Assembly: GCA_937949545.1 (NCBI GenBank)
Contig: CALEDR010000001.1
Coordinates: 1-64,000, forward strand
DNA: 64,000 bases
DNA from: an uncultured Phycisphaerae bacterium
Lineage (GTDB): Bacteria; Planctomycetota; Phycisphaerae; Sedimentisphaerales; Anaerohalosphaeraceae
Reading direction: 5' to 3'
This document shows, piece after piece, positions 1-64,000 of this stretch. How positions within the stretch are numbered: position 1 is the first letter of the stretch; each line of letters opens with the position of its first letter. Made by a program: the position numbers and the translations under genes. The notes under the pieces are model-generated. The model made no database searches and had not been told where the DNA came from. It saw nothing but the letters and a program-made list of their open reading frames with translations.

Positions 1-1105
1 GGAGAAGTTTGTTGGTTTCAATAGAGGCGAAAGCCCTTCGAAGGGCCTGACGGGCCTGGGTGAAATCTTTTTGGGCCATCGCCTGGTCAGCTTTGGCTAA
101 TGCGTCCTGAACAATAGCCGTGACATATCCGATTTGGACGGATTGCTTACGCAGAACTTCATTTAAGTAAGAATCGGTCTGTTCGGCGGGAACGGTTTGA
201 ACCGGCGCTGCAGCAGGGGCCGGCTGGGGTTCTGCGGCAGTTACGGCAGCGGTCGCTGCTGATTCAGGCAGGGCCGGCACAGAAGGTTCCGCAGGGGCTT
301 CTGGTGCAGTCGGAGCCGCAGAGGAGACTTCTGCGGGAACCGATTCGGCCGGAACAGGGGTTGCCGGGACCATCTGCATAATTTCGATTTCAATCTGCTC
401 CTGCGGTTTTAAGGCGGGCTGCGAAACAGTCGGTGCGGGCTGAACGGCCGGGGGCGGCGTCTGCTGCACCTGTTCAATCATTTTCAGATAGTCCATCGGA
501 GAAATCGAACCGCGCACCTCCATACCGGACTGGGCTGCCTGCGTAAAACCGGCCTTGGCTTTTTCATAGTTCTTCTGCTGATAATCCTGGACGGCCTGGT
601 CATAAATCGCCTGGATCCTTGCCCGCTCTGCATCCAGGTTGGCCTGGACATTCTGGGCGATGCCCTGGATGGTGCTGCGTTCTTTCTCGGATAGGTACGG
701 ACTGGCCAAAAGGCCGTTCAGGAGTGTGAGGGCCTGCTGATGCTGACCGGCGGAGGATAATTCTTCGGCCTGTTTGATGATTTCCGGCATTCGTCGGCGT
801 GATTCCAGCGCTTCGGCCGTCTGTCTGGAGAGGGCGTCAACGGTCGCAATCTGGGCGTCCGTCAGATAAGGAGTGTAATTGTCGCGGATTTCTTTGAGGA
901 GGGTTTCTGCGGATTGGTAAAGGCCGCGTTTGATTTGTTCCTGGGCAACGCGGATGTATTCTTCCGCTCTTTTCTGTTTGGACTGGGTTTCGGAAAGCGT
1001 TTCCGCCCGGACGGATGGAATCGCAAACACAGCCAAAAGAGCGGTCAAAGCGAACAGGCAAAACCAAAGCAGGTACCCCTTTTTGAAGTTGTCGATTGTT
1101 GACAC
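1..1105 (-). CDS. Exported TPR-like protein with Pro/Ala-rich linker, C-terminus beyond window
   Basis: The reading frame enters from the left edge and 368 codons are visible. I place the start at a GTG (1103-1105) because GGAGG lies five bases upstream. Residues 1-34 form a signal peptide with a hydrophobic core at 12-29 and a likely cleavage site after VRA. Residues 35-210 are charged and helical with TPR-like periodicity (for example EEYIRVAQEQIKRGLYQSAE). Residues 217-308 are a Pro/Ala/Glu-rich linker, after which helices resume. Comparable N-termini precede secretin domains in some planctomycete proteins, but that part would lie outside this window, so the link is a guess. The function is not recognised. 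It is divergent from tsaB. Confidence 0.8.
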   Translation of the reverse strand, partial: MSTIDNFKKGYLLWFCLFALTALLAVFAIPSVRAETLSETQSKQKRAEEYIRVAQEQIKRGLYQSAETLLKEIRDNYTPYLTDAQIATVDALSRQTAEALESRRRMPEIIKQAEELSSAGQHQQALTLLNGLLASPYLSEKERSTIQGIAQNVQANLDAERARIQAIYDQAVQDYQQKNYEKAKAGFTQAAQSGMEVRGSISPMDYLKMIEQVQQTPPPAVQPAPTVSQPALKPQEQIEIEIMQMVPATPVPAESVPAEVSSAAPTAPEAPAEPSVPALPESAATAAVTAAEPQPAPAAAPVQTVPAEQTDSYLNEVLRKQSVQIGYVTAIVQDALAKADQAMAQKDFTQARQALRRAFASIETNKLL

Positions 1106-1328
1106 CGTTACCTCCAGCATTTCATATAAATTATGACGTTTTCAAAACCATCCGACAAACCTATAGATATACTCCCCTCGGATTGACAGGTCAGTGTAAA
1201 GACAACAGATTGTTCTTGCAAGTGAAAAAACCCAAAACTTTGTGAACAGATTCTTGTTTTTCGGGGTGGGGGTTTTTAAGATTCCGCCGGTTGCGAAAAT
1301 TAATGAAGAAATTTGAGAGGAAAAGAGC

Positions 1329-2042
1329 GTGAAGGACGAACCGTATTTGCTGGCGATAGATTGTTCGGGCCGCATCGGTTCTGCGGCAGTCGGGCGTGGA
1401 CCATCCCTGCTGGCCGAGCGTGTCTTTTCCGGGAAGATGCGTCACAGCCGGGAATTATTTGTGTCTATGGAAGCGGCTTTCGAGGAGGCCGGCTGCGGTT
1501 TGCAAGACGTCGGCGCTTTCTGTTTTACAGTCGGTCCCGGCAGTTTTACGGGCCTTCGGATAGCCGTTACTGCCGCCAAGATGCTTCATTTTGCCAAGAA
1601 AATCCCCCTTATTGCCGTGAATACACTCGATACAATAGCCTATAATACGACAGATTATGTCGCAAAAGAAGGCGGGGCACCTTCATATTTGTCTGTTGTT
1701 CTGGATGCAAAACAAAACTCTTTTTTTTCGGCCGTTTATCGATGGGATGGTTTAAAATGGATAAAATATACCGATGACATGGTTATTCCCGGGGAAAAGT
1801 TAGTCAGACAGCTTGTTGAACTCGGAAGAAGCGCGGTGGTTGGAGAAGGGCTTTTTTATCACAGGGAATTGTTTCAAACGGCTGGAATTCAAATCATTCC
1901 TGATGCGTACTGGTCTGCCTCTGCAAGGGCCGTTCTGAAAGCGGCCTATCAAAAGTATTGCTCCGGTCAGTTTGACAATGCGTTCCAGCTTGTTCCTTAT
2001 TATATACGCCCGCCTGAAATTACGGAAAAAGCAAAAAAATAA
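1329..2042 (+). CDS. tsaB: tRNA threonylcarbamoyladenosine biosynthesis protein TsaB
   Basis: TsaB is an ASKHA-fold partner of TsaD in making the universal t6A37 modification of ANN-decoding tRNAs in the cytoplasm. The phosphate-binding start (AIDCSGRIGSAAVG, residues 9-22) and the family signature GPGSFTGLRI (69-78) are both present. The length, 237 aa, is usual for the family. The start is a GTG preceded by GAGAGG. The C-terminal half is more divergent, as is normal for TsaB. It stands alone, 274 bp upstream of groEL1, with no obvious terminator between them. Confidence 0.93.
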   Translation: MKDEPYLLAIDCSGRIGSAAVGRGPSLLAERVFSGKMRHSRELFVSMEAAFEEAGCGLQDVGAFCFTVGPGSFTGLRIAVTAAKMLHFAKKIPLIAVNTLDTIAYNTTDYVAKEGGAPSYLSVVLDAKQNSFFSAVYRWDGLKWIKYTDDMVIPGEKLVRQLVELGRSAVVGEGLFYHRELFQTAGIQIIPDAYWSASARAVLKAAYQKYCSGQFDNAFQLVPYYIRPPEITEKAKK

Positions 2043-2316
2043 GGGACTTCAAGTCTGCATTTTTCTCATCCTGTCAAGTTGACCGGTTTCAAAGGGCTTG
2101 CGGGTTGAAATTGGCAGAGATTCGGAAAGAAATCGGGCAAGGACAAGTTTTTGTTGAATTTTCATAAGGCAAGATTTTGTAAGACTTTAAAACCCGATTT
2201 CTTTTGGTTCTATTTTGGCCTTTGATGCTTCTGGTATTGGGTTTGCATAAGTGGTTTTGCCAAAATGAGTACGGAGACATAGTGTTGAAAGAAAAAACAC
2301 AGGAGAGAGAAGTGCT

Positions 2317-3978
2317 ATGGCAGCGAAACAATTAGCGTTTGAAACAGATGCCCGCAGTGCCTTGCTGGCCGGAGTAGAAAAGCTTGCTGCCGCGGTTCGG
2401 TCCACGTTGGGACCCCGCGGACGGAATGCCGTCATCGACAAGGGCTGGGGCGGCCCGACGGTTACCAAAGACGGCGTAACGGTAGCCGAAGAGATTGAAT
2501 TGCTGGACAAAACGGAAAATATGGGGGCCAAACTCGTTCGGGAGGCCGCCAGCAAGACTTCGAAAGTGGCCGGGGACGGTACGACTACGGCGACCGTCCT
2601 GGCCGAAGCGATTTTTAAAGAGGCTTACAAAAACCTGGCTGCCGGCGCCGATGCGATGGCTCTGAATCGGGGCATCCAGAAGGCCGTGGCGGCGGCGGTG
2701 GAAAAACTGAAATCCCTCGCCAAGCCCATCGATATTTCCAAAAAAGATGACATTATCAACATTGCCGCCATCAGCGCCAACAACGATTTTGAAATCGGCA
2801 AGAAGATGGCCGAGGCCTTTATGCGGGTGGGTAAGGACGGCGTCATCACGGTGGAAGAAGGACGCGGCCTGGAGACCACCGTGGAGTATGTGGAGGGAAT
2901 GCAGTTTGACCGCGGTTATCTTTCTCCGCACTTTGTCACGGACCCGGACCATATGGTCTGCGAGCTTGAAAAGCCCTATATTCTTGTGTATGAGGAGAAA
3001 ATCAGCAATGTAGCCAAACTGGTTCCGCTACTGGAAGAAATCGCCCGGGTCAAGCGTCCGCTTCTGATTATCGCCGAAGATGTGGAAGGAGAGGCGCTGG
3101 CGACACTGGTGGTCAACAAGTTGCGAGGGATTCTGCAGGTGGCGGCGGTGAAGGCCCCCGGGTACGGCGACAGAAGAAAAGCGATGCTGGAGGATATTGC
3201 GATTCTCACGGGTGCCGAGCCCATTTTCAAGGATTTGGGCATTGAGCTGGATCGGGTTCGTCTGTCTCAATTGGGGCAGGCCCGCAAGGTGACCATCGAC
3301 AGCGAGAATACCACGATTATCGAAGGGGCCGGCGAAGCGAAAGCCATTCAGGGCCGTATTGCTCAAATCAAGAGTGAAATTGAGACTACCACAAGCGATT
3401 ATGACCGGGAAAAACTGCAGGAGCGGCTGGCCAAGCTGACCGGCGGTGTGGCGCAAATCAATGTGGGGGCCGCCAGTGAGGCGGAGATGAAGGAAAAGAA
3501 GGCCCGCATTGAAGATGCTCTGCACGCAACCCGTGCGGCGATTGAGGAAGGCATTGTACCCGGCGGCGGCGTGGCCCTGGTGCGGTGCATGGAGGAGGTG
3601 GCCAAGCTGGACCTGAAGGGTGATGAGAAAACCGGTGCAGAAATTGTCATGAATGCCCTGAAGATGCCCTGCTACTGGATTGCGGAAAATGCCGGTGCCG
3701 TCGGGGCGCTGGTGGTCAGCAAGGTGGCCAAGGGCAAAGGCGGTTTTGGGTACAATGCAGACAAGGATACCTATGAAGACCTGCTGGAGGCGGGCGTGAT
3801 TGACCCGGTGAAGGTTACCCGCATTGCTCTGCAGAATGCAGCTTCCGTGGCGGGTCTGTTGCTGACGACGGATTGCGTTGTCACGGAAAAGCCGAAGGAC
3901 ACCAAGAAGGGAAACAAGCGCGACCGGTTCGGCGGCGGTCCGGACATGGAAGATATGGATGATATGGATATGATGTAA
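2317..3978 (+). CDS. groL: Chaperonin GroEL, copy 1
   Basis: This is a 60 kDa chaperonin subunit, 553 aa, which refolds proteins in a double-ring cage capped by GroES. The equatorial ATPase motif GDGTTTATV lies at 86-94 (Asp87), and the second catalytic Asp is in [10 protein letters not shown]. The start follows GGAGAGAGAAGTGCT. The C-terminal tail is not the usual GGM repeat: it ends in Asp/Met-rich repeats after a GGG. It is the first gene of groEL1-groES-groEL2. I looked for a CIRCE inverted repeat (HrcA operator) in 2043-2316 and did not see one, so the heat-shock control is unknown. Confidence 0.97.
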
Positions 3979-4031
3979 TGGAATCAACCGATACGGAAAA
4001 CCTTGAAAGAAGATAACAGGAGAGGAACCCT

Positions 4032-4322
4032 ATGAAACTCAAACCACTGGATGATCGAGTTGTCGTAAAGCCTCAGGAAGCGGAAGAAAAGACCCCGGGC
4101 GGCATTGTCCTGCCGGATACGGCCAAGGAAAAACCTCTGATGGGCAAGGTGATTGCCGTCGGGGAAGGCAAGCGGCTGGAAAACGGAAGCCGGGCCAAGA
4201 TGTCCGTGAGCAAAAATGATATTGTGCTCTTCGGCAAGTACAGCGGCAGTGACGTGGAAATCGACGGCGTGGAGTACAAGATTCTTCGCGAAAGCGAGAT
4301 CTTAGGCGTTGTCGAGCAGTAA
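4032..4322 (+). CDS. groS: Co-chaperonin GroES
   Basis: This is the 10 kDa heptameric lid of the chaperonin, 96 aa, full length. The family start ([12 protein letters not shown]), the mobile loop rich in Gly/Thr/Pro (about 16-38, with TPGGIVLPD) that touches GroEL, and the C-terminal strand ILGVVE are all visible. A strong AGGAGAGG lies upstream. It sits between two groEL genes, so a single GroES may serve both rings. Confidence 0.97.
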
Positions 4323-4377
4323 GGGAAAAGGACAGGATTCCAGCAAGCGCCTGCAAAGGCGGGAGGTTTATGAACAT

Positions 4378-5994
4378 ATGGCAAAACAGATGATGTTTCA
4401 GGAACAGGCGCGAGCCCAGCTGAAAGAGGGGTTGTCCCGTCTGGCCGCCGCGGTGAAGGTCACGATGGGACCGACCGGCAAGAATGTGCTGCTGCAGAAA
4501 AGCTACGGCTCGCCGAAGATTACAAAAGACGGCGTATCGGTCAGCAAGGAAATCGAGTTGCCCGAGCCGTTCCAGAATGTCGGTGCCAAGATGGTCAATC
4601 AGGTAGCCAGCAAGACCAGCGATGTGGTCGGAGACGGTACAACGACGGCAACGGTTCTGGCGGAGGCCATTTATACGGAAGGACTGAAGTATGTGACGTC
4701 CGGTGTGAATCCTGTGGCGATTCAGCGGGGTATTGCCAAAGCCGCTGAGGCCGCAATCGAGTACATCAAGTCCGTCAGCAAGCCGGTAAAAGGGCATGAA
4801 GACATCGCCCGCGTCGGTACCATCAGCGCTAACAACAATCCGGAGGTCGGCGAAATTCTGGCGCAGGCGATGGACAAAGTCGGCAAGGAAGGCGTTATTG
4901 AGGTCGAAGAAGGCAAGGGAATGGAGACCGAGCTGACGGTTGTCGAGGGAATGCAGTTTGATAAAGGGTATATTTCTCCGTATTTCATGACCAACCCCGA
5001 CACCCTCGAATGTGTGCTCGAAGATGCCTATATCCTCCTTCACGAGAAGAAAATCAGCAACCTGCGGGAGCTGATTCCGCTGCTGGAAAAGATTGCCCAT
5101 GTGTCTGCGCCTCTGCTGATTGTAGCGGAGGATGTAGAAGGCGAGGCGCTGGCAGCGCTGGTCATCAACCGGCTGCAGGGCGTGCTGAAGGTCTGTGCCG
5201 TCAAGGCGCCGGGCTTCGGCGACCGACGCAAGGCCATGCTGCAGGATATCGGCGTTCTGACCGGCGGCCAGGTGATTACGGAGGATCTGGGCATCAAGCT
5301 GGAAAAGATTGAACTGTCTCAGCTGGGCCGGGCCAAACGGGTGGTGGTGGGCAAGGAAACCACGACCATCATTGAAGGGGCCGGCAAGAAGAAGGACATT
5401 CAGGCCCGCTGCGACCAGATTCGTCATCAGATTGAGAAAACCACCAGCGATTATGACCGCGAGAAGCTGCAGGAGCGTCTGGCGAAACTGACCGGCGGCG
5501 TGGCGGTAATCAAAGCCGGTGCTCCGACGGAAACGGAGATGAAGGAACGCAAAGACCTGCTGGAAGATGCCCTGCATGCCGTCAAAGCGGCGGCCGAGGA
5601 AGGAATTGTCCCCGGCGGCGGAGTGGTCTTCCTGCGGGCGATTGCGGGAGTGGAAAAGGCCCGAGCCAAGGCCAAAGGCGATGAAAAGATTGGGTATGAT
5701 ATAGTGATTGAGGCCCTGAAAGCCCCGACCCGCCAGATTGTGGACAATGGAGGCGGAGACGGGGAAGTCATCGTAGCCGAACTGCTCGAGAAGGGCGAAA
5801 CGATCGGCTATGATGCCTTGACGGGCCAGTATGTCGATATGTTCAAGGCCGGCATCATCGACCCGGCAAAAGTGGCCCGGACGGCCCTGCAGAACGCCGC
5901 TTCGGTGGCCGGTCTGATGCTGACGACCAATGTAGTGATTGCGGAACTGAAAGAAGACAAAAAGGAGAACGCCGTGCCGGGTGCGGTATTCTAA
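4378..5994 (+). CDS. Chaperonin GroEL, copy 2 (divergent paralogue)
   Basis: This is a second 60 kDa chaperonin, 538 aa. I chose the ATG at 4378 because the homology begins there ([15 protein letters not shown]) and GGGAGG lies 11 bases upstream. An in-frame start at 4309 overlaps groES but would add 23 unrelated residues. The ATPase motif GDGTTTATV (85-93) and the Asp of EDALHAV are kept, so it should still hydrolyse ATP. It lacks the flexible Gly/Met tail and ends in a charged segment closing with VPGAVF. Family knowledge suggests secondary GroELs serve restricted clients; which ones cannot be told here. Confidence 0.95.
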
Positions 5995-6012
5995 GGGAAA
6001 CAGCAACTCCAG

Positions 6013-6070
6013 TGCCGCGTCCGGACCGCCGGCTGACCGGTGAGGGATTCGGACGCGGCATTATTTTCTT
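6013..6070 (+). terminator. Rho-independent terminator after groEL2
   Basis: Eleven-base arms TGCCGCGTCCG (6013-6023) and CGGACGCGGCA (6050-6060) pair perfectly and are followed by the T-rich tract TTATTTTCTT. The 26-base loop holds a smaller GC-rich palindrome (CCGCCGG...). dnaJ starts 12 bases further on, so this either ends the chaperonin transcript or acts as a partial terminator before dnaJ. Confidence 0.8.
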
Positions 6071-6082
6071 ATCGAGGCGACG

Positions 6083-7219
6083 ATGGCCAAACGCGACTAC
6101 TATGAAGTGCTGGGTGTAGAGCGCAACGCCACACCCGACGAGATTAAACGCGCCTATCGAAAAATGGCCATCAAATACCATCCGGACAAAAACCCGGGCA
6201 ACAAAGAGGCCGAGGCCAAATTCAAGGAGTGTGCCGAGGCCTATGAGGTTCTCAGCGACCCGGAAAAACGGAAACGATACGACCAGTATGGTCATGACGG
6301 GCTTCGGGGAGTCGGTGTTCACGACTACAGTCGAATGAACGTCGAAGATATCGGCGATATGTTCGGGGATATCTTCGGCGATATCTTCGGGGATATCTTC
6401 GGACGCCGGAGCCGAACCGGTGCCGCCAGAGGTCCGGTTCGGGGGTATGACCTGGAGACGACGGTGGAACTGACCCTCGAGGAGGTCGCCCTGGGAACGG
6501 AAAAGACGATTGAGTTTACGCGTCAGGATACCTGCAGCGACTGCCGCGGCAGCGGGGTTGCTCAGGGAAAATCCCCGAGCCGCTGTCCGACCTGCGGAGG
6601 CAGCGGACAGGTTCAGCGGGCCGGTCTGGGCGGATTTTTCCAGATGGTTTCAACCTGCCCGCAGTGCCGCGGGAGCGGACAAATCATCACAGACCCGTGC
6701 CGAACCTGCCGGGGGACCGGGACAACGCCTCGGCAGCGCACCCTGACGGTTAAGATTCCGCCGGGGGTCCATGAAGGGCAGGGCATTCGGGTCAGCGGCG
6801 AAGGCGAGCCCGGCCGTTTTGGCGGACCGCACGGGGATTTGTACTGCTATGTGCGAGTCAAAGCGCATCCGTTCCTGATGCGGAATGGTTCGGATTTGAT
6901 GGTGACGGTGCCGCTGAGTTTCACCCAGCTGACGCTCGGGACAACGATTGATGTGCCGACTCTGGATGGAACGCGTCAGCTGAAGATTCCTCCGGGGACT
7001 CAGCACGGCAGCGTTTTTCGGGTGCGCGGGCAGGGATTGCCGGATCTGCGGACCGGAGTCAAAGGGGATTTGCTGGTCCAGGCGGCGGTGGAGATTCCCC
7101 GTCGGATTACGCCGGAACAGGAGCGTCTCCTGCGGCAGTATGCGGAGATTGAAGCCAGGCAGAGCGGTTCGGAAAGCCGCAGTTTTTTTGAGCGGATTCG
7201 AAAGCACTTCGGCGGATAA
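6083..7219 (+). CDS. dnaJ: Chaperone DnaJ (Hsp40, type I)
   Basis: DnaJ is a co-chaperone that delivers substrates to DnaK and stimulates its ATPase; 378 aa. The J domain (1-70) has HPD at 33-35. A Gly/Phe region follows, then a zinc-binding domain with four CxxCxGxG repeats (about 151-213), then the two C-terminal substrate-binding barrels. The G/F region contains an unusual four-fold GD(M/I)F repeat. It is followed 12 bp later by grpE. No dnaK is nearby in this window, so the partner must be encoded elsewhere. Confidence 0.97.
6353..6400 (+). repeat. 12-bp tandem repeat, four units, in dnaJ
   Basis: Four units of GG(C/G)GATAT(C/G)TTC run head to tail in frame and encode [16 protein letters not shown] in the Gly/Phe-rich linker of DnaJ. 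Units 2-4 differ only at the third base. The copy number could vary by slippage. Confidence 0.9.
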
Positions 7220-7231
7220 AGGGAAGTTTGT

Positions 7232-7858
7232 ATGACCCAGAAACCGGATAAACAGGAAAAAGAAAAGGGAAAAACGGACCCTGCGGTGCAGGAATTGGCA
7301 GAACTGCAGGAGAAGTGCAGGGCCCTTGAAGAGGAAAAGCAGAAGCTTTTTGAGCAGCTCCAGCGGCTGAGTGCGGATTATGCCAATTATCAAAAACGCA
7401 CAGCCCGGCAGATTGCGGATGCCGTGGCCTATGAGAAAAGAACGCTTTTGCGGTCATGGCTGTCTTCGCTGGACAACCTGGAGCATGCCCTGGCTTCGGT
7501 GTCGAATCAGGCCGGTCCGGATGCTCTGCCGAAACTGGTCGAGGGAATTCGGATGGTGTATGAGCATATGCTGGCAACGCTGAACGGCCTGGGGGTTCGA
7601 AAAATAGAAGCGATTGGACAGCCGTTTACGCCGGGGCCTCATGAGGCGTTGATGACCTGTGCTCAGCCGGAACAGGCGGATAATATTGTTCTGCAGGTGC
7701 ATCAGTCGGGTTATCTGCTGGGGGATGAAGTGCTGCGTCCGGCCAAAGTGATTGTCAATAAGCTCCCTTCTGTCTCGGCGGCGGAAACCTGTACGGAATC
7801 TGCATCGGATGATTTGAAAGATGCCGAACAGTCCAAAGAGCGTTCTGAGGAGTCCTGA
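7232..7858 (+). CDS. grpE: Nucleotide exchange factor GrpE
   Basis: GrpE releases ADP from DnaK and is also a thermosensor; 208 aa. The N-terminal 60 residues are Lys/Glu-rich and form the long coiled-coil stalk. They are followed by the family core (RLSADYANYQKRTARQ) and a C-terminal beta region with GxPFxPxxHEAL and a GYLLGDEVLRPAKVIV ending, as in canonical GrpE. The last 35 residues are an acidic, Ser-rich extension. A weak GGGAAG ribosome-binding site lies upstream. It is in an apparent operon with dnaJ and the zinc-ribbon gene. Confidence 0.95.
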   Translation: MTQKPDKQEKEKGKTDPAVQELAELQEKCRALEEEKQKLFEQLQRLSADYANYQKRTARQIADAVAYEKRTLLRSWLSSLDNLEHALASVSNQAGPDALPKLVEGIRMVYEHMLATLNGLGVRKIEAIGQPFTPGPHEALMTCAQPEQADNIVLQVHQSGYLLGDEVLRPAKVIVNKLPSVSAAETCTESASDDLKDAEQSKERSEES

Positions 7859-7860
7859 TT

Positions 7861-8163
7861 ATGCCGACGTATGAATATCTTTGTGATTCCTGCGGACAGG
7901 CGATGGAGATTTTTCAGTCCATCACGGAGTCTCCCCGAAAAAAATGCCCTCACTGCGGAAAGTCGAAACTGAAACGGCTGTTGGGGACCGGAGCCGGTGT
8001 GCTTTTTAAGGGGAGCGGTTTTTATCAGACGGATTACCGCTCGGAAAGTTATAAAAAGGCATCCGAGAAAGACTCCCCGAAGCCGAAAAGCGAAAAATCG
8101 GCCGGTGCCGCTTCATCGGAAACGAAGTCTGCCGGCAAAACAGCGACTGCTTCCGGTGAATAA
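7861..8163 (+). CDS. FmdB-type zinc-ribbon regulatory protein
   Basis: This is a 100 aa protein starting MPTYEYLCDSCG, the hallmark of the FmdB/CxxC_CxxC zinc-ribbon family. Cys8, Cys11, Cys29 and Cys32 are the predicted zinc ligands. The C-terminal third is a low-complexity Lys/Ser/Ala tail. It begins two bases after the grpE stop, so it is co-transcribed with the chaperone genes. The family was named as a putative regulator, but its molecular role is not established; zinc-ribbon proteins of this type are often found near stress genes. Confidence 0.9.
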   Translation: MPTYEYLCDSCGQAMEIFQSITESPRKKCPHCGKSKLKRLLGTGAGVLFKGSGFYQTDYRSESYKKASEKDSPKPKSEKSAGAASSETKSAGKTATASGE

Positions 8164-8169
8164 ATCGGC

Positions 8170-9087
8170 TCACCGAATTTGAAGTACAGCTGAAACCGGG
8201 TAGTGGTCGGAAGGATAGCGGCCGGAAAAGTCCTGTCGATTTATCGCAGCGGCCAGTACTCGAACCCTTGTATCGACGAGGATATGATCGATTTTTGAGC
8301 CGAGTATAGAGCCGTGGAATTTGTGATACGTCCCTTCGTCTAATCGGTGGGGATACAGAGCTTTCCACGTATCCAGCATTCTGTTTTTCCCGGCTTTTTG
8401 AAGAATCTGCATTGCCGGGTTATCGATTTCCATATTGAAATCTCCCATGACAATGAAGGGATCTTTGTATTTGCGGGAGGCAATCTGATCGTTTAAGATT
8501 TCAATGCTGCGGGTGCGGGCTCGCTGCGATAAATTGTCCAGGTGAACGTTGTAGACATAAAAGCAGCGGGCAGTTTCCAGGTCGGCCAGACGTACCCAGC
8601 TGCAAATCCGGGGAAAAAGTGTGCCTGCAAACTTGGAACCGGGCTCCCAGGGTGAATTGGAGAACCAGATTGTCCCGGAATCGATTCTGTAAAAACGTTT
8701 TTTCTTATAAAGAATGGCACAGGTTTCTCCCTTGTCCGGTTCATTGCCTCGTCCAACGGCATACGCGTCGTACTGGGGCAGCCCCTGCAGGATTTCGTCC
8801 AGCTGATAGGGCAGGGCTTCCTGGAGACCGACGACATCGTATTGTTCCGCTGCCAGGAGGGAAATGACCATGGCTCGCCGCTGGGACCAATCCCGGCTGC
8901 CGGATGCGTAACGACCGACTCGGATGTTGAATGTGGCGGCATGAAGAATGTCTCGGTCAACAGCGGCAGCAGACATCCGCAGAGGGCGGGAAGACAAAGC
9001 CGTGTCGGCAAAGGATTGACTGATGAGGATTCCTGCAAGCAGGAAGAAAAAGACAGTTCGGCTCGGAAGCATATTGGCGTTTCCCAT
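8170..9087 (-). CDS. Exported endonuclease/exonuclease/phosphatase (EEP) family protein
   Basis: This is a 305 aa metal-dependent phosphoesterase of the DNase I-like fold. Residues 1-27 are a signal peptide (cleavage after SFA), so it acts outside the cytoplasm. Catalytic and metal positions are visible: Asn54/Arg56, Glu90 in LQE, His182 in NVHLDN, Asp216/Asn218 in GDFN, Asp267 in SKIDHI and Asp294-His295 in SDHYPV. The substrate (nucleic acid, phospholipid or sugar phosphate) cannot be told. It converges with the FmdB gene, six bases apart. Confidence 0.9.
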   Translation of the reverse strand: MGNANMLPSRTVFFFLLAGILISQSFADTALSSRPLRMSAAAVDRDILHAATFNIRVGRYASGSRDWSQRRAMVISLLAAEQYDVVGLQEALPYQLDEILQGLPQYDAYAVGRGNEPDKGETCAILYKKKRFYRIDSGTIWFSNSPWEPGSKFAGTLFPRICSWVRLADLETARCFYVYNVHLDNLSQRARTRSIEILNDQIASRKYKDPFIVMGDFNMEIDNPAMQILQKAGKNRMLDTWKALYPHRLDEGTYHKFHGSILGSKIDHILVDTRVRVLAAAINRQDFSGRYPSDHYPVSAVLQIR

Positions 9088-9093
9088 TCATCA

Positions 9094-9148
9094 TTTCAGA
9101 CCTTTTGTTTTTCTCCCCGCGAAATGATTCGCCCGTTTTGGTCTGAAA
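9094..9148. repeat. Nested inverted repeats between the phosphoesterase and kinase genes
   Basis: Arms TTTCAGACC (9094-9102) and GGTCTGAAA (9140-9148) are perfect. Inside lies a second inverted repeat, GCGAA-ATGA-TTCGC (9119-9132). There is no T-run on either strand, so it is more likely an operator or RNA structure than a terminator. Confidence 0.45.
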
Positions 9149-9221
9149 ACTTGAAAGATTTAATGGAATTTCTTTTTAGAGAGGAAAAAGGGAAAGATAA
9201 GGTATCGTTTTTGTCGACTTT

Positions 9222-10637
9222 TTACGAGGCGGGAACAGCCGGCAAAGTCACGATAAATTCAGCTCCTTTTCCGTCTTCTGAGATGACTCGGATTGTTCCG
9301 TCCAGTTTATCGAGAATGCGCCGAACAATGGCCAGACCTAAACCGATTCCTTTGACTGGGCCGTCCGGATTGAGCCGGTGGAAGATTTCGAAGATTTTTT
9401 CATGATGTTCCGGTGCAATGCCGATGCCGTTGTCGATGATTCGATATTCGCAGACCCCGTTTCTTTCCTGTCCGGTAATACGGATTTTGCCGGGGCTGGA
9501 AGGATCCAGGAACTTGATGGCATTGTCCAGCAGATTGGTAAAGACCTGATTGACCTGATAAAGGTCGCTGTGGCAGGGCGGAAGGTTGTCAACGGTGATT
9601 TCACAGCCGGCTTTTTGGATTTGGAATCGCAACCCCTCAATAATGGATTTTATCAGTCCGTTCATATGGACCGTCTGGATGGTCAATTCTATCGAACCGA
9701 TGCGGGACAATTTGAGCAGACCGTCAATCAGGATCTGCATTTTTTCCGCTCCGGAATCAATGAAATACAGGGATTGTTCTACATCCTTCAGGAGCGGTTC
9801 CATCCGCTCGTATTGTCCGCTTTCTTTCAGGACATTTTTTACCTGTTCACAGGTGGTTTTCAGCTCTCCGGTAAAGCCGCGGATATTGACGAGAGGGGAT
9901 TGAAGATCATGGGAAGAGATATAGACCAGACTCTGGAGTTCCCGGTTTTTTGACTCCAGTTTTTGGAGCATTTTTTCGCGTTCCTGTTCGGCCTGAACCT
10001 GGTCGGTGATGTCCCGGCCGATACCGACGATGGCCGACGGTTTGCCTTTTTCGTTGAGCAAAGAACGGTAGGACCATGATAACACGCGCAGCCCATATTT
10101 CGTTTGAGCCGAATGTCGAAATCGGCAGGTGTAAGGGGGCAGGTAGAGAATATCCATTTCCTGACGGATTCGTGCTCGGTCTTCCGGCAGTACCTCCTCC
10201 AGGAAAGGACGACCGAGGAGGTCTTTTTCATATTTGCCGAACAGTCGGCAGTAAGAAGGACTGACAAACAGAAAATTGCCTTTGGCGTCCAGTTTGGTAA
10301 TCAGGTCGCTCTGGTTGTCCACGAGGAGTCGATACTTGGCTTCGCTGGTGACGATTTGTTCTCGCTGGCGGTGCTGAATCATCGTGTAAACCAGTACCGC
10401 AAACAGAATCGGCTGCAGGATGTCAGACAAATCGCCGTAGCGGTCTAAATACGGGGCCGCGCCGGACCATTCGAGGAGATTGCTGATATGTCCGAGCAAG
10501 CCGAGAAAGAGAAAAAAGACCGCCGGCAAAAACAAATCAGTTGGAATCAATTTCTGGAGTTTCCAGACCAGGAGAATCCCCAAAGATAAAAGAATAAAGA
10601 AGACGGAAATGGTGTTGAGTCCGACAATAGGATTCAT
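9222..10637 (-). CDS. Membrane PAS-domain sensor histidine kinase
   Basis: This protein has 471 aa. I use the ATG at 10635-10637, not upstream codons, because AGGAGA lies seven bases ahead and the ATG overlaps the stop of the preceding gene (ATGA). There are three membrane segments (about 8-28, 34-52, 72-88), a PAS domain (about 97-220), a short coiled coil, a HisKA dimerisation domain with His243 in SSHDLQSP, and a HATPase with N box (NLLDNAIKF), DNGIGI and GIGLGLAIV. It is a complete kinase without a receiver. No cognate regulator is adjacent; the ligand is unknown. Confidence 0.93.
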   Translation of the reverse strand: MNPIVGLNTISVFFILLSLGILLVWKLQKLIPTDLFLPAVFFLFLGLLGHISNLLEWSGAAPYLDRYGDLSDILQPILFAVLVYTMIQHRQREQIVTSEAKYRLLVDNQSDLITKLDAKGNFLFVSPSYCRLFGKYEKDLLGRPFLEEVLPEDRARIRQEMDILYLPPYTCRFRHSAQTKYGLRVLSWSYRSLLNEKGKPSAIVGIGRDITDQVQAEQEREKMLQKLESKNRELQSLVYISSHDLQSPLVNIRGFTGELKTTCEQVKNVLKESGQYERMEPLLKDVEQSLYFIDSGAEKMQILIDGLLKLSRIGSIELTIQTVHMNGLIKSIIEGLRFQIQKAGCEITVDNLPPCHSDLYQVNQVFTNLLDNAIKFLDPSSPGKIRITGQERNGVCEYRIIDNGIGIAPEHHEKIFEIFHRLNPDGPVKGIGLGLAIVRRILDKLDGTIRVISEDGKGAEFIVTLPAVPAS

Positions 10638-10909
10638 CCGCCGGTCTCCTTCTTTGCACCCAGCCGAAGGCACCACCAGAAAAAGACCGTACAAGATGCA
10701 ATTGCGGAGATATGCTCAAGAGAATTCAGTGCTGTTTCCCAGAAAAAACCTTCCAGGACCGTGCAAACCTTTGAAAAGAAATAAAAACCAAAACTAATCA
10801 GCAAGAGATGGTAGAAGGGAAGAGTAATGATAATTTTTCGGGTGGCCCACAGAAAAAAACTGACACCAAATGTAATCAGGAGTGCGATCAGTTCGCTTTC
10901 CTCAAACAT
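10634..10909 (-). CDS. Small three-helix membrane protein, unknown function
   Basis: This is a 91 aa protein with three hydrophobic segments (about 6-22, 27-46, 60-82) and a short charged tail (GAKKETGG). It starts MFEESELIALLITFG and its stop overlaps the start of the histidine kinase by four bases, so the two are translationally coupled. I do not recognise the family. A role as membrane partner or sensory subunit of the kinase is an inference from coupling only. Confidence 0.75.
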   Translation of the reverse strand: MFEESELIALLITFGVSFFLWATRKIIITLPFYHLLLISFGFYFFSKVCTVLEGFFWETALNSLEHISAIASCTVFFWWCLRLGAKKETGG

Positions 10910-11068
10910 ATTGACCTTTCCAGAAACTCGTTCTCGAAAAGTTTAGGCCCTTTGTACTCTGAAAAAGCCAGGGAGGTATCTTTAATTTCCTTTATTTTGT
11001 ATAGGAGCATATCGGAATGCAAGAATTTTTTCTTTAATTTTTCAAGACCGACTTTATAGTAAAAAAGT

Positions 11069-13828
11069 ATGTCCATATCGTCGCACAGATTGTTTATCGT
11101 GGATGGTCATGCTCATATCTATGCGGCCTACTATGCCCCGATGCGGCCGCTGACCAGTCCATCCGGTGAACCAACCAAAGCGGTCTTTGTATTTACAACG
11201 GCTCTCTTATCTTTGATAGAACGGGAAAAGCCGGATTATCTTGTGGTGGCGATGGATTCCAAAACCCCCAGTTTTCGGGTGAAACTTTATCCGGAATATA
11301 AAGCCCATCGTCCCCCGATGCCCGAAGATATGCCTTCCCAGATTCAGCGGATTGAGCAGATTCTGGAAGCGATGAGAATTCCGGTTGTTCGCGTGGAGGG
11401 ATATGAGGCCGACGATGTCATCGGCACACTGGCTTCGAAGGCCGCTGCGGCCGGAGTTGCGGCGTATATCTGCTCCAAAGATAAGGATATGCTTCAGCTG
11501 TTGGATGAGCGTATCTGTACATATGATATCAAGACCGGTCAGCGTTATGACCTCAAGCTGATGCTCGAGGAGCTGGGCCTGACACCCCAGCAGTTTATTG
11601 ATGTGCTGGCACTGCAGGGAGATACAGCGGACAATATCCCCGGCGTGCCGGATGTCGGTCCCAAAACCGCTCTTCAGTGGATTCAGCAGTACGGCTCTCT
11701 GGAAAGTCTGTATGCACACGCCGATGAAATCGGGGGCAAACGGGGAGAGAATCTGCGGAAATTTAAGGAGCAGGTTTTCTTGAGCCGTCAATTGGTCGTC
11801 ATACATCGGCAGGTTCCGATTGAGTTTGACAAACAGGCGTTTGCCCGCAAAGAAGGTGACCGGGAAAAATTGGCTCAGATCTTTGCGGAACTGGGGTTTA
11901 CGCGGCTGCTGACTCAAATGGATTTAAAGCCGGTTCCTGTGCAGACCAAACCGAAGATTGCAGACTCGCTGTTCTCGGAGGACAATGGGGAACAGTCGTC
12001 CTTAAAGCAGCAGGGGCGGGACTATGTTCTTGTGGATACAGTAGAGGAATTCGAGCGGTTTGTACAACTTTTGATGGAGCAGGAGCGATTTTCATTTGAT
12101 ACAGAGACGACGTCTCTGGATGCGATGCGGGCTCAGTTGGTTGGGCTGAGTTTCTCCTGGCGGGCCGGACAGGGGTGGTATCTGCCGGTTCGGGCTCCGG
12201 CAGGGCAAAGGTATCTGCCGCTGGAGGAGGTTCGCCGTCGGCTGGGGCCGATTCTGGCGGACAAGAGCCGGTATAAAATCGGCCAGAATATGAAATACGA
12301 TATGATTGTGCTGGAAAACAGCGGGATGCCGGTTGGACTGCAGGATGGACGCTGCTTTGATACGATGGTGGCTTCGTATGTTCTGGCGGCGGACCGTTCC
12401 AGCCATTCTCTGGATACAATGGCGCGGGACTATCTGGGGCTGGAGACGACCCCGATTTCCGCGCTGATCGGCAAGGGCAAGAAGCAGATTTCCTTTGAGC
12501 AGGTGGATACGCAGGCGGCCTGTGCCTATTCGGCGGAGGATGCGGATGTGACCTGGCAGCTGTATGAGTATTTGTCCGCCCGTCTGAAGGCCCAGCCCCC
12601 CCTGCAGAAGCTCTTTGAAACAATCGAGATGCCGCTGGTAGAAGTACTGATGCGGATGGAGATGAACGGAGTCTGTCTGGATACGGAGAAACTGAGCCGT
12701 CTGTCGGAGTCGATGGCTCAAATGCAGCGGGAGCTGACGGAGCGAATTTATGAGCTGGCCGGCGGACCTTTTAATGTTGATTCCACCAAACAGCTGGGTG
12801 AGGTACTTTTTGACCGTCTGGGGCTTGCGAGCATTAAGTCCGGCAAAACCCTGCGAAGCACCGATGCCGATGTTCTCGAGCAGCTGGCCGACGAGCACGA
12901 AATGATTCCGCTGATTCTTCAGTACCGCCAGGTGGAGAAACTCCGCAACACCTACACGGAAAAACTGGGCCAGCTGGTCAATCCGAAGACCGGGCGGGTG
13001 CATGCTTCGTTCAATCAGACAGTCACGGCCACCGGACGGCTCAGCTCGTCGGACCCGAACCTGCAGAATATTCCCGTGCGGACGGAACTGGGCAGGCAGA
13101 TTCGGGCGGCGTTTGTTCCGGAAAGGAAGACAGAGTGCATTCTCAGTGCGGATTATTCGCAGATTGAACTGCGGCTTTTGGCTCATTTTTCACAGGATGC
13201 TGCCCTGCGGAAGGCCTTTGCTCAGGATTTGGATATTCATCGATTTGTGGCCTCTGAAATTTACGGGGTGCCGATGGAGCAGGTGACCGGCGAGATGCGC
13301 ACGAAGGCCAAGGCGGTCAATTTCGGGATTATTTACGGACAGGGGCCGTTCGGACTGGCCCGCACGACGGGAATCCCGCAGGCGGATGCCAGACGGTTTA
13401 TTGAAGAATATTTTCGCCGGTACGGGTCTATTCGTTCGTTTATGGATCGGGTGATTGAGCAGGCCAAGCGGAACGGGTATGCAGAGACGATTCTGCATCG
13501 CCGCCGTAAGATTACAGGGCTGGACAGCCGCAACCCGAACGTTCGTTCGCAGGCCCAGCGGCTGGCGGTCAATACGGTGATTCAGGGCTCGGCGGCGGAT
13601 TTGATTAAGGCGGCGATGATTCGGATTCATCGACGGATTGAGCGGGACAAACTGCCGATTAAAATGATTCTGCAGATTCATGATGAACTGGTTTTCGAAC
13701 TGCCGAAAAGCCGTTCTCAGGAGGATGCCCGCTGGATTGCAGAAGAAATGACCACCGCGGTGCCCCTGGAGGTGCCGCTGAAGGTGGATGTTTCTATCGG
13801 GGACAGCTGGCTGAGGGACGATAAATGA
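11069..13828 (+). CDS. polA: DNA polymerase I
   Basis: This 919 aa protein repairs and fills gaps and removes RNA primers. The N-terminal 5'-3' exonuclease (1-290) keeps DGHA, AMDSK and DKDMLQL plus the helix-hairpin-helix GVPDVGPKTA. The 3'-5' exonuclease domain (about 330-510) is intact: DTE (about 345), NMKYD and YSAED. The polymerase domain has motif A SADYSQIELR (about 694), motif B with KAVNFGIIYG (about 746) and motif C HDE (about 870). The start lacks a convincing ribosome-binding site, but the protein begins where family alignments begin (LFIVDGHA). Confidence 0.97.
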   Translation: MSISSHRLFIVDGHAHIYAAYYAPMRPLTSPSGEPTKAVFVFTTALLSLIEREKPDYLVVAMDSKTPSFRVKLYPEYKAHRPPMPEDMPSQIQRIEQILEAMRIPVVRVEGYEADDVIGTLASKAAAAGVAAYICSKDKDMLQLLDERICTYDIKTGQRYDLKLMLEELGLTPQQFIDVLALQGDTADNIPGVPDVGPKTALQWIQQYGSLESLYAHADEIGGKRGENLRKFKEQVFLSRQLVVIHRQVPIEFDKQAFARKEGDREKLAQIFAELGFTRLLTQMDLKPVPVQTKPKIADSLFSEDNGEQSSLKQQGRDYVLVDTVEEFERFVQLLMEQERFSFDTETTSLDAMRAQLVGLSFSWRAGQGWYLPVRAPAGQRYLPLEEVRRRLGPILADKSRYKIGQNMKYDMIVLENSGMPVGLQDGRCFDTMVASYVLAADRSSHSLDTMARDYLGLETTPISALIGKGKKQISFEQVDTQAACAYSAEDADVTWQLYEYLSARLKAQPPLQKLFETIEMPLVEVLMRMEMNGVCLDTEKLSRLSESMAQMQRELTERIYELAGGPFNVDSTKQLGEVLFDRLGLASIKSGKTLRSTDADVLEQLADEHEMIPLILQYRQVEKLRNTYTEKLGQLVNPKTGRVHASFNQTVTATGRLSSSDPNLQNIPVRTELGRQIRAAFVPERKTECILSADYSQIELRLLAHFSQDAALRKAFAQDLDIHRFVASEIYGVPMEQVTGEMRTKAKAVNFGIIYGQGPFGLARTTGIPQADARRFIEEYFRRYGSIRSFMDRVIEQAKRNGYAETILHRRRKITGLDSRNPNVRSQAQRLAVNTVIQGSAADLIKAAMIRIHRRIERDKLPIKMILQIHDELVFELPKSRSQEDARWIAEEMTTAVPLEVPLKVDVSIGDSWLRDDK

Positions 13829-13902
13829 GAAAAAACCGAAAAAAAAGAGATTCTTAAGACATTAACATATAGCAGGAAGAACAAGCTATCTGAGGAGAAC
13901 AA

Positions 13903-14940
13903 ATGACACACGAACAATGGCAGCTGCTTGCGGATGTGCTTGCCGGCAAAGAAAAGACACCGCTTGCAACCGGTTTTATCATTGACAGCCCCTGGCTGCC
14001 CGGCTGGTTCGGCGTTTCAACGCTGGATTATTTTACCAGTGATGCGGTTTGGCTGGAGGCCAACCGTCAGGCGATCGAGATGTTTCCGGAGACCATGTTT
14101 CTGCCGGGTTTCTGGGCGGAATACGGGATGTGCACAGAGCCCAGCGCCTTCGGTGCAAAATGTACCTTCCACCGCAGTGAGCTGCCGTTTGCGGACAAAA
14201 TTATTCATCAGACAAAGGATATTGACCGTCTGAAAATGCCCAAACCGGAAAAAGACGGTCTGAACCCGTTTGTGCTCAATCGGCTGGCCCTGAACCGCAA
14301 AGAGATTGAAAAGCTCGGGCATCAGATTCGGTTTGCGATTTCACGCGGGCCGCTGAACATCGCTTCGTTTCTGATGGGGACGACGGAGTTTTTAACAGCC
14401 CTGGCTCTGGAGCCGGAGCCGGTTCATCGTCTGCTGCGAATCATCACGGATTACATCATCCGGTGGCTGGGGGTGCAGAAAAAATATTTTGATACCATCG
14501 ACGGTGTGCTGATTCTGGACGACATCGTGGGATTTCTGGGCAAGGCGGATTTCGAGACGTTTGCGCAGCCGTATTTGAAAGACATTTTCGGCTGCCTGAA
14601 TGTCTCAGTTCGGTTTTTCCATAACGATGCCGACGGGCGGGTATGTGCCCCGTATCTGGCGGGGCTGGGGGTGAATCTGTTTAACTTCAGTTTTCAGCAT
14701 TCGCTGGATGAAATGAAGGACTGGACCGGCGGACAGGTGACCCTGCTGGGCAATATCCCGCCGCGGGATGTGCTGGCACAGGGAAGCCCGGAGCAGGTTC
14801 GCCGATGTGTGCATGAAACAATCCAAACTCTGTCGGACCGCCGGCGGGTGATTCTTTCCTGCGGCGGGGGGGTGCCCGATGGTGTTTCGACGGAAAATCT
14901 GCGTGCGTTTCTGGATGCCTGTAAGGAAGCAGCCCTATGA
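13903..14940 (+). CDS. Uroporphyrinogen decarboxylase (URO-D) family protein
   Basis: This 345 aa protein has the URO-D/MtaA TIM-barrel fold. It is not the haem enzyme: the arginine-rich substrate motif of HemE is missing and the context is carbohydrate-related. The family includes corrinoid-dependent methyltransferases, whose zinc site is HxC...C. Here FFHNDAD has His but Asp where Cys is usual, and the distal Cys (LSCGGGVPDG) is kept. It is preceded by GAGGAGAAC. It heads a four-gene operon and overlaps the next start by four bases (ATGA). The substrate is unknown; a demethylation role on a methylated sugar or aromatic is speculative. Confidence 0.88.
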   Translation: MTHEQWQLLADVLAGKEKTPLATGFIIDSPWLPGWFGVSTLDYFTSDAVWLEANRQAIEMFPETMFLPGFWAEYGMCTEPSAFGAKCTFHRSELPFADKIIHQTKDIDRLKMPKPEKDGLNPFVLNRLALNRKEIEKLGHQIRFAISRGPLNIASFLMGTTEFLTALALEPEPVHRLLRIITDYIIRWLGVQKKYFDTIDGVLILDDIVGFLGKADFETFAQPYLKDIFGCLNVSVRFFHNDADGRVCAPYLAGLGVNLFNFSFQHSLDEMKDWTGGQVTLLGNIPPRDVLAQGSPEQVRRCVHETIQTLSDRRRVILSCGGGVPDGVSTENLRAFLDACKEAAL

Positions 14941-15965
14941 AAACTCCAAGCAAACTATGGGCAGCGGTTTGTCTGATTTGTCTGGTAAGTGCCTGCCGTA
15001 ATGCCCAAAAAGAACAGGAAACGGCTATGGAATCACCGGTAAAAGTGGTCCAGGATGAGGAGGCAGTTACCCTTTGGTACCAGAATAAGCCGGTTGTACG
15101 CTATTATACGGCGATTTGTCCTGTTCCAGAGGGAGTAAATCCGATTTATCGCCGAAGCGGCTTCGTTCATCCGCTCTGGTCACCGTCTGGCAAGGTGCTG
15201 ACCCGCATTCAGCCGCCGGACCATTATCATCATTACGGAATCTGGAATCCATGGACAATGACGCATATCGAAGGGAGGGAAGTGGATTTCTGGAATCTGG
15301 CCAAGGGACAGGGGACGGTTCGGTTTGCCGGTCTGGAGTCTGTGCTCTGTGATTCGTCCGGCGGGCGTTTCCAGGTTCGTCAGGAACATGTAGATTTTAC
15401 GGCGGTTCCGCAGGGTCGGGTGGCGATTGAGGAAATCTGGGGAATCGGCGCCTTTGCCGCGCAGGCGGAAGGACGCACCGTCTGGGTTGTGGATTTCGAC
15501 AGCCACTTCTGGAATGTGCTGAACAGCCCGATTGTGCTGGACGCCTACCGCTACGGCGGGGGACTGGGCTTTCGCGCGACGTCGGAATGGACCAAAGACA
15601 ACTGTACAGTGCTGACCTCGGAGGGGCGGACGCGAAAGGATGCCGACGGACAGCGGGCCCGCTGGTGTGATGTCAACGGCTCGTTTGCCGACGGGACGCG
15701 GGCGGGGATTGTTTTTCTGAGCCATCCGGAAAATCGGGAGCATCCGGAGCCGATGCGGGTCTGGCCGACGGATGCCAACGGCGGACGGGGGGACTTGTTT
15801 GTGGAGTTCTGCCCGATTCGCCTGAACAGCTGGACATTGGAGCCCGGACGGAAATATCGTCTGCGCTATCGGCTGATTGTGTATGACGGCGTGCTCCAGC
15901 CGGAAACAGCGGAGCGGTTTTGGCAGGAGTACGCCCATTCGGCTGGGGTTCGAATCGGTCAATGA
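14937..15965 (+). CDS. DUF6807 (PmoA-like) family lipoprotein
   Basis: This 342 aa protein has a lipoprotein signal (LICLVSAC, lipid-modified Cys about 20), so it is anchored in an outer compartment. The body matches the family annotated as methane-oxygenase PmoA-like or DUF6807, common beside Gfo/Idh and DUF1080 genes in Planctomycetota and Bacteroidota. Visible features are the His-rich PPDHYHHYGIWNPW segment, a conserved VDFDSHFWNV stretch and GGLGFRAT. The PmoA label is historical and methane oxidation is not implied. It is translationally coupled to the URO-D gene and followed 28 bp later by a Gfo/Idh gene. Confidence 0.82.
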   Translation: MKTPSKLWAAVCLICLVSACRNAQKEQETAMESPVKVVQDEEAVTLWYQNKPVVRYYTAICPVPEGVNPIYRRSGFVHPLWSPSGKVLTRIQPPDHYHHYGIWNPWTMTHIEGREVDFWNLAKGQGTVRFAGLESVLCDSSGGRFQVRQEHVDFTAVPQGRVAIEEIWGIGAFAAQAEGRTVWVVDFDSHFWNVLNSPIVLDAYRYGGGLGFRATSEWTKDNCTVLTSEGRTRKDADGQRARWCDVNGSFADGTRAGIVFLSHPENREHPEPMRVWPTDANGGRGDLFVEFCPIRLNSWTLEPGRKYRLRYRLIVYDGVLQPETAERFWQEYAHSAGVRIGQ

Positions 15966-15993
15966 GTCAAGAATAAGGAAAGGAGACAATCGT

Positions 15994-17373
15994 ATGAGAC
16001 GAAGGGATTTTCTGAAAGGTGCGGCGGCTGCGGTCGGTGCGGCGGGGTTTCCGATGTTCCTCCCCTCGGCGGTTTTCGGGCGGACCAAACCGAATGACCG
16101 GATTCAAATCGGACAGATTGGATTCGGCCGAATCGCCCGCGGACACGACCTCCCGGAGACAATCAAACACGATTTCTGCCGGATTGTGGCGGTGGCGGAT
16201 GTGGACAGCAAACGGCTGGCCGACGGCAAACGCTGGATTGAAAATTATTATGCCAGAAAAACCGGGCAGGAAACGTATCTGGAGGTCAAGACGTACGGCG
16301 ATTATAAGCAGCTGCTGGCCGATCCGAGCATTGATGCGGTCATCATCTCCACGCCGGACCACTGGCATGCCCAGCAGGCTATGGAGGCGGCCCTGGCGGG
16401 CAAGGACATTTATCTCCAGAAGCCGCTTTCGATGACGATCGCCGAAGGCCGTCAGGTGAGCGATGTCATCCACCGGACGGGCCGAATCCTTCAGGTCGGC
16501 AGTCAGCAGCGTTCGCAGCTGCCCTGGCCGCATTTCAAGCGAGCCTGCGAGCTGGTCCGAAACGGCTTCATCGGAGACGTTCAGCGGATTCTAATCGGTC
16601 TGCCAACCGACCCGGCCGGACAGGAAGAGCCGGAAATGCCGATACCGCCCAATCTGAATTATGATATGTGGCTGGGCTGTACGCCGTATGTCTATTATAC
16701 AGAAAAGCGGGTTCACCCGCAGAACAGTTATGATCGTCCCGGCTGGCTTCGCTGCGATGCGTACTGCTGCGGGATGATTACCGGCTGGGGGTCGCATCAT
16801 GTCGATACGGCTCACTGGGGAATGGGCACCGAATATACCGGTCCCATCGAGGTGGAAGGAAAAGCGGAGTATCCCAAATCCGGCCTGTGGGATGTCCATG
16901 GGGAATTTGATGTGCATGCCAAATATGCCAACGGCGTCTCGATGCATATCAGCAGCCGGCATCCGAACGGGATTCGCTTTGAGGGGACGGAAGGGTGGAT
17001 TTTTGTAACGCGCGGTCCGGAGCGGATGACGTCCAGCGACCCGATTGCTCCGGGCGACGGTCCGGCTCCTCTGCAGGCATCCGATCCGAAGATTCTTCAG
17101 GCGGCAATTCCGGCCGACGGGGTTCACCTGTACGAAAGCCCGGAGCAGCATCTGGACTGGCTGCAGTGCATCCGAAGCCGCCGACAGCCGGTGGCGCCGG
17201 CGGAAGTGGGACACCGTTCCGGCAGTGCATGCCTGGTTGCTTATATTGCAATGAAGCTCGGACGTAAGCTCACCTGGAACCCGGTTCGAGAAGTTTTCAT
17301 CGGTGACGAACAGGCCAACGCGATGTGTTCGCGGCCTCAGCGAAAGCCCTATGGGACAAATTATGTTCTTTAA
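15994..17373 (+). CDS. Tat-exported Gfo/Idh/MocA oxidoreductase
   Basis: This 459 aa protein starts at 15994, preceded by AAGGAGA, and gives a clean twin-arginine signal (RRRDFLKGAAAAVGAAG). The Rossmann fold is seen in IGQIGFGRIARG. The family EKP motif appears as QKP (YLQKPLSMT). The C-terminal domain holds the GWGSHHVDTAHWGMG segment. Family knowledge: NAD(P)-dependent sugar oxidation or reduction. Tat export implies folding in the cytoplasm with the cofactor already bound, as in glucose-fructose oxidoreductase. The substrate is unknown. Confidence 0.93.
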   Translation: MRRRDFLKGAAAAVGAAGFPMFLPSAVFGRTKPNDRIQIGQIGFGRIARGHDLPETIKHDFCRIVAVADVDSKRLADGKRWIENYYARKTGQETYLEVKTYGDYKQLLADPSIDAVIISTPDHWHAQQAMEAALAGKDIYLQKPLSMTIAEGRQVSDVIHRTGRILQVGSQQRSQLPWPHFKRACELVRNGFIGDVQRILIGLPTDPAGQEEPEMPIPPNLNYDMWLGCTPYVYYTEKRVHPQNSYDRPGWLRCDAYCCGMITGWGSHHVDTAHWGMGTEYTGPIEVEGKAEYPKSGLWDVHGEFDVHAKYANGVSMHISSRHPNGIRFEGTEGWIFVTRGPERMTSSDPIAPGDGPAPLQASDPKILQAAIPADGVHLYESPEQHLDWLQCIRSRRQPVAPAEVGHRSGSACLVAYIAMKLGRKLTWNPVREVFIGDEQANAMCSRPQRKPYGTNYVL

Positions 17374-17387
17374 CGGAGGAGGGAGCG

Positions 17388-18785
17388 ATGAGCAGGCGGG
17401 TTTGGCTGATTTTGTCAGCAGGGGGAATACTGTCTGTGCTGATGACTGGCTGTCTGGCCAAGGAAGCGGCTTCTGGAAAGAAGACTGAACCGATTGTCCG
17501 GCTGCTGGTGCTGGACCCCGGGCATTTTCATGCCGCTCTGGTCCAGAAGACGATGTATGAACAGGTTAGCCCGGAGGTCTTTGTATATGCGCCGGGGGGA
17601 CCGGAGCTGGACAATTATCTGAGCACCATTGAGTCCTTCAACACACGCACGGACAATCCGACCGCCTGGCTCCAGCGGGTCTATCAAGGGCCGGATTATC
17701 TGGAGCGGATGCTGTCGGAAAAGAAGGGCAATGTTGTGGTCATTTCGGGAAAGAATTCACTGAAAACCGACTACATTTACCAGTCGGTCCGGGCGGGACG
17801 GAATGTTCTGGCCGACAAGCCGATGGTGATCACGCCGGAGAAGTTTCCTCTTCTGGTTGAGTCGTTCCGCACTGCCGAGAAAAACGGTGTACTTCTCTAT
17901 GACATTATGACGGAGCGGTTTGAGATTACGACGATTCTTCAGAGAGAACTGGCAGCGATTCCAGCGGTTTTCGGCCGTCTGCAGCAGGGCTGTCCGGAGG
18001 AGCCGGCGGTAGTCAAGGAAAGCGTTCATCACTTTTTCAAGTATGTGGCGGGCCGTCCGCTGCGAAGACCTGCGTGGTTCTTTGACCCTGCCCAGCGCGG
18101 GGAGGATTTGGCGGATGTTTCGACGCATCTGGTTGATTTGATTCAGTGGGAATGTTTCCCGGAGCAGCCGATGGATTACCGGCGGGATATTCAGATGCTT
18201 CGGGCCCGCCGCTGGGCGACGCCGATGACCGCTGAACAATTTCGAGAGGTGACCGGACTGGAGGAGTGGCCGGAGTATCTGAAGCCCTATGTCAAGGACA
18301 ACGTGCTCTATGTGAAAGCCAACGGGCAGATGGATTATACGCTGCGGGGGATTCACGCCCGGGTCTGCGTTCGGTGGGAGTATCGGGCGCCGGAAGGAGC
18401 GGGGGATATGCATTATTCCATTCTGCGGGGCAGCCGAAGCAATCTGGTGATTCGCCAAGGCCCGAAGGAACAATACAAACCGGTGCTTTATGTGGAGTCG
18501 GTTGAGGGAAAACTTTCCGAGAAGGATTTGCAGCAGGCCGTTTTCCAGACCCTTCAGAAAAAGTATCCGGGAATCGGGCTGGAGCGGATCGATGACCGCA
18601 CGTGGAAGATTTTGATTCCGGATTCCTATTTTGTCGGGCATGAGGCGCATTTTGCGCAGGTGATGCAGAACTTTCTGCGCTATCTGAGAGAGGGGCGGCT
18701 TCCGGCCTGGGAGGTGCCGAATATGCTGGCCAAGTATTATACGACGATGGAGGCTGTCAAGGCCGCCGACCGGCAGGGAAATTAG
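17388..18785 (+). CDS. Gfo/Idh/MocA-like lipoprotein with degenerate cofactor motif
   Basis: This 465 aa protein starts at 17388 after GGAGGAGGGAG. The N-terminus carries a lipobox (LMTGC), and SRRVWLIL could also be read as a weak Tat motif. The Rossmann glycine motif is absent: the first strand reads VRLLVLDPGHFHAALV. Later family positions remain (SVRAGRNVLADKPMVIT, a DKP variant of EKP; a STHLVDLIQW segment). The C-terminal half resembles the putative oxidoreductase C-terminal domain. It may have lost NAD(P) binding or bind it differently. It is the last gene of the operon that starts with the URO-D gene; REP-like repeats follow. Confidence 0.85.
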   Translation: MSRRVWLILSAGGILSVLMTGCLAKEAASGKKTEPIVRLLVLDPGHFHAALVQKTMYEQVSPEVFVYAPGGPELDNYLSTIESFNTRTDNPTAWLQRVYQGPDYLERMLSEKKGNVVVISGKNSLKTDYIYQSVRAGRNVLADKPMVITPEKFPLLVESFRTAEKNGVLLYDIMTERFEITTILQRELAAIPAVFGRLQQGCPEEPAVVKESVHHFFKYVAGRPLRRPAWFFDPAQRGEDLADVSTHLVDLIQWECFPEQPMDYRRDIQMLRARRWATPMTAEQFREVTGLEEWPEYLKPYVKDNVLYVKANGQMDYTLRGIHARVCVRWEYRAPEGAGDMHYSILRGSRSNLVIRQGPKEQYKPVLYVESVEGKLSEKDLQQAVFQTLQKKYPGIGLERIDDRTWKILIPDSYFVGHEAHFAQVMQNFLRYLREGRLPAWEVPNMLAKYYTTMEAVKAADRQGN

Positions 18786-19160
18786 CGCCGGGCGATAAGC
18801 CCGTCTGGCAGAGGGCCCGGCGAGGGTATTAGCCCCGGGCGTAAGCCCGGGGAAAAGAGGACGGGCGCTTTCGTCCTTTTTCCACGCCCTTGCGGGCGTG
18901 GCTATCGTATGTCGCCCGCTGTCGCGGGCTCGAAAGAAACGCCCGGCGAGATTGTAGTGTCCGTCACGAAAATCAGCCCCGGGCGTAAGCCCGGGGAAAA
19001 GAGGACGGGCGCTTTCGTCCTTTTTCCACGCCCTTGCGGGCGTGGCTATCAATCATACGGCGGGCTTCGTGAAAATTAGCCCCGGGCGTAAGCCCGGGGG
19101 AAGAAGGACGCGTAAAAAAACTTTTTTTTAGTCCCTTTGGGGGCGAAGGAAGGAGGCCGC
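18786..19160. repeat. REP-like palindromic repeat cluster upstream of the RAYT gene
   Basis: This gene-free stretch holds two identical 76-bp units (18831-18906 and 18975-19050) and a truncated third (19078-19107). Each full unit contains three hairpins: CCCCGGGC-gtaa-GCCCGGGG, GGACG...CGTCC and CCACGCCC-ttgc-GGGCGTGG. A diverged core starts at 18783. Between the two full units lies a further palindrome around CGCCCGCTGTCGCGGGC (18913-18929). All cores point the same way. Confidence 0.9.
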
Positions 19161-19613
19161 ATGGGGCATACCTTTACCAACCACCTTTATCATATTGTTT
19201 TCAGTACAAAACATCGTAAGGGACTCCTGGAGGACCGCCGACGCACGGACTTTCATCAATATCTGTGTGGCATTGCTCAATCACTTGATTGTGCGGTTTT
19301 AAGCGTCAACAGCGTTGGCGACCATATTCATCTGCTGGTCCGCATCAGGCCTTCTTTGGCTGTATCCGAGTTTGTCGGCAAACTGAAGGCCAACTCCTCT
19401 CGCTGGATAAAGGAGCAGCTGGACCCGCCGTTTGGTTTTCAGTGGCAAAGCGGCTTTTCAAGTTTTACGGTCAGCCAGTCTGCGGCGGCTCAGGTCAGGG
19501 ATTATATCGAAAGGCAGGCGGAACATCATAAGCGGCTGACTTTTGAGGAGGAGTTAAAGCGGTTTTTTGAACGGAATGGAATCGAGTATGCCCCGCAGCG
19601 CTGTCTGGATTGA
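19161..19613 (+). mobile_element. IS200/RAYT-type Y1 transposase
   Basis: This 150 aa single-domain protein starts at 19161 after AAGGAGG. It shows the HUH motif as HIH (GDHIHLLV), and the catalytic tyrosine is likely in VRDYIERQAEHHK near residue 117. These define the Y1 single-strand transposases of the IS200/IS605 and REP-associated (RAYT) group. The length is intact and there is no frameshift. Flanking palindromic repeats on both sides favour the RAYT interpretation over a simple IS200, since no IS200 ends were resolved. Confidence 0.88.
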
Positions 19614-20101
19614 TTCCGCCGTTCTCTCCGGGGAAGATAGCCCCGGGCGCAAGTGTCGCAAGGATTGTCGGGGAAGATAGCCCCGGGCGTAAGCCCGGGG
19701 AAAGGGGACGGGCGCTTCCGTCCTTTTTTTCCACGCCCTTGTGGGCGTGGCTATCTATCTTATGTCGCCCGCTGTCCTCCTTCGCTAAAGCTTCGGAGGA
19801 CAAGCCGCGGGCTCGAAAGCATTATCGGACGCACGTCAAAAAAATTTCCTGTCTTTACATTTTCTTAAAAATTTTTTCTGCCCAGTTTGCCGCGCCGGTT
19901 TTTATTTCTTAGGTTTTCTATGGAAGCGTTAAAGGTTCTTTGACAAGCCCATACGAGAAAATCCGGACGCGCTGAACAGGTGTTTTCCTTTGGAAATCCC
20001 AAGCTGGTTCTGCCGGCTTGAACCAAAAGCTGTAAACGAAACCAACAAAATCGTACGTAACCGATACCGAAATACAGGTACAAAGAAAGGGAGAATGAAC
20101 A
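19614..20101. repeat. REP-like repeats with nested palindrome, then leader of the first pseudopilin gene
   Basis: The first half holds a partial repeat (19639-19653) and a full 77-bp REP-like unit (19679-19755) that differs by a few bases from the upstream pair. The adjacent CGCCCGCTGTC...CGCGGGC palindrome is interrupted by GTCCTCC...GGAGGAC (19774-19801), absent from the upstream copy. The second half (19830-20101) is AT-richer and carries small hairpins (TTTCC-TTT-GGAAA; TGGTTC at 20005-20010 with GAACCA at 20020-20025) ahead of the gene at 20102. No small gene or tRNA was seen. Confidence 0.75.
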
Positions 20102-20569
20102 ATGAAAGCAAGAAAAGGGTTTACATTGGTTGAAATTCTGATTGTGGTTGTGATTTTGGGTATCCTGGCGGCGATTGTGATACCCCAGTTCAGCCAGGCC
20201 AGTACGGAAGCCAAACTGAACAGCTGCCGCTCCTCGCTGCAGAGTTTGCGGTCCCAGATTGAACTGTACAAGATTCAGCACAATGACAATCCTCCTAGCC
20301 TGGAAAACTTTGCTGCTCAAATGACCGGAAAGACCAATCCTGATGGAACAACCGCCGGTGGCACCTTGGGACCCTATATGCAGCGGGTTCCCAAGAATCC
20401 CTGGAACAATTCGAATACATTGGAGGCTGACGATGGTCCTGGTGTCGGCTGGGTCTATGATGAAGATACAGGTGCTATCTATGTAGGCGTAGCCGATGCT
20501 CCTGCTGCGGTTGCCGCAGAACTTCGGAGCAATGGTGATGCTCTGGCCGCGGAACCCGCGAAACCCTAA
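20102..20569 (+). CDS. gspG: Major pseudopilin, GspG-like
   Basis: This 155 aa type II secretion or type IV pilus-like subunit has a prepilin leader of six residues ending in Gly6, then FTLVE with Glu at +5 and a long hydrophobic helix (7-28). The C-terminal region (NPW, then GVGWVYDEDTGAIYVG) matches the GspG fold. GspG polymerises into the periplasmic pseudopilus after cleavage by a prepilin peptidase, which is not encoded in this window. GGGAG precedes the start. A strong terminator follows, so it is probably transcribed in excess over the downstream genes. Confidence 0.93.
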   Translation: MKARKGFTLVEILIVVVILGILAAIVIPQFSQASTEAKLNSCRSSLQSLRSQIELYKIQHNDNPPSLENFAAQMTGKTNPDGTTAGGTLGPYMQRVPKNPWNNSNTLEADDGPGVGWVYDEDTGAIYVGVADAPAAVAAELRSNGDALAAEPAKP

Positions 20570-20989
20570 ACCTCAACCTTAGGGCTACTAATTGAGTAAG
20601 CGGCAACTCTGCTGAGCGATGACTTGGAAATCAAGCCGACCGGCCTTGCGAAAGATTCGGGGGTCGGTCGGCTTTTTTTTGTGGACTCGAATCAGCCGGC
20701 GAGGCAATTGGCCCCGGGCGATGAAGCGGGAATAGAATAACAGGGGGCGAGAAATATAGCCCCGGGCGATAAGCCCGGGGAAATGGGACGGACGCATTCG
20801 TCAACGTAAGAGGACTGGATTCCCGCCTGCGCGGGAATGACACAGGAAAGCGGGAATGACAGGAACCTGTGCGAAAGCGACAGAGGGAATTAGCCCCGGG
20901 CGATAAGCCCGGGGAAAGAAAGATGCGAAAATCGTAAAACGGTTTTTTTTGTTCGGGTTTTTACGGATGCGGCGTGAGAGGAATTAAAA
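20570..20989. repeat. Terminator, three REP-like cores and a dRS3-like palindrome; no gene
   Basis: After the terminator come a degenerate core (about 20710-20731), a core with extension (20758-20802) and a short core (20892-20916), all related to the repeats near the transposase and in the same orientation. At 20819-20838 lies ATTCCCGC-ctgc-GCGGGAAT, with a half copy at 20850-20860; it resembles dispersed dRS3-type repeats known from Neisseria and other genomes. No coding potential was seen. Confidence 0.85.
20633..20680 (+). terminator. Rho-independent terminator after gspG
   Basis: AAGCCGACC (20633-20641) pairs with GGTCGGCTT (20666-20674), followed by an uninterrupted T-run ending at 20680. 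It lies 64 bases after the gspG stop and separates the major subunit from the minor-subunit operon. Confidence 0.88.
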
Positions 20990-21457
20990 ATGGAAAGAAA
21001 AAAACTGCGGCGATTCCAACGGAAAAAGGCAGGTCAGAGTTCTATGATTGCTTTTTTTGAACGGACTGTGCTGGCCCTGATACTGTTTGCGGCGGCCGTC
21101 GGCTGGATGATGCCTAAAATGGCTCAGGCCGCTGCAGAGAATCGAATTACCCTTCTGATGGAGCGGCTGCATCAAGTCCGCTCGAGCATTGCTCTTTATC
21201 GGGCTGAGCACGACGGTCGGCTGCCCGGCCGGGGAGTGGATGGAAAACCTGCGGCGGAACAGTTTCTGTCCGACCTTGCCAAACAAAGATGTCGAATCCC
21301 CGCCAATCCTTTTGTTCAGGGACCTAAAGCCTGTCGGGTGACGGTGACGGATGACCCTGCGGCCCGGCCTACGGGACGCGAAGAGACGGGCTGGTGGTAT
21401 AACGCGGCAACGGGACACTTTGCAGCCTGTGACAGCCGATACCATTCCGCTTTTTAA
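20990..21457 (+). CDS. GspG-like pseudopilin paralogue with non-canonical N-terminus
   Basis: This 155 aa protein follows GAGAGG. The C-terminal half parallels GspG (NPF, then TGWWYNAATGHFAA against the GW-Y--TG pattern of the upstream protein), and the hydrophobic helix sits at about 26-45. The prepilin cleavage site is missing: the region reads SSMIAFFERTV instead of G-FTLIE. A second Met at residue 19 (21044) would give a protein starting MIAFFE, already resembling a processed pilin. Either the peptidase is not needed or the protein stays as a membrane-anchored subunit. It is not recognised as a named subunit. Confidence 0.72.
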   Translation: MERKKLRRFQRKKAGQSSMIAFFERTVLALILFAAAVGWMMPKMAQAAAENRITLLMERLHQVRSSIALYRAEHDGRLPGRGVDGKPAAEQFLSDLAKQRCRIPANPFVQGPKACRVTVTDDPAARPTGREETGWWYNAATGHFAACDSRYHSAF

Positions 21458-21502
21458 AAACAAACCGCGGATTTCACGGATTCAGCGGATTTCGATAAAA
21501 AA

Positions 21503-21913
21503 ATGAAACAACATAGGCAGATACAATACGGTTTTACCCTGCTGGAGATACTGATGGCGATGGTTATCCTCGGCGCTGCGGCGGCGGGGGTGCTTTTGCC
21601 TTTTGTCAGTGCGGCGCAGGTGCAGCGGGAGGCGGTCTGTCAGGTACTGGCGGCTCAGCTGGCCTCCAATCTGATGGAACAGATTGTCAGTACACCTTTT
21701 GAGGAAATCCGGACGCAATGGGATGGTTATACGGAAGCGGAAGGACAGGTCAAGAATGCCTCTGGTGCGGTGTTTTCTGATCCAATTTACAGCGGATTCG
21801 CTCGTTCGGTTTTGGTGGGAACGGTTGAAGAGACAGGATGTCTGATGGCTTCAGTTCATGTGAATTATAAGGGACGGCAAATGGTCCGTCTTCAATTTTT
21901 GATAGCCCCCTGA
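21503..21913 (+). CDS. Minor pseudopilin, GspI/PilV-like
   Basis: This 136 aa protein has the prepilin leader ending at Gly10, then FTLLE (Glu at +5) and a hydrophobic helix to about residue 34. The region AQLASNLMEQIVSTPFEEI is typical of GspI/PilV-like minor subunits, which form the pilus tip with GspJ and GspK. The 45 bases upstream hold three near-copies of CGGATT(T)C. It is followed after one base by the next pseudopilin gene. Confidence 0.87.
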   Translation: MKQHRQIQYGFTLLEILMAMVILGAAAAGVLLPFVSAAQVQREAVCQVLAAQLASNLMEQIVSTPFEEIRTQWDGYTEAEGQVKNASGAVFSDPIYSGFARSVLVGTVEETGCLMASVHVNYKGRQMVRLQFLIAP

Positions 21914-21914
21914 T

Positions 21915-22358
21915 ATGGTTTGTCAAACGACAAAAAACAGCGGTTTTACCCTGATTGAACTGGTGATGGGGATGCTCATCGCCGGTGTTGTTTTGCTGGC
22001 GGCGGCGACCTTTTCGTTTGCGATGCGCCAGGGCCAGGAAACCACCGACTTGATGCTCGACGGTCCGGCACAGATTCGAGGGGCCTCGCTGCGGATTACC
22101 GACTTGGTTCACCGTGCCCATACGCTTCAGCAGAACGGCGGTACCGTGACCGTTCAGAGTGAGGCGGGCACATCGACTCTGGCCGTCAGCGGCACAACCC
22201 TGAATCTGGATGAAAAACCTCTCCTGAAGAAATGTAGCGGATTGAGTCTGGAGGTTCAAAAAGGTCGGCTGCTGATTGTGCGGTTCAAAATGCAGGCGGA
22301 GACGGGCTGGAGAGATTACGAAATCTGTGCGGCAGTACGCTGCCGAAGCGGGGGATAA
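21915..22358 (+). CDS. Minor pseudopilin, GspJ/PilW-like
   Basis: This 147 aa protein has the leader MVCQTTKNSG, then FTLIE, with a hydrophobic helix to about 34. The remainder is a small beta-rich domain (LSLEVQKGRLLIVRFKMQ) as in GspJ. It is shorter than typical GspJ (about 190-200 aa). The gene order GspI-GspJ-GspK matches type II secretion operons. The start is placed by the leader peptide, since the ribosome-binding site is weak. Confidence 0.83.
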   Translation: MVCQTTKNSGFTLIELVMGMLIAGVVLLAAATFSFAMRQGQETTDLMLDGPAQIRGASLRITDLVHRAHTLQQNGGTVTVQSEAGTSTLAVSGTTLNLDEKPLLKKCSGLSLEVQKGRLLIVRFKMQAETGWRDYEICAAVRCRSGG

Positions 22359-22359
22359 C

Positions 22360-22800
22360 ATGTCGGCTGAAAGACGTTCTTATCAAAATCGAGGGGCGGC
22401 CCTGATTACCGTCCTTTTTTTGGTGATGGCCGTAGCGGTTATTGCCCTGGGGCTGTTTGCCCGCACGGATATGTCTCTGGCGGCCGTCCGCAATTTTGTT
22501 CTGCATACGCAGGTTGAAGCCCTTGCCTATTCGGGTCTGGAGTATGCTCGTGCTCTGGTACGGGACCCCAATCTGATTTTCCCCTGGACCGAGTCTGTAT
22601 ATTTCGAAGAGCAGGCGGTTGATTTTGTCTGTAAAGTGGAGATTGCAGACCCCAACGATTATGTTTATCCGGTGACCAGCCGAGCGTGGTTTGAAAAAGA
22701 CGGCAGCCGACGGGTGGAAAGCATTCTTGTCGGCCGGCTTTATTATGACCCCAATGAATCGGTTGCGTATTATCAGCGGATTGACCGGCAGGTCCGATAA
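22360..22800 (+). CDS. Minor pseudopilin, GspK/PilX-like, short
   Basis: This 146 aa protein starts at 22360, two bases after the previous stop. The leader ends at Gly12, followed by AALITVLFLVMAV. There is no Glu at +5, which is the expected exception for GspK, the pseudopilus tip subunit. The helix is followed by a segment with QVEALAYSGLEYARAL, seen in GspK/PilX. At 146 aa it lacks the large inserted domain of classical GspK (about 300 aa), so it is either a minimal form or closer to PilX. Confidence 0.83.
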   Translation: MSAERRSYQNRGAALITVLFLVMAVAVIALGLFARTDMSLAAVRNFVLHTQVEALAYSGLEYARALVRDPNLIFPWTESVYFEEQAVDFVCKVEIADPNDYVYPVTSRAWFEKDGSRRVESILVGRLYYDPNESVAYYQRIDRQVR

Positions 22801-23154
22801 GGGGGAACGTGCGTGAGTGCGTAGGGAATGGGCAGATCTGTGGGAAAGAATTCGAATTTCTGCCTGGTGCGGCGAGCCAGAGGGGGCTTGTAGGGATTGC
22901 ACCGACTGTATCAATTCTGGGAAGTTGTGCCGAGAGAAAAAAGCCATTTTTGCTGCTGATACGCCTATGAGCAGCAGGTCCGATTATATGGCCTGTAATG
23001 CGTATGATTTCGGATTTGTTCGAAATGTCTGTGGGAAGGGCTTTGCGGTTTTTCAGACGGTTAAGCCGCCGGAAGAGTCGGTCGAAAACATCTGTGAATC
23101 GTTCGGCGGCATTCCGCCGGCGTTTTGCCGGCGGAGAAATCGAAAGGTGAAACT
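22801..23154. other. 354-bp gap inside the pseudopilin operon; no convincing gene
   Basis: One frame stays open from 22817 to 23158 and would encode 113 residues with eight cysteines, but its start lacks a good ribosome-binding site, it runs across the start of the next gene, and nothing in it is recognised. Near the end are competing hairpins (listed separately). It may be the remains of a longer GspK or of another pseudopilin. Confidence 0.5.
23105..23134 (+). promoter_or_regulatory. Competing hairpins just upstream of the GspH-like gene
   Basis: GGCGG (23105-23109) can pair with CCGCC (23114-23118), or CCGCCGGC (23114-23121) can pair with GCCGGCGG (23127-23134). The two structures exclude each other. 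They lie 20 bases before the ATG, right next to the GAAAGGTGA ribosome-binding site. This could be an RNA switch or simply an intercistronic processing or stability hairpin. Confidence 0.4.
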
Positions 23155-23691
23155 ATGAAAAAACAAACCGGTCAGAATCGAAGCATTCGCCGAGGGTTTA
23201 CCCTGATAGAAATTGTTGTTGTTCTGGTGATTCTGGCGATTACAGCCCTGCTGGCCGTGCCTGTTTTCGGGACGGCGGCGGATATGCAGGTTCGGTCTGC
23301 GGCGGATAAAATTGCTGCTGATCTGGATTATGCCAAAGGTCTGGCTGTGACCCGACAGAAACCCTATACGCTCGTCTTTTTCCCCTCTGAAGAAAAATAT
23401 CAGGTGCAGGATGCGGCTGGTGCAGAGATTAAACATCCTTTGTACAGCGGAAAGGATTTTGTTGTGGAGTTCGCTTTGGATCGTCGGCTGAAAAAGGTCA
23501 ATCTTGTGAGCACGACGTTCAGCGGAGACGCCGTGACGTTTGACTATCTGGGGACACCTTATTCGGGAACCAATACAGCCAATCGTTTGAATGAGGCCGG
23601 GTGGATTACTATCCAGGCCGATTCGTTTGTGCTGTATGTAAAAATCGAACCGGTTACCGGGTATATCTCTGTGGAGAAGACAAAGACCTGA
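23155..23691 (+). CDS. Minor pseudopilin, GspH/FimT-like
   Basis: This 178 aa protein has a leader ending at Gly14 (SIRRG), then FTLIE, then a hydrophobic helix to about 40. The following AADKIAADLDYAKGLAVTRQKPYTL is characteristic of GspH/FimT. The start at 23155 is supported by GAAAGGTGA. The stop overlaps the next start by one base (TGATG), so pilM is translationally coupled. Confidence 0.9.
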   Translation: MKKQTGQNRSIRRGFTLIEIVVVLVILAITALLAVPVFGTAADMQVRSAADKIAADLDYAKGLAVTRQKPYTLVFFPSEEKYQVQDAAGAEIKHPLYSGKDFVVEFALDRRLKKVNLVSTTFSGDAVTFDYLGTPYSGTNTANRLNEAGWITIQADSFVLYVKIEPVTGYISVEKTKT

Positions 23692-24851
23692 TGAGTGCGG
23701 CCAAACCGTCAATTCGTTCGTGGCTGGGATGGTTCGGCTGGGGCTCCAAAGGCCCTATCGGCATTGATATCGAGTATTCCTGTATCCGCATGATTCAGCT
23801 GGGATGCCAGGAAGGCCGGATACGGGTCGAAAGTGCCGAACAGGAACTTCTGGAGCCGGCGTCGCCGGCGGGAGGCCATGCGCATCGAGCGGCTGTTGTG
23901 CGGGCGATTCGAGCTATGCTGGCCCGGGGACAATTTTGGGGGCGGGAAGCGGTTTCCTGTCTTCCGGGTGATGCAATCAAAATTAAAAGTCTCCGTTTGG
24001 ATTCTCTGGAGTATGAACAGCTGCAGGAAAACCGCTATGAGATGCTGGCAGAACGGTTTGGTCTGGACCCGGATAAGGATGAAATTCGCTATTTGATTGC
24101 CGGCAGTGTTTATCAGGGAGAGGACATCAAAAAGGAAGTGATTTTTTTCGGGATGAACCGCACTCAACTGATGGGCCATATTGCGTTGCTGGAAGAGGCC
24201 GGATTGGAGCCGGTTGCTGTTGATGCGATGCCGTGCGCTCTGTTTCGCAGTTTTCAGCGAACCCTGCGGCGTCAGGAGGACCGCGAGGTCGTCAGTGTGC
24301 TGGTGAATTTGGGGTTATATTTTACCACCGTTATTATTGGACGGGGTACATCCATTTCTCTTGTAAAACAGATTCCGCTGGCGGAACAGCATTTAACGCA
24401 AAAGGCGGCAGAGATACTTGGTGTTTCGTATGAGGAGGCGGCTCGTCAAATCACACAAGAAGGAGTTAGACATCTGACGGCGGAGGATTCTCCAATTCGG
24501 CGAATGCTTTCGTCGGCCATGAGCCGGACTATTGAGGATTTGGCTCGCGAAATTTCTCTGTGCTTCAAATATTACGCCGTAACTTTTCGCGGTGAGCGGC
24601 CCTCGGAAGTGGTGTTTGCGGGCGGCCGTTTGTATGAGTCTCTTCTGATGGACATGCTCTGCAGGCAGCTGAATCTGGATATTCGGACAGCGGAACCGCT
24701 GCGCGGAATTGATTTGAGTCATGTGTCCTTCGACCGTCGTCCCAATCCCCAGCGGGCGGAATGGGCGGTGGCGGTTGGGCTGGCCTTAAAGGGATGGCGG
24801 TCCGGCCAATCGCAATCAGAACTGGTTTCCGGAATGAAGGCGGCTGTCTGA
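23691..24851 (+). CDS. pilM: PilM-like actin-fold ATPase
   Basis: PilM is a cytoplasmic ring protein that links the assembly ATPase platform to PilN; 386 aa. Family features are GIDIEYSCIRMIQL near the start, SCLPGDAIKIKSLRLDSLEYEQL (phosphate and subdomain region), a later VLVNLGLYFTTVII strand and EVVFAGGRLYESLL, which matches the C-terminal adenosine motif. It is coupled to the upstream pseudopilin and to the downstream pilN by one-base overlaps. Having a PilM together with Gsp-type pseudopilins makes the system a type IV pilus/type II secretion hybrid. Confidence 0.88.
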   Translation: MSAAKPSIRSWLGWFGWGSKGPIGIDIEYSCIRMIQLGCQEGRIRVESAEQELLEPASPAGGHAHRAAVVRAIRAMLARGQFWGREAVSCLPGDAIKIKSLRLDSLEYEQLQENRYEMLAERFGLDPDKDEIRYLIAGSVYQGEDIKKEVIFFGMNRTQLMGHIALLEEAGLEPVAVDAMPCALFRSFQRTLRRQEDREVVSVLVNLGLYFTTVIIGRGTSISLVKQIPLAEQHLTQKAAEILGVSYEEAARQITQEGVRHLTAEDSPIRRMLSSAMSRTIEDLAREISLCFKYYAVTFRGERPSEVVFAGGRLYESLLMDMLCRQLNLDIRTAEPLRGIDLSHVSFDRRPNPQRAEWAVAVGLALKGWRSGQSQSELVSGMKAAV

Positions 24852-25510
24852 TGGAACTGGATTTTATTCCATCCTGGTACCATGAAAATCGTCGGCGAAG
24901 AAACTGGTATCTTCGGCGCTACCTGGCGATTGCTGTGCTGACCGGTCTGTGGATTGTGGGCAATCTGCTCAGCGGAAGTATGGTCTCAAAGGCCTACGCC
25001 GACCTGGAAGGTCTGCGCAGCACATATGAAAAGGGACTGCGGACCATTCTTCAGACCCGCCGGCTTCAGGAGGAGATTTCGGTTTTGAACCGACAAAGCC
25101 GCCTGGTCAGCCGACTTCAGCCGCGAACCCTTCCCTCGCCTATCCTGGCGGAGCTGAGCCGGTGCATCGGGGAGCGGGCGGTTTTGAAGGAATTGACGAT
25201 TGTCCAGGTTCCTCTGGAATCCCTCAGTCTGTCTGCTGTGAAGCCGGGAACGGCGGTTCGGATCCGGGCCGGCACCGGCGGCCGGAATGACGGGGCGCCG
25301 GCTTCGGAAACGGTCACGCAGATTCGACTGGTCGGCCTGGCCTGCGACGGAGCCGAAGTCGCGGCCTTGATTTCCAGACTGGAGGAGTCGAAGTATTTCG
25401 AGCAGGTGACCCCTGTTTATTCCAAAAATGAGAGACTGTTCGGAAACAAGGTTACCGGATTCGAGATTCAGTGTGTTGTGGCGGATTATACGGTGAGGGA
25501 ACGGAATTGA
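24851..25510 (+). CDS. pilN: PilN-like inner membrane assembly protein
   Basis: This 219 aa protein starts at the ATG overlapping the pilM stop. Architecture: a short cytoplasmic N-terminus beginning LDFIPSWY (the PilM-binding INLLP-type motif position), one membrane helix (about 23-41), a coiled coil, then a ferredoxin-like domain. The C-terminal QIRLVGLACDGAEVAALISRLE is typical of PilN. A Gly/Ala/Arg-rich insertion lies near 140-155. Confidence 0.82.
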   Translation: MELDFIPSWYHENRRRRNWYLRRYLAIAVLTGLWIVGNLLSGSMVSKAYADLEGLRSTYEKGLRTILQTRRLQEEISVLNRQSRLVSRLQPRTLPSPILAELSRCIGERAVLKELTIVQVPLESLSLSAVKPGTAVRIRAGTGGRNDGAPASETVTQIRLVGLACDGAEVAALISRLEESKYFEQVTPVYSKNERLFGNKVTGFEIQCVVADYTVRERN

Positions 25511-26061
25511 AGAAACTGATTGACCAGTATCCGTTGGCAGTTTTCGGACTGCTGCTGACAGCAGCGGCGGCGCTGGGGGCCTATCAGTATTACCCGGTCT
25601 ATCAGCAGCGAAAGGCCTTTCAGGCTTTGCTGGCGGAAGAGCAGTCTCGGATGGATGAGGTGAAGAACTGTTCCGAACGGCTGCCGATGCTGCATCGGCA
25701 GGTAAAGGCCTTAAAGCCGGCGGCGGAACAATTTCAGCGGTATTTCCCGGATGAGCAGGGGTATTCGCGGCTCTGGCAGCAGATGACCGAGACGCTGGCT
25801 CGCGCTGAACTGTCCGACCAGTCGGTTCGTCCCGGAGAGGTCAGCTGCGAAGACGGCTTGTGTTCCATTCCGCTGGAAATCCGCTGTACCGGCAGTTTTG
25901 AAAAGATATTTGAGCTGCTCCAGGCATTCGAGCGGTTCGAGCGGTTGATTCGATTTGAAGAAATTATTTTTCGGAATGATGAAAAGATGACCGGAAATCT
26001 GCTTCTGCAGGCAAGAGCCCGGGCTTTTTATCAGTCTTCGGGGTCCAAACAGAACCTATGA
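25507..26061 (+). CDS. pilO: PilO-like inner membrane protein
   Basis: This 184 aa protein is predicted to start at a TTG (25507-25509) overlapping the pilN stop, with GAGGGA upstream; no suitable ATG exists near the membrane helix. It has one helix (9-26), a coiled coil (about 38-70), then an alpha/beta domain (SIPLEIRCTGSFEKIFELLQAFERFERLIRFEEI split around it) like PilO. It forms a heterodimer with PilN in the alignment subcomplex. Confidence 0.8.
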   Translation: MKKLIDQYPLAVFGLLLTAAAALGAYQYYPVYQQRKAFQALLAEEQSRMDEVKNCSERLPMLHRQVKALKPAAEQFQRYFPDEQGYSRLWQQMTETLARAELSDQSVRPGEVSCEDGLCSIPLEIRCTGSFEKIFELLQAFERFERLIRFEEIIFRNDEKMTGNLLLQARARAFYQSSGSKQNL

Positions 26062-26672
26062 GCCGACACGGACATTCAGTCAGGAGCATCGGAGTGCTCG
26101 CAGGAACTATAAACCCGAAGACCGTTCTGGCAGTGGTGCTTCTGCTGCTCATGGCGGTTTTGTGGCTTCGGGTTTTTTGGAAAGGGCGCAGCGGTCCGGA
26201 AGCGGCTCAGGCCCAGAGTTTTTTATCGGGACCGGCTGAGCGGTCTGCGGAAGAGCCTGCGGCGCCGAAGCTGCTTATCGAAGCAAGGCCGCTGCCTGTG
26301 GAGACCGAACGGCACGGCCGGACAGAAAGGAACCCCTTTGTCATGGATCCGGACCGGTGGTTTCCTCCGGCAACTCCGAGCTCGGTTTCGGCCCAGGAGC
26401 CGACAGATTCAGCCGCAGCCCAGCAGAAAGGGCTCCTGGAGAAAATCGCCAAACAGCTGCAGCTTCAGGCGGTGATTAAGGACCCCAGCGGTATGCCGGT
26501 GCAGGTGTGTGTAAACGGAGTGGTCTTGTTACGGGGGGGAACTCTTAAAGTCAGAGAAAAAGGGGAAATTTATGAATTGAAAGTGCGGGATATTGGAACC
26601 CAGGAAGTCCAGTTTGACTGTCTGGATAACGTTTTGACGGTGAAAATGCCCTCTTCGGAGTGGCTCGATTAA
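26058..26672 (+). CDS. PilP/GspC-like membrane protein
   Basis: This 204 aa protein overlaps pilO by four bases (ATGA). It has one membrane helix (about 21-40), a long low-complexity periplasmic linker with the RNPFVMDP motif, and a C-terminal small beta domain (about 145-200, VQVCVNGVVLLRGGTLKV). This layout fits PilP or GspC, which connects the inner membrane complex to the secretin; the next gene is the secretin. There is no lipobox, unlike many PilP proteins, so GspC-like is also possible. Confidence 0.68.
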   Translation: MSRHGHSVRSIGVLAGTINPKTVLAVVLLLLMAVLWLRVFWKGRSGPEAAQAQSFLSGPAERSAEEPAAPKLLIEARPLPVETERHGRTERNPFVMDPDRWFPPATPSSVSAQEPTDSAAAQQKGLLEKIAKQLQLQAVIKDPSGMPVQVCVNGVVLLRGGTLKVREKGEIYELKVRDIGTQEVQFDCLDNVLTVKMPSSEWLD

Positions 26673-26689
26673 AGGAAAGGCGGTGTTTT

Positions 26690-28393
26690 ATGAAGACTCA
26701 GCGTAGAAAGCAGAAACAATTGAAATTCCGAACTTATCTGACGGCCTTCGGTGTTTGGCTGCTGGCGGTGCTGGGATTAACGGCACTTGTGATCGGTCAG
26801 GAAAATGAAGTCGCAGCGCCGGCGGAAGCCGCGGAGGCGGCTGCTCCGGCGGAAGCATCGCCGTCGCCTTCGTTCTCGATGCAGTCGGTTCAGAGCATCA
26901 GCTTCCGCAAAGATATGCCGATCCGCGATGCACTGCAGATGCTGGCGCAGATGTACCATAAAAACATTGTGCCTTCGGCCCGGGTGGACGGAACCGTCAC
27001 GGTTACCAATCTGTATGATGTGACGTTTGAAGAGGCCCTCCAGGCCATTCTCGGCACGCATAAGTACGAGATCAAGGGCAATTTCGTCAAGATTTACACC
27101 AATGAGGAATTCCGTGCGGACAAGACGCGGTTTGAGTATGCGGTGATTCCGCTGTACTACATCAATGCCGAAGAAGCCAAGAAATTGGCCGAACCTCTCC
27201 TGAGTGAGTTCGGACAGCTGGGTGTGACCAGTCCGGCCCAGCGGGACACAACCCCCGGGCGGGGCGGCGATTCGCTGGCCATTCATGACCGGCTGGTGGT
27301 GTCCGATTATCCGGAGAACATTAAGCGGATTCGAGAGGTTCTGGCTGATGTGGATGTCGAACCCCTTCAGGTGCTGCTGGAAGTAACGGTGATGGAGGCC
27401 ACCCTGACGGAAGCTACCAAATTCGGAATTGACTGGTCGAATGTGCCCGGCGTGACGATTGATATAGGCACAGGCGGCTTTTACCAGGGCGGTTTTGCCC
27501 CCGCCGTAACCGGAACCAATGCCTCCGGAATTACCGTGGGCGTGACCTTCGATAATATTGCCGCACTGATCAAGGCCGTCGAAACCATCTCGGATTTGAC
27601 CATTATGGCCAATCCGAAGATTCTGGCCCTCAACAAACAGGCCGGCAAGCTGATTATCGGTAAAGAAGAAGGGTACCAGTCCTTAACGAATGTGGCCGAA
27701 GGCGGCACCGCCACCCAGCAAGTCGAGTTCCTGGAAAGCGGGACTGTGCTCGAATTTCGGCCTTTCATCGGCAAGGACGGTCTGATTCGAATGGAAATCC
27801 GGCCTGAACAAAGCAATGGGGAGATTGTGCAGTTCGGCAGTACTCAGCTGCCCAAGAAGACCAAGACGGAAATTATGACCAATGTGATGGTGCGGGACGG
27901 GCAGACGATTGTCCTGGGTGGATTGTTCAAGGAAAGCACCAATCTGTCCCGCAATCAGGTGCCTATTGTCGGGGATATCCCTGTGATCGGAGAACTGTTC
28001 CGCGGGGTTTCCGACAATTCAACCCGGGTGGAGCTGATTATCCTGATTACACCCCATATCATCCAGCGGCCTGAACAGGCCCAGGGTGCGGAGCGTCTGG
28101 AGGATGTTCAGCGGCTGGCCCATGAGGCCCGCAGCAATCTGTACTGGATGAGCCGGATCAAGATTGATGAAGACCGGTATGCTCGGGCGGTTCAGTATTA
28201 TCTGAACGGGGATTACGACAGCGCCATGACCGAGCTGAACAATATCCTGACGATTCACCGCAATTACCTCGAGGCCATCCGGTTTCGGGAGCGGATTCTC
28301 CGGGAGACGCAGCCTCAGGCGGCCCAGCAGATGGAGCGTCTGATGCTTCAGAAGATTGAACGGGAAGAATCCGGCAAGTGGTTCCGCTGGTAA
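26690..28393 (+). CDS. Secretin (PilQ/GspD family) with C-terminal TPR-like extension
   Basis: This 567 aa outer-membrane channel starts at 26690 after AAAGG. It has an N-terminal signal or anchor (about 17-37), a short N0/STN-like domain (about 70-125), an N1-like domain ending DYPENIKRIREVLADVD, and the secretin core with ALNKQAGKLIIG, VPIVGDIPVIGELFRG and VELIILITPHII. The last 70 residues, after the beta-barrel, form a helical TPR-like pair (RAVQYYLNGDYDSAMTELNN). The N-domains are few, closer to PilQ-minimal forms than to GspD. A TPR lipoprotein gene follows that could act as pilotin. Confidence 0.93.
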   Translation: MKTQRRKQKQLKFRTYLTAFGVWLLAVLGLTALVIGQENEVAAPAEAAEAAAPAEASPSPSFSMQSVQSISFRKDMPIRDALQMLAQMYHKNIVPSARVDGTVTVTNLYDVTFEEALQAILGTHKYEIKGNFVKIYTNEEFRADKTRFEYAVIPLYYINAEEAKKLAEPLLSEFGQLGVTSPAQRDTTPGRGGDSLAIHDRLVVSDYPENIKRIREVLADVDVEPLQVLLEVTVMEATLTEATKFGIDWSNVPGVTIDIGTGGFYQGGFAPAVTGTNASGITVGVTFDNIAALIKAVETISDLTIMANPKILALNKQAGKLIIGKEEGYQSLTNVAEGGTATQQVEFLESGTVLEFRPFIGKDGLIRMEIRPEQSNGEIVQFGSTQLPKKTKTEIMTNVMVRDGQTIVLGGLFKESTNLSRNQVPIVGDIPVIGELFRGVSDNSTRVELIILITPHIIQRPEQAQGAERLEDVQRLAHEARSNLYWMSRIKIDEDRYARAVQYYLNGDYDSAMTELNNILTIHRNYLEAIRFRERILRETQPQAAQQMERLMLQKIEREESGKWFRW

Positions 28394-28481
28394 ACGATGA
28401 CGGTGTTCCTCCGGCTGTCTGCCGAGATGCAGGCAGCCGGAGGCTTTTGTGAAAGGATCTCTGAAGACAGGAGTATGCGCG

Positions 28482-29684
28482 ATGGAACGGACAAAACGGA
28501 CAATCCTGCTGCTGATTTTGGCGGGCGTATGCAGCATCTGGAGCGGCTGTGCCGCATCCGGCCGTACTTCCAAGAAGGAGCAGATGCTCAAGGCATGGGA
28601 AAAATCCTCCATAGGGCCCAATCTGGCCGCTGTGCGGAGACTGCTGGAGCAGGGCCAGGTTGAAGAAGCCAAGAAACTTTTGGCCAAATCCTTCCAGGCC
28701 GAACCGGACCATCCGGAGGCCAATTATCTGCTGGCTCGCGTACATCTGGCGGAGGGCCGTCTTCCGGCTGCACAGGCCTGCCTGAAAAAGGCGGTGGACG
28801 GAGCTCCCCAAATGGATGAGGCGTGGTTTGCTTTGGGATTGACGGCCCTCGAACAGGGACGGCTGGAGGAGGCCGCCGAATCTCTCGGCAAAGCCGTCGA
28901 ACTGAAGCCTCTGCAGGTGGAGTATATTTTGACTCTCAGTCATTGCTATGTACGGCAGGGGCGGATTGAGCAGGCTGTTGACCTGATCGAAACCAAACGC
29001 CGAACCCTGCCTTTCGATACGGATTTGCTGCTGACGGCCGCGGATTTGGCTCAGCGCAGCAGCGATGGGGAGCGGGCCGCCGCCCTGTACAAGGAAGCCC
29101 TCTGGCGGCAGGGGGATAATCCCCGTGTGCTCGAGGCGGTCGGACTTCACTATATGGACCGTCAGCTGTGGGTGCCGGCGGCGGAGCTGTTTGAGAAACT
29201 TTTTCTGATTCAAACCGGTCAGGAGCGGCGTCAGATGACGCTCCGCTGGCTGAGCTACTGTACGCTGCAGGCCGGACGGTATGCCGCGGCTCTGAAGTGG
29301 TATGACGAACTCAGTGTCTTGCGCCGGGATGACCCGCAGGTATGGCTGGAGATGGGACAGGCTGCGCTCGGTGCGGACCTGCCGGATCGGGCTCTGTATT
29401 GCGGGCAGAAGGCCCTTCAGCTTCAGCCGGGCCTGACGGAGGCTCAGGTGGTGACGGCTTGCGCCTTTTATTTGAAGAACAATTATGCCGAGGCCGTTGC
29501 GGTCTTCCAGAAGGTGTGCCACGATTCCAAATGGGAGGCCTTCGGCTGGTGGATGAGCGGGCTTTGCTATCAGCGGCTGGGGCAGAATGCACTGGCCCGC
29601 AGCGCTTTTGAAAAAGCCAGTCAGCTGAATCCGGACAGTCCGCTGATCCGACTTTTCACGGAACCGGAAAAGAAGATGCTGTAG
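28482..29684 (+). CDS. TPR-repeat lipoprotein, possible secretin pilotin
   Basis: This 400 aa protein starts at ATG 28482 after AGGAG. A hydrophobic segment (7-20) leads to a lipobox-like SGC with Cys23. The rest is about nine TPR units (for example AWFALGLTALEQGRLEEAAESLGKA and ALYCGQKALQLQPG). TPR lipoproteins of the PilF/PilW type assemble secretins in the outer membrane; its position next to the secretin supports that role but does not prove it. Confidence 0.85.
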   Translation: MERTKRTILLLILAGVCSIWSGCAASGRTSKKEQMLKAWEKSSIGPNLAAVRRLLEQGQVEEAKKLLAKSFQAEPDHPEANYLLARVHLAEGRLPAAQACLKKAVDGAPQMDEAWFALGLTALEQGRLEEAAESLGKAVELKPLQVEYILTLSHCYVRQGRIEQAVDLIETKRRTLPFDTDLLLTAADLAQRSSDGERAAALYKEALWRQGDNPRVLEAVGLHYMDRQLWVPAAELFEKLFLIQTGQERRQMTLRWLSYCTLQAGRYAAALKWYDELSVLRRDDPQVWLEMGQAALGADLPDRALYCGQKALQLQPGLTEAQVVTACAFYLKNNYAEAVAVFQKVCHDSKWEAFGWWMSGLCYQRLGQNALARSAFEKASQLNPDSPLIRLFTEPEKKML

Positions 29685-29728
29685 CTGATTCGGCGAAGGT
29701 ATGGGTTCGCCGGTGCATTTGGCGGTGT

Positions 29729-31123
29729 ATGAAACAGGCGACAGGAATTCTGATGGGGCTCTGGGCAGGCACGACGGTCCTTTTGGCCGCCGCTGGAGGT
29801 CTCTGCATCTTTTTTCCGGGAACGGCGGCGGTCGGGTGTCTCTGGCCGGCTGCTGTTCTGGCAGCAGTTCTTTTAGGACGGAGTCTCTGGAAACTGCTCA
29901 AAAATCCGGAGATTCTGATTCGAACGGAGCAGACCGTGGATTCTGTGCCGCTTCAGAACCGGGACGCCGAGTATCGAGGGGAACAGGAACAGATACGCAA
30001 GGAAAACAGCCAGCTTCGTCTGGAGCTCCAGCTGCTTCGACGGCAGCATGCCTGGGGACAAGCCGTCCTCGAAAGTATTCGAGACGCCGTGCTGGTAGTT
30101 AATGAGCAGGACCAGGTGCTTTTTGCCAATCCCGCGGCACGGGAGCTGCTGAATCTGGATTCGGGTGGGCAGCCTCAAGAGCTTCCGGATGGACCAGAGC
30201 CGGCCGGACGGCTCCGGGAAAAGATTCAGCGGTGTCGAAACGGACGCATCCGTCATGTTCGCCATGAATTGACGATGGACGTCCAGGGGCAGCAGCGCAT
30301 TTTTGAGGCGGTTCTCTCCTGTCTGGACGAATGGGGCACAACCCGCGGCGGCGTGGTGGCGGTTCTCCATGACATCAGCCGGGAGCGGGAAATCTCCCAG
30401 ATGAAAAATGAGTTTGTCAGCCATGTTTCCCATGAGCTGAAAACGCCGCTGGCTTCCATCAATGCTTATGCCGAAATGCTGGTGGACGGGGAAGCCAAGG
30501 AGCCCGAAATGATTCGGCAGTTCTGCTCGATTATCCAGAGCCAGGCTCTTCGGCTGAATCGCCTGATTGAGGATATTCTGAATATTTCCCGGATTGAATC
30601 AGGCCTAATCAAGGTCAACCGAAGCTGTCAGAGCATGGCTTTGATTGTTCGCGATGCCGTGGAGATGATTCGAAGTTATGCGCAGGAAAAGAACATCACC
30701 GTTCGCGCCCCGGCCCCGATTCTGTACGACCAGGTTTACGTGGATCGGGACATGATGTCGCAGGCCGTCATCAATCTGCTCAGCAATGCCGTCAAATACA
30801 CCCCCGCTGGCGGGACGATTACGGTGGGGCTGGAAGTGAATGAGGCGGACGGGAGGCTGACCGTGAGCGTTTCGGATACAGGGGTCGGAATTCCGCCGGA
30901 AGAGCTGGGACGGGTGTTTGAGAAATTTTATCGGGTCCAGGCCAACAACCATATGGCCAAAGGAACGGGATTGGGACTGAATTTGGTCAAGCAGATTGTC
31001 GAAACAGTACACGGAGGGAGGGTCTTTGTGTCCAGTGTTGTCGGACAGGGAAGTACATTCGGGTTTGAACTGCCGCTGGCGATGACCGGCTGTGCCGCTG
31101 TTTCAGCGGGCAGCCTGTCCTAA
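29729..31123 (+). CDS. PAS-domain sensor histidine kinase in the secretion cluster
   Basis: This 464 aa protein has two N-terminal membrane helices (about 7-29 and 34-55), a coiled coil, a PAS domain (about 108-222), HisKA with His235 in SHVSHELKTPL, and HATPase with NLLSNAVKYTP, DTGVGIP and GTGLGLNLV. All catalytic boxes are intact. It heads a regulatory subcluster (kinase, receiver, HD-GYP, STAS) set between the secretin/TPR genes and the ATPase gene. The ribosome-binding site is weak (GGCGGTGT). Confidence 0.93.
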   Translation: MKQATGILMGLWAGTTVLLAAAGGLCIFFPGTAAVGCLWPAAVLAAVLLGRSLWKLLKNPEILIRTEQTVDSVPLQNRDAEYRGEQEQIRKENSQLRLELQLLRRQHAWGQAVLESIRDAVLVVNEQDQVLFANPAARELLNLDSGGQPQELPDGPEPAGRLREKIQRCRNGRIRHVRHELTMDVQGQQRIFEAVLSCLDEWGTTRGGVVAVLHDISREREISQMKNEFVSHVSHELKTPLASINAYAEMLVDGEAKEPEMIRQFCSIIQSQALRLNRLIEDILNISRIESGLIKVNRSCQSMALIVRDAVEMIRSYAQEKNITVRAPAPILYDQVYVDRDMMSQAVINLLSNAVKYTPAGGTITVGLEVNEADGRLTVSVSDTGVGIPPEELGRVFEKFYRVQANNHMAKGTGLGLNLVKQIVETVHGGRVFVSSVVGQGSTFGFELPLAMTGCAAVSAGSLS

Positions 31124-31160
31124 CGGTTCCGGCGGCCGCAGAAAAACAGGAGAACAAGAT

Positions 31161-31544
31161 ATGGCGGAACGAAAAGCCCTGGTGGTGGATGATGAATTCC
31201 ACATTGTCCAGGTCGTGGCCATCAAGCTGCGGAACAACGGGTTTGAGGTCTTTACGGCCGATAATGGGAGCCAGGCCTATCAGCTGGCCTGTGAGCATCA
31301 TCCGGATGTGATTATCACGGATTATCAGATGCCGGCGATGACCGGCCTGGAGCTGATTGAGAAACTTCGGCAGAATCCGAGTACGGCCGACACCCCGGTG
31401 CTTCTGCTGACGGCGCGAGGATTTGCCGTGGACCCGCAGCAGAAGGAGACCCTGCGGGTGGCGGCCTGTCTGAGCAAGCCCTTCAGCCCTCGGGAAGTGC
31501 TTCATTGTGTGGAGGAGGTGCTGGCCCAGCGAGCCGGTGTCTGA
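31161..31544 (+). CDS. Single-domain response regulator (CheY-like)
   Basis: This 127 aa receiver starts at 31161 with AGGAGA upstream. It has Asp10/Asp11, phospho-acceptor Asp54 (IITDYQMP), Thr84 and Lys106, all present. It has no output domain, so it must signal by protein contact, perhaps to the HD-GYP protein encoded next. It is the likely partner of the upstream kinase. Confidence 0.94.
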   Translation: MAERKALVVDDEFHIVQVVAIKLRNNGFEVFTADNGSQAYQLACEHHPDVIITDYQMPAMTGLELIEKLRQNPSTADTPVLLLTARGFAVDPQQKETLRVAACLSKPFSPREVLHCVEEVLAQRAGV

Positions 31545-31573
31545 CTGTGAACTTCCGTTGCTCGGAGAAAAGG

Positions 31574-32824
31574 ATGTCGCGAATGGATGCCTCGTTGAAT
31601 CAGTGCCTGCGGGATGATCCGGGTCTGCTGGAAAAGCATCTGGAGAAGCTCAGCACGGAGCTCTCGGAGTGCTATGAGCAGATTATGCTGCTCTACAACC
31701 TCAGCACCCATATGACGCTGGACCAGTCCTGCTCGACCTATCTGCAGCTGGCCTGCGACCAGCTGACGCAGATTGTGCCGGTGGAGGGAATCGCCGTTTT
31801 TCTGGAGCGAAAGACTGAGTCGGGCAAACAGCTGGTCCTCAGTGCCGGTTCGGGTCTTTTGTCCGTCGAACCGTCTATGGCGGACATCCTCCAGATGCAT
31901 CTGACGGCGGAACTGACGGCGGGTCGAGAGGCCCTTCTGGACAGTCAGGTGGACGGTCCCTTCAAATATGTCTGGCCTCCGCGGCTTCGCAATATTCTGG
32001 CGGTGCCCGTCGGACCGTCGGGCCGGATGGCCGGGTTTCTGGTGGCCACCAATATTCAGAACAAGGCCGATTTTGACAGCACGGATGTGAAACTGTTCCA
32101 TTCCGTCGCCAGTCAGTGTGCGGTTTTTATTGAAAACGGACGGCTGTTTAACGACCTCAAAGAGCTGTTTATCGGGTCTCTGAAGGCGCTGACCAACAGC
32201 ATTGACGCCAAAGACCAGTACACGCGGGGGCATTCGGAGCGGGTGGCCCTGATAGCCCGCTGGATAGCCGAGCAGCTGAAGGAAACCCAGCCCATCTCGG
32301 AGCAGGAGATTCATCATATTTATCTGGCCGGGCTTCTGCACGACATCGGCAAAATCGGCGTGGCTGAAACCGTTTTGCGCAAACAGGGCCGACTGACGGA
32401 GGAAGAACGGGCGGTTATTCTGGCTCATCCGAAAATCGGCGCCTCTATTCTTTCAGAGATTCCCCAGATGCGTCCGATTATTCCCGGAGTGCTGCATCAT
32501 CATGAACGCTATGACGGACAGGGATATCCTGACGGGCTTCGAGGACAGGATATTCCGCTCAGCGCCCGGATTATTGCGCTGGCGGATGCGTTTGATGCAA
32601 TGACCTCCCGGCGTGTGTACCGGGAGGCGATGAGCATCCGGCGGGCCCTGATCGAGGTTGAAAAAGGCAGCGGGATTCAGTTTGACCCCGCTGTGGTGCA
32701 GGCGTTTCTGGGAAGCCCCGTCGAGCACCTCTGGAAAGTCATTCAGGACGGCTTTATTGAAACCTGGGATTACAGCAGCTTTGAAGAATACGGAATCAAG
32801 GCGGTCGGAGCGCTGATTCGATGA
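31574..32824 (+). CDS. GAF-HD-GYP cyclic di-GMP phosphodiesterase
   Basis: This 416 aa protein starts at 31574 after GGAGA. It has a short helical N-terminus, a GAF domain (about 35-200), then HD-GYP. The HD pair is at about 256-257 (LLHDIGKIG), followed by HP, HHHE, GQGYP (about 316-318) and the ARIIALADAFDAMTSRRVYR signature; nothing needed for c-di-GMP hydrolysis appears missing. It overlaps the STAS gene by four bases (ATGA). Confidence 0.93.
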   Translation: MSRMDASLNQCLRDDPGLLEKHLEKLSTELSECYEQIMLLYNLSTHMTLDQSCSTYLQLACDQLTQIVPVEGIAVFLERKTESGKQLVLSAGSGLLSVEPSMADILQMHLTAELTAGREALLDSQVDGPFKYVWPPRLRNILAVPVGPSGRMAGFLVATNIQNKADFDSTDVKLFHSVASQCAVFIENGRLFNDLKELFIGSLKALTNSIDAKDQYTRGHSERVALIARWIAEQLKETQPISEQEIHHIYLAGLLHDIGKIGVAETVLRKQGRLTEEERAVILAHPKIGASILSEIPQMRPIIPGVLHHHERYDGQGYPDGLRGQDIPLSARIIALADAFDAMTSRRVYREAMSIRRALIEVEKGSGIQFDPAVVQAFLGSPVEHLWKVIQDGFIETWDYSSFEEYGIKAVGALIR

Positions 32825-33156
32825 AAATTGAGGTGCAGGTTCAAAACCAGATTGCAATTCTGCAGCTGCAAGGCGAGTTTACCGTCGAATCACTCAAATC
32901 ATTTGAAGATGCGGTTTCCAATGCCCGCATGTGCAGTCCCCGGGGACTGCTGCTGGATATGAGTCGGGTGATTCTGATGGACAGCGCAGCGCTGGAGCAG
33001 CTGCTGACGCTTCACGAGGACTGCCGAAAGCGAAACCAGCCCCTGAAACTGGCGGGACTGGATGAAACCTGTCAAAAGATTCTGGAAGTTACACGTCTGC
33101 TTTCCCGACTGGATACCTATGCGGATCTGTCGGAAGCGATGAAAAGTTTTGTCTGA
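32821..33156 (+). CDS. STAS-domain protein (anti-sigma factor antagonist-like)
   Basis: This 111 aa protein has the STAS fold, with the phosphorylatable serine region as MDSAALEQL near residue 59. SpoIIAA-type proteins switch partners when phosphorylated by a serine kinase. No anti-sigma kinase is adjacent. It is translationally coupled to the HD-GYP gene and 18 bp before the ATPase gene, so it probably belongs to the regulatory module of the secretion system. Confidence 0.9.
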   Translation: MKIEVQVQNQIAILQLQGEFTVESLKSFEDAVSNARMCSPRGLLLDMSRVILMDSAALEQLLTLHEDCRKRNQPLKLAGLDETCQKILEVTRLLSRLDTYADLSEAMKSFV

Positions 33157-33174
33157 TACGGAGTCGGCAGCGCG

Positions 33175-34896
33175 ATGGAACTCGGCACGGAAAAACGTCT
33201 TCAGCTCGGCCAGCTGCTTGTGCAGCGGGGAATCGTTACGCCGGAGCAGATTGAACAGGCGCTTCAGCAGCAGGCCCGCACCGGCCACAGCCGTCTGCTG
33301 GGAGAGCTGCTGGTCGAGATGAACTTCTGCACCGAAAACCAGATTGCTTCGGCACTGGCGGAAACGTACGGTCTGCCGTATGCCCAGATTACACCCAAAC
33401 TGTGCGATCCGGCTGTGGTGGAGATTCTTCCTCGGGATTTTCTGGAGGAACATTCAGTTCTGCCTTTGTTTAAGGTGTTTGACACGCTCACGGTGGCGGT
33501 CAGCGAGCCGGCCAACGTCTTCCTGATTGAGGAAATCGAACGGCTCAGCCAGTGCCGCGTGCAGGTTGTCTGTGCGACGGTCAAGGATATTCAGGCCACG
33601 CTGCAGACCTATATGCCGGCGGCCAACGTCTTTGTGATTGATGACATCATTGACGATACAGCGATGCAGGATTTCTCGATGATTGAGCACTTGCCGGAGG
33701 ACATCACCAATCTGGAGGAGATTGCCGGCCAGTCCCCCGTCGTCAAGCTGGTCAATTATCTGATTTGCAGCGCCGTTCATGAAAACGCCAGCGACATTCA
33801 CATCGAGCCGGACGAAAAAAAGGTGCGGGTGCGCTATCGGGTGGACGGTCTGCTCTATGAAAAGATGCGACCGCCGTATCAGATGCATGCGGCAATTGTC
33901 TCCCGCATCAAAATTATGGCCGAGCTGGACATTGCCCAGCGCCGGCTTCCGCAGGACGGCAGCATCCACGTCCTGATGCAGGGCCGCCCCATCGACCTGC
34001 GTGTGTCCGTCATGCCGGCCACATACGGGGAAAAGGTTGTCATCCGAATTATCGACACCCGGAAAATCCTGACCAATCTGGAGTCGCTCGGATTTAGTTA
34101 TGAGAATCTGAAGGCCTTCAAAAAAATTATCAAGATGCCCAACGGGATTGTGCTGGTGACCGGCCCGACCGGCTCCGGAAAAAATACGACGCTCTATGCA
34201 GCGCTGTCCGAACTGAACAGCGAACAGGTGAATATCTGCACGGTAGAGGACCCTGTGGAGTGTAATATTCACGGCGTCAACCAGTTTCAAGTCAACGAAT
34301 TGTCCAAATTCACCTTTGCCAGCGCCCTGCGCTCTCTGCTGCGTCAGGACCCGGATATTATCATGGTCGGCGAAATTCGGGATGAAGAAACCGCCAACAT
34401 TGCCGTTCAGGCGGCCCTGACGGGGCATTTGGTTCTGTCAACGCTTCACACAAATGACGCTCCGGGGGCTGTTACGCGTCTTGTGGACCTGGGCGTGGCG
34501 CCGTATTTGGTCAGCGCTTCGCTGATCGGGGTGCTGGCTCAGCGTCTGGTCCGGAAAATCTGTCCAACCTGCAAAGACCAGTACACCCCCTCGGCAGGCA
34601 TTCGGCGGGCGGCGGAAAAATGGGTCGGTTCGCTGCCGACATTTTACCGGGGTATCGGATGCAAAAAATGCCGAAACACCGGCTACATTGGGCGGATTGC
34701 TATCCATGAATTGTTTATCCCGAATGACCAAATTCTGGAGATGATTACACAGGGGGCGACACTTAAGCAGCTGCGGGCGGCGGCCGTCCAGAACGGAATG
34801 AAGCCGCTGCATTTGGACGGAATCGAGAAGGTGGCGGCGGGCATCACCACCATCGATGAAGTGCTGCGTGTGGCGAATGTCACAATGGAGGATTAA
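33175..34896 (+). CDS. GspE/PilB-type assembly ATPase with MshEN-like N-terminus
   Basis: This 573 aa hexameric motor polymerises the pseudopilus. Residues 5-70 carry two MshEN-like motifs (LGQLLVQRG...QIEQALQQQ and LGELLVEMN...), a fold that binds c-di-GMP in MshE; the leading Arg of motif 1 is Gln here. The Walker A motif at 330-337 is GPTGSGKN, with Asn337 where Thr or Ser is the rule. The Asp box, Walker B (DPDIIMVGEIRD), His box (TGHLVLSTLHTND) and a four-Cys zinc site (CPTC...CKKC) are normal. It is followed by the GspF gene. Confidence 0.94.
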   Translation: MELGTEKRLQLGQLLVQRGIVTPEQIEQALQQQARTGHSRLLGELLVEMNFCTENQIASALAETYGLPYAQITPKLCDPAVVEILPRDFLEEHSVLPLFKVFDTLTVAVSEPANVFLIEEIERLSQCRVQVVCATVKDIQATLQTYMPAANVFVIDDIIDDTAMQDFSMIEHLPEDITNLEEIAGQSPVVKLVNYLICSAVHENASDIHIEPDEKKVRVRYRVDGLLYEKMRPPYQMHAAIVSRIKIMAELDIAQRRLPQDGSIHVLMQGRPIDLRVSVMPATYGEKVVIRIIDTRKILTNLESLGFSYENLKAFKKIIKMPNGIVLVTGPTGSGKNTTLYAALSELNSEQVNICTVEDPVECNIHGVNQFQVNELSKFTFASALRSLLRQDPDIIMVGEIRDEETANIAVQAALTGHLVLSTLHTNDAPGAVTRLVDLGVAPYLVSASLIGVLAQRLVRKICPTCKDQYTPSAGIRRAAEKWVGSLPTFYRGIGCKKCRNTGYIGRIAIHELFIPNDQILEMITQGATLKQLRAAAVQNGMKPLHLDGIEKVAAGITTIDEVLRVANVTMED

Positions 34897-34900
34897 ACAG

Positions 34901-36067
34901 ATGCCGATGTCCACCCCGAAAACTCTGGAACGTCCTTTGCCGAAGAAGCCGGCCAATCCGCCGAAACCGGTTCGTTCGGAGCCGCAGCGGAGCAGTCCGG
35001 CGCTGTCCGCCGCAAGGGTCAAAGAAGCGGACTTGATTCTTTTTACCACACAGCTGTCTGTGATGCTGGACAGCGGGGTCGTACTCAGCGATGCAATTGA
35101 AGCCATTGCAGACCAGATGCGTCCCGGCGTGTTCCGGGAAGTGGCACAGGACCTGGCAGAGCGCATCAAAAACGGCGAAAGTTTTTCCGCCGCCTTGTCG
35201 GTTTATCCAAAGACTTTCAGCACGATGTTTATCAGCATGGTCCGGGCTTCCGAGGTTTCCGGCAGGATGGCGGAGATGCTTCGGGTGCTCAGCGGCTATC
35301 TGACAGCGGATGCAGAGACCAAAAAACAGGTCAAAAGTGCGATGATTTATCCGGTGGTAATGCTGCTGATGGCTGTGGCGGCGACCGGTTCCCTGATGTT
35401 CTTTGTCCTGCCGCGATTTACTCGAATTTATGAGGCCCGCGGCACGGCATTGCCCAAACTGACCCAAATTCTGGTGGATTTCAGCACTCTTTTGGGGAAT
35501 CCGACCTTTTTGGCCTCGATAATGACGATGCTGATTGTCGGAGGGTTTGCATTTTCGGTGTGGAAGCAGACTCTGACAGGGCGGAAAACGCTGGACTGGA
35601 TGAAGGTGCATTTGCCCATTTTCGGCGGGATGTATATCGATACCGTATTGACCCGCTCGATGCGGGTTCTGGCGACGATGGTGAATACCGGTGTAAATCT
35701 GCTGGATGCACTGGATGTGATGAAAACCACCTGCGGCAATTATTATTTCCAGTGCCTCTGGGAGACGGCGGACCGGAAAATCCGCGACGGTTATCAGCTG
35801 TCCGATGCCCTGATGCTCTCGCCGTACAGCAGTCTGATTGCCTCCGGGATTCTTCAGATGCTCCGGGCGGGTGAAAAATCCGGGCAGCTCGGGCAGGTCT
35901 GCGACAAAATTTCCGTTTTTCTTGAAAAGAAGCTTCAGAATTCCATCCGAACAGCCACCTCCCTGATTGAACCGCTGATGATTATCATCATGGGAGCGGT
36001 CATTGGAACGTTGGCGGCAGCGCTGCTGCTGCCGGTGTTCCGGATTTCCAGCGTCATTTCTCAATAA
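34901..36067 (+). CDS. GspF/PilC-type inner membrane platform protein
   Basis: This 388 aa protein starts at 34901, nine bases after GGAGG. The Pro/Lys-rich N-terminus is followed by two T2SSF domains. Each has the typical first-helix pattern (LILFTTQLSVMLDSGVVLSDAIEAI split around Leu; TRSMRVLATMVNTGVNLLDALDV) and the hydrophobic helices near 165-190, 205-235 and 360-385. It forms the base of the pseudopilus with the ATPase. It is the last gene of the secretion cluster. Confidence 0.93.
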   Translation: MPMSTPKTLERPLPKKPANPPKPVRSEPQRSSPALSAARVKEADLILFTTQLSVMLDSGVVLSDAIEAIADQMRPGVFREVAQDLAERIKNGESFSAALSVYPKTFSTMFISMVRASEVSGRMAEMLRVLSGYLTADAETKKQVKSAMIYPVVMLLMAVAATGSLMFFVLPRFTRIYEARGTALPKLTQILVDFSTLLGNPTFLASIMTMLIVGGFAFSVWKQTLTGRKTLDWMKVHLPIFGGMYIDTVLTRSMRVLATMVNTGVNLLDALDVMKTTCGNYYFQCLWETADRKIRDGYQLSDALMLSPYSSLIASGILQMLRAGEKSGQLGQVCDKISVFLEKKLQNSIRTATSLIEPLMIIIMGAVIGTLAAALLLPVFRISSVISQ

Positions 36068-36108
36068 TTCCTCCAACTTCCGGTTCAAAAAATATTCCCG
36101 GTTTTTTG

Positions 36109-36137
36109 TTGGATTTTCCGGTATTCCTGAGTAGAAT
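36109..36137 (+). promoter_or_regulatory. Candidate sigma-70 promoter for the ABC transporter pair
   Basis: A -10 box TAGAAT (36132-36137, five of six) lies 17 bases after TTGGAT (36109-36114, three of six). Transcription would start about 40 bases ahead of the ABC ATPase gene. Confidence 0.4.
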
Positions 36138-36182
36138 TTCACCGGAAATGTTTTATCGGCTTCGCAAAAGGGAGGGAAAAGG

Positions 36183-37121
36183 ATGCAGGTGCTGGAAGCT
36201 CAGCGGCTTCGAAAGGAGTTCGGTCCTTTAGCAGCGGTTCAGGATGTTTCTTTTGCCATTCAGCGGGGACAAGTGGTAGGGCTCATCGGTCCCAATGGAG
36301 CCGGAAAAACGACCCTGCTCCGAATGCTGGCTGCGCTGCTGCCGCCGACCGACGGAACCGCTGCTGTCATGGGGATGGACCTTCGCCGTCATCCTCTCGA
36401 AATCCGCAGGCGAATCGGCTATCTTCCGGACTTCTTTAACCTCTATAATGATTTGACTCTTTGGGAGTGTCTGGATTTTACCGCCCGCGCTTACAGCGTT
36501 CCATCTGACCAAATCTCACGGAAAATTGATACGGTGCTCGAATATGTCAATTTGACGGACAAAAAACACGACCTATGCAGGCATCTTTCCCGAGGAATGG
36601 TCCAGCGGATGGGGCTGGCTGTTCTGATGGTGCACGAGCCGGAGCTCTATCTTCTGGATGAGCCGGCCTCCGGACTGGACCCGATTGCCCGCATCAATCT
36701 TCGGAATATCCTCAAACGGCTGGCGGGAGAAAACAGGACGATACTGATTTCCTCACATATTCTGCCCGAATTGTCGGAGTTCTGCACCCATATTGCGATA
36801 ATGGACAAGGGACAAATCCGATATTTCGGTTCGGTTGAGCAGATTCGGGAATTGTATACGCCGGAAAGAATCATTCGGGTCAGGGTGTTGGGGGACCCCC
36901 AAAAAGCCCTTGCCCTTCTTCGTGATTTTCCGGATGCTGTGGTCAAGGACTGCTGGGATACAGTCATTCTTCTGGCTGTCAGAGACGGTCTGGAGACGGC
37001 GGCGCAGCTGAATGCGTTTCTGGTCGGACGCGGGATACCGGTTGCGGAGCTGGCCGAAGAAAAAAAAGACCTGGAGGATTTGTTCTTGGCGATATCCGCA
37101 AGAGAGAATAGTTTTTTCTGA
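36183..37121 (+). CDS. ABC transporter ATP-binding protein
   Basis: This 312 aa protein starts after GGGAGGG. It has Walker A GPNGAGKTT, signature LSRGMVQRMGLA, Walker B LLDEPASGLDP and the switch His (ISSHILPEL). The C-terminal 90 residues form an accessory domain common in ABC-2-type exporters. The Phe-rich Q-loop region (GYLPDFFNLYNDLT) is of the CcmA/NatA kind. The permease is encoded 15 bp downstream. The substrate is unknown. Confidence 0.94.
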   Translation: MQVLEAQRLRKEFGPLAAVQDVSFAIQRGQVVGLIGPNGAGKTTLLRMLAALLPPTDGTAAVMGMDLRRHPLEIRRRIGYLPDFFNLYNDLTLWECLDFTARAYSVPSDQISRKIDTVLEYVNLTDKKHDLCRHLSRGMVQRMGLAVLMVHEPELYLLDEPASGLDPIARINLRNILKRLAGENRTILISSHILPELSEFCTHIAIMDKGQIRYFGSVEQIRELYTPERIIRVRVLGDPQKALALLRDFPDAVVKDCWDTVILLAVRDGLETAAQLNAFLVGRGIPVAELAEEKKDLEDLFLAISARENSFF

Positions 37122-37136
37122 TGAAGGAGGAGGTTT

Positions 37137-38540
37137 ATGTCCAATCCGCTGATTCGACGATATCAGTATTCCCTGCTGCGTCCTGCGCAGGTCTGGATTT
37201 ACGGGATTATTTATGTGTCTTTGGTAGGGTTGATTCTGATTATCAATCTGATGTTTTATGCTCATCAGTCCGTGCTGAGCCAACAGGAGCCCTGGCGGCT
37301 GTTTCGCAAACTGTTTTTCCAGTTTACCCTTTTTCAGTGCATTCTTCTTTGGGTTCTGGCCCCCTCCAATGCAGGCGGTGTAATTCCGAACCTGGTGCTG
37401 CAGAAGGCCTATGATTTTCTGCGTCTTCTGCCGCTGTCGGGGATTCAGAAGATTGTCGGAATCATTCTTGGGAGGAATCTGATTGTTTTATCGGCGGCAG
37501 CCGTCAATTTTCTTTTTCTGGCGGGTTTTGGCCTTGTCGGTAGGGTTTCCTGGAATTTTCTGCTGCAAGAGATTCTTCTTTTGCTCTCCGTCGGGCTCTT
37601 TTTAGGTTTGCTGGCGCTGCTGCTTTCGCTGCGTTCCTCCCCTAAACGGGGCAATCCGTTCCTCCTTTTTTTGGTGTTATTTTTTGCTTTCGGTTTTCCT
37701 TTTTTGCTGGGTCTGATGACGAGGGTCGACGAGCCGCCTAACGTTTCGTTTTATCTCTGGCGGATGCCACTGCTGATTGCCGTCAGTGGAGTGCTGGTGT
37801 ATTTTTCTGTATGGGCATTTCTTGGAAACCGGCGATGGCTTACCTATGAATATGAGTCTCTGTTTTCCTGGAAGGGTGCCCTGCTCTTTCAGCTGCTTTT
37901 TCTGATCCTGCTGTTTGGATTCTTTTATCCGTATCGACAGGCCTGGCAGTACGAAAAGATTTTTATCGGGTTCTGCATAGCCGGATTGGGGCCGGTGGTG
38001 CTCCTGCCGGCAGGGGCCTGCCGAACCTATGAAAAATATCTTGAATTGTCTCGCGGATTTCCGAGAGAGAAACTGTCGGTTTTTGAATTGTTCCGCCGTT
38101 CCAATCCGGTGCTGTCAGTGCTGCTTTATCTGATTTGGCTTGGATTTTGCCTGGCGGCGTGCCGTCTGTTTGCCCTTTCGGCGGCCCCGTTTTTGCTTTT
38201 TGCCGGGGTTGTGTTTACGTTTTATCTGGTGTGGCTGGGGCTGTTGGAGCTGACGGTTGTTTTTTATAACACCCATTCGAAAATCATTTTTTTGACAGGG
38301 TTTGTGATAGTTTTGTATCTGTTTCTGCCTTTTATTCTTTCGGGGCTTTTTGACTGGGAATATCTGTCTGTTTTCAGCCCGCTGGGCTATCTGGTGTATG
38401 TGTTTTCTCGGTATCCGGAGGAGATACCTTTTGGGCCTGTTTTCTTCAACCTGCTTTTGTTTACGGCGCCGGTTTTTCAGATTTTCGGGCGGTACAAATG
38501 GATGATGGAAACCCGAAAGGCGCTGGCCGGCGTTTCCTGA
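37137..38540 (+). CDS. ABC-2-like multi-span membrane permease
   Basis: This 467 aa protein has about 12 hydrophobic helices spread along its length and no soluble domain. The start follows AAGGAGGAGG. It follows its ATPase in the same operon. I do not recognise a specific family by sequence; the pairing suggests an exporter or a protein-modifying ABC system. It converges with murG, 13 bp between the stops. Confidence 0.85.
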   Translation: MSNPLIRRYQYSLLRPAQVWIYGIIYVSLVGLILIINLMFYAHQSVLSQQEPWRLFRKLFFQFTLFQCILLWVLAPSNAGGVIPNLVLQKAYDFLRLLPLSGIQKIVGIILGRNLIVLSAAAVNFLFLAGFGLVGRVSWNFLLQEILLLLSVGLFLGLLALLLSLRSSPKRGNPFLLFLVLFFAFGFPFLLGLMTRVDEPPNVSFYLWRMPLLIAVSGVLVYFSVWAFLGNRRWLTYEYESLFSWKGALLFQLLFLILLFGFFYPYRQAWQYEKIFIGFCIAGLGPVVLLPAGACRTYEKYLELSRGFPREKLSVFELFRRSNPVLSVLLYLIWLGFCLAACRLFALSAAPFLLFAGVVFTFYLVWLGLLELTVVFYNTHSKIIFLTGFVIVLYLFLPFILSGLFDWEYLSVFSPLGYLVYVFSRYPEEIPFGPVFFNLLLFTAPVFQIFGRYKWMMETRKALAGVS

Positions 38541-38553
38541 TTCCCGAGAGCCG

Positions 38554-39669
38554 TTATTCGAACAGACGGCGGACAATTTGCTCGGCGGCGTCCGTTCGTC
38601 CGAGTTTTTTGACAGCGGCCGCCATCTGGTTCAATTTCTGCGGGCTGCTCATCAGTTCCGTGAGGATCTGGGAAAGGGCCTGTCGGGTCCTGGATGGCTG
38701 CCGAATGTCGTCCTCGATAATGATAGCACCGCCTGCATCGGCCAGCGGTTTGGCATTCAGAAACTGGTGCCGGTCTTTGTGATACGGATAGGGCAGGCAG
38801 ACGGCCGGCACACCCGCCGCGGCATATTCCGCTATGCTGACGGCTCCGGCACGTCCCACAACCAGGGAGGAGGCCTTCAGCAGGGCGGGCATCTGGTGAC
38901 AGTAATCCGCCGCCCGATAGAGTATGGCCGGATTGCCTGCTTGTGTGCGAACCCATTCATAATGAGCCATTCCCGTTAAATGCACTACCTGCCAGTCCTT
39001 TGCAAATTGCTCCAAGGACGGCAGGATTTCCAGAACGGCCTGATTGATGCTCCTTGAGCCGCTGGAGGCCCCCGTAATCAGCAGAATTTTTTTGTTCGGG
39101 TCCAAATCGTATGTTTTGTGAATATTTTCCGGAGGGGCAAAAAAATCTTTCCGAAGCGGACAGCCGACCGCGTCGACCCGTTCGCTGAAGCGGCCGAAAC
39201 AGCTACGAGTCTGTTCAAACTGGACGAAAATCCGCCGGGCGTAACGAGCCGTCAGCCGGCTGCTTTTGCCGGGAACACTGTCCACATTGATTAGAAAGAC
39301 GGGGATGTTCAGAGAGCGAGCCGCCGCCGCGGCTGGTGCACAGACGTATCCGCCTGTTCCTACAACAGCCGCTTCAGACCGCACCGAACGCAGAATTTCC
39401 TTTGTAAAGTAATAACTTTTCAGAAACTGTCCCAAAAAACGAATGGCCTGTATCGGGGATTTTGACAGTCCTACAGCGGGCAGGGGCAGGAAGTTAAATC
39501 TGCTCGGGCCTAAAATTTTGGCGTCCACTTCGCGAGGACTGCAGAAAAAAGTAATTTCTGTATTGGGATATTGTTCCTGGATTCTTTCTGCGACCGCCAG
39601 GGCCGGATACAAATGGCCGCCGGTTCCGCCGCCGGCAAAAAAAATGTGCTGTATCTGTCGGGAATTCAC
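38554..39669 (-). CDS. murG: UDP-N-acetylglucosamine transferase MurG
   Basis: This 371 aa glycosyltransferase converts lipid I to lipid II at the inner membrane. It begins at a GTG (39667-39669) that overlaps the ftsW stop by four bases. Visible are the Gly-rich loops FAGGGTGGHLYPAL and VVGTGGYVCAPA, and the donor-binding ASSGSRSINQAV and RAGAVSIAEYAAAGVPAVCLPYP. It differs slightly from typical MurG in the linker but all loops are present. It forms an operon with ftsW. Confidence 0.95.
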   Translation of the reverse strand: MNSRQIQHIFFAGGGTGGHLYPALAVAERIQEQYPNTEITFFCSPREVDAKILGPSRFNFLPLPAVGLSKSPIQAIRFLGQFLKSYYFTKEILRSVRSEAAVVGTGGYVCAPAAAAARSLNIPVFLINVDSVPGKSSRLTARYARRIFVQFEQTRSCFGRFSERVDAVGCPLRKDFFAPPENIHKTYDLDPNKKILLITGASSGSRSINQAVLEILPSLEQFAKDWQVVHLTGMAHYEWVRTQAGNPAILYRAADYCHQMPALLKASSLVVGRAGAVSIAEYAAAGVPAVCLPYPYHKDRHQFLNAKPLADAGGAIIIEDDIRQPSRTRQALSQILTELMSSPQKLNQMAAAVKKLGRTDAAEQIVRRLFE

Positions 39670-40880
39670 AGGGTTGAAAGCTCCTCGGATTCGGAAGATT
39701 GTCGGGCGATATTCAGCAAAAGTCCTGTGGCGGCCGCCGTCAGCAGCAGACTCGTTCCGCCCGCACTGACAAACGGCAGGGGGATGCCTTTGGTCGGCAG
39801 CACTACGGTGACGACTCCGATGTTCACGGCCGCCTGGATACTGATTGCAAAAACAATGCCTGCAGAAAGCAGCTTTCCGAAACGGTCTTCGCATCGCAGG
39901 ATGATTCGAAGACCGAAAAGAACGAAAAGAATAAACAAGAGCAGTACCCATATCGCCCCGATAAACCCCATTTCCTCCGAGATCACGGCGAAAATAAAGT
40001 CGGTTGTATCTTCGGGCAAATGACCGTATTTGAATATCCCGCGGCCTAAGCCGGCTCCCCACAATCCCCCTGTACTGATGGCTTTGAGCGACTGCTGGGC
40101 CTGATAAGGAAGTCCCTGCTCATCAAACAGATACGAGAAAAAACTTTTGACGCGGTTGATTCGAGTCGGTGAAAGCATGACGGCGGCAAAGAAACCCGGC
40201 AAGGCCAGAGACAAGGGGGATACCAGATGCCACCAGGCGGCTCCGCCCAGCCACAGCAGGAGGAAAACAATCAAGGCAATAAAGGCGGCGGTTCCAAAGT
40301 CTTCAATGACAATCAGAAAAACGGCCAGACCGACAAGGCCGCAAAGCGGAAGAAACCGTTTTTTGAAAATCCGAATTTCACCGCCGACTTTGTCCAGATA
40401 GGCGGCTGTGAACAATATCATCACCCACTTGGCCAGTTCGGACGGCTGAAAGCTCAGATAACCCGGTCCGGGCATCAGGTCCAGCCAGCGTTTGGATTGG
40501 TTTCGCTCCTGTCCGAATAGAAGCACGGCGACCAGCAGGAGAAAACTCACAATAACCAGATAAAAAGTCAGCGATTTCCACAAAGGACGCCGAAGATGAA
40601 GCCACTGATAATTGACCTGCCTCATCAGCAGCAGGACCCCGACGGCCAGCGGAAAAAAAACGATTTGTTTGAACATAGGGGTCTCATAGAAATGAGCCCT
40701 TTCCAAAATGGGATTCAGCGTGGCTCCGGCAGAGTAAACAAATACTGTTCCGGTGGCCATGAGAAGCAGAACCACTATTTCAATACCGAAATCCCCGACA
40801 GGAGAAGTCGGTTTTTCCTTCCACCCGTAGGGCTTCTTCGGCGGATTTTTTTTGACTGTTTTTGAAATTATCATGCTCAT
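39666..40880 (-). CDS. ftsW: FtsW/RodA-type lipid II polymerase
   Basis: This SEDS-family protein, 404 aa with about ten membrane helices, polymerises glycan strands at the division site. Motifs include SKRWLDLMPGPGYLSFQPSEL (split around Leu), EDFGTA, GLGRGIFKYGHLPEDTTDFIFAVISEE split around Phe, and PLPFVSAGGTSLL. Its position next to murG favours FtsW over RodA. The first 25 residues are a charged cytoplasmic tail. Confidence 0.93.
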   Translation of the reverse strand: MSMIISKTVKKNPPKKPYGWKEKPTSPVGDFGIEIVVLLLMATGTVFVYSAGATLNPILERAHFYETPMFKQIVFFPLAVGVLLLMRQVNYQWLHLRRPLWKSLTFYLVIVSFLLLVAVLLFGQERNQSKRWLDLMPGPGYLSFQPSELAKWVMILFTAAYLDKVGGEIRIFKKRFLPLCGLVGLAVFLIVIEDFGTAAFIALIVFLLLWLGGAAWWHLVSPLSLALPGFFAAVMLSPTRINRVKSFFSYLFDEQGLPYQAQQSLKAISTGGLWGAGLGRGIFKYGHLPEDTTDFIFAVISEEMGFIGAIWVLLLFILFVLFGLRIILRCEDRFGKLLSAGIVFAISIQAAVNIGVVTVVLPTKGIPLPFVSAGGTSLLLTAAATGLLLNIARQSSESEELSTL

Positions 40881-41250
40881 TTACTATGTTTTCGACATCA
40901 AGCCGTCTTTCCGGTTAAAAATCGCTTCCGCATGCTTTTTAATTCTTTCATGGGTTTTTCGGATATAGCGGCAGGGTTAACCGTCATTCAAGTCTTTTTT
41001 AGGAAATCCAGGCCGATTTCCTGCAGGAAATGCTTTGCGGTTCAGAAGAAAATTGGAACTGAAAGCTCGTTTATCAGTGCTGTATCTATTTATAAATAAA
41101 TGAGATAGGATGTTTTTACTGGTTGTTTCTATTTTTCGTTGTTTCTGTGTGCATTTTAATTGATTTGGATTCATAAAATCTGAACAGTTTTTTGTTTGTC
41201 TGTATAAAAGGAAGAAGTATGCTTTATCTGAATTAAGCAGCGAGGGCTCA
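40881..41250. other. 370-bp divergent intergenic region with palindromic half-sites
   Basis: It lies between ftsW (minus) and the 2-oxoacid oxidoreductase genes (plus) and should hold both promoters. It is AT-rich, especially 41080-41210. A candidate -10 (TATAAA, 41203-41208) lacks a good -35. The inverted repeats at 41001-41031 are listed separately. No gene, tRNA or terminator was seen. Confidence 0.6.
41001..41031. promoter_or_regulatory. Candidate operator: three AGGAAAT half-sites
   Basis: AGGAAATC (41001-41008) pairs with GATTTCCT (41015-41022) across six bases. The second half-site then forms a perfect 16-bp palindrome ATTTCCTGCAGGAAAT (41016-41031) with a third. Alternating half-sites at regular spacing suggest binding of a dimeric regulator near the korAB promoter. 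Confidence 0.5.
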
Positions 41251-42963
41251 GTGAAGACGGAGCATAAAGACTATTCCGTTGTATTGGTCGGGCCTGCGGG
41301 CATGGGCATCCAGACGGTTGAGCAGGCTCTTGTGAAAATTCTCAAATCTGCTGGGTACCATATCTTTGCGACCAAAGAATATATGTCCCGCGTCCGCGGG
41401 GGGATGAATTCCACCAGCCTGCGTGTCGGGGCGGTGCCGGTTTCGGCACCGGTCGAGCGGATTGATTTGCTTTTGGCCTTAGCCCCCGGCGGGGTCGACC
41501 ATGTTTCCGAACGAATCAGCTCTTCTACAGTGATTCTCGGCGAAAAGGAACAGTTTGAACAGGAAATCCCGGCCGGAATCCGGATGATAGATGTCTCTTT
41601 TGAGCGGATTGCCTCGGCTATCGGGAATAAACTTTATTCCAATACGGTGGCCGTGGGGTTGCTGGGGGCGGTTTTCCATGTTGAAGAAGCGATTTTGGAG
41701 GATTTTGTTCTGAAACGTTTTGCCGGCAAGGAACAAAAAGTGGTGGAGGAGAATAAAAAAGCTATTCAGGCCGGTTTTGAGCAGGGACTTCGGCTGGTTC
41801 AGTCCGGTCTTTTGGATATTCGTCTCCAACCTGACCAGCGTGTAAAAAACCAAATTGTCATGGAAGGCATAGAGGCCGTTGGTTTTGGGGCGTTGGCAGG
41901 TGGATGCAATTTCATCGGGGCCTATCCAATGTCGCCTTCAACGGGGCTCCTGACTTTTCTGGCCAAACACGGGAAACGATTCGGCGTTGTCGTTGAGCAG
42001 GCCGAGGATGAAATAGCGGCGATCCATATGGCCCTGGGGGCCTGGTATGCCGGAGCCAGAGGCATTGCCAGCACCTCCGGCGGCGGTTTTGCTTTAATGA
42101 CCGAAGGATTCAGTCTGGCGGGGATGCTCGAGAGTCCGCTGGTGATTCATCTGGCCCAGCGGCCCGGACCGGCGACCGGCCTGCCGACCCGAACGGAGCA
42201 GGCCGACCTTGATTTGGCCTTGTATGCGGGACACGGAGAGTTCCCGCGGGCCATTCTGGCGCCGGGCAATCTGCAGCAGGCCTTTGAGCTGACCAGACAC
42301 GCGTTTGACCTGGCCGACCGATGCCAGGTGCCCGTGTTCGTTCTGACGGATCAGTATCTGGCCGATACCTACTACAATACGGAGCCCTTTGACCTTTCCG
42401 ATATCCGGGTAAATCATCATTTTGTTGAAACACAGGAAGGGTATCTCCGATTTGCTCTGACGGAATCGGGGCTCTCGCCGCGGGGCATTCCGGGATTCGG
42501 CCGGGGATTTGTAGCGGTGGACAGCGATGAGCACGATGAATTCGGCCGGATTACGGAAGACCTGAATTTTCGAACCAGGATGGTGGAGAAACGTCGGGGC
42601 AAAGAGAAATTCCTGATTGAGCAGGCGATGGCTCCGACGGTTTGGCCTTCTCCGAAGAAAGAGCACCTGGTTGTCTGCTGGGGCTCTACCCTGCCGATTG
42701 TTCAGGAAGCCCTTGAGGTCCTCGGACGAGAGGACGCGGGGCTGGTGCATTTTCTGCAGGTCTTTCCGCTCCACCCGTCCACAGCCGAAATTCTGGCCCA
42801 AGCCCGAACAAGAATCTGCCTGGAAGGCAATGCCGGCGGGCAGTTTGCTCGGCTTCTGAAGGCGTATGCGGATGTCGAAATCACCCACAGAATTCTCAAA
42901 TACAACGGAGCAGCCTTTACGGTTGAAGAGATTGTCCGACGGCTTAAGGAGATTTTGAAATAA
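41251..42963 (+). CDS. korA: 2-oxoacid:ferredoxin oxidoreductase, fused gamma-alpha subunit (KorA-like)
   Basis: This 570 aa protein starts at GTG 41251 after GCGAGGG. Residues 1-185 are the gamma domain ([24 protein letters not shown]) and 195-570 the alpha domain ([39 protein letters not shown]). The enzyme decarboxylates a 2-oxoacid such as 2-oxoglutarate with coenzyme A and reduces ferredoxin, typical of anaerobes. It overlaps the beta gene by one base (TAATG). No separate ferredoxin subunit is encoded here. The exact substrate is not certain. Confidence 0.92.
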
Positions 42964-43835
42964 TGCTGGATGAAAAAGTTTTTTATCCCGGTAAACTGGA
43001 TATTGCCTGGTGTCCCGGCTGCGGCAACTACGGGATTCTGCGGGTGCTGCAGAAAGCCCTGGCAGAACTGGGTATAGAGCCGCACAATCTGGTTATGGTG
43101 TCGGGTATCGGGCAGGCCGCCAAGCTGCCGCATTATTTCAACTGCCATTACTTCAACGGTCTGCACGGGCGGGCGCTGCCGGCGGCCTTTGCGATTTCGG
43201 CCGTCAATCCGAATCTGACGGTGATCGCCGAAAGCGGCGACGGCGATATGTACGGGGAGGGGGGAAACCATTTTCTTCATACCATTCGACGCAATCCCAA
43301 CATCACGAATATTGTCCATAACAATATGGTTTACGGGCTGACAAAAGGGCAGGCCTCTCCGACCAGTCGGCGCGGATTTAAAACGCCCGTTCAGCCGGCG
43401 GGCGTCATCAATGAGCCCTTTAATCCGCTGGCTGTGGCCATTGCACTGGATGCCTCATTTGTCGCCCGAACCTTTATCGGCGAGGCCGAGCGCACCAAAG
43501 AAATCCTCAAACACGCCATCCGGCATCCGGGATATGCTCTTGTCGATATCCTCCAGCCCTGTGTGACCTTTAACAAGGTTAATACCTATCAGTGGTTTAA
43601 GGAGAACACATATTGGCTCGAAGACCACAATCCGCTGGATCGCCGGGCGGCTTTTTCCCGTGCGATTGAAGAAAGTGAGGGAGGAAAACTTCCGCTGGGG
43701 ATTTTCTATATCAATCCCAACAAGGTTCCCTATAACCAGGCTGCCGGACTTTATGAAACAGACGCACGGCCGCTTTTTCAGCGTTCTGTTGACCGGGAGA
43801 AACTGAAAGAGCTTCTCCAAAGTTATCTAGGATAA
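42963..43835 (+). CDS. korB: 2-oxoacid:ferredoxin oxidoreductase beta subunit (KorB-like)
   Basis: This 290 aa thiamine diphosphate-binding subunit starts at the overlapping [20 protein letters not shown] carries the two Cys of the iron-sulfur site, and [16 protein letters not shown] then [15 protein letters not shown] is the TPP motif region. It is complete and typical in length for KorB. It partners with the upstream gene. The next gene, ldhA, starts 107 bp later. Confidence 0.94.
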
Positions 43836-43942
43836 CGGGTTTCATATTGCGATTCGTTTTTCCTGAACGACAGCGAACACACTTCTGTTTTTTATGTAGA
43901 ATATTAAGGACAAAGTTTGGTGTGTTAATCGGAGAAATCCCG

Positions 43943-44971
43943 ATGAAGATAGCAGTTTTCAGCAACAAGCCCTATACAGAACGTTCACTCCGGAAGGCCA
44001 ATGAAGCCTACAGCCATGAGCTGGTTTTTTTTGATGAGCGGCTCAATGCCGAGACGGTTTCGCTTGCGGCCGGCAGCGGAACGGTTTGTGTCTTTGTCAA
44101 CGATGAGCTTAATGGAGAAGTCATCAGGGGCCTGTCTGAACTGGGCGTACGGCTGATTGCTCTGCGCTGCGCCGGTTTCAATAATGTGGACCTGGCGGCG
44201 GCGGAAAAATGGGGTCTGTCGGTCGTCCGGGTGCCCGCCTACTCGCCCTATGCGGTGGCGGAACATACTGTCGGACTGATTTTGGCTCTGAATCGTCAGA
44301 TTTATCGGGCACATATGCGCGTGCGGGAGGGCAATTTTTCGCTGGAGGGTCTGCTGGGGTTCGATTTGCACGGGACGCCGGCCGGCATTGTCGGCACCGG
44401 CAAAATCGGTTCTGTTGTGGCCCGCATTCTGAACGGGTTCGGCTGCAGGGTGTATGCATATGATGTCCAGCCAAATCAAGAATGTCTGGAGTTGGGAGTC
44501 CGATATGTTTCCATGGATGACATTTATCGATTGTGCCGGATTATAACGCTTCATTGCCCCCTGACTCCGCAGACACATCATTTGATTAATGCCGATTCCA
44601 TCGCCAAGATGCAGGACGGTGTGATGCTGATTAATACCAGCCGCGGAGCCCTGGTCGATACGCGGGCCGCTATCGAGGGGCTCAAAAGCGGCAAAATCGG
44701 CTATCTGGGGCTGGATGTCTATGAGGAAGAAGCAGACCTGTTTTTTGAAGACCTTTCCAACCAGATTATTCAGGACGATGTCTTCGCACGGCTGCTGATG
44801 TTTCCGAATGTGGTTGTGACGGGACACCAGGCCTTTTTCACACAAAATGCTCTGGAAGCCATTGCGAAAACAACGCTGGAAAATGTATCGGCTTTTGAGC
44901 GGGGGGAATGTCAGAATATTGTGCTTTGCCAAAAGGTGGTCTGCCGCTGCAACCAATCTGAAAGACGGTAA
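43943..44971 (+). CDS. ldhA: D-lactate dehydrogenase, fermentative (LdhA type)
   Basis: This 342 aa protein starts at 43943 after GGAG. It follows the E. coli LdhA pattern closely: [25 protein letters not shown], the NAD-binding [26 protein letters not shown] (catalytic Arg), the Glu in [13 protein letters not shown] and His in GHQAFFT. It reduces pyruvate to D-lactate with NADH. It is followed by a stop-to-stop convergent gene two bases away. Confidence 0.95.
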
Positions 44972-44973
44972 TC

Positions 44974-46143
44974 TTACAACGTATGATTGGAAACGGCTTT
45001 TTGGATTCGGTGCAGGGCTTCCTGAAGGCGGCTTTGGGGGCAGGCGAAGTTCAGCCGAACATATCCAGGACCTTCGAATTCCGCCCCATCCGAAAGCCCG
45101 ACTCCGGCCGCTTCGAAGAATTCCGCAGGATTTGACAGTCCCAGTCCCCGGCAGTCTATCCAGGCCAGATACGTTGCCTGCGGAGCTGTTACGGACAGGC
45201 CCGGCAGAGAATTGATGGTTTGGCATAGCAGGTCTCGGTTGGCCCGAAGATACTTCAGCAGACTGTCGAGCCATTCAGCTCCTTCCCGGTAGGCGGCGAT
45301 GCAGGCCGTATAACCCAGCGGCCCGACATGCGGAACGATTCCGCGCATCGTTCGCAGGAAACGATGCCGAAGTTCGATGTTGGGAATGACGGCATAAGCG
45401 CAGCCCAGTCCGGGCAGATTGAAAGTCTTGCTGGGGGAGGCCAGTGTAATGCTCTGCTGGGCGATTTCTTCAGATAAGGATGCAGTTGGGATATGCCGGC
45501 TGGTTTCATCCAAAATCAAATCCGCGTGTATCTCATCGGAACACAGCAGCAGATTTTTTCGCAGGCACAGCTCGGCCAGTTTTTCCAATTCCGCCCGCTC
45601 CCAGATGCGTCCGACAGGATTGTGCGGATGGCAGAAAAGAAGGATGCGTGTTGTCGGGCTGATAGTTTGTTCGAGCCGCTCAAAATCAATTTTATATCTG
45701 TCGGGAGTTTTTCGAAGCGGACATCGGAGAAGTCTTCTGCCGGAATAGACAGGGGCCGTCAAAAAAGGCGGATAGACCGGGGGCAAAACGGTGATTTCTT
45801 CGTCGGCTTCCGCAAAAGCCCGGCAGACGGCATTTAATCCGCATACCAGACCCGGCAGCCAGACAATCCATTCTTTCTGAATGCCCCATCCGTAACGGGT
45901 TTGGAACCAGCGGCAAACGGCCTCAGCAGCCTGCGGAGGAGCGGCGGCATAGCCGAAGACACCGTGTTCAACCCGTTTTTTAAGAGCTTCCAAAACGGCC
46001 GGCGGTGAGGGAAAATCCATATCCGCCACCCACATCGGAATTACATCATGCCCGGCATAACGGGCCCATTTGAGCGAGTCCGTTCCTTTCCGTTCGGGTG
46101 GGTTGTCGAACAGGAAGTCCTGTTTCTGCGAAGTCAAAGCCAT
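44974..46143 (-). CDS. patB: PatB/MalY-type PLP-dependent C-S lyase
   Basis: This 389 aa fold-type I aminotransferase family protein has motifs WVADMDFPSPPAV, the CHPHNPVGRIW region, DEIHADL and the PLP lysine in SPSKTFNLPGL. PatB/MalY enzymes cleave cystathionine or cysteine to thiol, ammonia and pyruvate. It could equally be an aminotransferase of the same family. It follows the PIN-TRAM gene, 16 bp downstream on the same strand. Confidence 0.9.
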   Translation of the reverse strand: MALTSQKQDFLFDNPPERKGTDSLKWARYAGHDVIPMWVADMDFPSPPAVLEALKKRVEHGVFGYAAAPPQAAEAVCRWFQTRYGWGIQKEWIVWLPGLVCGLNAVCRAFAEADEEITVLPPVYPPFLTAPVYSGRRLLRCPLRKTPDRYKIDFERLEQTISPTTRILLFCHPHNPVGRIWERAELEKLAELCLRKNLLLCSDEIHADLILDETSRHIPTASLSEEIAQQSITLASPSKTFNLPGLGCAYAVIPNIELRHRFLRTMRGIVPHVGPLGYTACIAAYREGAEWLDSLLKYLRANRDLLCQTINSLPGLSVTAPQATYLAWIDCRGLGLSNPAEFFEAAGVGLSDGAEFEGPGYVRLNFACPQSRLQEALHRIQKAVSNHTL

Positions 46144-46159
46144 CTCATCAACTGAATCA

Positions 46160-47200
46160 TCAGCTATTAACGGAGACGGCCCCGTTTTCGAACTTGCCGA
46201 AAATCATCCGTCCCGCCGAGGTTTGAAGCGAGCTGGTGACGGTAAAAGAGATGGTTTGGCCGATTTTGTTATTGGCACCCTCGACCACGACCATCGTGCC
46301 GTCATCCAGATAGCCGACGCCCTGAGTGGGCTCTTCTCCGAGCCGGATGATTTTGACCCGCATCGTTTCCCCGGGAAGCGTAACGGTCTTGAGGGCGTTG
46401 GCCAGGTCATTGATATTGATGACATCTACGCCTCGGAGCGTCGCCACTTTATTCAGGTTGAAATCGTTTGTAACCAGCCGACCGTCGCAGTTTTTCGTGA
46501 AGGCAATCAGTTTTTGATCCACGCCGGCGTTGTCTTCAATTCCCGGCGGGGGTGTATCATCAATTTTCACTTCCACAATCGTGCTGTTCTGGAGTTTGTT
46601 GAGCATGTCCAGACCTCGCCGGCCGCGGTTACGCTTGATTTTTTCCGAGGAGTCTGCAATCAGCTGAAGCTCATTCAGGACAAACCGCGGAACAATCAGC
46701 GGGGCATCAAACAGTTTTGTTTCTGCAATGTCGGCAATCCGTCCGTCGATGATGACGGAGGTATCCAACACCAAAGGACGCAGGCCCTTTGTCTGTCGGG
46801 AGAACTCAATATAGGGTATCACGAAGCGAACATCATCTTTGGTGCGAATGACCAGACTGATGGTCAGATAGCAGATGCACACCCCCATCAGCCAGGTAAC
46901 CATTTGGAGTGTGTCGGCTTCCAGCTTGAAAAAGAGCAGGTTGAGCATTTCCAAGACGCGGGACATGGCCCAACTGATGAGCATGCCGACCAGGAGTCCG
47001 AAGAAAATACCCGCCAAGGCAGAGAGAGTTTTTTTCGGGGTCAGCCATTCTACCAGAATTGCCAAGATTGTTACGACTAATCCGACGACAAAAACCTGAA
47101 TATCCTGCGGGTTTCTGGCTGTGTTGTTCAGTCCAATCAGGAGGAATGATGTTGCTGTAATTAAGAACAGGACTCGAATGGATAATAACAACAGAAGCAT
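46160..47200 (-). CDS. PIN-TRAM membrane protein (YacL-like)
   Basis: This 346 aa protein starts at ATG 47198-47200, with GAAAGGG six bases ahead. Four N-terminal membrane helices (about 1-125) precede a PIN-fold nuclease domain (LVLDTSVIIDGR, ELQLIAD, AGVDQKLIAF and VTNDFNLN carry the acidic metal ligands) and a C-terminal TRAM domain (about 285-345). This layout equals the Bacillus YacL family. The RNA target is unknown. Confidence 0.93.
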   Translation of the reverse strand: MLLLLLSIRVLFLITATSFLLIGLNNTARNPQDIQVFVVGLVVTILAILVEWLTPKKTLSALAGIFFGLLVGMLISWAMSRVLEMLNLLFFKLEADTLQMVTWLMGVCICYLTISLVIRTKDDVRFVIPYIEFSRQTKGLRPLVLDTSVIIDGRIADIAETKLFDAPLIVPRFVLNELQLIADSSEKIKRNRGRRGLDMLNKLQNSTIVEVKIDDTPPPGIEDNAGVDQKLIAFTKNCDGRLVTNDFNLNKVATLRGVDVININDLANALKTVTLPGETMRVKIIRLGEEPTQGVGYLDDGTMVVVEGANNKIGQTISFTVTSSLQTSAGRMIFGKFENGAVSVNS

Positions 47201-47474
47201 AAATAACCCTTTCAAGAATCAGAAGAAAGTCTAATAAAAATATCCGGAATTATCATTAAATATCGACAGTATATCCCAAGTACTTTTCAAAAACAACAAA
47301 CAGGTTTTCCTGCTTTGTTTTCCGGTAAAAGTTATAGGACGTTCATAAGGGCAAAAGAAGATGCGGTTTACGGACAAATATCCCCAAAAAACTAATTAAG
47401 GCCCTGAGCAAAATAGTCGAATTCACGATTAGATTCACCTGCGGAAAAGTGTTAACAGGTTCAGGAGTGTCAAA

Positions 47475-48722
47475 ATGAGTATAATGAAAACTCCGGTTGA
47501 GATTCGAACTTTTTTTCAGAAAATTATAGAGAATCATCATTCCCGTGCTGAACAGCAGGGAGTGGTTTTGTCGTTCGAAATGGAGGAGGATGTTCCGCAG
47601 AGTTTTTCAACGGATCAGGTCAAACTTAATCAAGCTCTGAGCGCATTGATTCAGCAGGCTCTGATTCGTACTCAACAGGGTTCGGTAACGGTTCGAGTAC
47701 AGAAAAACCAGGGCCAGGTGAAGATTTCGGTGGAGGATACCGGCTGGCAGCCCACATCGGAATTTGTTCGGGCGGTGCTGGATCCGAAAGTATCTGCCGG
47801 TACATGGGGTCGGGATGAGCGCTTGGAACAAATCGCAATGCCCCTGCGGCTTAGTGCAAAGTTCATTGGCCTCTTGGGCGGGCGTCTGGAGATGACGCCT
47901 TCCCAGGAAGGGCGTACCTGTTTTTCTTTTGTGATTTCCGAATCGGGTTTCCAGTCCTCTTCATCTTCGGAAGTTCAGAAACAGACTTCCGACAACCGGC
48001 CGAAGGAAACACAGATTGCTTCCGATACCGCTCGTGTTCTTCTGGTGGATGATGTTCAGGAAAACAGGGCGCTGCTGGAAGTGCTTCTGAAAAAAATGGG
48101 GTGTGTCTGTTTTCAATGCTCCAACGGCCAGGAAGCGGTGGAGGTGTGCCGGAAGGAAAAGTTTGATTTGATCCTGATGGACCTTCAGATGCCGATTCTG
48201 GACGGTTTTGAGGCGATTCGTCAGATTCGAGCCGATTCGTTCAATCAGAAAACCCCCATTTTGGCTATGACGGCTTCCGGGCAAAAAGGGGATGATTTGA
48301 AGGCCTTGGATGCCGGGTGCAATGACTGTCTTGGGAAACCCATCAGCCGGGAACGGCTCCAGCGGAAAGTCTGGCGTCTGCTGGCTCAGCAAAAGCAGCT
48401 GAAAGCCGCTGAATCGGGCGGAGAAATCCTGTCTTTCCTCGAGGGGGACCCGGATTATCAAAAGGCCGTGGAGACCTTCGTTGAGAATCTGCCGGCCAAG
48501 ATTGAGGAGATGCGAAAGGCCTTTGAAAAGAGAGACTGGAAGGATTTGGCCTTTAAGGCCCATGCTTTGAAGGGATTAGGCGGTTTTGCGGGCTTTCCGG
48601 TCTTTACGGAAAAGGCCAAATGTCTTGAAGAGACCATCAAGGCCGAAGATATCCAGCGAATTGCCCAGCAGCTGGATGAAATGGTTCAGCTCTGTTTGCG
48701 GACCCGCCTGCAGAACAAATAA
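47475..48722 (+). CDS. Degenerate kinase-like ATPase domain, receiver and HPt in one protein
   Basis: This 415 aa protein starts at 47475 after CAGGAGTG. The N-terminal HATPase-like domain (about 30-155) lacks a HisKA His. Its N box has Ala and Gln for both Asn (LSALIQQALIRT), and the DxGxG motif is DTGWQPT, so it should not phosphorylate. The receiver (about 185-310) keeps DDV, Asp236 (ILMDLQMP), Thr and LGKP. The HPt domain has His363 in KAHALKGLGGF. It is soluble, with no membrane segment. It probably works as a phosphotransfer node fed by another kinase. Confidence 0.9.
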   Translation: MSIMKTPVEIRTFFQKIIENHHSRAEQQGVVLSFEMEEDVPQSFSTDQVKLNQALSALIQQALIRTQQGSVTVRVQKNQGQVKISVEDTGWQPTSEFVRAVLDPKVSAGTWGRDERLEQIAMPLRLSAKFIGLLGGRLEMTPSQEGRTCFSFVISESGFQSSSSSEVQKQTSDNRPKETQIASDTARVLLVDDVQENRALLEVLLKKMGCVCFQCSNGQEAVEVCRKEKFDLILMDLQMPILDGFEAIRQIRADSFNQKTPILAMTASGQKGDDLKALDAGCNDCLGKPISRERLQRKVWRLLAQQKQLKAAESGGEILSFLEGDPDYQKAVETFVENLPAKIEEMRKAFEKRDWKDLAFKAHALKGLGGFAGFPVFTEKAKCLEETIKAEDIQRIAQQLDEMVQLCLRTRLQNK

Positions 48723-48750
48723 AACTTTCTCTTTTTCTTTTTCTGAATGA

Positions 48751-48779
48751 AAGGGACTCGCAGAAAGTCCCTTTTTTTG
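48751..48779 (+). terminator. Rho-independent terminator after the receiver-HPt gene
   Basis: AAGGGACT (48751-48758) pairs with AGTCCCTT (48766-48773), followed by a T-run to 48778. It lies 28 bases after the stop. Confidence 0.88.
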
Positions 48780-48929
48780 TTCGCTTCATTTCTTTCCTGT
48801 CAAAATGACAGAATGCCCAAAAGCATTCTTTATGTAAGTATCTTGTTTATAAGGCTTTATGTGTTGATTCGGTTCGGGCACAGCATTTGCTCTTTCTTTC
48901 GGCATCAGTTAAGGAAAGGAAGGGATTTT

Positions 48930-51524
48930 ATGAAATTCGATAAGTTTACACTCAAGGCACAGGAAGCATTGGCGACATCCCAGCAGGTGGCGATGGCCCG
49001 TTCGCATACGGTTCTTTCGCCGCTGCATCTTCTTTTTGTGCTGCTCTCCGATGAGGAGGGAATGGTGCCTTTGATTTTGAAGAAAATCGGCAGTCGGCTC
49101 GACCGAATTCGTCAAATGACGGAAAGTGAAATGAATCGTCTGCCGAAAGGCAAAGTCTCGGGGCAGATTCTGCCGGATTCCGCCTATCAGCAGGTTATTC
49201 TCGATGCACAAAATCGAGCTGACAGGATGGGCGATGAATATCTGAGCACAGAGCATTTTCTGCTTTCTCTGGCGGATATTCAGAGTGATGCCAAGGAGAT
49301 TTTGTCTGTGAATTCAATTACTCCTCAGGCCGTTGAAAAGGCCTTAAAAGAAATTCGGGGAGACCGAAAAGTGACCGACGACAATCCTGAGAGCAAATAT
49401 CAGGCGTTGGAGCGGTTCGGCATCAATTTGGTTGAATTGGCCCGCAAAGGCAAGTTGGACCCGGTCATCGGGAGGGATGAGGAAATTCGCCGCTGTATGC
49501 AGGTGCTGAATCGGCGGACCAAGAACAATCCGGTTCTGATTGGGGAGCCGGGGGTGGGAAAAACGGCGATTGTGGAGGGCCTGGCCCAGCGGATTGTAGC
49601 CGGAGATGTGCCCGCCGGACTCAAAGACAAACGCATTATTGCTCTGGATATGGGGGCTTTGGTGGCCGGAACCAAGTTTCGCGGAGAGTTCGAAGAGCGG
49701 TTCAAAGCGGTGCTCAAAGAGGTTATCGATTCGCAGGGCCGCATTATCCTGTTTATCGATGAACTGCATACGATTGTCGGAGCGGGCAGAGCAGAAGGGT
49801 CTGTCGATGCCGGCAATTTGCTGAAGCCCTCATTGGCTCGGGGTGAACTGCGGTGCATTGGAGCCACGACACTGGACGAATACCGCAAATACATCGAGAA
49901 GGATGCGGCGCTGGAGCGGCGTTTCCAGCCGGTGATGGTGGACCCGCCTACGGTCGAAGAAACGATTGCCATCCTGCGGGGTCTTAAGGACCGCTATGAT
50001 GCTCATCACGGTGTGCGAATTGCCGATGCGGCGCTGGTAGCAGCGGCGACGCTGTCGAATCGATATATTTCCGACCGATTTTTGCCGGATAAAGCTATCG
50101 ATTTGGTTGATGAAGCTGCTTCCCGTCTGCGGATTGAGAATGATTCCCTGCCTTCGGAGCTGGATTCCATCCGGCGGAAAATTATGCAGCTGGAGATTGA
50201 GCGTCAGGCCCTGAAGAAGGAGACCGATGAAACCAGCCGGCGTCAGCTGGAGAAAACAGAAAAGCAGCTGGCGGAGCTGAAGGCCCAAGATGCCGAATTG
50301 ACGGCGCGATGGGAATCGGAAAAAGGGGTCATCGAGCGGGTCAAAAAGCTTAAGGAGCAAATTGCCGCCGCTCAGGCGGAGTTTGAAGAAGCCCAGCGGC
50401 GAGGGGATCTGGAAAAAGCGGCTCGCCTGAAATACGAGACGATTCTCGGTCTTCGCAAACAGCTTTCGGAGGCGGAAGAGAAACTGTCCAAGGCCAACGG
50501 TTCTTCGATGATTCGCAACGAAGTGACGGAAGAGCATGTCGCCCAGGTGGTCAGCAAATGGACGGGCATTCCGGTTTCCCGTTTGATGGCCGGACAGCGT
50601 CAGCGTCTGATGAACATGGAGGAAGAAATCCGACAGCGGGTCGTCGGACAGGAGGAGGCAGTTTCGGCTATCTGCAATGCCGTTCGGCGGAACCGTGCCG
50701 GACTGGGAGATCCGAACCGGCCCATCGGGGTTTTCCTGTTCTTGGGGCCAACCGGCGTCGGAAAGACAGAGCTGGCCAAAGCCCTAGCGGAGTTTTTGTT
50801 TAACGACCCGAACAGCATGATTCGGATTGATATGAGTGAGTTTATGGAACCGCATTCGGTGGCTCGTTTGATTGGAGCCCCGCCCGGGTATGTCGGCTAT
50901 GAAGAGGGCGGACGTCTGACGGAGGCCGTGCGGCGAAAGCCCTACTCCGTTGTGCTGCTGGATGAAATTGAAAAAGCCCATCCGGATGTCTTCAATGTTT
51001 TGTTGCAGGTTTTTGATGACGGGCGTCTGACGGACGGAAAGGGCCGAACAGTCGATTTCAAGAATACCGTGATTATTATGACCAGCAATTTCGCCGGTCA
51101 GCAGATTCTGCAGCTGACGGAGGAGCAGGGGGCGGATTGGGAAATCGAGGCCCATGTCAAAGATGCCCTGAAAAAATATTTCAAGCCGGAGTTCCTGAAC
51201 CGGATTGATGAGATTATCATCTTCCATATGCTTCGTCGGGAGCATTTGAAGCAGATTGTGGACATTCAGCTGCGGTACCTGGCTGAACGGCTGAAAGGCC
51301 GCAATCTGGAGGTGGAATTCACGGACGCCGCCAAGCAGCTTCTGATGGACGAAGGGTATGAGCCGTCCTTTGGGGCTCGGCCGCTCAAACGCGTGATTCA
51401 GCAGCGTCTGGAAAATCCGCTGGCGGCGGAATTGATTGCGGGTAAATTCAATGAAGGGGATAAAATCCGGATTGATGCTGACGGCCGTCATTTTCGGTTT
51501 GAGAAAATCGCAGCGGCGGCGTAA
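48930..51524 (+). CDS. clpB: Disaggregase ClpB
   Basis: This 864 aa AAA+ hexamer rescues aggregated proteins with DnaK. I chose the ATG at 48930 ([14 protein letters not shown]) because AAGGAAAGGAAGGG precedes it and the N-domain begins there. Parts: Clp N-domain (1-145), AAA1 with GEPGVGKT and [10 protein letters not shown], a coiled-coil M domain (about 410-520) that distinguishes ClpB from ClpA/ClpC, AAA2 with GPTGVGKT and the ClpB motif GYVGYEEGG. There is no ClpP-binding loop. It ends seven bases from the convergent quinone oxidoreductase stop. Confidence 0.97.
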
Positions 51525-51531
51525 GAGTTGG

Positions 51532-52488
51532 TCAGGGCAGCAGAATGATTTTCCCCAGATGAGCGGATTCGAGAATCTGCCGATGGGCTTTCGGCGCTTC
51601 TTCCAGGGGCAGCCGACAGGCAATAACCGGTTTAATCTTGCTCTGGAGTAAAGCTTTTTCGATGCCGGTATAAATCTCGTGTGATTCTTCCGGGGAGGCA
51701 TTCATCAGCATCAGTCCGTGGATATTGAGTTCTTTGGACATGGCCTTGCGGGGGTCGATTTCGATGCGTCCGCGAGAACCGATAATCACCAGCCGGCCGC
51801 CTTTGGCCATGATTTCCATATCCCGGTCCAGATTGACGTTGGCCAGCATTTCCAGCACAATATCCACGCCCCCTGTCAGGTCGAGAATCTTTTCAAAATG
51901 GGCGGGGTCATTGTGATTGAAGGCATATTGGGCACCCTGCTCAAGAACCAGCTGTCGGCCCTGTTCCGTGCCGGCAGTTCCAATCACCTGCAGGCCTGCC
52001 GCAACAGCTAACTGAACTGCCGCAATGCCTACCCCGCCGCTGGCCCCGTGAATCAGGACCCATTGACCGCTGACTGCCTGAGCCCGCTGAAACAGGGCCC
52101 GCCAGGCCGTTCCATAGGGGATGCCGAGGGCCGCCCCCTCTTCGAAGGAAACGGAGTCAGGCAGTGGATGGAGATGTTTGGGCAGACAGAGGGTCTGCTG
52201 GGCGTAAGTGCCGCTGAGAGAGCCCGACGTATAAACCCGCCGGCCGGGTTGGAAAGGACCGGCCTCCCGGCCGACTTCCAGGATTACCCCTGCTGCATCA
52301 AAGCCCGGAGTAAAGGGGAGTTCTTTTTTTATGGGGTAATTTCCGGAGCGGATATAGGTGTCGACCGGATTGACGCCGACAGCTTTGACCTCAATCAGAA
52401 TCTGTCCGGCAGCGGGCCTCAGAGGGCTCCCCTCTTCCGTCTGCATCACTTCCGGAGGTCCAAATTGGTGAATTCGAACGGCTTTCAC
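51532..52488 (-). CDS. Zinc-free NADPH:quinone oxidoreductase (zeta-crystallin type)
   Basis: This 318 aa medium-chain dehydrogenase/reductase starts MKAVRIHQFGPPEVM. GVNPVDTYIRSGNYP, FTPGFDAAGVILEVG, GASGGVGIAAVQLA (NADPH Rossmann loop) and QILESAHLGKIIL are family marks. The zinc-binding Cys/His set of alcohol dehydrogenases is absent. It reduces quinones or other enones. It is divergent from the big sugar operon. Confidence 0.92.
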   Translation of the reverse strand: MKAVRIHQFGPPEVMQTEEGSPLRPAAGQILIEVKAVGVNPVDTYIRSGNYPIKKELPFTPGFDAAGVILEVGREAGPFQPGRRVYTSGSLSGTYAQQTLCLPKHLHPLPDSVSFEEGAALGIPYGTAWRALFQRAQAVSGQWVLIHGASGGVGIAAVQLAVAAGLQVIGTAGTEQGRQLVLEQGAQYAFNHNDPAHFEKILDLTGGVDIVLEMLANVNLDRDMEIMAKGGRLVIIGSRGRIEIDPRKAMSKELNIHGLMLMNASPEESHEIYTGIEKALLQSKIKPVIACRLPLEEAPKAHRQILESAHLGKIILLP

Positions 52489-52555
52489 AGCAGCAAAGAT
52501 ATAACAGAACCACTCATTTTTGCAATTTTTTTTGACGGGGATGACCTGTCCATCG

Positions 52556-52588
52556 GTTCTAATTGCTTGCAGTATCGATAATTAGAAC
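52556..52588. promoter_or_regulatory. Candidate operator 1 ahead of the Gfo/Idh operon
   Basis: A perfect inverted repeat, GTTCTAATT (52556-52564) and AATTAGAAC (52580-52588), is separated by 15 bases. It lies in the divergent region between the quinone oxidoreductase and the operon starting at 52714. Confidence 0.5.
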
Positions 52589-52627
52589 AGATCAAAATGC
52601 GTTTTTTGGCAGACAATTTGAAATTGA

Positions 52628-52647
52628 TTGTTTAAAAAATTAAACAA
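52628..52647. promoter_or_regulatory. Candidate operator 2 ahead of the Gfo/Idh operon
   Basis: TTGTTTAA (52628-52635) and TTAAACAA (52640-52647) flank AAAA in a perfect 20-bp palindrome, 66 bases before the first gene. It overlaps the likely promoter region, consistent with repression. Confidence 0.5.
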
Positions 52648-52713
52648 ATATGTTAGAAAACCCCTAATGAAAAGTCGTTTATATACAGAAACGGCAATGG
52701 GAAAGGAGACATT

Positions 52714-53886
52714 ATGGTGCTCGGCAGAAAGCTCAGGATGGGAATGGTCGGCGGGGGACCGGGAGCATTCATCGGGGAGGTTCATCGCAAGGCGGCCAGA
52801 ATGGATGGTCAAATCGAATTGGTGGGAGGAGCGTTTGATATCAAGCCTGAAAAATCCAAGCAGATGAGCAAGGTGCTTTATTTAGACCCGAAGCGCTGCT
52901 ACAGCTGCTATCAGGAAATGATCGAGGAAGAGCTGAAGCTGCCGGAGGGGGAGCGGATGGATTTTGTCGCGATTACCACGCCCAACAACTGGCATTATCC
53001 GATCGCTCGCGATTTGCTGGAGGCCGGTTTTCATGTAATGTGCGAAAAGCCGATGACGATTTCGGTTCAGGAGGCCCGCAGTCTGGTTCAGATTGTTCAA
53101 AAGACCAAGCGGGTTTTTGGGCTGATGCACAACTATACCGGCTATCCGATGGTCAAATTAGCCCGGGACATGGTTAAAAACGGCGAACTGGGCAAAATAC
53201 GCAAGATTATTGTGCAATATCCGCAGGGCTGGCTGGCCACAGCACTGGAGCGCATAGGACAGCAGCAGGCCTCTTGGCGTACCGACCCCAAGCAGAGCGG
53301 CGGAAGCGGTTGCGGCGGCGACATCGGAACCCATGCCGAGAATCTTTCGGAATACATTACGGGGCTGAAAATGACCCATTTGTGTGCGGAATTGACGACC
53401 TTTGTGAAGGGTCGGAAACTGGATGATGATGTCAACTGCCTGGTGAAATTTAACAACGGGGCCAAAGGGGTTCTCCATGCCAGCCAGATTTCCGTCGGCG
53501 AGGAAAATAACCTGGCTATCTGGATCTACGGCGAGAAGGGCGGACTCGAATGGCATCAGGAGCATCCCAACTATCTGTATGTTAAACCGATGGGCAAGCC
53601 GATGCAGGTCTGGAAGCGGGGCAATGATTACGTGGCCGCCTACAGTCCCGCCGCCGCCCGGGCGACACGTCTTCCGTTTGGGCATCCGGAGGCCTTTATC
53701 GAGGCCTTTGCCAATATTTACTGCAATTTTGCGGATACGGTCCGGGCCAGAATGGAAGGACGCAAACCGGACCCACTGGCCCTGGATTTCCCGGATGTCC
53801 ATGACGGACTTCGCGGTATGCTGTTTTTAGACACGCTTTTGGCCAGCGCGAAAAGCAGACAAAAATGGACCCCGTTTAAGAAATAG
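52714..53886 (+). CDS. Cytoplasmic Gfo/Idh/MocA oxidoreductase
   Basis: This 390 aa protein starts after AAAGGAGA. It has no signal peptide. It shows the Rossmann [16 protein letters not shown], the family motif CEKPMT, and the C-terminal [16 protein letters not shown] (the catalytic His region). It is the first gene of a nine-gene run. It is followed 17 bp later by a TIM-barrel isomerase, a pairing common in inositol or keto-sugar catabolism. The substrate is unknown. Confidence 0.93.
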
Positions 53887-53903
53887 AACAGGAGAGCGGA
53901 CCT

Positions 53904-54899
53904 ATGGCACGAGCGGTGACGATTTTCACGGGACAGTGGGCGGATTTGCCGCTGGAAAAACTGGCTGAAATTATGGCTGGGTTTGGGTATGACGGTTTGG
54001 AACTGGCCTGCTGGGGCGACCATCTGGATGTCTGGAAGGCAGCGGAGGACAAATCCTACTGCAAAAAACAGAGGGCCGTCCTTGAAAAACACAAACTGCA
54101 GCTGTTTGCCATCAGCAACCATTTGGCGGGCCAGCTGGTTTGCGACCTGAACAATGACAGCCGTTCCGATGCTTTTGCTCCGGCGGACTGTGCGGGCAGT
54201 CCGGAAAAGAAACGGGCCTGGGCGATCGAGACGATGAAGAAAACCGCCAAAGCCGCTCAAAATATGGGCGTAAAAGTGGTCAACGGCTTTACGGGCTCAT
54301 CAATTTGGCATTTGCTGTACAGCTTCCCGCCCGTTACGGAACAAATGATTGAGGACGGCTTCAAATATTTTGCCAAAATGTGGAATCCGATTCTGGATGA
54401 ATTTGACAAATGCGGGGTGAAGTTTGCCCTCGAAGTGCACCCGACCGAAATCGCCTTCGACATTTACACAGCCAAGCGGGCCCTGGAGGCAATCGGCCAT
54501 CGGGAGACATTCGGATTCAACTTTGACCCCAGTCATCTCCACTGGCAGATGGTCAATCCGGTTTGCTTCCTGAAGGAGTTCGGCGACCGGATTTATCATG
54601 TCCATATGAAGGATGCAGCCCTGCAGCTGGACGGCCGAAGCGGCATTCTCGGCTCGCATCTGAATTTCGGAGACCCGCGGCGGGGATGGGATTTCCGTTC
54701 ACTGGGGCATGGCGGTATCAATTTTGAGGAAATTATCCGCACGCTCAACCAAATCGGCTACCAGGGGCCGCTGTCCGTCGAATGGGAGGACAGCGGGATG
54801 GATCGAATGCACGGGGCAAAAGAAGCGTGTGCATTTGTGAAAAAGATCGATTTTGCCCCTTCGAAGGTGGCCTTTGATGCGGCCTTCGACCGGGCCTGA
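53904..54899 (+). CDS. Sugar phosphate isomerase/epimerase (AP endonuclease 2-like TIM barrel)
   Basis: This 331 aa protein starts after AGGAGAG. There is no signal peptide. It has the xylose isomerase-like TIM barrel with metal ligand sites Glu in LEVHP, Asp in NFDPSHLHW, His in HVHMKDA and Glu in SVEWED. Such proteins epimerise, isomerise or hydrate keto sugars. With the cytoplasmic Gfo/Idh upstream it likely forms the intracellular step of the pathway. Confidence 0.92.
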
Positions 54900-54923
54900 G
54901 TGGGCACAAGCAGAAAGGATTTT

Positions 54924-56237
54924 ATGAGCGGTTCTGCCATAAACCGCCGGGACTTTCTCCGGAATGCGGGGATAGCGGCGGCGGGGGTGATGGGTTTTCC
55001 TTACTGGATATGTCCGTCTGCACTGGGGCGTCAGGGGGCTGTTTCACCCGGCAATCGAATTACCGTCGGCTGTGTGGGAATGGGCTGGCAGGGCGAGGCC
55101 AACCTGCGGGCGTTTCTGGCCGAACCCGATGCCCGGGTTGTTGCCGTCTGCGATATCGACCGGAATCATCTTGAGCAGGCCCGAAAACAGGTGAATCGGT
55201 ACTACGACAACGAAGACTGCAAAACCTATACAGATTATCGCGAAATGATGGCTGACCCAACTATTGATGCCGTGATGCTGGCTCTGCCGGACCATTGGCA
55301 TGCGCTGGTTGCCGTGGCCGCCGCCCGTGCCGGCAAGGATATTTACGGCGAAAAACCCCTCACGCACACCCTCCGGGAAGGGCGGATTCTCTGCGATACG
55401 GTGCAGCGGTACGGTGTCATCTGGCAGACGGGCAGCTGGCAGCGTGCGGAATCGAATTTTCGTTTTGCCTGTGAACTGATACGAAACGGCCGTATCGGCA
55501 GGATCCATACGGTTGAAGTGGGACTGCCGTCCGGTCACCGGGATTTCGCCGGTACCCAGGGACAGGAAACAATGGGTCCGCCTCCGCCGGAGCTGGATTA
55601 TGAAACCTGGCTGGGGCCTGCTCCGTGGGCTCCGTATTGTCCGGCCCGCGTTCATAAAAACTGGCGATGGATTTATGACTACGGCGGCGGGCAATTGATG
55701 GACTGGGTCGGTCATCACGTGGACATCGCACATTGGGGGCTGAATCTGGACCATGCATCACCGGTTGAAATCGAGGGCAGCGGCGAGTTTCCCAAAGATG
55801 GGTTGTGGAATACGGCTACCCGCTATCGTCTCGCTGCCAAATATGCAGAAGGATTTGAGATGATTATTGCCGGCGGCCATGATGACATCCGCGGAGGGAC
55901 CCGGTGGATTGGAACGGACGGCTGGGTCTGGGTGACTCGGGGGCAGCTGGATGCCCATCCGAAACGTCTGCTGCAGGAACGATTCGGTGCTTCGGAAGTG
56001 CATCTGCCTCGGGCGGCCAATCATGTCCGCAATTTTCTGGACTGTGTCAAAAGCCGGCGGCAAACGCTGGCCCCCTGTGAAACCGCGCATCGTTCGGCCA
56101 CCCCCGGCCATTTGGGGCAGGTGGCGATGCTTTTGGGAAGAAAAATTCATTTTGACCCAAAGACGGAGAAGATATTGAATGATGAAACCGCCGACCATAT
56201 GCTCAGTCATTCGTATCGAAGCCCATGGTCGCTTTAA
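54924..56237 (+). CDS. Tat-exported Gfo/Idh/MocA oxidoreductase, tandem paralogue A
   Basis: This 437 aa protein starts at ATG 54924 with AAAGGA five bases ahead. The Tat signal is NRRDFLRNAGIAAAGVMG. It has the Rossmann GCVGMGWQGEANL, GEKPLTHT, and the C-terminal GGGQLMDWVGHHVDIAHWG. It is closely related to the next gene, with which it shares long stretches around residues 190-290. It should be exported folded with bound NAD(P). Confidence 0.93.
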   Translation: MSGSAINRRDFLRNAGIAAAGVMGFPYWICPSALGRQGAVSPGNRITVGCVGMGWQGEANLRAFLAEPDARVVAVCDIDRNHLEQARKQVNRYYDNEDCKTYTDYREMMADPTIDAVMLALPDHWHALVAVAAARAGKDIYGEKPLTHTLREGRILCDTVQRYGVIWQTGSWQRAESNFRFACELIRNGRIGRIHTVEVGLPSGHRDFAGTQGQETMGPPPPELDYETWLGPAPWAPYCPARVHKNWRWIYDYGGGQLMDWVGHHVDIAHWGLNLDHASPVEIEGSGEFPKDGLWNTATRYRLAAKYAEGFEMIIAGGHDDIRGGTRWIGTDGWVWVTRGQLDAHPKRLLQERFGASEVHLPRAANHVRNFLDCVKSRRQTLAPCETAHRSATPGHLGQVAMLLGRKIHFDPKTEKILNDETADHMLSHSYRSPWSL

Positions 56238-56249
56238 GGGCAATCGAAG

Positions 56250-57572
56250 ATGAAAGAGTCGAAGACGTTCAGTCGAAGAGAGTTTCTGAAGAGCTGCGGA
56301 GCCGCGGCGAGTCTGGCAGCATTCCCTTATGTAATTCGTCCTTCCGCCCTCGGCAAGTTCGGCACCGTGGCCCCGAGCAACCGAATTGCGATGGGGGTTA
56401 TCGGATGCGGGGCCATGGGCACCGGGAATACCCAAACGTTTCTCTACAATTTTCCGCAAGTGCAGTTTGTCGCGGTCTGTGATGTGGATTTGCGGCGTGC
56501 CCGAACCCTCAAGGAAGAAGTCGACCGCAAGTATGGAAATGAAGATTGCGTGGTGTACAGCGATTTTCGCCGTCTGATCGCCCGCGGAGATTTGGATGCC
56601 GTCTGTCATGCCGTACCCGACCATTGGCATGCGCCGATTTCAATTGCGTGCGCGCAGGCCGGTTTGGATATGTATGGAGAAAAGCCGCTGGCTCGGACGA
56701 TTCAGGAAGGGCGCGCGATTTGTGAGGCGGTCCGGCGGTACGAGGTCATCTGGCAGACCGGCAGCTGGCAGCGCTCCCTGGCCAATTTTCATCGAGCCTG
56801 TGAGCTGGTCCGAAACGGCCGCATCGGCAAGGTCTCGTATGTTGAAGTCGGTCTGCCGGATGGAAACCCCAACAGCCCTTCTTTCCGCCCCTTGCCTGTG
56901 CCGAACGGATTTGATTATGAGATGTGGCTGGGACCGGCTCCCTGGCGGCCCTATCAGGATTTCGGCCACGGCAGCGTTCACTGGGACTGGCGCTGGATTA
57001 TGGACTATTCCGGCGGGCAGTTAACCGACTGGGCGGGACATCACATTGATATTGCCCATTGGGGACTTGGGTTGGACCTGACAGGTCCCTGTGAGGTCGA
57101 AGGGCAGGGCAAATACTATCAGGACGGCATTTATGATACCCCCTACGAATACGAATTCGTCTGCCGATACGAGAACGGCTTGCAGATGAAGGTGGCCAAT
57201 GCCTCCCGCCTGCCCAAAGGGATGGGAACAACCTGGTACGGCGAGCACGGCTGGATACACGTGGACCGCGGCGATGTGCTGGAGGCATCCGAACCAAAGA
57301 TTCTTCGGGAAAAAATCGGCCCCAACGAAATCCGTCTGTTTTTCAGCCCTTCCGGACATCACGGCAATTTTATTGACTGCATCAAAAGCCGGGGCAGGAC
57401 GGCGGCACCGGCGGAAATTGCACACCGCTCGATTACCGTCGGCCTCTTGGGGGAGATTGCGATGCTTCTGGGGCGCAAAATCAAATGGGACCCCAAAACG
57501 GAAACGATTTTGAATGACCCGCAGGCCTCTCGTCTGCTCGGCCGGTCAATGAGAAGTCCTTGGCATCTGTAG
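56250..57572 (+). CDS. Tat-exported Gfo/Idh/MocA oxidoreductase, tandem paralogue B
   Basis: This 440 aa protein starts at 56250 with AAGGG upstream. The Tat signal is FSRREFLKSCGAAASLAAF. It has the Rossmann GVIGCGAMGTGNT, GEKPLART, and GGQLTDWAGHHIDIAHWGLG. It lies 12 bp after its paralogue, which suggests tandem duplication followed by substrate divergence. The substrate is unknown. Confidence 0.93.
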   Translation: MKESKTFSRREFLKSCGAAASLAAFPYVIRPSALGKFGTVAPSNRIAMGVIGCGAMGTGNTQTFLYNFPQVQFVAVCDVDLRRARTLKEEVDRKYGNEDCVVYSDFRRLIARGDLDAVCHAVPDHWHAPISIACAQAGLDMYGEKPLARTIQEGRAICEAVRRYEVIWQTGSWQRSLANFHRACELVRNGRIGKVSYVEVGLPDGNPNSPSFRPLPVPNGFDYEMWLGPAPWRPYQDFGHGSVHWDWRWIMDYSGGQLTDWAGHHIDIAHWGLGLDLTGPCEVEGQGKYYQDGIYDTPYEYEFVCRYENGLQMKVANASRLPKGMGTTWYGEHGWIHVDRGDVLEASEPKILREKIGPNEIRLFFSPSGHHGNFIDCIKSRGRTAAPAEIAHRSITVGLLGEIAMLLGRKIKWDPKTETILNDPQASRLLGRSMRSPWHL

Positions 57573-57587
57573 AAAGGAATGAATCCT

Positions 57588-59657
57588 ATGAGAAAAAGTT
57601 TCTGGATGCTGTTTTTCGGAATTCTGGCTGGTCTGTCGAATGTGAGCAGGAGTGCCTCGCTGGATGCCGCGGGGCTTCGAACCCTTCTGGAGCAGTCTGG
57701 GCAGTATGACTTCGGTCAGAGCCGCCGCGTTCTGACGGACATCGAGAATCAGATAAAAGCTGTTTATGATTCGCCGGAAGAGCTGGCCAAGGCCGAAGCG
57801 GTTTTGTTGGAGAGGCTCCAGTCGGATTGTTCATTTGCTCTGAAAGACTTTTTATGCCGGCAGCTGAGTGTTATCGGCTCGGCCCGTTCCGTTCCGGTCC
57901 TGGCGGGGCTTTTGAAAGACCCGAAGACGGCGGCGCTGGCTCAGTATGCTCTGGTTCGAATTCCTGATGCCCAGGCTGATAAAGCACTGCTGGAACATCT
58001 GGCGTCTTCGGAGACTTCTGTCCGGGTTGGGCTGCTGACGTCACTGGGGCTTCGCAGGACGAAAACGGCTGCTGAAGCGGTCGCTCCTTATGCGGCCGAT
58101 GAAAACCGGGCCGTGGCGGAGGCGGCCCTGTCGGCTCTGGGGCAAATCGGAACGCCCGAAGCCGCGGCGGCTCTCGAAAAACAGATGGAAAAGATTTTGC
58201 CGGCCTTAAAGCCCCGGGCGTACGATGTGCTGCTGGCGTGTGCGGAAAACCTGCTCCAATCAGGTCAAAAAGCGGAAGCGGCATCGCTTTTCCAGAAAGT
58301 TTATGCGAAAACGGATTTGTCCGGGCTGCTGCGTTCAGCGGCTCTGCAGGGACTTCTGCAGGCCGTTCCGCCGGAGCAGGCGGACCGTCAAATGCTGGAG
58401 GGCCTCGAGAGCGAAGATGCCCAGATTCGGACGGTCTGTCTGCTGTGGGCCTGTCGGCTGAATCGACCGGCTGTCATTCAGAAAGTCCGACAAATGATGT
58501 CTTCTTTGCCGGAATGGCAGCAAGTGCAGTTTTTGACGGCTTTGGGCGAGACAAAGTCCTCTGCCGCCAAGGAAACGGCTCTCTCTGCTCTTTCCGCTTC
58601 GTCACCGGAGGTGGTTTTGGCGGCCCTGGAAACCTTGTCGGTTGTCGGGGATGCGTCCTGTATTCAGCCCCTGGCGCAAACAGCCGCTCAATCGTCGGAA
58701 CGGCGGATTCGTCAAGCGGCTCAGACGGCACTGGAACGTCTGCCGGACCCCCAAACGGATGCGGCTGTCGCCCAATTGCTTGAAAAAATGGATTTTACGG
58801 CGGAAACCCAATCCGCCCAAACCTATGAGCTGATTCTTGCCGCCGGACGCCGAGGGACACGGGATGCCTTTCCCCTGATTCTGAAGGCCGCCTCGGTCGG
58901 CAGCCGTCCCGTCCGTCGGGTGGCAATGGAGTCTCTTGCCGCTCTGGCGGGACCGGAGGATATTCCCCGGATGACTCATCTGTTGGACAATCCGGATGCA
59001 GAGGTTGTCAGAGTGCTGGCTGCAGCGGCTTCCAAACAGGCTGAACGCACAGGCCGCGCCAAGCCGTTTTTGCCGCTGCTTGCCGGAGCCGGTCCTCAGA
59101 AAATCGCCGCCGTTTACCAAATCCTCGGACGTCTGGGCGATCCGGATTCTCTGGAGATTTTGCAAAAAGGGCTTCAGTCGGAGAATTCGGACCTTCAGGA
59201 AGCGGCTTTTCGTGCCCTGACCGAATGGCCTGGACCGGAAGTGATCGAGGACATGAAGCGATGGTCGGCGGAGGGCAAAAGCGAGTCCCGCCGTGTTCTG
59301 GCCTTTCGGGCGTATGTGAGGATGGTTCGACAGTCTAATCTGCCGATGCCGCAAAAGGCATCGACTCTGGCGGAAGCGATGGGACTGGCGCCTCGGGAAG
59401 AAGAAAAGAAAATTGTGCTGGCGTCTTTAGCAGAAGTGCCGTCAGAACAGACCCTCAAGGCTGCCGTCGGGTGCTTAACGCAGGAGTCGATTCGTCCGGA
59501 GGCCCAGGCCGCCGTCTTGGCAATTTGTCAAAGGATGTCATCTAGGCGTCCGGAGCTGTGCCGCGATGCGTTAACCGAGCTGCTCGAATCTTCTCCCCCT
59601 GAAGAAATCACCAAAACAGCTCAGGAAATGCTCAATGCGATGCAAAAATCTCGATAA
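57588..59657 (+). CDS. Exported HEAT-repeat protein
   Basis: This 689 aa protein starts at ATG 57588, with AAAGGA nine bases upstream; an alternative ATG nine bases earlier is less well placed. The signal peptide is about 1-23 (FFGILAGLSNVSRS then AS). The rest is a solenoid of roughly 15 HEAT/Armadillo helix pairs (for example AALSALGQIGTPEAAAALEKQ, SLAALAGPEDIPRMTHLLDNP). There are no enzymatic motifs; it is likely a scaffold or binding protein for the exported enzymes around it. Confidence 0.88.
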   Translation: MRKSFWMLFFGILAGLSNVSRSASLDAAGLRTLLEQSGQYDFGQSRRVLTDIENQIKAVYDSPEELAKAEAVLLERLQSDCSFALKDFLCRQLSVIGSARSVPVLAGLLKDPKTAALAQYALVRIPDAQADKALLEHLASSETSVRVGLLTSLGLRRTKTAAEAVAPYAADENRAVAEAALSALGQIGTPEAAAALEKQMEKILPALKPRAYDVLLACAENLLQSGQKAEAASLFQKVYAKTDLSGLLRSAALQGLLQAVPPEQADRQMLEGLESEDAQIRTVCLLWACRLNRPAVIQKVRQMMSSLPEWQQVQFLTALGETKSSAAKETALSALSASSPEVVLAALETLSVVGDASCIQPLAQTAAQSSERRIRQAAQTALERLPDPQTDAAVAQLLEKMDFTAETQSAQTYELILAAGRRGTRDAFPLILKAASVGSRPVRRVAMESLAALAGPEDIPRMTHLLDNPDAEVVRVLAAAASKQAERTGRAKPFLPLLAGAGPQKIAAVYQILGRLGDPDSLEILQKGLQSENSDLQEAAFRALTEWPGPEVIEDMKRWSAEGKSESRRVLAFRAYVRMVRQSNLPMPQKASTLAEAMGLAPREEEKKIVLASLAEVPSEQTLKAAVGCLTQESIRPEAQAAVLAICQRMSSRRPELCRDALTELLESSPPEEITKTAQEMLNAMQKSR

Positions 59658-59679
59658 TCCTTTAAACGGAGACGTCAAT

Positions 59680-61077
59680 ATGAAAAAACAAACAGGGTCG
59701 CTCAGCCGGCGGGATTTCCTTCGCGGAGCTGCCGGAACCGCCGCCTTTACGATTGTGCCTTCTTCGGTACTGGGTGGAGGAGCCCGCAGGTCTCCCAGTG
59801 AACGGCTGAACATAGCCGGTGTCGGCGTCGGCGGGATGGGAAAAGCCAACCTGATGGCCGTCTGCGACCCCAAAGGCGAAGACCCCTCCCGAGCGGAAAA
59901 TATTGTGGCTTTGTGTGATGTCGATGAGGCCTATGCCGCTGAGACGTTTTCCCTGTATCCGAAGGCCAAACGCTACAAAGATTTCCGCGTGATGCTTGAT
60001 GAAATGGGCGACCAAATCGATGCGGTGATTGTTGCCACACCGGACCATACGCATGCAGTGGTGGCGCTGGAGGCGATGAAACGCGGCAAACACGTGTATG
60101 TGCAGAAGCCCCTGACACGGACGGTCTATGAAGCACGCGTCTTGACCGAAGCCGCTCGGAAATACGGGGTGGTCACGCAGATGGGCAATCAGGGACACAG
60201 CGGAGAAGAAGTTCGGCTGATTTGTGAATGGATTTGGGACGGAGCCATCGGACCGGTGCGGGAGGTGCATGCCTGGACCAATCGGCCGGTCTGGCCGCAG
60301 GCCCAGGTTCGTCCGTCGGATACGCCGCCGGTGCCGTCCACGCTCGACTGGGATTTGTGGATTGGGCCGTCGCCGATGCGGCCGTATCATCCGGTTTATC
60401 ATCCCTGGGACTGGCGGTCCTGGGTGGATTTCGGCACGGGGGCTCTCGGGGATATGGCCTGTCATGTGATGGACCCGGTGTTCTGGGCTCTGAAGCTGAA
60501 ATATGCAACCAGTGTTCAGGGCAGTTTCGCCAAAATCTGCGTCGAAAAGTGGAAACATCTGGAACATCCGGAGACGTATCCGACGGCCTCCATTATTCAT
60601 TTTGAGTTTCCGGCCCGCGAGGATATGCCGCCGGTTCAGGTGCACTGGTATGACGGCGGACTTCTGCCGCCTCGTCCGGATGAACTGGAGCCGCAGCGGC
60701 GGATGGGCGACAGCAGCGGGGGGGTGATTTTTGTCGGGGACAAGGGCAAACTGATGTGCGGCTGCTATGCCAAAGGGCCGCAGCTGATTCCCTATTCAAA
60801 AATGAAGGAATACAGGCGGCCGGAACGGACGCTGCCTCGTGTCACGACAAGTCATGAAATGGACTGGGTTCGGGCCTGCAGGGAAGGCCGGCAGCCCAGT
60901 GCCAATTTTGATTATTCCGGGCCGTTTACCGAAATGGTTTTGATGGGCAATCTGGCCCTGTTCTATCCCGGGCAGAAACTGCTGTGGGACGGCGAAGCCA
61001 TGCGGGTAACCAATGTGGAAGAAGCCAATCAATATGTCCGTCAGCCTTATCGGGACGGATGGAAGCTGGAGGTATAG
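59680..61077 (+). CDS. Tat-exported Gfo/Idh/MocA oxidoreductase C
   Basis: This 465 aa protein starts at 59680 after ACGGAGA. The Tat signal is LSRRDFLRGAAGTAAF. It has the Rossmann GVGVGGMGKANL, VQKPLTRT (Gln for Glu), and the C-terminal GTGALGDMACHVMDPVFWALK, a variant of the GDxGxH region with Cys-His. It belongs to a different subfamily from the tandem pair, closer to those with a long C-terminal extension. It is followed two bases later by the fusion gene. Confidence 0.92.
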   Translation: MKKQTGSLSRRDFLRGAAGTAAFTIVPSSVLGGGARRSPSERLNIAGVGVGGMGKANLMAVCDPKGEDPSRAENIVALCDVDEAYAAETFSLYPKAKRYKDFRVMLDEMGDQIDAVIVATPDHTHAVVALEAMKRGKHVYVQKPLTRTVYEARVLTEAARKYGVVTQMGNQGHSGEEVRLICEWIWDGAIGPVREVHAWTNRPVWPQAQVRPSDTPPVPSTLDWDLWIGPSPMRPYHPVYHPWDWRSWVDFGTGALGDMACHVMDPVFWALKLKYATSVQGSFAKICVEKWKHLEHPETYPTASIIHFEFPAREDMPPVQVHWYDGGLLPPRPDELEPQRRMGDSSGGVIFVGDKGKLMCGCYAKGPQLIPYSKMKEYRRPERTLPRVTTSHEMDWVRACREGRQPSANFDYSGPFTEMVLMGNLALFYPGQKLLWDGEAMRVTNVEEANQYVRQPYRDGWKLEV

Positions 61078-61079
61078 AA

Positions 61080-62486
61080 ATGATGCGAACCATTCTCTTG
61101 TCGGCGGTCGGGTTTATGCTCAGTTTGACGGCCCAGTCGCGTTCAATGGTGATTCCGGCGGATGTCTATGAAGGCTGGCGGTTCGGGATGCAGGCCTGGA
61201 CGATGAAGGATAAGACGCTTTTTGAAACGATTGACCAGGCGGCTGCTTTGGGGCTGCGATGGCTGGAGGCCTTTCCCGGACAGCGAATCAGCCCGGAGAT
61301 TTCCGAAGGATTCGGACCGGAGATTTCTGCAGAACTGCGCGGGAAGGTTCTCGAGAAACTTCGTCAGGCCGGAATCCAAGTCAAAACCTTCGGCGTGTAC
61401 GGTTTTCCGGGCGAAGAGTCTCAAATGCGGAAAACCTTCGAATTTGCCAAGGCGATGGGGATTGAAGTGATCCTTTCCGAGCCGTCATTGGACCAATTCG
61501 AAGTGCTGGACCGGCTTGCTCAGGAATATCAGATTCGCGTGGCGATTCACAATCACCCCCAGCCGACTCGCTATTGGAATCCGGAGATTGTTTACGCGAT
61601 TTGTCAGGACCGAAGTCCCTGGATCGGTGCGGCTCCGGACATCGGCCATTGGGTGCGAAGCGGAATCGACCCGGTTGAATGGCTTCAGAAGCTGAGCGGA
61701 CGAATCTATAATGTTCATCTGAAGGAAATCGATGAGGGCAAAGATTTGATTTGGGGGCAGGGCAAAAACCGCATCGGAGCGGCTCTGGCCCAGCTGCACA
61801 AACAAGGTTATCAGGGGCCGCTCATTCTGGAATATGAAAACCACTGGCACGAGGATTACGTCCCTCAGCTGCGTCAGTGCATCGCTTTTTATACACAGGA
61901 GGCTGCCCGTTTGGCTTCCGAACGGTGGCCGAATCTCTTTCAGGATGATTTGAGCAATGCCGTTTTCAATCCCGGCAGCTGGACGTATCAGAACCGTATC
62001 CTCAGCCGCAAAGGGAAAGGAGATATCTGGACGCAGGCCAAGTACAGGGATTTTATTCTTGATTTTGATTTCAAGGTCGAGAAAAATACAAACAGCGGTG
62101 TCTTTCTGCGGGCGGCCGAACGAACGTGGCTGCCGTGGGTCGAGGTGCAGATTATGGATTCCTACGGCAGACCGGTGGACCGGCGGGATACCTGCGGAGC
62201 GATTTATGACATCCTGGCCCCGCAAAACAATCCGGTAAACCCGACCGGTCAGTGGAACCGGATGACCATTCTGGCTTCCGGTCCTATCATTCGCGTCTTT
62301 CTGAATCATCAGCCGATGATTGAAATGGACCTGCGGCAGTGGACAACCGCTCGTCAAAATCCGGATGGCTCGTCCAACAAATTTGACATTGCCTATAAAG
62401 ATTTGCCGCCGGAAGGGTACATCGGCTTTCAGGACCATGGGTTTCCTGTGGAATTTCGGAATATTAAGATTCGTGAACTCAACTGA
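61080..62486 (+). CDS. Secreted TIM-barrel isomerase fused to DUF1080 (3-keto-sugar lyase/hydrolase) domain
   Basis: This 468 aa protein starts at 61080 with GGAGG seven bases ahead. The signal peptide is about 1-20. Residues 25-275 are a xylose isomerase-like TIM barrel with Glu in LSEP, Asp in APDIGHW, His in NVHLKEID and Glu in LEYENHW. Residues 283-468 match DUF1080, the family renamed 3-keto-disaccharide hydrolase (NSGVFLRAAERTW, QIMDSYG, GQWNRMTI, YIGFQDHGFPVEFRNIKIREL). From memory of recent work, DUF1080 proteins eliminate the aglycone from 3-keto-glycosides and AP-endonuclease-2-like barrels hydrate the product, so the two steps may be joined here. Confidence 0.9.
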   Translation: MMRTILLSAVGFMLSLTAQSRSMVIPADVYEGWRFGMQAWTMKDKTLFETIDQAAALGLRWLEAFPGQRISPEISEGFGPEISAELRGKVLEKLRQAGIQVKTFGVYGFPGEESQMRKTFEFAKAMGIEVILSEPSLDQFEVLDRLAQEYQIRVAIHNHPQPTRYWNPEIVYAICQDRSPWIGAAPDIGHWVRSGIDPVEWLQKLSGRIYNVHLKEIDEGKDLIWGQGKNRIGAALAQLHKQGYQGPLILEYENHWHEDYVPQLRQCIAFYTQEAARLASERWPNLFQDDLSNAVFNPGSWTYQNRILSRKGKGDIWTQAKYRDFILDFDFKVEKNTNSGVFLRAAERTWLPWVEVQIMDSYGRPVDRRDTCGAIYDILAPQNNPVNPTGQWNRMTILASGPIIRVFLNHQPMIEMDLRQWTTARQNPDGSSNKFDIAYKDLPPEGYIGFQDHGFPVEFRNIKIRELN

Positions 62487-62506
62487 AAGGGAGGCTGCAG
62501 ATTCGA

Positions 62507-63871
62507 ATGAGTCATTCCATCAATCGAAGAGAATTCGTGAAAGCAACCGCCGCCATCGGAGCAGGACTTTTTGTTTCCGGCAAGGCGCTCGGAGCGGACG
62601 GCAAAAAAGATGTTCTTAATGTCGCCTTTATCGGAGCTGGAGCGCAGGGCCAGGCACTCCTGGATGCGGCGATTAAACTGGGACCGGAGGCGAATATCCG
62701 CATTTTGGCGATTTGCGACATCTGGGAGCAGGTCAATCTTCGGCGGGTTTCGCGGCGCGTGCAGGCCTACAAGGCCGCCTACGGTCACGAAGGCAGACCG
62801 TATGTGGATTATAAGGAAATGCTCGACAAAGAGACGGATTTGGATGCTGTCTTTATCGCCACACCTGATTTCTGGCATGCCGAACAGACGGTTGCCTGTC
62901 TGGAAAAAGGGCTTCACGTGTATTGCGAAAAGGAAATGAGCAATACGCTCGAGGGGGCTCGCCGGATGCTCGAGGCCGCCCGCCGAACCGGCAAACTGCT
63001 GCAAATCGGCCATCAGCGTCGAAGCAACCCGCGCTATCGGTACTGCTATGAGAAATACATCCAGGAAGCCAAACTGCTCGGCCGAATTACCACTGTCAAC
63101 GGCCAGTGGAATCGAAGCAAGGCCTCCTGCGAGGACCTGGACTGGCCGGCGGGCTCGGAAATCCCGGAGCCGGTGCTGAATCAGTATGGGTTCAAGAATA
63201 TGCACCAGTTCCGCAACTGGCGATGGTTTAAAGGGCTCGGCGGTGGACCGATTGTGGATCTCGGGTCTCACCAGATTGATATTTACAACTGGTTTTTGGG
63301 TACGGCTCCCCGCAGTGTGATGGCCAGCGGCGGCATAGATTACTGGAAAAACCATGAATGGTATGACAATGTGATGGCCGTCTATGAATATCAGACACCG
63401 GAAGGGCCGGTGCGGGCCTTTTATCAGACGCTCACGACCAACAGCGCCAACGGCTATTTCGAATCGTTTATGGGCCTTAAAGGAACACTCGTAATTTCCG
63501 AATCGGCCAACCGCAGCAGCGTCTATCGGGAAAGCTGGGTGCCTGAAGAAGAATGGGACCCCTGGGTTGCCAAGGGCTATCTGAAGAAGGCCGAAGGCAA
63601 ACCCGTTGTGGATAATACTCAAAAAGAAGAGGCGGTTCTGGATGTTCGGGAAGGGACCTTTGCACCGGCGGAATATAAACTGCCGGTTTCGATGAATGTT
63701 CCCTATCATCAGCCGCACATCCGCAATTTTCTGGAGGCCATTCGCGGCAACGAAAAACTTACTTGTCCGGCGGAAGTCGGCTATGAGACGGCTGTGACGG
63801 TGCTGAAAGTGAATGAGGCTGTTGAAAAAGCTTGCCGTTTGGAATTTAAACCCGAGGAGTTTTCTGTATAA
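62507..63871 (+). CDS. Tat-exported Gfo/Idh/MocA oxidoreductase D with EKE motif
   Basis: This 454 aa protein has the Tat signal INRREFVKATAAIGAG. It has the Rossmann AFIGAGAQGQALL. The family motif EKP is changed to EKE (YCEKEMSNT), while the Lys is kept. The C-terminal GGGPIVDLGSHQIDIYNWFLG carries the His region. A weak GGGAGG lies at 62489-62494, 12 bases from the ATG. It is the fourth exported oxidoreductase of the operon and precedes a further gene cut by the window end. Confidence 0.92.
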   Translation: MSHSINRREFVKATAAIGAGLFVSGKALGADGKKDVLNVAFIGAGAQGQALLDAAIKLGPEANIRILAICDIWEQVNLRRVSRRVQAYKAAYGHEGRPYVDYKEMLDKETDLDAVFIATPDFWHAEQTVACLEKGLHVYCEKEMSNTLEGARRMLEAARRTGKLLQIGHQRRSNPRYRYCYEKYIQEAKLLGRITTVNGQWNRSKASCEDLDWPAGSEIPEPVLNQYGFKNMHQFRNWRWFKGLGGGPIVDLGSHQIDIYNWFLGTAPRSVMASGGIDYWKNHEWYDNVMAVYEYQTPEGPVRAFYQTLTTNSANGYFESFMGLKGTLVISESANRSSVYRESWVPEEEWDPWVAKGYLKKAEGKPVVDNTQKEEAVLDVREGTFAPAEYKLPVSMNVPYHQPHIRNFLEAIRGNEKLTCPAEVGYETAVTVLKVNEAVEKACRLEFKPEEFSV

Positions 63872-63890
63872 TCAGCCGCCGAACGCATTT

Positions 63891-64000
63891 ATGAACAGCG
63901 ACAAGAAGCTAATTCTTATAATGCTGGCCGCAGCGGTTGTCGGAACAGCATTCGCCGCAGAACAGGGCGGGCGGCTCGGGGATAGTAATGACGCCAACCG
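63891..64000 (+). CDS. N-terminus of an exported protein, truncated by window end
   Basis: An ATG at 63891, 20 bases after the previous stop, opens a frame that stays open to the window end (36 codons). It begins with a signal peptide (KKLILIMLAAAVVGTAFA, cleavage before AEQGG). The rest is too short to identify. The ribosome-binding site is weak. Confidence 0.65.
   Translation, partial: MNSDKKLILIMLAAAVVGTAFAAEQGGRLGDSNDAN

Follow-up and report, generated by a model that had tools for sequence, protein, structure and literature searches.

The window analyzed here comprises 64,000 nt of a contig from an uncultured Phycisphaerae bacterium of the order Sedimentisphaerales. Toward its 3′ end, a single stop-free reading frame on the forward strand (61080–62486) encodes a protein of 468 amino acids in which a TIM barrel is fused to a DUF1080 domain. 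The longest mechanically called frame opens at an upstream GTG (60984). We placed the start at ATG 61080, in an ATG-ATG pair, which is preceded by a good ribosome-binding site (GGAGG) and located 3 bp past the stop codon of the preceding Gfo/Idh gene.

The first 24 residues (61080–61151) are Sec-like, with the hydrophobic stretch LLSAVGFMLSL, and probably constitute a Sec signal peptide through which the fusion protein is exported. In the AlphaFold2 model, pLDDT values below 50 were restricted to residues 1–23, and the N-termini of the orthologues are likewise hydrophobic. The TIM barrel follows as residues 25–281 (61152–61922) and the DUF1080 domain, also named 3keto-disac_hyd (3-keto-disaccharide hydrolase), as residues 282–468 (61923–62483).

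Gene arrangement around the fusion

All window genes described here are transcribed in the same direction as the fusion gene. Immediately upstream lies a gene for a Tat-exported Gfo/Idh oxidoreductase (59680–61077) resembling the glycoside 3-dehydrogenase BT2158. It reached 606 bits against the BT_2158 glycoside 3-dehydrogenase equivalog NF058561, whose cut-off is 750 bits, and is therefore a close relative without being a formal member. The fusion locus thus has the arrangement of the BT2156-BT2159 type, a Gfo/Idh 3-dehydrogenase gene beside lyase/hydratase genes. This neighbor agrees with a previous sequence-only reading of the locus, which had placed the fusion in a 3-keto-glycoside context. 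The adjacency is conserved, with a Gfo/Idh gene adjoining the fusion upstream in 47 of the 55 loci with enough flanking sequence.

Directly downstream follows a second Gfo/Idh gene with a probable Tat signal (62507–63871), assigned by domain matches; a Gfo/Idh gene occupies the downstream side in 44 of 51 loci. Next to it begins a gene for a heptaheme c-type cytochrome, of which the 5′ part lies at 63813–64000 and the remainder runs past the window (whole reading frame L034:3813-5726). It has seven CxxCH motifs and Cytochrome_C7/NrfB-like Pfam matches. A c-type cytochrome gene was found after the fusion in 35 of 44 loci, and 35 of the cytochrome homologues have exactly seven CxxCH motifs. The cytochrome gene is followed by a gene for a small multi-helix membrane protein with histidines in its helices (within L034:3813-6328), and such a gene is kept in 28 of 38 fusion loci. 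Most genomes of the order have both genes after the fusion operon. The cytochrome and the small membrane protein could provide an electron outlet for the exported Gfo/Idh dehydrogenases.

Further upstream, domain matches and neighborhood comparison identified an exported HEAT-repeat protein of 692 amino acids (57579–59657), which is often kept in the operon. It is preceded by two more Tat Gfo/Idh oxidoreductase genes (54924–56237 and 56250–57572), by a separate, unfused IolE-like AP_endonuc_2 barrel (53904–54899) and by another Gfo/Idh gene (52714–53886), the latter two without recognized export signals. Including those at 52714–57572 of the window and at L034:7537-8823, the operon encodes six Gfo/Idh proteins, several of them with Tat signals.

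Domains, fold and conserved residues

Both halves were assigned by Pfam well above the respective cut-offs. AP_endonuc_2 (PF01261) matched residues 51–257 (E 1.5e-18; 67.9 bits, cut-off 31.1) and 3keto-disac_hyd/DUF1080 (PF06439) residues 308–465 (E 2.3e-36; 126 bits, cut-off 26.8). The latter match opens at profile position 37. With phmmer, the DUF1080 half aligned to 3imm and 3s5q from residues 281–286 to its C-terminal end. Because the alignments to solved structures span each half (3p6l residues 31–275, 3imm residues 281–467), we consider both domains complete. AlphaFold2, supplied with 59 orthologues, predicted a TIM barrel with a beta sandwich C-terminal to it (pLDDT 91.8, pTM 0.87). A probable signal peptide, a full TIM barrel and a full DUF1080 domain within one chain of 468 residues, the combination claimed by the sequence-only reading, were thus borne out by Pfam, phmmer and AlphaFold2.

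We aligned 59 fusions sharing 40–95% identity with the window protein and found 41 invariant columns. The barrel residues identical in all 59 include E134, H157, H159, D187, H190, H213, K215, E251 and E253. In the DUF1080 half they are N338-S339-G340, R344, E355, Q357, N433, K440, D441, Q451 and H453. Loss of metal or active-site residues from either half had been named in the sequence-only reading as grounds for giving it up; putative residues of this kind are present in both halves and invariant throughout the 59 fusions. Compared with a 95%-identical relative, dN/dS was 0.04 for the barrel and 0.08 for the DUF1080 part, and strong purifying selection acts on both halves. A frameshift artefact was ruled out by the lack of an internal stop codon, the equal length of the homologues and dN/dS values far below 1.

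In the alignment with 8bvk, H157/N158/H159 of the barrel fall on chain residues 132–134 and H213 on residue 189. For the Agrobacterium O-glycoside beta-eliminase AtOGE, the metal ligands are His132, Asp163, His189 and, weakly, Glu233, with His134 as the catalytic base (PMC10628242). Because these numbers coincide with those of the chain, we infer that 8bvk is AtOGE. The barrel has the beta-eliminase signature of H-x-H on strand 5 (H157/H159), Asp on strand 6 (D187), His on strand 7 (H213) and Glu on strand 8 (E251), where the 8bvk alignment covers strands 5–7 and the strand 8 Glu was placed by its position in the barrel and the alignment with 3p6l and 4kw2. Sequence similarity between the barrel and AtOGE is weak (E 1.4e-5 with a profile).

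The best fold matches of the barrel were three unnamed Parabacteroides structures, followed by the C-glucosyl deglycosidase 8qrz and IolE 9zmu; DgpB-C (7drd) was also among the matches. C-glucosyl deglycosidases, IolE and DgpB-C are elimination or dehydration enzymes that act beside a keto group. For the nearest solved barrels, 3p6l, 4kw2 and 3lmz, we know of no tested function.

Foldseek matched the DUF1080 half to structures with E-values of 1e-14 to 2e-13, including 8v31 and 8tda, titled 3-keto-2-hydroxy-glucal hydratase in the PDB, and 8rr2 and 9fbe, titled 3-keto-glycoside eliminase/hydratase. The motifs NSG, E-x-Q, YD and QDHG, the last including H453, align with 8v31, giving this half both the fold and the pocket motifs of the BT2157/AL2 type. 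H453 of QDHG is a candidate match for His275, the hydration residue of the Bacteroides thetaiotaomicron enzyme.

Distribution of the fusion

Colinear matches revealed the full-length fusion in at least 61 of the 161 genomes searched from its order, which rules out a one-off fusion created during assembly. A chance joining is likewise excluded by the full-length homologues present in dozens of independent genomes. In a sample of the phylum, 7 of 392 genomes gave a full-length match, all 7 from the window's own order, and none was found in the 382 sampled genomes outside it, with the best few candidates scored per genome. When 298 genomes from the class were searched with a profile, full-length matches again came solely from the order; in the other orders the barrel and DUF1080 matched separately. 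Outside the order, the halves are thus usually separate proteins, as the sequence-only reading had held. A plasmid search returned 35 records, each of which covered less than 80% of the query.

Among the examined loci of the order, 62 have the arrangement barrel-DUF1080. Three others are DUF1080-TIM-DUF1080 (701 aa; L091:7646-9748), TIM-DUF1080-DUF1080 (720 aa; L119:4868-7027) and, at a contig edge, DUF1080-TIM (L123:1993-3279). The barrel is unfused in seven examined genomes of the order, in most of which it still neighbors BT2158-like Gfo genes, like the fusion, and some genomes have no DUF1080 at the same place in the operon. Because several genomes hold an unfused barrel at this place, the pathway does not require the fusion. 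In a tree of 100 barrels, the fusions clustered, with 8 label changes compared with a mean of 30.7 after shuffling; its backbone is open, so the tree fits a single as well as a multiple origin. The fusion is old and frequent in the order and at times absent.

The sequence-only reading had considered the fusion the strongest candidate for an undescribed enzyme architecture, unless it proved common and already characterized. It is common within its order, where it is ordinary equipment; a characterized fusion was found neither in the open-access literature searched nor among PDB titles. The architecture is thus new in the sense of lacking a description in that literature, and its parts and the pathway are already known.

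Several related arrangements were observed alongside. Directly after the fusion, the genomes of one family within the order encode a protein of about 480 amino acids with two DUF1080 domains (L102:6981-8396 and similar loci, L099–L118). ThuA domains are joined to related TIM barrels in proteins of about 580–600 amino acids (L121:1546-3357 and L122:4120-5859), and a protein of 1398 amino acids combines two ThuA matches, a TIM barrel, Fib_succ_major and DUF6807 (L124:4867-9060). The genome of the window itself has another AP_endonuc_2 barrel gene, adjoined by a distant DUF1080 without QDHG and a Gfo/Idh gene (L147:6090-7774). We rejected this pair as a split copy of the fusion because its DUF1080 is of the distant, QDHG-less type.

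Proposed role and comparison with known systems

Domains, conserved residues, export signals and operon were taken from the sequence and the predicted structure, and from these we infer the reactions, the division of roles, the metals, the substrate and any channelling. A function in the 3-keto-glycoside pathway is likely. The names of the fold matches and the AtOGE residue pattern make a barrel lyase joined to a DUF1080 hydratase the simplest reading, and we favor, with slightly better than even confidence, an exported, periplasmic bifunctional 3-keto-glycoside enzyme of this kind. The Tat-exported Gfo/Idh dehydrogenase encoded at 59680–61077 would oxidize the glycoside at C3. The barrel, with its metal predicted on H157, D187, H213 and E251 and with H159 as the putative base, would take the C2 proton and eliminate the aglycone, yielding 2-hydroxy-3-keto-glucal, which the DUF1080 half would hydrate in a pocket including H453. 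This half may also eliminate alpha-configured 3-keto-glycosides. The fusion would supply lyase and hydratase in equimolar amounts and near each other, such that the reactive glucal would be hydrated close to its origin; channelling within the fusion, which the sequence-only reading had expected, is only a possibility.

The sequence-only reading had distributed the roles the other way round, with DUF1080 eliminating and the barrel hydrating the glucal. These roles are probably reversed or shared, as the barrel has the signature of the Mn-dependent beta-eliminase AtOGE and the PDB titles of solved DUF1080 homologues name a hydratase or an eliminase/hydratase. That original assignment keeps a minor but appreciable chance. 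An Agrobacterium hydratase belonging to the 3-keto-glycoside pathway is likewise a TIM barrel with Mn, which would allow the barrel to be the hydrating half, and the BT2157 structures 8rr2 and 9fbe carry the title eliminase/hydratase. The latter also speaks against our favored reading since, by analogy with BT2157, DUF1080 alone could perform both steps. Set against the original assignment are the H-x-H base pattern of the AtOGE lyase in the barrel and the hydratase titles of two DUF1080 structures, 8v31 and 8tda. The two halves might instead be lyases of opposite stereochemistry, the barrel acting on beta- and DUF1080 on alpha-3-keto-glycosides, with hydration by DUF1080 or another protein and a broad-specificity deglycosylase as the result. 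AtOGE favors beta glycosides (PMC10628242), and the eliminating lyase of B. thetaiotaomicron accepts 4-nitrophenyl-3′-keto-alpha-glucoside (PMC13273386). Glucosinolate cleavage by B. thetaiotaomicron needs BT2158 and either BT2156 or BT2157 (PMC12385236), and because either one suffices, these two represent alternative cleaving enzymes. Together with the hydration-deficient variant of the 3-keto-O-glycoside lyase that was used for elimination (PMC13273386), these interchangeable enzymes make a stereocomplementary pair a live rival. We give it about the same minor chance as the original assignment. The anomer preference is unreadable from sequence, and two successive steps would account for a fusion better than an equal dose of alternative lyases.

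Two further alternatives each assign a different role to one half. By its database name, the barrel would epimerize or isomerize the 3-keto-sugar product, in line with the AP_endonuc_2 match and weak matches to L-ribulose-5-phosphate 3-epimerase models. The NCBIfam equivalogs for this epimerase and IolE score far below their cut-offs, however (39.3 versus 317 and 26.8 versus 290 bits), and the strand 5 H-x-H fits lyases; epimerases have a Glu at this position. With a deglycosidase and a dehydratase as the nearest functionally named folds, we regard this role as very unlikely. Hardly any weight is left for the DUF1080 half as a non-catalytic, concanavalin-like sugar-binding domain that would anchor the barrel to glycans. 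Its sandwich fold, the frequent attachment of DUF1080 to other domains and the genomes without DUF1080 at this operon position would be compatible with such a role. Its dN/dS of 0.08 and the invariance of N338-S339-G340, E355, Q357 and H453 across 59 sequences, largely in common with the hydratase 8v31, argue against it.

The 3-keto-glycoside route is a recently recognized alternative to classical glycosidases, and the assignment of elimination and hydration varies by organism. By Rosetta-stone logic, a natural fusion that has persisted in an order links the families of the barrel and the sandwich to steps of a single pathway, either consecutive or paired, and the single chain offers a direct measure of the coupling between lyase and hydratase and of the retention of the reactive 2-hydroxy-3-keto-glucal. 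The fusion also marks a lineage in which this route is apparently a main periplasmic means of glycan breakdown. A far-reaching and unlikely extension is an order-specific periplasmic deglycosylation machine of mixed stereochemistry with the fusion as its core. Its two fused lyase/hydratase sites would act on glycosides of both alpha and beta configuration, and electrons from the Tat-exported Gfo/Idh enzymes would pass to the co-conserved heptaheme cytochrome and its membrane partner. If it were true, the breakage of glycosidic bonds would feed respiration directly.

Compared with known systems, the barrel shares with AtOGE the TIM fold and the pattern of metal His, catalytic His and metal Asp/His/Glu. 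AtOGE differs in being a stand-alone enzyme without DUF1080 and with weak sequence similarity to the fused barrel. BT2157 (3osd, 8tda, 8rr2, 9fbe) and AL2 of Alistipes (8v31) share the DUF1080 fold, the NSG and QDHG motifs and Gfo/Idh glycoside 3-dehydrogenase partners, but stand alone and are about 22–26% identical to the fused half. The C-glycoside deglycosidases of the CGD/CGE type (DgpB-C 7drd, 8qrz, PuCGE 7exz) also belong to the pathway and pair a TIM barrel lyase with another polypeptide or domain; here this partner is a small beta subunit instead of DUF1080, and the substrates are C-glycosides. In Parabacteroides distasonis (L145), a cluster of separate genes encodes DUF1080, Gfo, an endonuclease/exonuclease/phosphatase-family protein, another Gfo and a TIM barrel whose sequence matches 4kw2. 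This cluster contains homologues of both halves and two Gfo/Idh genes, with the TIM gene directly 3′ of a Gfo gene as at our locus, but its halves lie on two genes. It is the split counterpart expected for a functional fusion.
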